Shown one piece after another: positions 1 through 33,582 of a stretch of DNA of 33,582 nt (position 1 is the first letter of the stretch; each line of letters begins with the position of its first letter). Source of the DNA: a virus; IMG/VR virus record IMGVR_UViG_3300048014_000390, positions 1 through 33,582 of that record; one strand, written 5' to 3'. The translations under genes were made by a program, and so were the position numbers. A model generated the notes under the pieces. The model ran no database searches and was not told where the DNA came from. It saw only the letters and a list, made by a program, of their open reading frames with translations.

Positions 1-285
1 ATGCCGCAGAAATTGGTCTGGTCCGAGCCAAGAGACACCAGGTTGAAACGGCTGCGCCGTGAAGGGTGCTCATGGGATATGATCGCCGCGGAACTTGGCG
101 TGAGCCGTAATGCCGCCATCGAGCGGGGCCGGCGGGTCGGCGCCCGTCTGCCGCCGCCGGAGCATGTGCCGGCGCCCGAAGACCCCGATCGTCCGCCGCT
201 TGCGCCGGGGCATCCGATCAGTTGGCAGATACTAACCGACGGCACCTGCCTGGCCGGCGCGCCGTATTGCATGGCGCAAATTTAG
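1..285 (+). CDS. GcrA-like small DNA-binding regulator
   Basis: 94-residue protein starting at the first base of the window, so a longer N-terminus outside the window cannot be excluded. Residues about 5-47 form a helix-turn-helix: a W-S-x-x-R-D start, a basic helix, then CSWDMIAAELGVSRNAAIER as the recognition part. This layout is that of GcrA, the alphaproteobacterial cell-cycle regulator that works with sigma70 at methylated promoters, and of short phage-borne relatives. The C-terminal half is proline-rich and ends in PGHPISWQIL and a GAPYC motif, as in GcrA-like phage proteins. It is followed 28 bases later by a second putative regulator. The likely role is control of early-to-late or lysogenic transcription, which is inferred. 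Family assignment is moderately sure; the target is unknown. Confidence 0.6.
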   Translation: MPQKLVWSEPRDTRLKRLRREGCSWDMIAAELGVSRNAAIERGRRVGARLPPPEHVPAPEDPDRPPLAPGHPISWQILTDGTCLAGAPYCMAQI

Positions 286-313
286 CCGCGTCTGACCGCC
301 AGAGGGGAACGAG

Positions 314-787
314 ATGACCAAGTCAGCCATGAATTCGGCGGTGATGACGCGCGGCGCGACTGAGCGCGTGGATGCCGACTACGTGATCTATCGGCTGGAA
401 GAAGCCGGGCGGACCCTGCTGGCGCTGCCGGGAACCGGGTTCAGCACGCGCATGCGTGCGGGATCGCTGGAGATCATGCGGGCGGCGCTGGAGAATTACG
501 CCAGTGATGAAAAATCCGTGCGCCCGGCCGTGCCGTCGGCCGCCCGGATCAGCCGGATGGACGAGGCCTTGCAGTGGATCTCGCTGATTCCGCAGGACCG
601 CTATGTGCTGCGCCGGATCGTCGGCGCGCGGGCCCTGGTGAGCCCGGTCACCGACCGGCATCTGTTCAGTTGGCGCCGGCTGGCCGGCGTGCTGGGTGCC
701 GACCACAAGGCGGTGCAGCGCTGGCATGGGCAAGGCATTGACCTGATCGCCGGTCTGATCAACCGGGGCGTGGCTGACCTGGCTTAA
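314..787 (+). CDS. DUF6362-like phage protein with C-terminal HTH
   Basis: 157 residues. The ATG is preceded by AGAGGGGAACGAG, a good ribosome binding site. The protein has a helical core (YVIYRLEEAGRTLLALPG, then RMDEALQWISLIP) and a C-terminal segment SWRRLAGVLGADHKAVQRWH that reads as a helix-turn-helix. This pattern matches small proteins labelled DUF6362 in alphaproteobacterial prophages, usually found just upstream of terminase genes. The in-frame ATG at 329 (MNSAVM) is an alternative start. It probably acts with the upstream GcrA-like protein as a regulator or packaging-site binding factor; that role is inferred. Its TAA stop lies in the same TTAA (784-787) as the stop of the convergent minus-strand lipoprotein gene. 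Confidence 0.6.
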   Translation: MTKSAMNSAVMTRGATERVDADYVIYRLEEAGRTLLALPGTGFSTRMRAGSLEIMRAALENYASDEKSVRPAVPSAARISRMDEALQWISLIPQDRYVLRRIVGARALVSPVTDRHLFSWRRLAGVLGADHKAVQRWHGQGIDLIAGLINRGVADLA

Positions 788-1119
788 GGGCGGCGCAGGC
801 TGACCTGCGCGCGGCAGCGCGGGGTGGTGTAGACCCCGTCGAACCCAAGCGGCGTCAGCGTGCCGTCGAGGGTGAGGGGGAACGGTTTGTGGTCGGCGTC
901 GGTATTCGGCAGGGTGCCGTGCAAGGTGCCATCGGCACCAACCGTGCCGGAAATCACCAGCGCCCCGTCATTTGGGGCAAAGGCGAACTCGTGGCCGCGC
1001 CGGGTGAGCGTCGCGGAGGAGGGTGGGCCGCAGCCAGGCCCGCCTTCCGGGGTGACAGTGCCGGTCCATCGATCCGGTGACAAGCTGCCGCAGCCGGACA
1101 GGGCAAGGCCCAAGGCCAT
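784..1119 (-). CDS. small secreted lipoprotein, unknown function
   Basis: 111 residues from the ATG. The N-terminus MALGLALSGCGSLSPD contains a lipobox (L-S-G-C, Cys10), predicting a lipid-anchored periplasmic protein. The signal peptide from this ATG is short and lacks the usual basic residues. In frame just upstream lie codons for L-C-R-A-A-R-G-M, so a non-ATG start (CTG at 1140-1138) would give a more normal signal peptide. The body is beta-rich and glycine/threonine-rich (TGTVTPEGGPGCG, DGTLHGTLPN, FDGVYTTPRC), with one Cys pair that could form a disulfide. It is in the same frame as, and 36 bases downstream of, the RlpA-like gene, so the two are probably co-transcribed. I do not recognise a family. 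In a prophage this looks like a lysogenic-conversion gene (inference). Confidence 0.6.
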   Translation of the reverse strand: MALGLALSGCGSLSPDRWTGTVTPEGGPGCGPPSSATLTRRGHEFAFAPNDGALVISGTVGADGTLHGTLPNTDADHKPFPLTLDGTLTPLGFDGVYTTPRCRAQVSLRRP

Positions 1120-1155
1120 CCCCCTCGCCGCTCTGCACAGGTCGTGGGCCAGGGT

Positions 1156-1875
1156 TCAGGCGCGCGTCAAGGTGACGCGGGCGACGCCCCGGCCGAGAAT
1201 GCCGAGTTCTCGTGCAGCGGCCTCGGACAGGTCGATGACCCGTTTCGCCGATCCTTGGCGATCGTTGATGATGACAATGACGGACTGGTTGGTATCCTCG
1301 ACAGTGACGCGTACCCGGGTGCCGATCGGTAGCCAGGGGTGTGCCGCGGTGAGCGCGGTCTCATCGTATGGGACACCGCTGCTGGTTCGCCGCCCTCGCC
1401 AGGCCCGGCCGTACCAGGATGCGATGCCGGAGGCGATGATGTCACCAACTGTTCCGGTATCAAGACCGATTGTCATCTGGGGAGCGGAAGATAGCGCACC
1501 GGCCTGTGCCACCGGAGCGCGTGCTCGGCTGCGCCGACGCGCGGTATAGGTGCGCAGCGATCCTGGCGACTTCACGCCGGGCGAGCATGACGTGGCGTTT
1601 GCTTTCTTAACCGCGGCAATCGGCCGTGGCACCGCGGCGGTGCGTGGCAAATCCTTCACATCCTGCGATGCGGCATTCGCGCCGTATAACGGCACCGCCG
1701 CGCACAGCACGGAGGCAACCACTCCATGAAACAAAGTACTGCTAATTCGCCGTCCCGATAGAAACCGCGGCGAGCGCACGACAGCAGGACGAGCAGAACA
1801 ACAGACTGGTCTTCGGTCTGACACAGGTATCGAGCCCCCCGGATTTCCCGGTAATAGGACGACGTGTTTGGCCAA
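1156..1875 (-). CDS. RlpA-like double-psi beta-barrel protein (septal ring lytic transglycosylase family)
   Basis: The C-terminal ~95 residues carry the RlpA domain: GIASWYG, then RRTSSGVPYD, LTAAHPWLPIGTRVRV, VIVIINDRQG, RVIDLSEAAARELG. The Asp of the INDR motif and the His of AAHP match residues conserved in RlpA peptidoglycan glycosidases that cleave denuded glycan strands. The open frame starts at a TTG (1875) inside a 12-base palindrome, so the annotated end is an upper limit. A GTG at about 1779-1777 or a TTG at about 1737-1735 would place the hydrophobic stretch GVVASVLCAAVPLYGANA near the N-terminus as a Sec signal peptide, which I prefer. The linker is basic and Pro/Ala-rich. The gene runs opposite to the late operon, so it is probably expressed from the prophage as an accessory cell-wall gene or moron (inference). 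Confidence 0.75.
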   Translation of the reverse strand: MAKHVVLLPGNPGGSIPVSDRRPVCCSARPAVVRSPRFLSGRRISSTLFHGVVASVLCAAVPLYGANAASQDVKDLPRTAAVPRPIAAVKKANATSCSPGVKSPGSLRTYTARRRSRARAPVAQAGALSSAPQMTIGLDTGTVGDIIASGIASWYGRAWRGRRTSSGVPYDETALTAAHPWLPIGTRVRVTVEDTNQSVIVIINDRQGSAKRVIDLSEAAARELGILGRGVARVTLTRA

Positions 1876-1877
1876 AC
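1866..1877. promoter_or_regulatory. 12-base palindrome in the divergent region
   Basis: GTTTGGCCAAAC is a perfect palindrome. The flanks GACG and GTC extend it almost perfectly to 1861-1880. It lies between the minus-strand rlpA-like gene and the plus-strand terminase operon, and is a plausible operator. It overlaps the first codons of the longest rlpA reading frame, which argues that the true rlpA start is further in. Confidence 0.4.
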
Positions 1878-2187
1878 GTCAATAGAGGGTCAAATTCAGT
1901 GCGCTCGACCGGGCACGGTATTGTCGGTGAGCAGGGAAATCATTAAGGAAGTAGAAATAATTTTGAATCATCAAGAAGATAACTGGCGCGCTTGCAATGT
2001 CGTGCCGGTACCGCATAGACCGGTGCGGTGGTGCATGGAACAAAATCTTCGAAGCGGAGAAAAGTTTCTCTTGCCCAAACGCCCCGGTTTCGCCTATGTT
2101 TTTTCATATGATGGCGATGTAGCGCAGGCGAGACCTGCTATCCCGCCCGCCAAGCCCCGCAGTGAATATTCGGAAGTCTTGCATTCA
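1876..2187. promoter_or_regulatory. divergent intergenic control region
   Basis: About 310 bases without a convincing gene, clearly more AT-rich than its surroundings (for example around 1945-1985 and 2040-2110). It holds an inverted repeat ACCGCA/TGCGGT at 2010-2029. One sigma70-like candidate is TTGCCC (2071-2076) and TATGTT (2095-2100) with an 18-base spacer, pointing at the terminase genes. A frame stays open from 1864 into the small terminase, but its upstream part does not look like protein. The late-operon promoter and packaging site are most likely here (inference). Confidence 0.4.
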
Positions 2188-2490
2188 ATGGACGATGAGA
2201 CGTCGTGCGGCCCGGCTGACGATCCGGGATCGTCATCGGAGAAGCTGTTGCCGCTGGCCATTCTGCTTGCATTGATGCGCGAGAAGTGGGCCGCGGGCGA
2301 CGGTGACGGTGCTGCCGAACTGGCGCGCGCCGCCGCCCCTTATCTGCATCCGAGACGTGCCAGTGTGGCAGCGTTCGCGCCTGTTGACGTGGAGTTGCAC
2401 CGCGCTTCCGATGCCGAGCTCGCACGACGACTCGCACTTGTTGCGAACGGAACGGCGGTTGCGCCAGGAGATCCGCAGCTCGCTGATTGA
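2188..2490 (+). CDS. putative terminase small subunit
   Basis: 100 residues from the ATG at 2188, preceded by GGAAG 11 bases upstream. The core PLAILLALMREKWAAG...AAELARAAAPYLHPRRASV resembles the 'LxFLLxVMRD...AAKAAAPYxHPRLA' stretch common in phage terminase small subunits and their companions. These proteins recognise the packaging site and load DNA onto the large subunit. The position directly before the large terminase, with which it overlaps by about 80 bases in another frame, supports the call. The reading frame is open back to 1864, but that part is AT-rich and lacks similarity to anything I know, so I start at 2188. The weak point is that small terminases are poorly conserved. Confidence 0.55.
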   Translation: MDDETSCGPADDPGSSSEKLLPLAILLALMREKWAAGDGDGAAELARAAAPYLHPRRASVAAFAPVDVELHRASDAELARRLALVANGTAVAPGDPQLAD

Positions 2491-3826
2491 TTGGGCGTGC
2501 TTTGCCCTTGCGCCGACCGGCTATCAGCCGGCATCCCATCATCGCAAGCTGATTGCCGAATTGTCGGCTGTCAGCGCCGGAGAGACGGACCGGCTGATGG
2601 TGCTGATGCCGCCGGGTTCAGCGAAATCGACGTACGCCTCGGTGCTGTTCCCGGTCTGGTGGTTCACGCAGCATCCGTCCAGCGCGGTGATCGCCGCATC
2701 GCACACGGCCGACCTCGGCGCGCATTTCGGGCGCCAGGTGCGTAACCTGATCGCCGAGCACGCGCCGCGGCTGGGGTATGGGCTGGCGCGTGACCGGCGC
2801 GCCGCGGCAAGCTGGCAGACCACGCAGCGCGGCTTCTATCACAGCGTGGGTGTGCGCGGCCCGATCGTGGGCCGGCGCGCCGATCTGGTGCTGATCGACG
2901 ACCCGGTGAAGTCGCAGGCGGAGGCGGACAGCCCGACGCACCGCGAGCATGTTTGGACCTGGTATCGTTCCGATCTGATCCCACGGCTGAAGCCAGGTGG
3001 GCGGATCATTCTGGTGATGACCAGGTGGCACGAAGACGATCTTGGCGGGCGCCTGCTGAATACGCCGGAGACCTGGCGGCGCCTGGTGTTGCCGGCACTG
3101 GCGGAGGATGACGACCCGATCGGGCGGGCACCCGGCAGCCCGCTTTGGCCGGAATGGGAAGACGGCGAAGCGCTGGCGCGCAAGCGGGCGGCGATTGGCG
3201 AACGGGCCTGGGCGGCGTTGTTCCAGCAGCAGCCGCGACCGCTGAGCGGCGGCCTGTTTCGCAGCGATCGGATCGGCATCTGTGAGCACGAGCCCTCGAG
3301 CATCATGGGGGCCGTGCGCGCCTGGGATCTGGCCGCCACGGCACAGACCGATGGTCGTGATCCGGATTGGACCGTTGGCGTCAAGCTGCTGCACGAGGCC
3401 AGCGGCAGGTTCGTGGTTGCCGACGTGGTTCGCCTGCGCGGCGGACCACACGAGGTGGAGGAAGCCATCGTCAACACCGCGCAGCGCGATGGGGTGGGTG
3501 TGGTGATCGGTCTGCCGCAGGACCCCGGCCAGGCTGGCCGGGCGCAGGTGCTGTATCTGACGCGGCGTCTGGCAGGGTTCCGGGTTTCCGCTTCGGCTGA
3601 ATCCGGCAGCAAGGCGACGCGGGCGATGCCGGTGGCCTCGCAGTGCGAAGCCGGCAATCTGGCGCTGGTGCGTGCCGGATGGAATGGCGCTTTCCTGGAA
3701 GAGCTGGCCGCGTTCCCGACCGGTGCCAAGGATGACCAGGTGGATGCGCTGTCCCGCGCCTTCGCGATGCTGGTCGCGGCGGCGCCGCCGGCGCGGCAGA
3801 TCAAGCTGTCGCTGCTGCCGCGCTGA
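2411..3826 (+). CDS. phage terminase large subunit
   Basis: 471 residues from ATG 2411. This is the DNA packaging ATPase-nuclease docked at the portal. The N-terminal ATPase domain has Walker A MPPGSAKST (residues 66-74), Walker B LVLIDD (159-164) and the coupling motif MTRWHEDD (203-210). The C-terminal RNase H-like nuclease has acidic residues D306 (RAWDLAAT), D371 (LPQDPGQAG) and D442/D445 (KDDQVDALSRA), so both activities look intact. Length is normal for the family. The frame is open from 2303, but the extra N-terminal part lies fully inside the small terminase frame and reads as a shadow. TTG codons at 2438, 2441 and 2456 are alternative starts. No strong ribosome site precedes 2411, so translation may be coupled to the upstream gene. 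Confidence 0.92.
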   Translation: MPSSHDDSHLLRTERRLRQEIRSSLIDWACFALAPTGYQPASHHRKLIAELSAVSAGETDRLMVLMPPGSAKSTYASVLFPVWWFTQHPSSAVIAASHTADLGAHFGRQVRNLIAEHAPRLGYGLARDRRAAASWQTTQRGFYHSVGVRGPIVGRRADLVLIDDPVKSQAEADSPTHREHVWTWYRSDLIPRLKPGGRIILVMTRWHEDDLGGRLLNTPETWRRLVLPALAEDDDPIGRAPGSPLWPEWEDGEALARKRAAIGERAWAALFQQQPRPLSGGLFRSDRIGICEHEPSSIMGAVRAWDLAATAQTDGRDPDWTVGVKLLHEASGRFVVADVVRLRGGPHEVEEAIVNTAQRDGVGVVIGLPQDPGQAGRAQVLYLTRRLAGFRVSASAESGSKATRAMPVASQCEAGNLALVRAGWNGAFLEELAAFPTGAKDDQVDALSRAFAMLVAAAPPARQIKLSLLPR

Positions 3827-3850
3827 CGCGCTTTTTTATGCAGGTGCAAT

Positions 3851-5281
3851 TTGTTCGCTACCATTACGGCAACGGTGCCACAGGATCGCGATTATCCGCC
3901 GCGGGCATGGCGACTGGACTGTCTGCGGCGGGTACTGAATGGCACGCTGTACGATAAACTGCCCTATCAGTTCCATCAGGAACGCAAGGGCGCAGACAAT
4001 GATGGCGAATATATCCCGATCGCCGCGCGCCAGCCGTCGGTTCGTTATGGCCTGTGCCGGATGGTGGTGGAGGACAGCGTCAGTCTGCTGTTCGGGGAAG
4101 GCCGATTCCCCGGCATCACCTGCGACGATGATACGCTGCGCCGGGTGCTGGGCGACATCGTAGCCGAAACGATGCTGAATCGGGTGATGCTGGATGCGGC
4201 GTTGCGTGGCTCGATCGGCTCGGTGGTGATCCTGATGCGGGTGCTGCGAGGCAGGCTGTTTTTCGAGGTGATGGATACGCCGTACCTGACGCCACTATGG
4301 CAGCGCGAGGCGCCGGACACGCTGGAGACGGTGACAGAGCGGCGCAAGGTGCGTGGCGCGCTGTTGCGCGACCAGGGCTACGACATCTCCGACGACGACT
4401 TGACCGCGGATTTCTGGTTCATCCGGTGCTGGGACGCGACAGAGGAAATCTGGTTCGAGCCGCTGCCGGTGACCGCGGTTGGTGTTCCGCCGCGGCGCGA
4501 TGCGGTGCGGTCAGTCGCCCATAATCTGGGCTTCGTGCCGATGGTGTGGATCCGGAACCTGCCAGGCGGTGACGATATCGACGGCGCGTGCACGTTCCGC
4601 CTGGCCATCGAAACCAATATCGAAATCGACTACCAGCTCTCGCAGGCCGGGCGGGGTCTGAAATACAGCTCCGATCCGACCCTGCTGCTGAAGGAGCCGG
4701 CAACATCGGATGGCAACCTGGTGCGTTCCGCCAGTAGCGCCATCGTGGTCAGTGCCGACGGCGATGCGAAGATGCTGGAGATCAACGGCACCGCTTCATC
4801 CGCGGTGATTGAATATGTGCGCACCTTGCGTGAGCTGGCATTGGAAACCGTGCATGGCAATCGCAGCAATGCCGATCGCGTCTCGGCGGCGCAATCCGGG
4901 CGGGCGATGGAACTGCTGTATGCGCCGCTGATCAGCCTGGCCGACAATCTGCGGGTGAGCTACGGCCAGGATGCGCTGTTGCGGCTGGTGCGGATGGTGA
5001 TTGCGGCGTCGCACATCTATCCGCTGAAGGTGTTCGGCCAACCGATCGCCGCCTTGCCGCAAGGTCAGCGTCTGTCACTGAAATGGGGACCCTGGTTCAG
5101 CGCCACCTACGCCGACAAGACCCAGCAGGCCCAGGCGATCGCCACGGCCCGCACTGCGGGGGTTATGAGTACCCAAACCGCGGTGAGCGAGTTGGCGCCG
5201 AATTACGACGTGGCCGATGTGGCGAATGAACTTGCCCGCATCGGCCGGGACGGCTCCGGCCCGTTGCCGGAAAACTCGTGA
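3851..5281 (+). CDS. phage portal protein
   Basis: 476 residues. This is the dodecameric ring at one capsid vertex through which DNA enters and to which the neck attaches. Diagnostic stretches are the N-terminal EYIPIAARQPSVRYGLCRMV, VEDSVSLLFGEG, the mid-protein FRLAIETNIEIDYQLSQAGRG, the clip/crown part ELALETVHGNRSNADRVSAAQSGRAMELL, and the C-terminal YADKTQQAQAIATARTAGVMS. The length and the 'ALETVHGNRS...AQSGRA' region fit SPP1 gp6-type portals. The only upstream start choices are TTG 3851 (with AGGTG 4 bases upstream) and GTG 3875; the first ATG is well inside the conserved core. It follows the large terminase by 24 bases. Confidence 0.85.
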   Translation: MFATITATVPQDRDYPPRAWRLDCLRRVLNGTLYDKLPYQFHQERKGADNDGEYIPIAARQPSVRYGLCRMVVEDSVSLLFGEGRFPGITCDDDTLRRVLGDIVAETMLNRVMLDAALRGSIGSVVILMRVLRGRLFFEVMDTPYLTPLWQREAPDTLETVTERRKVRGALLRDQGYDISDDDLTADFWFIRCWDATEEIWFEPLPVTAVGVPPRRDAVRSVAHNLGFVPMVWIRNLPGGDDIDGACTFRLAIETNIEIDYQLSQAGRGLKYSSDPTLLLKEPATSDGNLVRSASSAIVVSADGDAKMLEINGTASSAVIEYVRTLRELALETVHGNRSNADRVSAAQSGRAMELLYAPLISLADNLRVSYGQDALLRLVRMVIAASHIYPLKVFGQPIAALPQGQRLSLKWGPWFSATYADKTQQAQAIATARTAGVMSTQTAVSELAPNYDVADVANELARIGRDGSGPLPENS

Positions 5282-5293
5282 GAGCTCAGGGGA

Positions 5294-5818
5294 ATGATGT
5301 CCGATACCCAAGCCACGCCCACCGACGCACCGGATGATGACGCCCCGGTAGAGATTGCCGACAAGCCGCGCGAACCGACACCGTACGAAAAGAAGCTGCG
5401 CACCGAGGCGCGCCAGCATCGGCTGCGTGCCCTGGAGGCCGAGCGCAGCCGCGACAGCGCGATTGCCGCCGCGCGTGCGGAATCCGAGCGGGCGATCGCC
5501 GAGGCGGTGAATGCGGCGAATGAACGGATCGTGCGCGCGGAGTTGAAGGCGCACGCCATCCGCGCCGGCATCGTCGACCTCGATGGCTTGAAGCTGCTTG
5601 ACCTTTCGGGGGTGAAGCTATCGCCGAACGGGGAAGTGGAGGGCACGGAGGCGCTGATTGCGTCGCTGAAAGCCGCGAAGCCGTACCTATTCGGTGCCGC
5701 ATCAAGCAGCAGCACCGCGAAGCCGCCATCCGAGCAGACTCCGGAAGCCAAGCACGCCTTGAACATGTCGGCCGAGGAGTGGCGCGTGGCACGCGCCGCG
5801 ATCCTGAAGCGGCGGTAA
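5294..5818 (+). CDS. capsid scaffolding-like protein
   Basis: 174 residues with a tandem ATGATG start (5294/5297) behind AGGGGA. The N-terminus is acidic and disordered. Residues about 32-85 form a highly charged coiled coil (YEKKLRTEARQHRLRALEAERSRD and onward). The next segment, ELKAHAIRAGIVDLDGLKLLDL, is typical of phage scaffold/minor structural proteins. The C-terminus ends in a basic SAEEWRVARAAILKRR helix, the kind that binds coat protein in scaffold families. Position between portal and major capsid supports a scaffold that directs procapsid assembly and then leaves. No prohead protease is encoded nearby, so it would have to exit intact. Confidence 0.75.
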   Translation: MMSDTQATPTDAPDDDAPVEIADKPREPTPYEKKLRTEARQHRLRALEAERSRDSAIAAARAESERAIAEAVNAANERIVRAELKAHAIRAGIVDLDGLKLLDLSGVKLSPNGEVEGTEALIASLKAAKPYLFGAASSSSTAKPPSEQTPEAKHALNMSAEEWRVARAAILKRR

Positions 5819-5835
5819 AGGCGTCGGAATGGGTT

Positions 5836-5909
5836 CTAAGGGCCATGCCCTTAGCGGGGTCCAGGGGCAGCGCCCCTGGCCTTCCTTAGCCAGCCCGGGG
5901 CTTACCGGG
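5836..5909. repeat. paired palindromic intergenic repeat (REP-like)
   Basis: Two perfect hairpins in tandem. CTAAGGGC (5836-5843), loop CAT, GCCCTTAG (5847-5854); then CCAGGGGC (5861-5868), loop AGC, GCCCCTGG (5872-5879). A weaker CCCGG/CCGGG pair follows at 5894-5909. The element fills the 151-base gap between the scaffold and capsid genes. From memory, repeats of this form (GGGGTCCAGGGGC...) are scattered through alphaproteobacterial chromosomes. In the late mRNA the hairpins could act as a partial terminator or as a 5' stabiliser for the capsid message. Confidence 0.75.
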
Positions 5910-5969
5910 TAACGCATCGCCTATCGGGGCCAGACGCCCAGGGGCTCGCACGCATAGCGAGGACCTTCA

Positions 5970-7328
5970 ATGGGCATCAGTAATTTCCCGGCTTCCCTGC
6001 AGCCGATGATTCAGCAGGGCTATCTGGACCGGCAATTCCAGGACGCGTTGCAGTCGCGGCTTGGCTACCGCGCGGTGGCCGATCGCGAAAAATTCGCCAT
6101 CGGCATCGGTGAAACGCTGACCAAGACACGGCCGGGCCTGAAGCCCAGCGTTACCACGCCGCTGGCCGCCTCGACCAACACCAATCTCGATAACGGTCTG
6201 ACGCCGAGCTACGAGAGCGTCGAGCAGTACACCATCACCATCAACCAGTATGCTGCCACCACCGACCTGAATACGGTTACCACGCGGGTCGGCATCGACA
6301 GCCAGTTCATGCTCAATGCCGCGATCAACGGCGAGCAGGCGGCACGCAGCCTGGATGAGCTTGCCCGCAATGCGCTGTTCGCCTCCTATTTCGGCGGCAA
6401 CACGCGGGTGACCACAACATTGGCGAGTGCGGGTCCGACCGTGCACGTAGATGATGTCCGCGGCTTCCAATATGTGTATGGGTTTGCCGGCCTCGGCACC
6501 ATCGCCACCGGTTCGGCCTCGCCGACGATGCAGGCGGTGTCTTCGACCAGCCCGATGACGGTCACGGTCGGGTCGAACGTCTACACGCTGGTGAGTGTCG
6601 CGGTGGACGCGGTGAGTACCTCCACCACGCCGAGCGGGGTTTCCGGTACGCTGACCTTCTCCGGCAATGTCAGCGTTTCCGATGGCACGGCGACCAACAC
6701 GGTGCAGGCTTCGAATGCCAGTGTGGTGGTGCGCCCGTCGTCTCGCGGCAACACGGCCTTGCTGCAGGCCACCGACACGCTGACCATGTCGAACCTGCTG
6801 GACGCAGTGGCGAAACTTCGGCTGAACGCCGTGCCCGAGATCGACGGCAACTATAATTGCTACCTCGATCCGGTGTCCGCCCGGCAACTGTTTTCCGATC
6901 CGGACTTCAAGCAATTGTTCCAGGGTGCGACCTCCGCCAACGCGGTGTTCCGCCAGGGCATGACCAACGACTTCCTGGGTCTGCGCTTCATGCCGACCAC
7001 GGAAGCCTATGTGCAGCCGCATCCGTCGATCGCCAATCTGAATGTGCGGCGGCCGATCATTTGCGGGCAAGGTGCACTGATCGAGGGCGACTATGCCGGC
7101 ATGGCCGCGCCGGAAGTGGCGCCGGCGGACAGCATCATCAGCCTGATCGATGATGTTGTGATGGTGACGCGCGAACCGCTGGATCGGTTGCAGCAGATCA
7201 TCGCGCAATCCTGGTATTGGATCGGTGGCTTCTGCACGCCGTCGGATATCAATACCAACCCGACGACGATCCCGACCGCGACCAATGCCGCCTACAAGCG
7301 CGCGGTGATGATCGAGCATGTCGGCTGA
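5970..7328 (+). CDS. major capsid protein
   Basis: 452 residues. The N-terminal part (DRQFQDALQSRLGYRAVADR, then SYESVEQYTITINQYAAT) and the C-terminal part (LRFMPTTEAYVQPH, ICGQGALIEGDYAGM, SWYWIGGFCTP) read as an HK97-fold coat subunit. Residues about 150-255 are a Thr/Ser/Val-rich beta segment (TVHVDDVRGFQYVYG to ASNASVVV) that looks like an inserted surface domain. The length, the upstream scaffold-like gene and the absence of a protease recall P22-type coat proteins, which carry an inserted domain and are not cleaved. That family link is inference. A GAGGACC motif lies 7 bases before the ATG. It should be the most abundant virion protein. Confidence 0.82.
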   Translation: MGISNFPASLQPMIQQGYLDRQFQDALQSRLGYRAVADREKFAIGIGETLTKTRPGLKPSVTTPLAASTNTNLDNGLTPSYESVEQYTITINQYAATTDLNTVTTRVGIDSQFMLNAAINGEQAARSLDELARNALFASYFGGNTRVTTTLASAGPTVHVDDVRGFQYVYGFAGLGTIATGSASPTMQAVSSTSPMTVTVGSNVYTLVSVAVDAVSTSTTPSGVSGTLTFSGNVSVSDGTATNTVQASNASVVVRPSSRGNTALLQATDTLTMSNLLDAVAKLRLNAVPEIDGNYNCYLDPVSARQLFSDPDFKQLFQGATSANAVFRQGMTNDFLGLRFMPTTEAYVQPHPSIANLNVRRPIICGQGALIEGDYAGMAAPEVAPADSIISLIDDVVMVTREPLDRLQQIIAQSWYWIGGFCTPSDINTNPTTIPTATNAAYKRAVMIEHVG

Positions 7329-7330
7329 CC

Positions 7331-7528
7331 ATGGCCCGCATCCCTGCGTCTCCGAAGGTGGCCGAACCACCTTCGGCGGGGGCGGCCTATGGAACACCCA
7401 CGGCGGATTTCCGGGTGCCTGGGCAGAACGGGCTGGTTGAGTTCCGGGCCGGCCGGCGCATCCGCGTGGAGGCATCCGTGCGCGCGATGCTGCCGGCCGA
7501 TGCACCGATTGAATGGGAGACGAAATGA
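7331..7528 (+). CDS. small hypothetical protein in head module
   Basis: 65 residues starting 2 bases after the capsid stop. MARIPASPKVAEPPSAGAAY is a proline/alanine-rich, probably disordered N-terminus. The rest, VEFRAGRRIRVEASVRAMLP, is a short beta-like segment. I do not recognise a family. The frame is open back to 7217, but that part is a shadow of the capsid C-terminus. The stop overlaps the next gene's start (ATGA-type junction at 7525-7528), so the two are translationally coupled. A small capsid-associated protein is the simplest reading. Confidence 0.5.
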   Translation: MARIPASPKVAEPPSAGAAYGTPTADFRVPGQNGLVEFRAGRRIRVEASVRAMLPADAPIEWETK

Positions 7529-7773
7529 TGGCGGTGTATGATCAGGACCAGCCGGCCGCCGGTCCGATGGTGGTCGGCGGCATTCAGGCGGTGGCGACCG
7601 CGACCGCACTGAAAGCTGTAGCACCGGCGAACAGCGTCTATGTGTTCAACAGCGCCTATGGCTTTCATTGGGGGCAGGGACCAATCGCATTCCGGCGCGG
7701 CTTTGCCTACACGCTCGATGCACGGCTGAAGGCGGCGCTGCTGGCGGCCAATGCACCGATGGCGGCGGCCTGA
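7525..7773 (+). CDS. small hypothetical virion-type protein
   Basis: 82 residues from ATG 7525 (a second ATG at 7528), with GGGAGA 5-8 bases upstream. The sequence (GPMVVGGIQAVATATALKAV, NSVYVFNSAYGFHWGQGPIA) has one probable helical and one beta segment and no motif I can name. It overlaps the stop of the 65-residue gene before it and is followed after one base by the next gene. Context suggests a minor capsid or head-decoration component. An ATG at 7513 in the same frame is possible but has no better ribosome site. Confidence 0.5.
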   Translation: MMAVYDQDQPAAGPMVVGGIQAVATATALKAVAPANSVYVFNSAYGFHWGQGPIAFRRGFAYTLDARLKAALLAANAPMAAA

Positions 7774-7774
7774 C

Positions 7775-8086
7775 ATGCCGATCGGTAGCACCCAGCCTTT
7801 TCGGCCCGCCGGCACGGTGACCGTGGCCTGCGGCACGAGTTCCGTCAACGGCAGCTTGATTGGCGCCGGCGAGGCGGTACTGGTGTTCAACGCAACAAGT
7901 TCGGTGGCTTTCATCACCTTTGGCACCGACCTGACCGTGGTCGCCACGGTCGCTGCCGGCACGCCGATTCCGCCCGGGGCAAGATTGCTTGTTCATGCCG
8001 GGGAATATGCCCTGACCTGTGCCGCCGTCCTCGCGAGCGGCAGCGGCAACCTGTATTTCACGCGCGGCGACGGGACGGTCTACTGA
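7775..8086 (+). CDS. small virion-type beta protein
   Basis: 103 residues from ATG 7775, one base after the previous stop. The pattern is STQPFRPAGTVTVACGTSSV, EAVLVFNATSSVAFITFG, PPGARLLVHAGEYALTCAAV, SGNLYFTRGDG: an all-beta, jelly-roll or Ig-sized domain. Similar short proteins with the 'QPFRPxGTV...VxNxTxSxAFxxFG...TRGDG' pattern occur beside fibre or capsid genes in phages of this kind. It is likely a decoration or fibre-base protein. Its stop overlaps the ATG of the following fibre gene. The RGD triplet near the C-terminus is probably coincidental. Confidence 0.55.
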   Translation: MPIGSTQPFRPAGTVTVACGTSSVNGSLIGAGEAVLVFNATSSVAFITFGTDLTVVATVAAGTPIPPGARLLVHAGEYALTCAAVLASGSGNLYFTRGDGTVY

Positions 8087-9342
8087 TGACAACAGCACCG
8101 TTCTTCACTGGCTGGCTGGCGCAGGGCACCGGCACCGGCAACGGCTTTATCGAGAACACCGCAAGCGGCTACGCGCGCCAGCCGGTTATTCTCTCTGCCC
8201 TGTTCAATGGCCAGACACAGATGGTCGGCGGCGTTACTTTCAGTGGCGGGTTGAACCCCCTGATCGTGTCACAGCGGGCGCTGTATGACGCGGCCAATGG
8301 CGGCAACCTGATCACCTGGTGGCCGCTGGCGGCACCGGTTTCGGTGCCGGCCTACGGGACCGACACCTTGGCGGCCGGATCCTTGGCGCATCGGTTTCCC
8401 GATCTGGCCTACGCCAGAGGGGCATCGGTGGTGCTGTGGGTGGCGGGGAGCCAGATCGGCGTGACCGAGACGGGTGCCCCGATCACCGCCGGTGTGGCGC
8501 TGGCCTGCGCGGCCGGCGTGCTGGAGGCGAGTTCGGCCGCAGGGCTGGGCGGCGGCGGCGGCAGTGCCGGCTTCCCGGGTGGCACTGGCCTTGCGAGCGC
8601 CAGCGGCACCCTGGTGACGGTGGGGTCGGGCCTGGCCTTGTCGGGCGGGGTGCTGAGTTCCAGCGGCACCCTTTATACGTTCGGCAGCGGCCTGACAAAT
8701 GTGTCCGGCACCGTATCGGTGAACTTCGGCACTGCCGCCGGCACCGCGGCGCAAGGCAACGATGCAAGGTTCGCGCTGGCGTCGTCGGCACTGCAACCGG
8801 CGGCGCTGCCGAGTGCCACCGCCGGCCAGCTTTATGGCGGCAGTGGTGCTGCCGGGGCAGCGGCAGCGGTTGCCGTCGGCACCGGGCTCAGCCTGTCGGG
8901 CGGGACGCTGACGGCAACCGGCACGACGCTGACAATCCCCAATTCCGGCATCATTGGCGGCAATGGCAGCACGCTTACAAGTGTGGCCGTAGGTTCCGGC
9001 CTGTCGCTATCCGGCGGGACCCTGACCGCCACAGGTGGCGGTGCGGCATCGAATAGTGTCAGCACGATCTATACCGCGTCCGGCGCGATTGCACCGGCCG
9101 ACAGTTTTTCGCTGCTGAACGGAACCACCGCACTTTCGATGACCCTGGCGAACGGATCCGTGGATGGACACCCGCTGATCATCAACAATTACGGATCCGC
9201 TGCGTCAACGGTGACCCTGAATCTCGGTGGCAATTCCGGAACCGTGGTGACGTTGGCTGCCAACACACCAACCCAGCCTGGCGGTGCGACATTGAACGTA
9301 ACCTGGAACGCTGCCCTCTCGACCTATCTGCTGACCGCGTAA
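8086..9342 (+). CDS. repeat-containing phage fibre protein
   Basis: 418 residues. The N-terminal domain (about 1-150; GWLAQGTGTGNGFIENTASG, NPLIVSQRALYDAANGG, ITWWPLA) is likely the virion-binding part. Then a Gly/Ser-rich hinge leads into about four imperfect repeats of a V-x-V-G-S-G-L-x-L-S-G-G-x-L unit, near residues 175, 199, 260 and 300. Between them lies GTAAGTAAQGNDARF (about 215-229), a motif widespread in trimeric phage fibres. The repeats are alike in protein but diverged in DNA, so they are old and selected. The C-terminal 90 residues form a beta-rich tip (SVSTIYTASGAIAPADSFSL and onward). The gene lies between capsid and neck genes, so a head-attached fibre is possible. Confidence 0.65.
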   Translation: MTTAPFFTGWLAQGTGTGNGFIENTASGYARQPVILSALFNGQTQMVGGVTFSGGLNPLIVSQRALYDAANGGNLITWWPLAAPVSVPAYGTDTLAAGSLAHRFPDLAYARGASVVLWVAGSQIGVTETGAPITAGVALACAAGVLEASSAAGLGGGGGSAGFPGGTGLASASGTLVTVGSGLALSGGVLSSSGTLYTFGSGLTNVSGTVSVNFGTAAGTAAQGNDARFALASSALQPAALPSATAGQLYGGSGAAGAAAAVAVGTGLSLSGGTLTATGTTLTIPNSGIIGGNGSTLTSVAVGSGLSLSGGTLTATGGGAASNSVSTIYTASGAIAPADSFSLLNGTTALSMTLANGSVDGHPLIINNYGSAASTVTLNLGGNSGTVVTLAANTPTQPGGATLNVTWNAALSTYLLTA

Positions 9343-9353
9343 GGAAAAGCAAG

Positions 9354-9902
9354 ATGATGCGCAAAATTCGGCTGGCGGCGGCTGCCGCTTTGGCGCTGGC
9401 GCCTGGCTTTGCGTCGGCGACCGTTCTGCCTGGCCCGATCAGCGGCGATGTCGGCGGGATCACCAACCTGGAGTGCGCCGCGCCCACGGTTACCGCCGCG
9501 GCTTACACGGCGGGGAATGTGGTGGGCGGACTGGTGACCCTGCCGAACATTTTCGGGCCCAAGAACAGCGGCGTCATCGAGAGCGTGCAGATCAACTTCA
9601 AATCGGCGCAGACCGCGGAATTCGACGTGTCGTTCTTCAAGGCGCAGCCGTCGAACAGCACCTTTACCGACCACGCCGCCCCGGCGATTGCCGCGGCCGA
9701 TGCGTTCTCCGTGCTGCCGCTGCTGCAACTGACCAACCCGAAATCCGTGCTTGGCACCGAGACCACCTATGGCCAGTCGGGCCTCGGCACCGCGCTGAAC
9801 ACAGGATCGACGTCGCTGTGGCTGGTGGTGACCACGCCGGGCACGCCAACGCCGGCCAGCACCTCCGACATGCAGGTTTGTGTCACTGTCCTGGCGGATT
9901 AG
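9354..9902 (+). CDS. secreted beta-rich protein within the structural operon
   Basis: 182 residues; tandem ATGATG at 9354/9357 with AAGGAAAAG upstream. MMRKIRLAAAAALALAPGFASA is a classic Sec signal peptide with cleavage predicted after FASA. The mature part (TVTAAAYTAGNVVGGLVTLP, SGVIESVQINFKSAQTAEFD, FDVSFFKAQPSNSTFTDHAA, IAAAD) resembles beta proteins seen in virion or tail-fibre neighbourhoods, which normally have no signal peptide. It has two Cys residues that could pair after export. It may be an exported lysogen-surface protein or a structural gene captured with a host leader; the sequence cannot decide. It is followed 5 bases later by another signal-peptide protein. Confidence 0.6.
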   Translation: MMRKIRLAAAAALALAPGFASATVLPGPISGDVGGITNLECAAPTVTAAAYTAGNVVGGLVTLPNIFGPKNSGVIESVQINFKSAQTAEFDVSFFKAQPSNSTFTDHAAPAIAAADAFSVLPLLQLTNPKSVLGTETTYGQSGLGTALNTGSTSLWLVVTTPGTPTPASTSDMQVCVTVLAD

Positions 9903-9907
9903 CCCCG

Positions 9908-12349
9908 ATGAAGATCGCCCTGGTTGTGACGTCGGCGCTGCTGTTGGCCGGAGCTGCGCATGCTGAGGCGCCTGGCCGGCGCGCCTTTCTGTATCCGGGT
10001 CCGCTACCGGTTCTCAGTTTCACGACACAGCCGGACAGTACCGGCTTGCAGGTCTATCAGAGGTCGGCCCAGGCGGGCGGGTTGCTCAATCTCGGTCAGG
10101 CGGCGATCCCGCTCGGGCTGATGGTGAGCGGCGGTACGGCGCGGACTGTCGAGTGCATGGCGGTGGATTCCACCAGCGGTGCAGCGGTCACCGGCTGGAA
10201 TAGTGCTGCCACCCAGGTGTCGGGGAGTGTCACTTTCACCCATACGGTGCCGGCGCGCAAAGGCTGGAACCGGGTGCAGTGCCGCGCCAATGGCGACAGC
10301 CGCACCATCGTGAAGAGCAATGCTTTCGGCGTTGGCCGGCTGATGGCGGTGTGGGGTCAATCCGAGGCGGAGGGCATGATCACCTCGCTCGATACGTCGG
10401 GCGCGACAATTACCGGCACCGGTGTCACCGTCGGCAGTTTCGGCACGATCAATGCCTGCATTACCGACGGATCGAAAGCCTGGACCAACAAGTGCATCGG
10501 CTGGGGCTATCCGTCCAACAGTTCCGCCGTCTACACCTCCACCGGCGCGGCGCAGTTGCTGAATTATTGCGTGGCCGACGCCGGCGTGAATTGTGCCGTT
10601 GTCGGGTTTGCCAACCCGGGCCAGTACCTTGGGACATTCGTTCCGGGGCAGGCGAACTACACCTCGCTGGCCGCCAACCTGGCAAGCGTCGGTGGCGCGT
10701 GGGAAGTGATGGGCGGCTGGATCGGCGCCAGTGATTCGCTCAACAAGACATCGACGTCGACGTTCGAAAGCCAGTTGTCGCAGGCCTACCTCACCGCCTC
10801 CACAGGGCTGAAGGCGCTGAATTCATGGGCGGGACCGCAGCTTTACGTCAACAGCCATCTGCAGCCCCTGGTGAACACGCTGTTCGGCAATTATCAGGAC
10901 GTGCTGGGCATTCGCACGGCCTACCAGGCCTGGGATGCGTCAAACGGGGCGACCTACGTCACCCAGGCCGATACCAACATCAACAGCCCATCTGGGCCGG
11001 AGATGACGCTGAATGGCTACCTGTATGCCGCGGCAAACTGGGCGCGGGCGTTCCGCGCCAACCTTTCCGGCGGTGTAACCGATGCCGGTCCGACCTTGGG
11101 GACCACCGGGACACTCAGCGGCACCGTGATCACCATTCCGATCACGCAAGCGAATGGCACAGACCTGGTCTGCACCGGCAATTGGTGGCAGCGGTTTGGG
11201 GTGTTCGATCACGGCCAGCCGGCGACCGCCGGCTACCCGCCGACCGGCGGGACCTGTTCGGCCAGCCAGATCACGCTGACCCTGCCGGCAGTGCCTGGGG
11301 GGCCGGTCGATGTCTATTTCATGATCGTTCCGTCCGGGCAGACCACCAACAACACGATCATGGTGTATGACAATAATTCCGGCGACGACGGCATTTCCTG
11401 GGGGCGGCCGCTGACTGAAAACAGCACGGCCATATTGGTTGGAAATACCACTTCGGCGCAGCTCGCTATGGATATCGTGCAAGGTGCGCATGCTGGCACG
11501 CCGATCGCGGTGACCGGCAGCTATTACGGCACCGGTTATACGCCGACCGCGGTGGATTATCAGGTGAATTGCACCGGCGCCTGGACCGCCGCAACCGGCG
11601 TGGCAACGGTGAATGGTCACTGGGAAGCCACCACCGGCAGCATCGCCGCAGCCGCAACCGGCCAGACGCTTTGCGTGCGGGATCACACCACCAACACGAT
11701 CAGCGTCGCCTCGCTGCCGTTCGCGGTGAATGCCGCCGGCGGCACCGTGGTGACGTTTGGCGGCGGCCTTTCCTATGACACCAGCACGCCGAAGTTCGGC
11801 ACTGCCGCCGCCAATGGTGGTTCAACCTATGACACGACGATGTTGGGGCTGGTTGCCAACACCTTCCCGGGGACTATCGAGGCCTGGGTCAAGGCTTCGT
11901 CGGCCGGCACGGTCACGCAGGCGATTATTGGCGGCACCGAGATTTGGCTGGGGATGAATAATGCGGGGAAACTGACCTGCGAGGTCGGTAATTCCGCGGG
12001 AGCGCCCGCGATCACGCCGACTGTGATTGATGACGGCAACTGGCACCATGTGTTTGCCACCTGGTGGGCGGGCACGCTGTATTGCGGTGCTGACGGTGCG
12101 GTGACGTTTTCCGAAACGGTATCAGGCTTCAGCGTCAACCCGGGAAAATCCAACGCAGCGTTCGCCATTCGCCAGTTCGGCACCACCGGCGGCACGGCGG
12201 TGTTCGGCGGCGAGATCGACGAAGTCGCGACCTGGGCGATCCCCAAATATATCGGCGCCTACACCGTGCCGACCGCGCCCTACACCGGATCGGAAAGCGG
12301 TTTGATCATGGTCTGTCACCTGGATAGCACGTCGGTGTGCGTGCAATGA
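9908..12349 (+). CDS. secreted multidomain protein: Ig-like, SGNH/esterase-like, LamG-like lectin
   Basis: 813 residues from ATG 9908; the frame is open back to 9473, but that part is a shadow of the previous gene. Residues 1-19 are a signal peptide ending AHA. About 65-142 is a beta domain ending NAFGVG. It runs into RLMAVWGQSEAEGM, whose GQS (150-152) matches the nucleophile block of sialate O-acetylesterase/SGNH hydrolases. The usual C-terminal Asp-x-x-His block appears only as NSPSGPEMTLNGY, without His, so activity is doubtful. About 530-610 is an Ig-like module. About 615-813 is a LamG/concanavalin-like lectin (GTIEAWVKA, DDGNWHHVFATW, GEIDEVATW). It is probably a glycan-binding, perhaps deacetylating, surface or virion protein. 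Confidence 0.65.
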   Translation: MKIALVVTSALLLAGAAHAEAPGRRAFLYPGPLPVLSFTTQPDSTGLQVYQRSAQAGGLLNLGQAAIPLGLMVSGGTARTVECMAVDSTSGAAVTGWNSAATQVSGSVTFTHTVPARKGWNRVQCRANGDSRTIVKSNAFGVGRLMAVWGQSEAEGMITSLDTSGATITGTGVTVGSFGTINACITDGSKAWTNKCIGWGYPSNSSAVYTSTGAAQLLNYCVADAGVNCAVVGFANPGQYLGTFVPGQANYTSLAANLASVGGAWEVMGGWIGASDSLNKTSTSTFESQLSQAYLTASTGLKALNSWAGPQLYVNSHLQPLVNTLFGNYQDVLGIRTAYQAWDASNGATYVTQADTNINSPSGPEMTLNGYLYAAANWARAFRANLSGGVTDAGPTLGTTGTLSGTVITIPITQANGTDLVCTGNWWQRFGVFDHGQPATAGYPPTGGTCSASQITLTLPAVPGGPVDVYFMIVPSGQTTNNTIMVYDNNSGDDGISWGRPLTENSTAILVGNTTSAQLAMDIVQGAHAGTPIAVTGSYYGTGYTPTAVDYQVNCTGAWTAATGVATVNGHWEATTGSIAAAATGQTLCVRDHTTNTISVASLPFAVNAAGGTVVTFGGGLSYDTSTPKFGTAAANGGSTYDTTMLGLVANTFPGTIEAWVKASSAGTVTQAIIGGTEIWLGMNNAGKLTCEVGNSAGAPAITPTVIDDGNWHHVFATWWAGTLYCGADGAVTFSETVSGFSVNPGKSNAAFAIRQFGTTGGTAVFGGEIDEVATWAIPKYIGAYTVPTAPYTGSESGLIMVCHLDSTSVCVQ

Positions 12350-12738
12350 GCGGCACTGTTGGTACATTCGTTGAAGCCGACAAGGTCGATGTCCGGCGCT
12401 TTTGCGGCTATCCCGCCTATGGTGCCGGGCCGGCCGGGTTTCAGGGTTGGCGGTTTTTCCAGGCGTATGGGTTGCTGGAATACCGCCTGAACAATCTCGA
12501 TCCGACGGAAGTCACTGTCGTGCAGTCGTACCTGACTTCGCTGCGGCAGTTGGAGAGCGCCATTCCCGGTGCCGGGGCCAATCTGGACACCGACCAGGCC
12601 GCGGTGTGGACACACAACAAGAACGAAGTGGCGGACCGCATGGCGCTGTTCGATGGCTGGCGGCGTCGGTTGTGCGGCTTCCTGGGCGTGCCGGCCGGGC
12701 CGGAGCTTGGCGACGGCGGCGTGCGCCTGGTGGTATGA
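12346..12738 (+). CDS. head-tail connector-like protein
   Basis: 130 residues; the ATG overlaps the previous TGA (ATGA). Mostly helical: DKVDVRRFCGYPAYG, RFFQAYGLLEYRLNNLDPTE, VTVVQSYLTSLRQLESAIP, ADRMALFDGWRRRLCGFLGV. The conserved-looking 'VRRFCGYP...LEYRL..L...E' opening fits small helical adaptor proteins that extend the portal ring in contractile and long-tailed phages. The location after the capsid cluster and before two neck-type genes supports that. I cannot assign it to a named Pfam family from sequence alone. A GTG at 12337 in the same frame is a less likely start. Confidence 0.55.
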   Translation: MSGTVGTFVEADKVDVRRFCGYPAYGAGPAGFQGWRFFQAYGLLEYRLNNLDPTEVTVVQSYLTSLRQLESAIPGAGANLDTDQAAVWTHNKNEVADRMALFDGWRRRLCGFLGVPAGPELGDGGVRLVV

Positions 12739-13388
12739 TGGTGGAATTCGCCACTATACAGGCCAAGGTACAGGCCAGCTACGGGGTTGCGGCGCGGATA
12801 CTTGGAACCCAGGCGCAACAATACCGACCGTTCAATCCTATGGACCCGGTGGGCGGGGCGGCGCTGCTGGGCACTTTGAATGTCGCCTTCGATTCCGAAC
12901 CGGCATTCCCGCTGTCGCGGCCGGCGAAGCCAGGCCAGGCAATCTTCTACCTGCTGGGCGATGCCGCCGGCCTGGCGCTCGGCGATTACCTGATTGCACA
13001 GGACGGAACGTTCTTTGTCGCGTCGATGGAAAACGTCAAGCCGGCGATGGTGCTGCGTACCAACGCCACGCTGACTTTGGTGCGGCCGCAGACCGGAACA
13101 TCGGCCGGCACCAACGCGCCCGGGGGAGACAGTACGGCAACGGAGACGACGCTGCTTGCGGGTTGGCCGGCCTGCGTGCTGTCGGCTGGGCGTGGCGATC
13201 GCAGCGATGTTGATCTGCCTGGGGATATCCGCATGGGCGGCTGGGAGATTCTGCTGCCACCGACCTTGTCGGTGGACATCCGCAGCGACGACATTCTTGT
13301 CGACACCGACCTGCTTCGCCGGGTGGTGATCGAGGCCGAACTATCGCCGACCGGCTGGCGCATCCAGGCGGTGCAGGAGACCACCTGA
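12735..13388 (+). CDS. putative neck / head-completion protein
   Basis: 217 residues from ATG 12735 (second ATG 12738), overlapping the upstream TGA. A helix at the start (VEFATIQAKVQASYGVAARI) is followed by a long beta-rich body: ALGDYLIAQDGTFFVASMEN, then TNATLTLVRPQTG. It ends with MGGWEILLPPTLSVDIRSDD and GWRIQAVQETT. The last segment, about describing a value or frame in which a lab result is read, resembles phage neck proteins that bridge head and tail, but I do not recognise a named family. It shares an ATG/TGA junction with the next gene, so it belongs to the same translational block as the connector upstream. Confidence 0.5.
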   Translation: MMVEFATIQAKVQASYGVAARILGTQAQQYRPFNPMDPVGGAALLGTLNVAFDSEPAFPLSRPAKPGQAIFYLLGDAAGLALGDYLIAQDGTFFVASMENVKPAMVLRTNATLTLVRPQTGTSAGTNAPGGDSTATETTLLAGWPACVLSAGRGDRSDVDLPGDIRMGGWEILLPPTLSVDIRSDDILVDTDLLRRVVIEAELSPTGWRIQAVQETT

Positions 13389-14347
13389 TGGCCGACCTGA
13401 GTGATGTACTGAATGCCTTGGTCACGGAGATCGGCGGCATTCTCTATAGCGGCCCGAGTGTCGACGCTGATGGCAACAACCTGCCCTCGCTAGCCGGCCC
13501 GGTGGTGAAACTGATGCGCGGAACCCTGGTCGCCAACCTGCTTGATGCCGATCTGCGCGCCGGCGTGGTGAACGTCACCGTCAACGAACGTCACGGGATC
13601 GGTCGGCTGACCACCCGGTTCCCGATGGAGTGGAGCCAGGTGTCGATGACAACCGCCACCCTGACCGTGGCGACGTCGGGCGACACGCTGGTGATCGGCG
13701 GCAGCGCCGGCGTGGGCCAGGGCATCGTGGTGATCGCCGACGGCCAACCCTACGCCGTTCAGGCACAGGCGAGCGATACGCCGGCGACGCTGGCCGCCGC
13801 ATTGGCAGCTTTGGTGCAGGTCGATCGGACAGCGTCTGCTTCCGGCGCGACCCTGACGATCCCCGACGTACGCAGCCTGATCGCACGCATCGTGTTGCAG
13901 GGCAGCGGGATTTGCCCGACTCGGCAGCAGGTGGCCGGCCTGGTCATCAAGATTTTTGCGCCGACCTTTGCCGCCCGGGACAGCGTGGCCAGCTTTATCG
14001 ACACCGCGCTGTCGAACATCGTGCGGCTGACTTTGCCGGACACCAGTGTGGCGATGCTTAAATATTCCGGCACCGCCTATGACGACCAGCCGCAGAAGGC
14101 ACTGACCTTCATTCGCACGCTGGTCTATCAGGCGGAATATTCAACGACGCTCAGCTCCACCGAGACCACGGTAGGGGTATTCGATGCGGTGCTGGCGCCT
14201 GGCCCATCCGGCGGTCCACTGGGCGACGTATTTCTAGTGACCGATGTCGGGCCGGCGATCATGCCGCAACCCTCCGATCTGCAGGTGTTCGTGCAGAACG
14301 GTACCATTCTGGTCGACGCGTTGGGCAATCCGCAGGTGAGTCTATGA
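13388..14347 (+). CDS. putative neck or tail-terminator protein
   Basis: 319 residues, ATG overlapping the previous stop. It begins with a helix (MADLSDVLNALVTEIGGILY). It then has VNVTVNERHGIGRLTTRFP and a beta domain LTVATSGDTLVIGGSAGVGQ. The latter half repeats the theme with VASFIDTALSNIVRLTLPD and TFIRTLVYQAEYSTTLSSTE. The overall plan, an alpha/beta domain with an inserted beta module (about 85-160), recalls tail terminator or gateway proteins placed between connectors and tail sheath. I do not recognise an exact family. It is the last gene before a palindromic repeat element. Confidence 0.5.
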   Translation: MADLSDVLNALVTEIGGILYSGPSVDADGNNLPSLAGPVVKLMRGTLVANLLDADLRAGVVNVTVNERHGIGRLTTRFPMEWSQVSMTTATLTVATSGDTLVIGGSAGVGQGIVVIADGQPYAVQAQASDTPATLAAALAALVQVDRTASASGATLTIPDVRSLIARIVLQGSGICPTRQQVAGLVIKIFAPTFAARDSVASFIDTALSNIVRLTLPDTSVAMLKYSGTAYDDQPQKALTFIRTLVYQAEYSTTLSSTETTVGVFDAVLAPGPSGGPLGDVFLVTDVGPAIMPQPSDLQVFVQNGTILVDALGNPQVSL

Positions 14348-14378
14348 TTCCAAGCGCCTCAAAGATCGACTCGTCTCA

Positions 14379-14464
14379 TCATCCTCGGCGAAGGCCGGGG
14401 ATCCACGCCTTGCTTCAGTGCCGCGGGAAGAAAGGCGTGGGTGGTCGGCCTACGCCGACCATGA
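14379..14464. repeat. cloverleaf palindromic repeat element
   Basis: An 86-base element between the neck and tailspike genes with a three-stem fold. The outer stem is TCAT (14379-14382) with ATGA (14461-14464), sharing its edge bases with arm 2. Arm 1 is CCTCGGC (14383-14389), loop GAAG, GCCGGGG (14394-14400). The central arm is CCACGCCTT (14403-14411) with AAGGCGTGG (14432-14440), perfect over 9 bases. Arm 2 is TGGTCGGC (14442-14449), loop CTAC, GCCGACCA (14454-14461), perfect over 8 bases. From memory, this 'TCATCCTCGG...GGGATCCACGCCTT' design matches intergenic palindromic repeats dispersed in alphaproteobacterial chromosomes. It splits the structural operon. Confidence 0.8.
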
Positions 14465-14507
14465 CCGGTGGGTTCAGTTTTTGGCTGGCTGGGATGAGTG
14501 GCCTTCT

Positions 14508-16640
14508 ATGAGCGGCACTTCGGTTTCACTGGCGCAATTTGCGCAGTCGCTGGCGGTGGCCGGTGCCGGCGTTGATATCGCCACCTGGACCGCGACCATC
14601 CCCGGGGCCACCGTCGCACGCACCCTGGCCAGCGGATTTGCTGACGCACCCTTCATCGAATGGTTCGGTCTGTGCGGTAACGGCGGCGACGACACGGCGG
14701 TATTCAACGCGGCGGTGCAAAGCGGCATTCCGTTTCGGCTTGGGCCGAAGACCTACATCGTGAACGGGTCATGGACAACCGGCACCGCCGCGTTCTTTCT
14801 GGTGCGGGGTGTGCCTGGGGTTTCCACCTTACGGCGCCTGCAGGGCGGCACGACGGGGGCGTGGATCGGTCTGGAGTGCCCCATCGTCGATGTCGAGGAC
14901 GTGATCTTCGATGCCAATGGCACCCAGGTGAAGGCCAATACCTGGAATGTTCTCGTTGATACGACAGTGACGTCGGCCGCGTTCCGGCGCTGCGCCTTTC
15001 GCAACAATAGCGGCTCGCTGGGGCGTGGTCTGGCGATCAAGGGCAATCCGGCGGCAACGGTGCCTCATTCGGTTACTGTCGAGGATTGCGAGTTTTCCGG
15101 CAATAGCTCGGATGGCTGCGGGGTGTTCCAGGCACAGTCCGTGTCGATTACCGGGTCGCGGTCGTTCAATAATGGCGGCAGCGGGATCGCCGTATCGGTG
15201 TTCGGAACGCCAAGTTCCAGCCAGCTCAACCAGCGCCTGCTGATCCAGCGTAACCAGTGCTGGAATAACGCGGTGGACGGCATCAATCTGGGGACGATCG
15301 ATCCCACCGGGGCGAGCCCGCCGGTCTATAGCCTGGCGACACCATCGGTTGTCACGGCGTCGGTGCTGGATAATATCGTCTGGGCGAACACGTCGTATGG
15401 CATCCAGGCTTATGGGGATTACCTCGATATCAGCGGCAACCAGGTGGCGCAGCCACTGCTTGGCCTCGCTGGGATCGTGGTTACCGCGCGCTATTCACGG
15501 GTCAGCCGTAACACCTTGAATGTACCCGGCGCCTATATCGGGATCGATTCCGGCGGGTGTTTCGATTGCGATATCGTCGACAACAGCGTGACCGGATCAA
15601 CCATCGGCATCAATCCCGGCGGGTCGCAGTTCGTGACCGTTGCGGGCAACAAGGTGCGGGGCTGCCAGATCGCGATGTCGGTTTACGACATCGAGGCGGA
15701 TGGCTATGGCGTGCCGTTCCCGGCCCCGGTGTCGGCGCTGACCATCGAACGCAATACGCTGGTGGTGTCTTCGGGTGGAACAGGGATTTCGGTGCTGGAT
15801 GGGGGCACCGGCATCGCCATCGTGGAGAACCGGTTCCAGCCTGCCAACAGCAGTGTGACGGCCAACCAGGCGCTATCCTTGCGTTGCGCCGCGACGGTGC
15901 TGCGCGGCAACAGTTTCAACGGCACCGATCGGATCGACCTCAATCCGAATGCGCAGAACCTGCTGGAAATTCCCGACGTGTTCGACACCATCCGGGTCCC
16001 GGCCGGCGGCCAGATCGTGGATAGCCTGGTGCCGGCAAGCGTGGTGACAAGTTCGGGCCAGGTATCGTACCTGACAGTAACCAATGGCGGCACCGGCTAC
16101 AGCACCGCCGCGGTCGCGATCGCCGGCGCCGGCAGCGGCGCGCAAGCAACAGCCATGGTCTATGGTGGCAGCGTCATCGGCTTCCGGGTGACCAACAATG
16201 GCGGCGGTTACGTGGCGGGAAGCACGACGTGCGTGATCACCGGGGATGGCTCGGGCGCGACTGCCACGGTCGCGGTCGGCACGCCGCTGCAACAGAATCG
16301 CCGTATTCGGCTGCTGGTGGAATTGGGCGCGACGGTTCGGCAGAACGGCCAGACCATGAACCAGTTCAACACCACCCAGCGCGATTTGGTGGTGGCCGCG
16401 AACAGCGTGATCGATTGCGTCGAGAATAACGGTGCCTGGGTGCTGAGCGGGTTCTACCCGACAGCGTTGCTGCAATCGGTGGCGAGCGGCGACGTGACGC
16501 TGGCCGCGCCAGCCGGTGGAAAAATTTGGCTGCAACCCAGCAGCGGCGGCGACGTGATGCTGCCCAATTTGCCGACCTCCGCCGCCGGCCTGCCAAGTGG
16601 TGCGGTGTGGCGCCAGGGCACAACTCTGAACATCGTTTAG
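14508..16640 (+). CDS. beta-helix tailspike protein
   Basis: 710 residues from ATG 14508. The N-terminal part (about 1-70) has the 'GDDTAVFNAAVQSG' motif that marks the start of the right-handed beta-helix in many tailspikes. Then PbH1-type rungs run through SVTVEDCEFSGNSSDGCGVF, SFNNGGSGIAVS, LDISGNQVAQPLLGLAGIVV, CDIVDNSVTGSTIGI and LTIERNTLVVSSGGTGISVL. After about residue 510 come two Gly-rich repeats (TNGGTGYSTAAVAIAGAGSG and TNNGGGYVAGST). The C-terminal beta cap ends WRQGTTLNIV. Such proteins trimerise and bind or cleave surface polysaccharide; no catalytic residues can be picked. GTG 14418 is in frame, but the extra N-terminus is encoded by the palindromic repeat, so I reject it. Confidence 0.8.
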   Translation: MSGTSVSLAQFAQSLAVAGAGVDIATWTATIPGATVARTLASGFADAPFIEWFGLCGNGGDDTAVFNAAVQSGIPFRLGPKTYIVNGSWTTGTAAFFLVRGVPGVSTLRRLQGGTTGAWIGLECPIVDVEDVIFDANGTQVKANTWNVLVDTTVTSAAFRRCAFRNNSGSLGRGLAIKGNPAATVPHSVTVEDCEFSGNSSDGCGVFQAQSVSITGSRSFNNGGSGIAVSVFGTPSSSQLNQRLLIQRNQCWNNAVDGINLGTIDPTGASPPVYSLATPSVVTASVLDNIVWANTSYGIQAYGDYLDISGNQVAQPLLGLAGIVVTARYSRVSRNTLNVPGAYIGIDSGGCFDCDIVDNSVTGSTIGINPGGSQFVTVAGNKVRGCQIAMSVYDIEADGYGVPFPAPVSALTIERNTLVVSSGGTGISVLDGGTGIAIVENRFQPANSSVTANQALSLRCAATVLRGNSFNGTDRIDLNPNAQNLLEIPDVFDTIRVPAGGQIVDSLVPASVVTSSGQVSYLTVTNGGTGYSTAAVAIAGAGSGAQATAMVYGGSVIGFRVTNNGGGYVAGSTTCVITGDGSGATATVAVGTPLQQNRRIRLLVELGATVRQNGQTMNQFNTTQRDLVVAANSVIDCVENNGAWVLSGFYPTALLQSVASGDVTLAAPAGGKIWLQPSSGGDVMLPNLPTSAAGLPSGAVWRQGTTLNIV

Positions 16641-16648
16641 GAGCGGAC

Positions 16649-16831
16649 ATGGCTGCGTATCACCTGATTGTCCACAACCCCTTTGGGCCCTATCCGAAGG
16701 GCGCGCATATAACCGACGCCGCCGAGGTGGAGCGCATCCTGGCTGGTCCGCACCACCCCAATGTGCGTCGGATCGCCCCGATCGGTGAGAAGGTGCAGCC
16801 GCCCGTGCCGGCCACGGAGACATCGTCATGA
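16649..16831 (+). CDS. small protein preceding the tail sheath
   Basis: 60 residues from ATG 16649 with an excellent ribosome site (AGGAG, 6 bases away) that overlaps the tailspike stop. Sequence: YHLIVHNPFGPYPKGAHITD, then AEVERILAGPHHPNVRRIAP. It looks like a small alpha/beta domain with a proline-rich tail. The 'GxYxKGxxITDxxEVxxxL' pattern is typical of small proteins encoded just before phage sheath genes, role unknown. Its stop overlaps the sheath ATG. The strong ribosome site suggests translation restarts here to boost the following sheath gene. Confidence 0.6.
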   Translation: MAAYHLIVHNPFGPYPKGAHITDAAEVERILAGPHHPNVRRIAPIGEKVQPPVPATETSS

Positions 16832-18393
16832 CGATTTTTGCACTTGGCCAGACAAACACGGCCGCACTGACGGTTCCGAACGTCTATGTGGCGATCGTTC
16901 CGCCGCAGATCACCTACATCAACGGCGTGCCCAGCGGCCTGCTGGGCATCGTCGGCACGGCGTCCTGGGGGCCGGTCGGCGCGCCCACCGTGGTGGGGAA
17001 TTACGGCGAATATGTAACCAGTTTCGGCACGCTTCAGGCACGCCGCTATGATCTTGGCACCGCGGTGGCGGTGGCGGTGCAGCAGGGCTGCAGCAACATG
17101 ATGTGCGTGCGGGTGACGGATGGCACCGACACCGCCGCCACCTACGCCCTGGCCTACGCCAACTCCAGTTACGGCGCGCTGCTGACCAGCCGCTATACCG
17201 GCTCCTACGGCAATGCAACCGGTCTGATCATGGGCCCAGGTTCCGCCGCATCCTCGACCAAGCTCACTCTCACCTCACCGGGCGCGCCTCCGGAGATTTT
17301 CGACAACATCCTTGGCAGCGGTGCGACTTTCTGGGGCAACCTTGTCAGCGCGATCAATAATGGCGTCGGGCTGCGGGGTCCATCGCAGTTAGTTACCGCT
17401 TCGCTTGGCACCAATACCAGTGCTGCCATTCCCAGCTATGCGGTGACCGCGAATCAGACATTGACCGGCGGGACGGACGGTGTGGCGGGAATCAGCACCG
17501 CCCTGCTGCTGGGTGTTGACGGTAATGTGCGCAAGGGGATGTATGCGCTACGCGGCACCGGCTGCTCGGTTGCCATGCTGGCCGACTGTGCCGACAGCAC
17601 GAGTTGGCCCACGCAAGTGGCATTCGCTCTGTCCGAGGGCGTGTATATGATCGATTGCGGTCCGGCCGGCGACACGATCTCCGACGCTGCGGCGGTGAAG
17701 GCCAGCGCCGGGATTGACACCTATGCCATGAAGATCCTGTTCGGCGACTGGATTTACTGGCTGGATACCACCAATGGCGGGCAGATCCGTTTGATCAGCC
17801 CGACGGCGTTCTCGGCCGGGCTGCTGGCCAACCTGTCGCCGGAACAATCCAGCCTGAACAAGCAGGTGCAGGCTGTGGTGGGAACGCAGAAAACCTCCAT
17901 CAACCAGCAATACTCCCAGGCGGATTTGCAACAGCTTGCCGCGGCCTGCATCGACGTGATCGCCAATCCCGCGCCCGGCGGTGCCTATTTTGCCCCGGTG
18001 ATCGGGCGCAACGCCTCCAGCAACGCGGTGATTCACGGCGACAATTATACCAGGCTGACCAACTTCATCGCCTCCACCATCAATGCCTGGATGGGCCAGG
18101 TGGTTGGCTTGCTGCAGACGCCGACGACGCGGCGGCAGGCCTTTACGTTGCTGGACCAGTTCTTCTTCAATCTCTGGCAGCAGGGCATCATCGGCAACGC
18201 TGACGGCACGCAACCTTACGGCATCGTTCTCGATGACAGCAACAATCCGCCGTCGCGGGTGGCGCTGGGCTACATGCAGGCGAATGTTCAGGTGCAGTAC
18301 CAGAGCGTTATTGAATACATGCTCGCCGAAATCGAAGGCGGACAGAGCGTTCAGATTACGCGCCAGGCGGTGGCGCCGGCGCTTGCGACATAG
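16828..18393 (+). CDS. contractile tail sheath protein
   Basis: 521 residues. It polymerises around the tail tube and contracts on infection. The N-terminal part has GLLGIVGTASWGPVGAPTVV and VAVAVQQGCSNMMCVRVTDG, the usual sheath opening. The C-terminal half has FGDWIYWLDTTNGGQIRLIS, LNKQVQAVVGTQKTS, NFIASTINAWMGQVVGLLQT and a final beta strand (VALGYMQANVQVQYQSVIEY), matching the conserved C-terminal domain that forms the sheath mesh. Length is typical. It is translationally coupled to the 60-residue gene before it (ATGA) and is followed by the tube gene after 13 bases. Confidence 0.9.
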   Translation: MTIFALGQTNTAALTVPNVYVAIVPPQITYINGVPSGLLGIVGTASWGPVGAPTVVGNYGEYVTSFGTLQARRYDLGTAVAVAVQQGCSNMMCVRVTDGTDTAATYALAYANSSYGALLTSRYTGSYGNATGLIMGPGSAASSTKLTLTSPGAPPEIFDNILGSGATFWGNLVSAINNGVGLRGPSQLVTASLGTNTSAAIPSYAVTANQTLTGGTDGVAGISTALLLGVDGNVRKGMYALRGTGCSVAMLADCADSTSWPTQVAFALSEGVYMIDCGPAGDTISDAAAVKASAGIDTYAMKILFGDWIYWLDTTNGGQIRLISPTAFSAGLLANLSPEQSSLNKQVQAVVGTQKTSINQQYSQADLQQLAAACIDVIANPAPGGAYFAPVIGRNASSNAVIHGDNYTRLTNFIASTINAWMGQVVGLLQTPTTRRQAFTLLDQFFFNLWQQGIIGNADGTQPYGIVLDDSNNPPSRVALGYMQANVQVQYQSVIEYMLAEIEGGQSVQITRQAVAPALAT

Positions 18394-18406
18394 GGAGGCC
18401 TGAGCA

Positions 18407-18844
18407 ATGCCGATCAACAGTTTGAACGTCGGTCGTGACGTGGTGGTGGATATCATCGATCCGACCAATGGCGGCGTGTTGGCCTGGGCGACCGTGACCG
18501 GCTTCCAGGCGCGGCAGAAAAGTCGCAATCTGCAATCCATCGCGATGGACGGCACCAACAACTATGCCGAGTTGCCACAGGGCTGGGATCTCAGTTTCCA
18601 GGTAGACCGTGCCAGTTCGGCGGTAGATGACTATTTTGCCACGCTGGAGGACGGGTATTTCACCGGTGTGGCAACGACAGCGGTGCAGATCACCGAGACG
18701 ATTTCGGAAGTGGATGGTAGCACGTCGCAATATCGCTATGAAAGCGTGGTGCTGAAGCTGGCCGATGGCGGTTCGAAGACCGGCGATGCCTACATCAAGA
18801 TGAAGGTCGAAGGCATTGCCAGCCGGCGGCGGAAGATAAGCTGA
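18407..18844 (+). CDS. tail tube protein
   Basis: 145 residues, behind a strong GGGAGG ribosome site that starts at the sheath stop. This is the inner tube subunit of the contractile tail. The beta-barrel features are SLNVGRDVVVDIIDP, AWATVTGFQARQKSRNLQSI, LPQGWDLSFQVDRASSAVDDY, VQITETISEVDGSTSQYRYE and IKMKVEGIASRRRKIS, in the order expected of P2 FII/T4 gp19-type tubes. Position right after the sheath is diagnostic. The stop overlaps the start of the chaperone gene. Confidence 0.85.
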   Translation: MPINSLNVGRDVVVDIIDPTNGGVLAWATVTGFQARQKSRNLQSIAMDGTNNYAELPQGWDLSFQVDRASSAVDDYFATLEDGYFTGVATTAVQITETISEVDGSTSQYRYESVVLKLADGGSKTGDAYIKMKVEGIASRRRKIS

Positions 18845-19215
18845 TGGCGCGCGTGACGATTCACGGTGACACGCCGCCGGCGGCCGCCGCGCCGCCGCCC
18901 GGACAGTTCAGCATTGAATTGGAGGATGGCCGCACCATTACCTCCAAGCCGATGCTGAAGGTGCGGGAGGAGATGGCGCTGTCCGAACATATTGGGGCCG
19001 ACACCAGGCTCAATCCGGTCTGGGTGCTGTGGGCGACGATCGCCTGTTGTGTCACCCAGATCGACGACGAACCGGTGCGCATGCCGGTGAGCAAATTGCA
19101 GATTGAGGCGCTGGTCGATCGCATCGGTGACGAAGGGATGCGGGCCTTGCTGGTGCGCTATCGGCAGAACAGCGAGGAGCGCGAACGGCGCACCCTGGAG
19201 AGAGCAAAAAACTAG
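18844..19215 (+). CDS. tail assembly chaperone, short (zero-frame) form
   Basis: 123 residues, ATG overlapping the tube stop. The Pro/Ala-rich N-terminus is followed by FSIELEDGRTITSKPMLKVREEMALSEHIG and a helical part (QIEALVDRIGDEGMRALLVRY) ending in a charged tail. This is the position and plan of P2 gpE and other tail assembly chaperones, which coat the tape measure while the tube polymerises. The last codons are GCA AAA AAC TAG, creating the slippery heptamer A AAA AAC just before the stop. The normal product ends at the TAG; a minority should shift -1 to give the long form. Confidence 0.8.
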   Translation: MARVTIHGDTPPAAAAPPPGQFSIELEDGRTITSKPMLKVREEMALSEHIGADTRLNPVWVLWATIACCVTQIDDEPVRMPVSKLQIEALVDRIGDEGMRALLVRYRQNSEERERRTLERAKN

Positions 19216-19403
19216 CCGGGCACCCCGGGTTCAGAACCGCGCTTTATCTGGTGAGCTGCGGGGTGCCCTATGAAACGGCGTTCGAGATGGATCCGGCCGA
19301 AGCGTGCGCGGCTTGCGTGGTGTTCGGCGAAATCGGTGCCGGTGCGCGGCGGCCGGTGCGGTTCGACTGGTCGACAATGAGTTGGGGCGATGATGGCGAC
19401 TGA
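18844..19403 (+). CDS. tail assembly chaperone, -1 frameshift fusion form
   Basis: Predicted 186-residue fusion made by slipping back one base at 19206-19212. After the slip the ribosome reads CTA GCC GGG... and adds 63 residues. They begin LAGHPGFRTALYLVSCGVPY, continue ETAFEMDPAEACAACVVFGE and end FDWSTMSWGDDGD. The extension has no ribosome site or suitable start of its own, stays open to TGA 19403, and overlaps the next gene by 14 bases. This is the arrangement of P2 E/E' and lambda G/GT. The long form is the one that binds the tape measure in those systems (known for the family, inferred here). Confidence 0.82.
19206..19212 (+). promoter_or_regulatory. programmed -1 ribosomal frameshift site
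   Basis: A AAA AAC, a canonical -1 slippery heptamer, in register with the zero-frame codons AAA AAC and followed at once by a TAG stop. Downstream, CCGGG (19216-19220), loop CAC, CCCGG (19224-19228) can form a short hairpin. GGTT/AACC (19228-19238) is a second, competing candidate. The first hairpin is only 3 bases from the heptamer, closer than the usual 5-9, so its role as a stimulator is uncertain. The slip site itself is clear. Confidence 0.85.
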
Positions 19404-19752
19404 TATCGCACTGGCGAGCTTCGCGCAGAATTTGCAGCGCTGGATGGAGATTTGGCATTCCATGCAGCCCCACAGCCTGGCGAGCGCGGGTGAAATTCTG
19501 CGTGGCGAGGCGGCGGATCTGCAGCCGGTGCTGGGCGACGCGGTGGGTGTTGCCGTGGATGGCGGGACGGGGCAGGTCGGCGTGCCTGAGCGGGTTGGCG
19601 ATGCGGCGCTGGCGGCGGAATTCGGCACCGAGAGCACGCCGTCGCAGCCGTTCCTGGGCGCGGCGGCAGCGCGCCGGCTGGATGATGTCGGCGAGGTGCT
19701 GGCATCCGGCTGGTTGAGTGCATGGCGGCAGAGCCTGCAGGGCCGATCATGA
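19390..19752 (+). CDS. HK97 gp10-like tail completion protein (tentative)
   Basis: 120 residues (ATG 19390, second ATG 19393; GGGG upstream suits the second). It starts with a helix (ALASFAQNLQRWMEIWHSMQ). Near the C-terminus it carries DAALAAEFGTESTPSQPFLG, whose 'AxxxEFGT...xQPFLxxA' pattern is characteristic of HK97 gp10/tail-completion family proteins. It ends in a helix (ARRLDDVGEVLASGWLSAWR). That family usually sits in the neck cluster, before the tube, but here it lies between chaperone and tape measure. It overlaps the frameshift product by 14 bases and the next gene by 4 bases. Confidence 0.55.
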   Translation: MMATDIALASFAQNLQRWMEIWHSMQPHSLASAGEILRGEAADLQPVLGDAVGVAVDGGTGQVGVPERVGDAALAAEFGTESTPSQPFLGAAAARRLDDVGEVLASGWLSAWRQSLQGRS

Positions 19753-20837
19753 TCGAGGCGTTCCGCATCGGCGTGCAGATGACGATGGATGCCGCGGATA
19801 CGCAATCGGTCGTGCATCTGCTGGCGCGCGATTTTACCGCGTTGAACCAGCAGATCACGCAGACGCAAAGCGGGATCGCCGCGATGCGTGCGGGGCTTAG
19901 CGATCTCGCCGGGCAGCGGACATCGCTGCGGCGGGACCAGGACATGGTGCAGCAAACCGCGACCTGGCAGGCCGTTGCATCACCGGTGCAAGCGGCGGCG
20001 GCACAATCGCCGCCGAGGTCTGGCCAAACCGTGGCGCGCCTGCCGTTCGATGGCGTGGTGGGGGACATGGTGCGCGGCGATGCGCAGCGGCCGGTTGACT
20101 TGCCTGTGCGGGACGATCCGTCGCTGCGGCCGGGGCAACGCCTGGAGGAGCCCGACCCTGCCTTGGCGATCTTGCCGGCGCTGGCGACATTGCTTGATCG
20201 GCGGCACCAGCCACAACCCTGGATGGCGGATCAGCCAACGGCGGCTGTTGCCGCCGCGGCGCCCGCGCTAATCGGTGCGGATGGCTCGGTGAGGCAATCC
20301 GTGGCGGAGCCGGCCGTTGCCGCATGGGTGCCGATGCGCGATTTTGGGCCGCCGGACAGCACGGCGTTTGGCGGCTTCGCTGCCTGGCCATCGGGCCACG
20401 ACGCGGTTTCACCGCGGCAGTTCGCCGCGCCGCTCGCTGGTGGAGCGCAGCAAGCCGCCCAACCAGGCGAGACGGACCTGCGCGCGGTGGTTAGTCAGAT
20501 CGCGGCGCTGACGGCTTTCGTGACGGCCGAGCGTCACCTGCCGCACCCGCGGACGAACCCGGTTCTTCCATCGCCCCCGGACATGTTTACCACGCGGGCG
20601 GAGTTGGGGGTGCCGATGCGGGCGGGGGAAGCGGAAGAGCCGCCAACATCGCGCGCCACGCCAGACCGTGGCTCCGCCGAACCGATGCCGCAACTGGTGA
20701 TCCATACCGACCTGCACCTGGATGGGCAGGTCATTGCGCGTGCCGTGACGCAGCAGATTGTTGACTGGATGAACGCCCCGCTGCCGGGTGCCGGCGGGTT
20801 TGATCCGCGACGCTCCTACACGCCGGTTGAGTCCTGA
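19749..20837 (+). CDS. miniature tape measure protein
   Basis: 362 residues from ATG 19749, which overlaps the previous stop. The N-terminus IEAFRIGVQMTMDAADTQSV plus a coiled-coil (ARDFTALNQQITQTQSGIAA) looks like tape measure starts. The C-terminus LVIHTDLHLDGQVIARAVTQ, then GAGGFDPRRSYTP, matches the 'DxxLDGxxxxRxV...GFDPR' ending of that class. The middle (about 65-320) is proline/alanine-rich and of low complexity, with no clear transmembrane segments. Position between chaperone and GpU-like gene is where the tape measure must be, and no other long gene fits. Tape measures are usually 600 residues or more, so the tail should be very short. The frame is open from 19722, giving a less likely longer form. 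Confidence 0.65.
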   Translation: MIEAFRIGVQMTMDAADTQSVVHLLARDFTALNQQITQTQSGIAAMRAGLSDLAGQRTSLRRDQDMVQQTATWQAVASPVQAAAAQSPPRSGQTVARLPFDGVVGDMVRGDAQRPVDLPVRDDPSLRPGQRLEEPDPALAILPALATLLDRRHQPQPWMADQPTAAVAAAAPALIGADGSVRQSVAEPAVAAWVPMRDFGPPDSTAFGGFAAWPSGHDAVSPRQFAAPLAGGAQQAAQPGETDLRAVVSQIAALTAFVTAERHLPHPRTNPVLPSPPDMFTTRAELGVPMRAGEAEEPPTSRATPDRGSAEPMPQLVIHTDLHLDGQVIARAVTQQIVDWMNAPLPGAGGFDPRRSYTPVES

Positions 20838-20840
20838 ATC

Positions 20841-21605
20841 ATGACCGATACCCCTGTCACGCTCGGCGGCTTCACCTTCACCAGCTTCGCGGTGCCGGAG
20901 CGGATCAATGGCGGCGGCCGCCAACGCATGGTGGTGCATCAGTTGATCGGCGGGACGCGCGTGGTTGATGTGATGGGCTGGGACGCCGAACAGATTCGTT
21001 TCAGCGGCCGCCTGCGCGGCGCCGACGCGATGCTGAATGCACGCCTGCTGGAAACCCTGGCGCGCAGCGGCATTCCGATCCTGTTCAGCTATTGGACCAA
21101 CCGGTACCAGGTGGTGGTTGACACGTTCACCTGGAATTTCGAGCGCTTCTACGAAATCACTTTCTCGCTGCGGCTGACCGTGATTGCCGACCTGACCCAG
21201 CTTGCCTGGCAAGCGGCGGCGGACACGCTGGATGATGTATTCGGGGCGGATTTGCAGGCCGTGACGGTGGTCGCTTCAGATTTGCCGACGGTGGCGGCCG
21301 GGCTGGCTACGGTTGCCACCGCGCAGGCGGCGCAGGGCACTTTGCAGGGGGCGGGAACGCAGGCCCTGCTGCCACTCAGCACGGCGGTCGGCAGCACCCT
21401 GAGCACCGCCCAGGGCCTGCAATCCAGCCTTGATAGCGGCTTTCCTGCCGCCGCGGCCGGCGGCGTGGTGGCGGGCGACGATCCGGCCACGCTGGCCTCA
21501 TCGCTCTCGACACAGGCAGGCAACATGCAGCAACTGGCGGCTTCGACCCAGGCGACCGCGGTGTTGACGCGGATGCAGAGCAATCTTGCGGCAACACCAT
21601 CATGA
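20841..21605 (+). CDS. GpU-like baseplate/tail protein with helical extension
   Basis: 254 residues. The N-terminal ~120 residues (VTLGGFTFTSFAVPERINGG, RFSGRLRGADAMLNARLLET, ILFSYWTNRYQVVVDTFTWN, YEITFSLRLTVI) follow the P2 GpU / Mu gp43-type pattern: a 'G-F-x-F' opening, a 'F-x-G-x' strand, a helix, then a 'W-x-x-x-Y-x-V' strand. The remaining ~130 residues are an Ala/Thr-rich helical, low-complexity tail (LPTVAAGLATVATAQAAQGT and onward), which is unusual for GpU. The order tape measure, this gene, LysM gene, D-like gene is that of P2 (T, U, X, D). Likely part of the tail tip or hub. Confidence 0.6.
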   Translation: MTDTPVTLGGFTFTSFAVPERINGGGRQRMVVHQLIGGTRVVDVMGWDAEQIRFSGRLRGADAMLNARLLETLARSGIPILFSYWTNRYQVVVDTFTWNFERFYEITFSLRLTVIADLTQLAWQAAADTLDDVFGADLQAVTVVASDLPTVAAGLATVATAQAAQGTLQGAGTQALLPLSTAVGSTLSTAQGLQSSLDSGFPAAAAGGVVAGDDPATLASSLSTQAGNMQQLAASTQATAVLTRMQSNLAATPS

Positions 21606-21802
21606 GTGGCAGCACAACCTTGATGGTGGCCGGCGGCAATCTGTTTCGCATTGCCGCCGAGCAGCTTGGTGACGCGACACAATGGAACCGCATCGCCGCG
21701 GCGAACGGATTGTGGGATCCGTTTCTGGTTGGCGTGGTGACGCTGACCATTCCGCCGGTGGACCCGAATGCCGGCAATGGGGGCATTCTTGGCCAGCCCT
21801 GA
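21602..21802 (+). CDS. LysM-domain tail protein X-like
   Basis: 66 residues; ATG overlaps the previous TGA. The protein is little more than one LysM domain: GGNLFRIAAEQLGDATQWNR, then IAAANGL and GVVTLTIPPVD. In P2-like phages the small LysM protein X sits between GpU and GpD and helps join hub and tube. The last ~10 residues overlap the start of the next gene in another frame (21768-21802). Confidence 0.85.
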   Translation: MSGSTTLMVAGGNLFRIAAEQLGDATQWNRIAAANGLWDPFLVGVVTLTIPPVDPNAGNGGILGQP

Positions 21803-22850
21803 TGTGGTACGCCAGCCGGGCATCGCCATGGCGGTGAACGGACAGCGCATGCCCGGGTTGGTTTCGCTGGCGGTGACCCGCAACAATTTTTTCGCCGCTG
21901 ACACCTTCACCGCCCACGTCGCCCTCGATCAGACCGGGACCGGCTATGCCGCGCCCTACTGGGCCGATCAGGATACGATTGAACTCAACCTGATGCTGTC
22001 GCTGGATGGCGGCGCACTGCAGAGCGTGATCCTCGGGCCGGTGGATATCGTTTCGATCGATCCGGCGCGACAGGTGCTGACCCTGTCCGGCCGCGACTAT
22101 TCCAGCGCTTTTATCGACAGCAAGACGGCGGAGAAATTCCAGAATCTGACCAGCAGCCAGATCGTGCAGACGCTGGCGGCGCGGCACGGGCTGCAGGCAC
22201 AGGTTCAGGCCACCACCACACCGGCGGGCAAATATTACGACGTTGACCATGCCGAGGTCACCAACCAGGTGAGCGAATGGACGCTGCTGACCTATCTGGC
22301 GCAACATGAGGGCTTCGACATTTTCGTCGAGGCGAAGACGGTCTATTTCCAGCCGCCGGCGACCACCGCGGCGCCATATGTGATAACTTATGATGCCTCC
22401 GGCACGATACCGGCGGCAAGCGTCAAAAATCTTGTTATGCAACGAAATCTGGCGCTGACCAATGCCGTGATCGTCAAGGTGATCTCGTGGAACCATGAGC
22501 TGAAAACCGCCATTACGGCAACGCGCCAGGCGAAGCCGACGGCGGGTAGCAGCAGCGGCACCTCGCCCACCTACATCTTTCGCGAAGCCGGGCTGACCCA
22601 ATCGCAGGCCGACAGCCTCGCCGTGGCCAAGCTGACCGACATCACCTCCCACGAGCGGCGCGTCGTGATCGACATGCCAGGAGATCCCAGCTTGACACCG
22701 CGGTCGATGCTGCAACTGACCGGTACCGGCACGCAATTCGATCAGACCTACTACATATCGGAACTGCGACTGGACTGTGCGCTGAAGACCGGGCTGCGCA
22801 TGCGTGTGGAAGCCCGCAACAGCAGCCCGCAGTCGGTGGTGACAGTATGA
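21768..22850 (+). CDS. baseplate hub protein, GpD / late control-like
   Basis: 360 residues from ATG 21768. Fold and motifs fit P2 gpD / T4 gp27-type hubs: ILGPVDIVSIDPARQVLTLS, GRDYSSAFIDSKTAEKFQNL, VSEWTLLTYLAQHEGFDIFV, REAGLTQSQADSLAVAKLTD, YISELRLDCALKTGLRMRVE. The hub caps the tube and holds the spike. Start is uncertain: ATG 21777, or TTG 21789 with GGGGG before it, would shorten the overlap with the LysM gene and match where conservation begins (ASPDVVRQPG). It is coupled to the next gene by ATGA. Confidence 0.82.
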   Translation: MPAMGAFLASPDVVRQPGIAMAVNGQRMPGLVSLAVTRNNFFAADTFTAHVALDQTGTGYAAPYWADQDTIELNLMLSLDGGALQSVILGPVDIVSIDPARQVLTLSGRDYSSAFIDSKTAEKFQNLTSSQIVQTLAARHGLQAQVQATTTPAGKYYDVDHAEVTNQVSEWTLLTYLAQHEGFDIFVEAKTVYFQPPATTAAPYVITYDASGTIPAASVKNLVMQRNLALTNAVIVKVISWNHELKTAITATRQAKPTAGSSSGTSPTYIFREAGLTQSQADSLAVAKLTDITSHERRVVIDMPGDPSLTPRSMLQLTGTGTQFDQTYYISELRLDCALKTGLRMRVEARNSSPQSVVTV

Positions 22851-23413
22851 CCGAGGGACTGCGCGACCTGATCCAGCGCGAGGCGGAGCGGGCGGTGAAG
22901 CGGCGGGGCTGGCCGCGGATTGGCCTGGTCGACAGCTATGACCAGACGCGTCATGCGGTGAAGGTGAAATATAGCGACGAGGACAAGCTTTCCGGCTGGT
23001 TACCGATCGGCTCGGCATGGACCGGCAATGGCTGGGGGCTGCACATGGCGCCGGTGATCGGCGCGCAGGTGGTGGTATCATTCCACGACGGCGACCCCAA
23101 TGCCGGTTTCGTCTCCCACCAGCTTTACAGTGAGGCCGACAAGCCGCTGGTGGTTCCCGCCGGCGACATGTGGCTGCAGCACCAGAACGGCATCGCACTG
23201 AAGCTGCACGCCAGCGGTCTGGTGGAACTGGTTTCGGCTGATATCCAGGCCGGTGCTGCCAACGCGACGTTTCACCAGCTTGTCCATGATGCGTTCATGA
23301 GCCTGTTCAACAGCCACACGCATGGCGGCGTGGAGGCCGGCGGCGGGGTTAGCGGTCCGCCTGAAGCGCAGATGACACAGAGCCACCTGACCCAGAACCT
23401 CAAGGGTGCCTGA
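22847..23413 (+). CDS. baseplate spike protein, GpV-like, with HxH tip motif
   Basis: 188 residues. The N-terminal OB-like domain (RIGLVDSYDQTRHAVKVKYS, WLPIGSAWTGNGWGLHMAPV, IGAQVVVSFHDGDPNAGFV) is that of P2 gpV central spikes. A beta stem follows (GIALKLHASGLVELVSADIQ). Near the C-terminus is H157-T-H159 in NSHTHGGVEAGGG, the HxH motif which in P2 gpV and phi92 gp138 holds an iron ion at the needle tip. The spike pierces the outer membrane on contraction. Overlaps both neighbours by ATGA-type junctions. Confidence 0.88.
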   Translation: MTEGLRDLIQREAERAVKRRGWPRIGLVDSYDQTRHAVKVKYSDEDKLSGWLPIGSAWTGNGWGLHMAPVIGAQVVVSFHDGDPNAGFVSHQLYSEADKPLVVPAGDMWLQHQNGIALKLHASGLVELVSADIQAGAANATFHQLVHDAFMSLFNSHTHGGVEAGGGVSGPPEAQMTQSHLTQNLKGA

Positions 23414-23778
23414 TGGTTGATGCAGCCGCGATCTGGCAGAATGATCTGTCGTACAGCCCGACGTCCGACCTGCTGCTGGTCACCGGTTCGGAAGCCGGTC
23501 GGCAACGGGTGATAAGGCGGCTGCTGACCAACCCAGGGGACTATTTCGCCTACCCGACCTATGGAGCCGGGCTGCCGGCGATGGTCGGCAGCCTGGCGAC
23601 GCCGTCGCAGGTGGAGGCGGTGGTGCGCTCGCAGATGTTGCAGGAGGCGGCGGTTGCCGCCGATCCCCCGCCGCAGGTGACAATCAGCACCATTCTCAAC
23701 GGGATCGCCGTGGTGGTGACCTATAGCGACGCAGTCACCGGCGCGCCGGTGCTGATCAGTTTCGACATCAACAGGTGA
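23413..23778 (+). CDS. baseplate wedge protein, GpW/gp25-like
   Basis: 121 residues, ATG at the stop of the spike gene. GPW/gp25 signature: a first strand and loop ending 'LLLVTGSEAGRQRVIRRLLT', then NPGDYFAYPTYGAGLPAMVG, a helix QVEAVVRSQMLQEAAVA, and closing strands VTISTILNGIAVVVTYSDAV and VLISFDINR. This protein links sheath and baseplate. The NPGDYFAYPTYGAGL stretch matches the conserved 'T..GE..w.P.yG' region of the family. Confidence 0.85.
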   Translation: MVDAAAIWQNDLSYSPTSDLLLVTGSEAGRQRVIRRLLTNPGDYFAYPTYGAGLPAMVGSLATPSQVEAVVRSQMLQEAAVAADPPPQVTISTILNGIAVVVTYSDAVTGAPVLISFDINR

Positions 23779-23782
23779 TGCC

Positions 23783-24925
23783 ATGAGCAGCAGCATTTCC
23801 GGACAAACGCAGGGATTTTCCGCGCTGGTGACCGGGCAGGTGAATGTCGTGCAGGCCGCGGCACTGCCGACGGCGCCACTTGATTTCAGCGTAGGCTCGG
23901 TGCTGCGGTCGATCACGGAGGGCGTGGCCTGGCTGGGCTTGTGGCTACAGGGATTGGTTCTTCAGGTACTGGCGTTGACAAGGGCCGCGACCAGCAACGG
24001 CGAGGACCTCGATAGCTGGATGGCCGACTTCACCCTGACACGTATTGCCGCAACCCGTGCGGCCGGGCAGGTGACGTTTTCGCGCTACACGCCGTCGCAG
24101 GCAGCGACGATACCGATCGGCACCAGTGTTGCCACCGGTGATGGGTCGCAGAGTTTCACGGTCATTGCCGATCCGTCCCAGCCGACCTGGAGCGCATCGG
24201 CTAATGCCTATGTGGTGCCGATCGGCACCAGTTCGGCGGCGGTTACCGTGCAGGCTGTCACTGCCGGCACTGCGGGTAATGTCGCCGCCGGGCAGATTTC
24301 GTTGCTATCGACGCCGATTTCGGGGATCGACACGGTGAGCAACCTGACCGCGATGGGCGGCGGCGTGAGTGCGGAAACCGATAGTGCGTTCCGCACCCGC
24401 TTTGCGAATTTCATAAATACGCGGTCATTGTCGACGCCGGCGGCCATCGGCTACGCCGTTAGCACCGTGCCCGGCGTGGTTTCCTACTCGCTCACGCAGA
24501 ACTTTGATCTGGGTGGAACGTACGATCCGGGCTCGCTGTATGTTGTGGTTGATGACGGCAGCGGCGATCCGCCGGCCAGTCTGCTGTCGTCGGTTTCCAC
24601 GGCGGTGGACAGCACCGTGGGATGCGGCATCCGCTTTTCCGTGTTCCCGCCCGCCCTGGTTTCCGCCACGGTGACGATGACCCTGACGACACAAAGTGGC
24701 TATAACCATGCCACGATCGCGGCTTCCGTGCAGGCAGCCATCACCGCCTACATCAATACGTTGCCGGTTGGCGGAACATTGTCGTTCAATCGGCTGTCGC
24801 AGGTGGCTTTCGATACCTCCGCCGGCATCAGCAATGTCAATAACCTGGCATTGAACGGCGGCACGACGGACCTGGTCGCGACCTCGCAACAGGTGATCCG
24901 CACCGGTTCGGTGTCGGTGTCTTAA
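23783..24925 (+). CDS. baseplate wedge protein, GpJ-like
   Basis: 380 residues, 4 bases after the W-like gene. Baseplate J family markers: an N-terminal helical part with DFSVGSVLRSITEGVAWLGL, SNGEDLDSWMADFTLTRIAA, RAAGQVTFSRYTPSQAATIP, VQAVTAGTAGNVAAGQISLL, GGGVSAETDSAFRTRFANFI, GYAVSTVPGVVSYSLTQN, and a C-terminal VSATVTMTLTTQSGYNHATI with LSFNRLSQVAFDTSAGISNV. All canonical blocks are present in order. With the W-like and I-like proteins it forms the baseplate wedge. Confidence 0.9.
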   Translation: MSSSISGQTQGFSALVTGQVNVVQAAALPTAPLDFSVGSVLRSITEGVAWLGLWLQGLVLQVLALTRAATSNGEDLDSWMADFTLTRIAATRAAGQVTFSRYTPSQAATIPIGTSVATGDGSQSFTVIADPSQPTWSASANAYVVPIGTSSAAVTVQAVTAGTAGNVAAGQISLLSTPISGIDTVSNLTAMGGGVSAETDSAFRTRFANFINTRSLSTPAAIGYAVSTVPGVVSYSLTQNFDLGGTYDPGSLYVVVDDGSGDPPASLLSSVSTAVDSTVGCGIRFSVFPPALVSATVTMTLTTQSGYNHATIAASVQAAITAYINTLPVGGTLSFNRLSQVAFDTSAGISNVNNLALNGGTTDLVATSQQVIRTGSVSVS

Positions 24926-25492
24926 ATGGCAACGGGAGATCAGGCCGACGTCACCCAGCGGCTGACGGCGCTGCTGCCCCCATGGTTTGCGGCGGGTGCT
25001 TCGCCGGTGCTGAATGCCGTGCTGCAGGCGCCGGCCTACGTGCTGAGTGGCATCTACGGGCTGCTGCAATTCGCCACGACGCAAAGCCGTATCGCCACGG
25101 CCAGCGGCGGTTGGCTTGACCTGATTGCCTATGACTTTTTCGGGCGCTCGCTGGCGCGCAGCCCGGGGCAGAGCGACGCCGATTTTCTCAACCACATCCA
25201 ACGCGAATTGCTGCGCCCGCGTGGGACACGATCCGCCCTGGTCGCGGCGGTGCAGGACCTGACCGGAACAACTTCGGTGGTTATCGAGCCATGGCGGCCG
25301 TCGGATTGCGGTGCCTATGGCTATGGCGGTCTCGGCTACGGTGTCGCTGGCTGTTACGGATCGCTGGCGCTGCCGACGCAATGTTTCGTCACCGCCTACC
25401 GCGGCAACGGGGCCGCGGATGCGGACATCTATGCGACGGTGGCGGAGACGATGCCGGCCGGAACAACTGCGTGGACACGATTGAGCGGCTGA
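24926..25492 (+). CDS. baseplate protein, GpI-like
   Basis: 188 residues, ATG immediately after the J-like stop. The N-terminal half is helical (VTQRLTALLPPWFAAGASPV, YVLSGIYGLLQFATTQSRIA). It continues with WLDLIAYDFFGRSLARSPGQ, SDADFLNHIQRELLRPRGTR and ALVAAVQDLTGTTSVVIEPW, the plan of proteins that follow J in contractile phages. A Tyr/Gly-rich loop (GAYGYGGLGYGVAGCYGS) near residue 130 is typical of this subgroup. It is the last conserved baseplate gene before the fibre cluster. Confidence 0.78.
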   Translation: MATGDQADVTQRLTALLPPWFAAGASPVLNAVLQAPAYVLSGIYGLLQFATTQSRIATASGGWLDLIAYDFFGRSLARSPGQSDADFLNHIQRELLRPRGTRSALVAAVQDLTGTTSVVIEPWRPSDCGAYGYGGLGYGVAGCYGSLALPTQCFVTAYRGNGAADADIYATVAETMPAGTTAWTRLSG

Positions 25493-25496
25493 ACGC

Positions 25497-25511
25497 TGGC
25501 GCAAGGCGCCA
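25497..25511. repeat. GC-rich hairpin between baseplate and fibre genes
   Basis: TGGCGC (25497-25502), loop AAG, GCGCCA (25506-25511): a perfect 6-bp stem in the 63-base gap after the I-like gene. No U-run follows, so it is not a classic terminator. It could separate expression of baseplate from fibre genes or be a remnant repeat. Confidence 0.4.
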
Positions 25512-25555
25512 CGCCTTTCCGCTCCACGCATTGCAAGAGAGTTTTGAGGACGCGC

Positions 25556-26821
25556 ATGGACCGCAATATCGTCTATCCCAGCAGCATCCCTCAGGATATC
25601 GACATCCTGCTGCCCAATCGCAATGCGATGGTGGCGCTGGGCTATCTGATCCAGGCTACCTTGGGCAGCAACGTCGTGGTGGATGGGCTGGCTTGCGCCG
25701 CGGCACCGACCGGTGTCGCGGTGACGGTAGGACCAGGCTGCATCACGCAACTGACAACGATCGATGTGACCAGCTACGGCTCGCTCGGCAGCGACACGCT
25801 TGATCCGCTGGTGAAGATGGGCATCAACATCGCATCGGTGACGTTGACCTTGGCCACGCCGACCGTGATTGGCCAATCGATCAACTACCTGATCGAGGCA
25901 ACTTTCACCGAATATGATGCCGACCCGGTGGTGCTGCCGTACATCAATGCGGCCAATCCGAACCAGCCTTATAGCGGGCCGTCCAATTCCGGTGGGGTGC
26001 AGAACACGATTCGGCTGCAACGCGTGTCGCTGCTGGCCAAGGCCGGTGCGTCGGCGGCGACCGGCAGCCAGGCGACCCCGTCGCCGGATCCGAATTATGT
26101 CGGCCTGTATGTGGTGACGATTGGCTTCGCGCAGATCGCGGTCAGCAACAGTGCTATCACGACCTACGCGGCGGCGCCGTTCATTCCGTGGAAACTCCCC
26201 TCTCTGTCCCCCGGCGTATCACGGATGCAGGTGGTGACCGGCAACATGTCCTGGACTGTGCCGACCGGTGTCGCGCGCCTCAAGGCACGTCTGTGGGGCG
26301 GAGGCGGCGCCGGTGGCGCCGGCGGCGGAACCGGCTATGTCGGCGGCGGCGGGGCCGGTGGCGGCTATGTCGAGGCGTATTTCGCGGTGACACCAGGGCA
26401 GGTGCTGGCGCTGTCGGTTGGTGCGGGCGGCGTGGCCGGCGTCAATGGCGGCACCGGTGGCACCACGGCGCTGGGCGCGCTCGCCTCCGCCACTGGCGGC
26501 TCCGCCGGCACCTCCGGTGGGGCCGGCGGTGTCGGGCTAGGGGGATCGGCGGTCGGGGTAGGGGCGGCCCCCGCTGCAGTGGGGTCGTCCTATCTTTCTG
26601 CCGGGCTGGTCGGCCAGAACGGCATCGGCAACGGCTCCGGCCTGATCGGTGGCGGTAGCGGTGGCGCGGAAGGGCGGCTCGGAGCCTTTGGTCCGGCCGG
26701 AACGACCAGCACCAGTGTCGCCGGCGGTACGCCGACCTATCCCGGTTCCGGCGGCACTGGTGCTGTTGGCAACGCCGCCGGCGGCAATGGTGCCGCCGGT
26801 CAAATCATTATTGAGTGGTAG
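25556..26821 (+). CDS. tail fibre with glycine-rich adhesin-type tip
   Basis: 421 residues from ATG 25556, with TGAGGA 5 bases before it; the earlier TTG at 25544 lacks support. Residues about 1-215 (MDRNIVYPSSIPQDIDILLP, RNAMVALGYLIQATLG, INYLIEATFTEYDADPVVLP) form the baseplate-binding part. At about 222 a SWTVPTGVARLKARLWGGGG domain starts, and the last ~190 residues are extremely Gly-rich with repeated GGxGG blocks (GTGYVGGGGAGGGYVEAYFA, GGTGGTTALGAL, GNAAGGNGAAGQIIIEW). Such tips can pack as polyglycine helices, as in the phage S16 gp38 adhesin, with variable loops contacting the receptor. That structural analogy is inference. It is a likely host-range determinant. Confidence 0.72.
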   Translation: MDRNIVYPSSIPQDIDILLPNRNAMVALGYLIQATLGSNVVVDGLACAAAPTGVAVTVGPGCITQLTTIDVTSYGSLGSDTLDPLVKMGINIASVTLTLATPTVIGQSINYLIEATFTEYDADPVVLPYINAANPNQPYSGPSNSGGVQNTIRLQRVSLLAKAGASAATGSQATPSPDPNYVGLYVVTIGFAQIAVSNSAITTYAAAPFIPWKLPSLSPGVSRMQVVTGNMSWTVPTGVARLKARLWGGGGAGGAGGGTGYVGGGGAGGGYVEAYFAVTPGQVLALSVGAGGVAGVNGGTGGTTALGALASATGGSAGTSGGAGGVGLGGSAVGVGAAPAAVGSSYLSAGLVGQNGIGNGSGLIGGGSGGAEGRLGAFGPAGTTSTSVAGGTPTYPGSGGTGAVGNAAGGNGAAGQIIIEW

Positions 26822-26823
26822 CA

Positions 26824-27258
26824 ATGTCGGGAACCGCTGCAAATCTATCCAGGACGATCGTGCTGCCGGTGCGGCCGGCGATCGGCTACAGCATGACATG
26901 GCCGACGGCGGATCCTGGCGATCTGCTGGTCTACAGCCTGGACATCACCGCCTGGCTGGCGGATGCCGGTACCAGCATCACCCAGGTGGATGTCACGCCG
27001 TCGCCCGCCGACGGGCTGATTCAGGTGCCATCCTACAGTTTCAGCGGCGGCGTGATCTCGGTGCAGATCGGTGGCGGGGCAATCGGAACCACTTATGCGA
27101 TCGGGATCACCGTGATCCTGGCATCGGGTGAGCATCTGCATCGGGGCATCGCGCTGCCGATCGCAGCGCTGACCCAGGCCGTGAGCGTGCCGGCCGACGC
27201 GCTGACCGTCAACGGGTTGCCGCTGTCGGTACTCGGCTACCCGCTGGAAGCAGGATAG
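26824..27258 (+). CDS. fibre-tail adaptor-like protein
   Basis: 144 residues from ATG 26824, right after the Gly-rich fibre. The body YSMTWPTADPGDLLVYSLDI, TAWLADAGTSITQVDVTPSP and ISVQIGGGAIGTTYAIGITV is an Ig-like beta sandwich. Its 'DxxxYxxDxTxWLAD...V' opening and 'GxxGxxYxIxxxVxxxxG' closing strands are typical of small phage fibre-tail adaptor proteins. It ends with LTVNGLPLSVLGYPLEAG. The N-terminal VLPVRPAIG recurs almost exactly in the next gene. GTG 26815 is an alternative start within the fibre C-terminus. Confidence 0.6.
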   Translation: MSGTAANLSRTIVLPVRPAIGYSMTWPTADPGDLLVYSLDITAWLADAGTSITQVDVTPSPADGLIQVPSYSFSGGVISVQIGGGAIGTTYAIGITVILASGEHLHRGIALPIAALTQAVSVPADALTVNGLPLSVLGYPLEAG

Positions 27259-27263
27259 ACAGA

Positions 27264-27746
27264 ATGACAGAAGTTTCGACGCTACCGACGCCGTCCGCAG
27301 GGGTGCAGCAGACCGACATCCTGCCGTTGGTGCGGCCGGCGATTGGCAGCACCTTGGCGACGGCCTACGCGCTGACCCTCCAGTCGTTTCCCCTGGTGAC
27401 ATTGGCGGCCACCACGGGGAATACGACGCCGACCACGCTCGTCGCCGCATTCAACAGCCTGACGCTGCCCAATTCGGTATGTGCCGCGCGCTATTCCGGG
27501 CATTGCAAGGCGATGAACCCGACCACTGGCCATTACGTCACCTGGGATCTGGCGGTGAGCCTCAAGCGCAGCGCCGTAGGGCAGGTGCCGACGCTCGATT
27601 TCACCACGGTGGTGGAACTCTACGCCGACAGCGACCTGGCCGGATGCAGTCTGGTCACCAATGTGAATGTCAACGGGCTGCTGCTGGTGGCAATCGGGCT
27701 TGCGGGGACAACGCTGGATTGGACGGCGTCCCTGCTGGTGTCCTGA
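27264..27746 (+). CDS. small fibre-associated protein sharing the tailspike N-terminus
   Basis: 160 residues, ATG 5 bases after the previous stop. The first ~25 residues (MTEVSTLPTP...TDILPLVRP) are closely similar to those of the tailspike that follows (MTEIIGLPTP...GDLLPVVRP), so both probably use the same anchor. The rest is beta-rich (LVTLAATTGNTTPTTLVAAF, NSVCAARYSGHCKAMNPTTG, LDFTTVVELYADSD) with three Cys residues. No catalytic signature is visible. It may be a small alternate receptor-binding protein or a spike-capping partner. I do not recognise a family. Confidence 0.5.
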   Translation: MTEVSTLPTPSAGVQQTDILPLVRPAIGSTLATAYALTLQSFPLVTLAATTGNTTPTTLVAAFNSLTLPNSVCAARYSGHCKAMNPTTGHYVTWDLAVSLKRSAVGQVPTLDFTTVVELYADSDLAGCSLVTNVNVNGLLLVAIGLAGTTLDWTASLLVS

Positions 27747-27782
27747 CGCCTCTCGCTTTTTTCCTCGGAATGGGTTCACGAC

Positions 27783-29447
27783 ATGACGGAAATCATCGGA
27801 TTGCCGACCCCCACCGGCGGCCCGGCGGCGGGCGACCTGCTGCCCGTGGTGCGGCCGCAAAGCAATGGCGGGGCGAGCGTGTTCGCCATGCCGCTGTCGA
27901 TGGACATGGCCTTCCTCAGCAGTTCGCCCTTTGGCGTGCCATTGTCGCAGGTGGTGGCGGATGATTTTATGCTGCGCAGCTACGGCTATGTCGGTGATGG
28001 CGTGTCGCATCCGATCTCGGCGATCTTTCCCACCCTGGCCGCGGCGCAGGCGGTCTATCCTTCCGCCCAGGCGCTGACCGACGAGACCGACGGGCTTGCC
28101 ATACAGACCATTATCAACACGCTCGGCTCAGGAAATCTGCGCCTGGAATTCCCGCCCGGAACCGCGCTGTGCTCACGTCCACCGGTCACCCCGGGGACAA
28201 TGAATGTGGTCCTTTCCGGCGCATCGGCGGGGGTGACGAGAATCGTTGCGGTAAACGCAGGCAATGATGGCTGGCAGCACGGCCTGGCGGCACCAGGACC
28301 CGGACGCTTCGAAGCCCGCAATATCAGTTTTTATTGCATGGGTGTCGGCGGCACCGCGCTCAATCTTGCCTTCAACGGAGCAGTGCCTTCGCTGCAGCTC
28401 GACGGCGTGGAAGTTTTCGGGTTCGGCAACGCAACCACCGATTACTGGTCCTGCGGTGTGAAGGCCAACGACGCTACCAGCGCGAAGCTGTACCGATCAC
28501 GCTTCGGCGGTCCGGTGGGAGCCAGCCCGCTGACGGGCAACGGGTTGATCTTCACCTCCGACACCGCGTCGGTGCAGATGTTCTTCCAGGACCTCCAGAT
28601 TACCGGCTTCAATTATGCATTTGAGTTTCAGAACAACGGCGCGCCAGGCATCGAAGGGGTGTTCATGCGCGGCGTCAATGTCAATGGCTGCAACGGGTTC
28701 GTCACGCAGCTCAACCCGGTCTACGCCACCACGGGATATCAGCCGCCACAATGGGTATTCGATCAGTGCGAGTGGGAGACGCTGGGGCAGACGTTCAATT
28801 TCACCGGTGCTTACGGCATCTGGATCACCAACTGCCTGGGCTACCAGACGGGCGGCGCGGCCTACACCGTCATGCAGTTCGCCAACTGCTACGGCGTGGT
28901 AGTCCGGTCGACATTGTTTCAGGTGTTGTCGGCAGCCTCGCCGACCGCCCTGATCCACGTGGCAGCCAACTGCCAGGAGTTCGATATCAGTGATAATTTT
29001 TTCTACGTCTTTGGCAGCCTGAGCGGACAGGCGATCCTGATCGACGCCGGCAACCGGGCGATTGTCGAATCGGGGAGCCAATTTCCGTCATTCCCGGCGG
29101 GCAAGACCATGGTGACAAACAATGCGCAGGGTGGCGGCAGCGGCTCAGTGTCATTCACCAATGCCGTGAATGGCGGGGCGCAGGCCTTTCGCGATGGTAC
29201 CATCCTGTACGTTGGTAGCCAAGTCGGCGCCGTCTCCATCGTTGGGGAATTGTCGGTGACGTTTCCGGCGGGCCTGTTCTCCAGCACGCCGGGGACCATC
29301 ATCGCGGTGAATGGCGACTACGGCGCCACCGTTGTGGAGCCGCAACTGCTATGGGGCTATAGCACCGCCACCGGGTTTACAGTGGCGTTTCCCGGGGTGG
29401 CCGCCGGCACCAATGTCCGTGTCAATTATCTCGCAAAGGGCTCCTAG
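27783..29447 (+). CDS. second beta-helix tailspike
   Basis: 554 residues. N-terminal anchor (1-25) as in the gene before. The segment FMLRSYGYVGDGVSHPISAI is a variant of the 'GDGxxDDTxA' hinge that precedes the beta-helix in tailspikes. Then about ten rungs follow with alternating polar/hydrophobic strands: FEARNISFYCMGVGGTALNL, LQLDGVEVFGFGNATTDYWS, VQMFFQDLQITGFNYAFEFQ, GVFMRGVNVNGCNGFVTQLN, ITNCLGYQTGG, VVVRSTLFQVLSA, FDISDNFFYVFG. The C-terminus (VSIVGELSVTFPAG onward) forms a trimerisation cap. The target is probably capsular or O-antigen polysaccharide (inference). It ends the structural operon, and a 275-base non-coding stretch follows. Confidence 0.75.
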   Translation: MTEIIGLPTPTGGPAAGDLLPVVRPQSNGGASVFAMPLSMDMAFLSSSPFGVPLSQVVADDFMLRSYGYVGDGVSHPISAIFPTLAAAQAVYPSAQALTDETDGLAIQTIINTLGSGNLRLEFPPGTALCSRPPVTPGTMNVVLSGASAGVTRIVAVNAGNDGWQHGLAAPGPGRFEARNISFYCMGVGGTALNLAFNGAVPSLQLDGVEVFGFGNATTDYWSCGVKANDATSAKLYRSRFGGPVGASPLTGNGLIFTSDTASVQMFFQDLQITGFNYAFEFQNNGAPGIEGVFMRGVNVNGCNGFVTQLNPVYATTGYQPPQWVFDQCEWETLGQTFNFTGAYGIWITNCLGYQTGGAAYTVMQFANCYGVVVRSTLFQVLSAASPTALIHVAANCQEFDISDNFFYVFGSLSGQAILIDAGNRAIVESGSQFPSFPAGKTMVTNNAQGGGSGSVSFTNAVNGGAQAFRDGTILYVGSQVGAVSIVGELSVTFPAGLFSSTPGTIIAVNGDYGATVVEPQLLWGYSTATGFTVAFPGVAAGTNVRVNYLAKGS

Positions 29448-29722
29448 TACGGAGTTTCCCGCAAACCACTTATATCACACGGATCGAACTTGGTAGGATG
29501 GGTGCAACCCATCTTCTATAGCTACGGCTTTCATCAGCGCCATGGTTCTGTGCAAAGATTTTTTGACGCAGATGAACACAGATGGACGCAGATAGCGAAG
29601 AAATCTGCCTATCCGCATCCATCTGCGTCAAGACTCCTTTCTTCGACAAGGAAACGCCGCACCAATATCAGCCAAGGGCGCGAAACGGTCAGCAGTTCTT
29701 CAACGTCGATAGGTTTCGCATA
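29448..29722. repeat. non-coding stretch with two palindromic repeats
   Basis: No convincing gene here. It holds hairpin GATGGGT (29497-29503), loop GCA, ACCCATC (29507-29513). It also holds a larger inverted repeat, TTGACGCAGATG (29563-29574) with CATCTGCGTCAA (29620-29631), perfect over 12 bases. GACGCAGAT occurs again as a direct repeat at 29585-29593. From memory, GATGGGT...ACCCATC and 'ACGCAGATGAACACAGATGG' units are dispersed repeats of environmental bacteria. Base composition is more AT-rich than the flanking genes. The stretch separates tail from lysis genes. Confidence 0.7.
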
Positions 29723-30046
29723 GTGCCGGAAAATCATGATGGAGCCTCGCCGCGTGCAGACGCCGGGGAGGCGCTCCAGCGCGCCCTTGCCGCCGAGGAG
29801 GCCGATCGCGTCTTGGCGCGGTTCTGGCGCGATCGGCTGGACATCGATCTCGAGGACAGTAGTGCCCTGAGATCATTCAGATCAGACATCGAATTCGCTC
29901 ATCGCAAACGCATACAGCAGGAAAACCGCACTGGCTTCTGGAAGCTCGCCTATGTCGCCGGTGTTACCGCCGTTGTCTCGGCCATAGTAACCTACATCGC
30001 CAGTTGCGTGTCGGCCTGGGTGCATCTCGGGAAACCCCCATCATGA
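29723..30046 (+). CDS. small membrane protein of the lysis region
   Basis: 107 residues if started at GTG 29723; the frame is open from 29582, but the upstream part runs through the repeat and is unconvincing. An acidic then basic soluble part (EALQRALAAEEADRVLARFW, FAHRKRIQQENRTG) precedes one C-terminal transmembrane helix (about 75-100, WKLAYVAGVTAVVSAIVTYI). Small single-helix proteins of this shape often sit beside phage holin and endolysin genes. The stop overlaps the next start (ATGA). It may aid or regulate lysis; that is from context only. Confidence 0.5.
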   Translation: MPENHDGASPRADAGEALQRALAAEEADRVLARFWRDRLDIDLEDSSALRSFRSDIEFAHRKRIQQENRTGFWKLAYVAGVTAVVSAIVTYIASCVSAWVHLGKPPS

Positions 30047-30375
30047 TACGAGATCATACCGTTCCGGTTCTGCCGGCAGTCGGGAAACTATTGGCGATCA
30101 GCCTGGGCCTGACCCTCGGCATCGGCGGAGTGGCAGCAGTGGAAATCTGGCCATCGTCCTTGCCGCGCCTGGTGTTCGCATCCGCGGCCGATGCCGACGC
30201 CGACGGCCAAATCCAGGTGTTTGTTTCCATGGATCCCAGTGTCGCCTGTGCCGTACACCAGCCGCGGTGGCTGTGGCTGCCGCGGTTATCGGCGCAGGGG
30301 GCGCGGAAGAATGACGCCGCACCGGAGCGCAACACGGCCGAGCCCGGCAGCATGGCGGCACGGAGTTCACGATGA
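30043..30375 (+). CDS. small protein with N-terminal membrane helix, upstream of endolysin
   Basis: 110 residues from ATG 30043, coupled by ATGA to both neighbours. Residues about 15-34 (GKLLAISLGLTLGIGGVAAV) are a membrane anchor or uncleaved signal. The remainder is a short, Ala/Asp/Arg-rich and probably disordered region (FASAADADADGQIQVFVSMD, then RLSAQGARKNDAAPERNTAE). I do not recognise a family. Orientation and position would fit an inner-membrane spanin-like or holin-accessory protein, but there is no coiled coil to support a spanin call. Confidence 0.45.
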   Translation: MIRDHTVPVLPAVGKLLAISLGLTLGIGGVAAVEIWPSSLPRLVFASAADADADGQIQVFVSMDPSVACAVHQPRWLWLPRLSAQGARKNDAAPERNTAEPGSMAARSSR

Positions 30376-31067
30376 GCGATGCCAATCTGGCGACCTGTGC
30401 GGATTTCACGTTTGGCGCCGAGGGCGGCGACGTGATCAGCCGGGACCTGGACGACGGCGGCAACTGGTCAACCGGCTTGGCCGGCCATGGTGTGCTGATC
30501 GGCAGCAAGTACGGTGTGGCCGCGCCGACATTGATTTCCTGGCTGTCGCCCGAACCGGTGACGGCAGCGACCATGGCGGCGCTGACAGTGCAGACGGCGA
30601 CGGCCATCTTTGCGGCACGCTACTGGCAGGCGACAGATTGCGCGGCTCTTCCCGGCGGCGTTGATCTGATGATTTCGGATATGGCGTTCAATGCCGGCGA
30701 CGCCAGTTCGGTTCGTCTTCTGCAACGGACAGTCGGCTTGCAGGGCGATGACATCGACGGCTGGTGCGGCCCGGAAACGGTTGCCGCAATCGGGAAGGTA
30801 GATTTCCCCGCCCTGGTGCCGGGGCTTTCCGCCATGGCGGCGAAGGCGGTGCAGACGCATGTCGGTGTGGTTGCGGATGGCGATATCGGTCCGCAATCGC
30901 TTGCCGCCATCGCCGGCCGGCCGGATCAAATATTCATTCTGTGCGCTGCTCTCGCTGACGCGCAGCTTGCCTATTACCGCAGTTTGGAAGCCTGGCCGCT
31001 GTACGGCCGCGGCTGGTCCAACCGCGTATCCGCCCGCCTGACGGCGGCGCTGCAACTGGCCGCCTAG
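30372..31067 (+). CDS. endolysin, GH108-type with peptidoglycan-binding repeats
   Basis: 231 residues, ATG overlapping the previous stop. The N-terminal domain has FGAEGGD with E17 as the catalytic acid (the EGGY-type motif of GH108 muramidases). This is followed by GNWSTGLAGHGVLIGSKYGV, IFAARYWQATDCAALPGGVD and the conserved DLMISDMAFNAGDASSVRLL. The C-terminal part has two peptidoglycan-binding-like repeats, GLQGDDIDGWCGPETVAAIG (about 118-137) and HVGVVADGDIGPQSLAAIAG (about 160-178). No signal peptide, so release needs a holin. It cleaves the glycan strands at lysis. Confidence 0.82.
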   Translation: MSDANLATCADFTFGAEGGDVISRDLDDGGNWSTGLAGHGVLIGSKYGVAAPTLISWLSPEPVTAATMAALTVQTATAIFAARYWQATDCAALPGGVDLMISDMAFNAGDASSVRLLQRTVGLQGDDIDGWCGPETVAAIGKVDFPALVPGLSAMAAKAVQTHVGVVADGDIGPQSLAAIAGRPDQIFILCAALADAQLAYYRSLEAWPLYGRGWSNRVSARLTAALQLAA

Positions 31068-31104
31068 TTTTTCCTTCGAACAGAGCTTCAGGACAGCAAT
31101 AGCC

Positions 31105-31425
31105 ATGAATTCGATCTGCAGTTTTCTTCTGGCGCGGCTGGAGGAGCCCAGCACGCGCGCCGGTGCCGCTGCCGCGCTGGGTGTTATCGCAACCGCGATC
31201 GGCGCATCCGGCGGCAGCCGTTTCGCACTGGGCGGGATCCTGCTCGCTGCGTTGATGGCGGCGGTGAGCGCGATGATGAAGGCTGATCCGCGGGTGATGG
31301 TGGCGGTGAAGACCGCCGCCGATGTGGAGGCTGACCTGGCGCCGCTCGCCGAGGCAGCGGCGCCAGAAGCGGCACCGGTGATCCGCGCCGTGACGACCGA
31401 GTTGCGGACGCTGACGACACCCTGA
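31105..31425 (+). CDS. putative holin
   Basis: 106 residues starting 37 bases after the endolysin, with AGGA upstream. Two hydrophobic helices (about 20-34, GAAAALGVIATAIGA, and 40-57, FALGGILLAALMAAVSAMM) are joined by a short Gly/Ser turn, as in hairpin holins. The N-terminus SFLLARLEEPSTRAGAAA resembles the start of small membrane proteins labelled holin next to phage or GTA endolysins. The C-terminal ~45 residues are an Ala-rich helix, long for a holin. Location beside the GH108 gene is the main support. Confidence 0.6.
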   Translation: MNSICSFLLARLEEPSTRAGAAAALGVIATAIGASGGSRFALGGILLAALMAAVSAMMKADPRVMVAVKTAADVEADLAPLAEAAAPEAAPVIRAVTTELRTLTTP

Positions 31426-31466
31426 ACCGGGCCGGCTATCCCAGTATCACATGAACGGAGCCCTAA

Positions 31467-32393
31467 ATGCGTGCAGACCTGCTTCACGTTATCGCGGCAG
31501 TTGCCAATCCGATTCGCTGGAACAGCCGCATACGGCTGGCGCGCGATTTCATTGCCCACATGTTGGATAGTGGCGTGCATGTCACCATCGTGGAATGCGC
31601 CTATGGCGACCGTCCGTTCGATCTGGCCGAGGTAGCGGGGATCAATCATGTCGGCGTGCGGGCGAAAACGCTGCTGTGGAACAAGGAGTGCCTGCTGAAC
31701 CTTGGCATGGCCCGCACCCCGGCCGCGAAATATCTCGCGTTTCTGGATGCCGACATAAGGTTCCGCAAACCGGATTGGGCAGCCGAGACGGTGCATGCCC
31801 TGCAGCAATATGACGTGGTTCAGCCCTGGAGCGACTGTTACGATCTGGGGCCGGACGACGATCATCTGCATGTGCATCGTTCATTCTGCCGGCTATGGGC
31901 AGATGGACGCCCGATCGTGCAGGGCCCGAATGCGCTGGACGGCTACCAGTTCGGCCATCCCGGGTACGCCTGGGCCTTCACGCGCCAGGCGCTGGACTGG
32001 CTGGGCGGGCTGATCGAAACCGCGTCACTGGGTGCTGCCGACCATCATATGGCGCTGGCCTTGATCGGCCGCGTCACTGACAGCATCCCCGGCACGATCA
32101 GCGCCAACTACAAGAAGCCGATGCTGCAATGGCAGGCCCGGGCGATGCGGCATATCGCCGGCAACATCTCCTACGTGCCGGGCACGATTGAGCATTTCTG
32201 GCACGGCGCGAAGGAGCGGCGGGCCTATGTCGACCGCTGGTCGATCTTGACGGGCAACGGATTTGATCCGGAGACCGACCTGAAGCGGAACAGTTTCGGC
32301 GTGTTCGAGCTGGCCGGCAACAAGCCGAAATTGCGCCGCGACATCGATGCGTACTTCCGTAGCCGCAACGAAGACAGCACCACCCTCAACTGA
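31467..32393 (+). CDS. GT-A fold glycosyltransferase-like protein
   Basis: 308 residues, GGAG 6 bases before the ATG. The fold markers are an early strand (VHVTIVECAYGDRPFD), a segment RAKTLLWNKECLLNLGMART, then KYLAFLDADIRF with the metal-binding DxD (D94-A95-D96). Later come GYQFGHPGYAWAFTRQALDW and GAADHHMALALIG, typical of the acceptor side of GT2/GT7-like enzymes. The substrate is unknown. It sits in the lysis region between a holin-like gene and a lipoprotein, with no other sugar-pathway gene in view. A role in changing the host surface or a virion component is possible but not shown. Confidence 0.7.
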   Translation: MRADLLHVIAAVANPIRWNSRIRLARDFIAHMLDSGVHVTIVECAYGDRPFDLAEVAGINHVGVRAKTLLWNKECLLNLGMARTPAAKYLAFLDADIRFRKPDWAAETVHALQQYDVVQPWSDCYDLGPDDDHLHVHRSFCRLWADGRPIVQGPNALDGYQFGHPGYAWAFTRQALDWLGGLIETASLGAADHHMALALIGRVTDSIPGTISANYKKPMLQWQARAMRHIAGNISYVPGTIEHFWHGAKERRAYVDRWSILTGNGFDPETDLKRNSFGVFELAGNKPKLRRDIDAYFRSRNEDSTTLN

Positions 32394-32420
32394 CATCGCT
32401 CATATTCGGGAGTTTCGGGA

Positions 32421-32816
32421 ATGCGACATTTCGCAATGGTCCCCTTGTGTCTGCTCGCCCTGCTGGCGGGATGCGGGAGCAGCGTGCCGGCGGATTTCAC
32501 CGCCCGCGCGCAGGCGGCACTCAGCCTGATCGAAGCCGCGGAGGATATCTACTTCACGGCCGCCGGGGCGGATCCGACCTTGCAAGCTGATGCTGCTGCC
32601 GCCAACCAGGCGGCAGCAACGGCGATTGCCTCCGCCGGCACGCAACAAGCCGTCACCGCCGACATCCAGGCGGCATTCGCGGCGCTGGGCGCGATCGACG
32701 CCGCTTACGCGAAGCTTGCGCCGGCCGACGCGGCGCGTGCGGCGATGTTCGCGCAGTACCTTTCTTTGGCGCAAGCGGCGGTGACCGCGGCGCTGCAGCT
32801 TGCCGCGGGGACGTAA
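32421..32816 (+). CDS. small Ala-rich lipoprotein
   Basis: 131 residues. MRHFAMVPLCLLALLAGCGS is a lipoprotein signal with lipobox L-A-G-C (Cys18), behind a GGGAG ribosome site 8 bases upstream. The mature part is about one third Ala and predicted helical (FTARAQAALSLIEAAEDIYF, VTADIQAAFAALGAIDAAYA, AAMFAQYLSLAQAAVTAALQ). It is not recognisable as an outer-membrane spanin: it is longer than most and not proline-rich. It is followed 4 bases later by the peptidase-like gene, so co-expression is likely. Confidence 0.6.
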   Translation: MRHFAMVPLCLLALLAGCGSSVPADFTARAQAALSLIEAAEDIYFTAAGADPTLQADAAAANQAAATAIASAGTQQAVTADIQAAFAALGAIDAAYAKLAPADAARAAMFAQYLSLAQAAVTAALQLAAGT

Positions 32817-32820
32817 GATC

Positions 32821-33582
32821 ATGGTTCCGCACAAGAAGCTCGGCCGGCTCCCGCGCACCTATGACCAGCGGGTGCCGCATCTGTCGTCGCTGATGGCCGG
32901 TCGCCTGAGCGCGCTTGCACCGCCGCCCGCGGTGGTGGACCGGATGTCGAAACTGCCGGCGAACTGGGGCGTGATGGGCAATGATCGGCTCGGCGACTGC
33001 ACCTGCGCCGCATTGGGCCACGCGGTGCAGCTCACCAGCTTCGTGATCGGTCATGAGCGCACCCCGGATGACGCGATGGTGTTGCAGCTCTACCAGCAGG
33101 CCTGCGGCTGGCGGCCGGATGATCCATCCTCCGACCGTGGCGGTAACGAACAGTCGGTGCTGAGCTATGTGCACCAGCATGGCATTCCGCTCGCACCTGG
33201 TCAGACCGACGCGGTTGCGGCCTATATCGAGGTAGACCCCCGTAACCTTGATGACCTCCGGCGGGTGATCAACGAGGCTGGCTTTGTCTATGCCGGCGCC
33301 GATATCCCGGAGGCCTGGACGCAGGGCACCGACTGGACGGCGCCGAGCCCTGGCACCCGGCCTGCCGGCGGACATGCCTTCATGATCGGCAGCTATGATC
33401 GGGATTTTTTCTACGCCGTGTCCTGGGGCGAGGTGGTGCGGATCACGCCGGCCGCCATCCAGGCTTGCGTTGTCGAAGCCTATGCCGTGGCGCTGGACTC
33501 ATGGTTCGCGCGCAGCGGCATCACCGTCGGCGGCCTGACCAAAGCTGAGCTGGTCGAGGCGATGCAGGGGCTGGCCGGCTGA
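32821..33582 (+). CDS. papain-like cysteine peptidase-like protein
   Basis: 253 residues from ATG 32821, ending exactly at the window edge. No signal peptide. Around residue 55 the stretch GNDRLGDCTCAALGHAVQLT (Cys60 and Cys62) resembles the Cys block of papain-fold peptidases. GGHAFMIGSYD (His184) and YAVSWGEVV (S200-W201-G202) fit the His block and the region where papains carry N-S-W-G. The usual Asn is not obvious, so activity is not certain. Phage-encoded relatives of this type are known to me only as hypothetical or C1-like. It might process virion proteins or act at lysis; context does not decide. Confidence 0.55.
   Translation: MVPHKKLGRLPRTYDQRVPHLSSLMAGRLSALAPPPAVVDRMSKLPANWGVMGNDRLGDCTCAALGHAVQLTSFVIGHERTPDDAMVLQLYQQACGWRPDDPSSDRGGNEQSVLSYVHQHGIPLAPGQTDAVAAYIEVDPRNLDDLRRVINEAGFVYAGADIPEAWTQGTDWTAPSPGTRPAGGHAFMIGSYDRDFFYAVSWGEVVRITPAAIQACVVEAYAVALDSWFARSGITVGGLTKAELVEAMQGLAG

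Follow-up and report, generated by a model that had tools for sequence, protein, structure and literature searches.

Does the break between two overlapping reading frames in a tail gene of this virus mark a site where ribosomes are programmed to slip? We analysed the whole 33,582-base IMG/VR record IMGVR_UViG_3300048014_000390, hereafter the window, and compared the junction with its counterparts in related phages, prophages and plasmids. We consider it highly probable, on sequence evidence, that a programmed -1 ribosomal frameshift cassette occupies this locus, within the tail assembly chaperone gene of a contractile-tailed phage. About 120 related phage lineages keep the slip site, the stop codon that follows it and a folded RNA expected to promote slippage, and the predicted frameshift is thereby well supported.

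The tail gene neighborhood and the two frames

Family models identified a contractile-tail gene set in the window: terminase, portal, sheath, baseplate J, spike and lysozyme. The genes from sheath to tape measure, and all elements of the junction, lie on the + strand. The tail sheath gene (16828-18393; phrog_23, tail sheath, E = 4.5e-42) is followed by a gene that we assigned to the tail tube by its position (18407-18844; phrog_12993, unknown function, E = 3e-38), and in relatives as well the tube gene follows the sheath and precedes the chaperone. The zero-frame ORF (18844-19215), whose ATG overlaps the stop of the tube gene, encodes a 123-aa G-like putative tail assembly chaperone. The next gene (19390-19752) had no family match in Pfam or PHROGs in the window's own copy; relatives at the same place resemble Phage_tail_S or HK97 gp10, which are tail completion proteins. 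After it comes a candidate short tape measure gene (19722-20837), proposed from its position and likewise with no family match in Pfam or PHROGs.

The order sheath, tube, chaperone and then tape measure is common to the window and its relatives. The earlier note on this DNA had placed the chaperone between tube and tape measure; that order holds, but one extra gene (19390-19752) intervenes. Since this gene is tail-completion-like in relatives, the tape measure lies one gene further on than in lambda. The candidate tape measure has 371 aa here, about 390-407 aa in the close relatives L003 and L004, and 697-742 aa in L016 and phiKX1. From the shorter candidate a shorter tail would be predicted.

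Related plasmid prophages carry varying cargo in the stretch that separates the tape measure gene from the tail completion-like gene (L014:4098-4631, L018:9208-10284, L020:9214-10775, L019:9631-10239 and L015:9409-10227). The cargo includes a restriction endonuclease (PADLOC Mrr-like), AAA ATPase, DUF4760 and BRO-family genes, as well as a DUF3037/HipA-kinase pair matching the PADLOC candidates PDC-M66A/B. This stretch of the tail operon may serve as an insertion site for cargo or defence genes. Elsewhere in the window, a right-handed beta-helix protein (14502-16637; Pfam Beta_helix, E = 2e-11), likely a tail spike, is encoded upstream of the sheath gene and apart from the other tail fibre-like genes. 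At the right end, the ORFs 31467-32390 and 32824-33582 had no Pfam match at E 0.001; the former looks glycosyltransferase-like by eye.

The zero frame ends in GAG AGA GCA AAA AAC TAG. The slippery heptamer A AAA AAC (19206-19212) is therefore exactly in register, as the earlier note had it, and the TAG stop (19213-19215) adjoins its 3' side. The -1 frame (19212-19403) opens at the last heptamer base with CTA GCC GGG CAC CCC GGG TTC (LAGHPGF) and ends in FDWSTMSW. It too has the predicted extent: it is open for 63 codons and, up to the end of its stop (19401-19403), overlaps by 14 bases the next ORF, whose first base is 19390. The predicted fusion product has 186 aa. Few X XXY YYZ sites (Y = A or T) fall in register: the window's likely genes have 3 in 8020 codon positions. 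In the homologous genes, sites of the motif's type occupy 11 of 16,714 upstream codon positions.

The sole PHROGs match of the short form above chance level was phrog_20383 (unknown function, E = 6e-13), and no named chaperone family matched in Pfam, PHROGs or PDB sequences. Pfam searches with 48 short-form and 48 extension sequences gave no supported match, the scattered weak ones being to single members of unrelated families. The two halves were folded separately with AlphaFold. The N-part (mean pLDDT 89) was predicted to be small and of mixed fold, with a long helix at its C-terminus, and the T-like C-part (mean pLDDT 87) to have three helices. Among viral structures the best match was a phage protein that carries no name (E = 4e-5); several proteins with the name tail assembly chaperone came among the weaker neighbours (E = 0.2-1.2), and a PDB structure search found no resembling structure.

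With no named family matched, the chaperone role rests on place and architecture. Tail assembly chaperone families are diverse, and homology to a named family is not defining for the kind. The best reading is that the protein is a tail assembly chaperone, on the basis of position, architecture and a weak fold resemblance rather than homology to a named family. Like the chaperones of lambda and P2, it would be made in two forms, one G-like and one GT-like, and it would belong to a family that is unnamed in the libraries searched.

Conservation of the frame break and the heptamer

Close IMG/VR relatives (L002-L011), collected first, keep the -1 protein as well as the slip site. The chaperone evolves fast, so we used the tail sheath to reach further relatives; this gave phage and plasmid records, followed by 80 loci from GTDB genomes and 80 viral loci. 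A profile scan of GTDB genome contigs with the chaperone alignment gave no match, whereas the sheath alignment did find loci; tblastn of the fused protein against phage records also gave no match. Profile models of each half were then searched against stop-to-stop frames, and both halves were present in 161 loci, a few of which are overlapping records of one contig.

In all 161 loci the C-part stood in the -1 relation to the N-part, and in none were the two in the same ORF; the HMM found the -1 part conserved as a protein in 162 loci. Homologues with an intact single frame, which the earlier note had named as evidence against a frameshift, were thus absent from these IMG/VR, GTDB genome, phage and plasmid records. 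It had also proposed asking of an alignment whether heptamer and -1 frame are conserved together. They are, with a canonical X XXY YYZ heptamer in register in 156 of the 161. Seven further loci had an N-part without a C-part match, three of them cut by contig ends. The other four contain a slip motif followed by a -1 frame: GCA AAA AAC TGA in L048, L136 and L164, which the C-part model had missed, and C CCT TTA in L013. The last motif is that of Alicyclobacillus phage MMB025.

The 156 heptamers, which form 120 clusters at 85% identity, are G GGA AAC (76 loci), A AAA AAC (58), A AAA AAG (9), A AAA AAA (6), A AAA AAU (3), G GGA AAU (2), C CCU UUG (1) and C CCA AAC (1). On a sheath tree of 118 lineages the heptamer class changed at least 7 times with slipperiness kept throughout; the swap from Ala-Lys-Asn to Ala-Gly-Asn, for example, retains slipperiness and follows no residue logic. 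Such switches indicate that slipperiness is conserved rather than the residues or a homopolymer, which argues for ribosomal and not transcriptional slippage. The five loci with the -1 relation and no canonical heptamer (L042, L093, L100, L117 and L177) may reflect sequencing errors, the decay of prophages or sites of an unusual type. The motifs of L177 (A AAA AGC) and L042 (G GGG GAA) look like weakened heptamers.

The same heptamers bear on whether RNA polymerase rather than the ribosome slips. If polymerase added one A in an A6 run, the ribosome would read the fused frame without slipping, and the window and most of the A AAA AAN loci, a class that numbers 76 of 156, have a six-A run that would allow this. 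Yet G GGA AAC or G GGA AAU is found in 78 of the 156 loci, and C CCU UUG or C CCA AAC in two, and none of these has a run of more than three identical bases. The zero-frame register is, moreover, always X XXY YYZ, and a conserved stem lies downstream at a spacing suited to the ribosome (see below). The G GGA AAC class leads us to reject transcriptional slippage as the common mechanism, and we consider it very improbable.

Another possibility is that the two frames are separate genes, the second being translated from its own start: GTG at 19251 in the window, or the start annotated at 31738 in phiKX1. Indeed, in the phiKX1 and phiKX2 records the -1 frame stands as a protein of its own, 59 aa long (L012:4739-4918 in phiKX1). 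Particles of phiKX1, from Komagataeibacter xylinus NBRC 13772, have been observed by electron microscopy (PMC8566455). However, the -1 peptide is conserved from the first residues after the heptamer (LSRHP), upstream of any start that the homologues share. They have no conserved Met or ATG. The conserved GTG (codon 18) becomes GTT or GTC in seven junctions where its stem partner changes, and two genes would leave the heptamer unexplained. We regard separate translation as slightly less probable still than slippage by the polymerase. A disrupted gene or an assembly error, for which the frame break itself is the sole point, has a negligible probability, as the same break occurs in 161 loci from many assemblies, including several complete plasmids and isolate phages, and both halves are conserved as proteins.

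In the plasmid loci (L014, L015, L016, L017, L018, L019 and L020) the -1 frame lies where the gene tables leave roughly 160-200 nt without annotation, the PLSDB tables being incomplete. One record has a 49-aa protein called inside the gap (L018; a Pantoea record). The frameshift reading thus corrects the annotation of a frame that is missing from plasmid gene tables and split off as its own protein in phiKX1 and phiKX2.

The downstream stem-loop and the abutting stop codon

As a possible stimulator, the earlier note had pointed to a hairpin at 19216-19228 and suspected that the true one might be unusual or absent. The inverted repeat is present (-6.9 kcal/mol alone), but as a folded element it is outcompeted by a 10-bp stem (-28.9 kcal/mol) and it is not what pairs in relatives; we therefore rejected it. 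Contrary to the suspicion, a conserved, covarying stem-loop lies at a normal spacing. In the window its 5' arm, GGGCACCCCG (19218-19227), begins 5 nt after the heptamer and pairs with the 3' arm, CGGGGTGCCC (19259-19268), which holds the codons of CGVP. The spacing in relatives is 5-6 nt, within the range of about 5-9 nt expected of -1 frameshift sites.

We compared the folding of 57 nt, counted from the fourth base after the heptamer, with that of synonymously resampled versions in 119 lineages. The mean energy was -26.6 kcal/mol versus -16.4 kcal/mol after resampling (mean z -3.0), and in the window -30.3 versus -19.6 kcal/mol. In a gapless alignment of 86 junctions, nine common pairs were formed in 96.2% of cells, a value that describes lineages sharing the stem because the alignment was picked from these; shifting the partner lowered it to 41-54%. 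Changes on both sides of a pair occurred in 9 cells versus 0.7 in shuffles. Column pair 16-60 displays such compensatory changes, with C-G in 78 distinct rows, A-U in 5, G-C in 1 and G-U in 1. Codon identity in excess of the codon-usage expectation peaked at -1 frame codons 2-4 and 16-18, where the two arms of the stem lie. Smaller excesses occurred at other codons, above all codon 1, which holds part of the stop. Gly17 is encoded by GGG in 85 of the 86 junctions, while GGG makes up 23% of Gly codons. The 34 lineages outside the stem group had a mean z of -1.4. By these measures the stem-loop is strong, conserved and covarying, and it should act as a frameshift stimulator.

A Shine-Dalgarno-like stimulator was also considered, as a first profile gave about -1 kcal/mol of extra pairing 6-10 nt upstream. 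It was rejected for the family: over the 24 nt upstream in 120 lineages, with the codon before the heptamer excluded, the mean z was -0.11 +/- 0.10. The window alone has GGAG upstream (-6.4 versus -4.9 kcal/mol). Rfam gave no match in 18900-19600.

Outside the stem group, strong structure tends to be missing at A AAA AAG and A AAA AAA sites. In the whole set, mean z was -0.5 for A AAA AAR (14 lineages), -3.0 for A AAA AAY and -3.6 for G GGA AAY. The association of A AAA AAR with absence of the stem was significant by Mann-Whitney test (p = 6e-5) and non-significant by sign test on 5 supported independent tree pairs, a paired phylogenetic test that is underpowered; we keep it as a suggestion. 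In E. coli, A AAA AAG ranks with the strongest motifs (PMC4066793), which makes a balance between heptamer strength and downstream structure plausible.

The first zero-frame stop adjoins the heptamer in 121 of 156 loci (93 of 120 clusters), and all three stop codons are used. Taking account of synonymous codon usage at each locus, of the first base, which is fixed, and of the amino acids of the -1 frame, we computed an expectation of 22.9 adjoining stops in 119 lineages; 92 were observed. Where the -1 frame begins Leu-Ala and a stop needs the codon CTA, it was present in 21 of 26 cases versus 1.8 expected. On the tree, stop identity changed at least 18 times with adjacency kept, and adjacency itself 16 times. 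The excess and the changes on the tree suggest that a stop at this codon is under selection.

The sequence data fit two readings of the abutting stop, precise termination of the short form and a release-factor-sensitive stop in the A site. A stop at the HIV-1 site lowered frameshifting in cultured cells, an excess of release factor reduced it further, and in a bacterial assay RF2 suppressed it (PMC4373837). The efficiency here may accordingly be low. It could be speculated, though we find it rather doubtful, that the signal includes the stop in the A-site position as a functional element, with the ratio of short to long chaperone set by release factor against slippage and with stem-loop and heptamer slipperiness tuned against each other. 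In that case the host's level of release factor would influence tail assembly.

From the signal and its conservation, both read directly in the DNA, we infer the slip event, its rate, its timing relative to the stop and the function of the products. For most ribosomes translation would end at UAG, yielding the 123-aa short chaperone. The stem-loop 5 nt downstream would halt a minority, with AAA in the P site and AAC in the A site or, alternatively, with UAG in the A site just after translocation. Both tRNAs would slip one base back onto AAA AAA, and 63 more codons would be translated to give the 186-aa fusion. By analogy with lambda gpG and gpGT, coating of the tape measure protein would fall to the short form and recruitment of tube subunits to the long form.

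In this family a single bacterial -1 signal exists in roughly 120 naturally diverged versions, in which heptamer, stop and stem vary while the frames are fixed. It is a natural series for testing how structure balances motif strength and whether slippage precedes or follows the entry into the A site of the codon behind the heptamer.

Comparison with known frameshift systems

Chaperone frameshifts in tailed phages have long been known. In P2, which also has a contractile tail, E and E+E' are produced by a -1 frameshift in a chaperone located between tube and tape measure. The locus is similar to P2 in tail type, in the place of the chaperone and in the direction of the shift, but the P2 slip site is a run of T followed by G.

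As Xu, Hendrix and Duda (2004) are cited in PMC5009743, the tail assembly chaperone frameshift, known from lambda gpG/gpGT, is conserved in dsDNA phages. Our family shares with these the order tube, chaperone, tape measure, an X XXY YYZ -1 slip near the end of the short frame and a short C-terminal extension in the -1 frame. It differs in showing no sequence homology to named families in the libraries searched, and in having a strong conserved stem-loop and an extra tail-completion-like gene before the tape measure. The stop is also placed differently: it lies 0 nt from the heptamer in most lineages, compared with a mean motif-to-stop distance of 26 nt (SEA-PHAGES) or 36 nt (Xu set) reported with PRFect for published tail chaperones (PMC10885494).

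A stop codon adjoining the 3' side of the slippery site is found in eukaryotic RNA viruses, although the proteins are unrelated. The IS911/IS3 and dnaX cassettes are similar in having an A AAA AAN-type motif and a downstream structure at short spacing (PMC4066793); unlike these, our family has no consistent upstream Shine-Dalgarno-like stimulator, and its stop abuts the motif. The mechanism is therefore of a known kind, and the new parts are the abutting stop, apparently under selection, and the covarying stem found family-wide.
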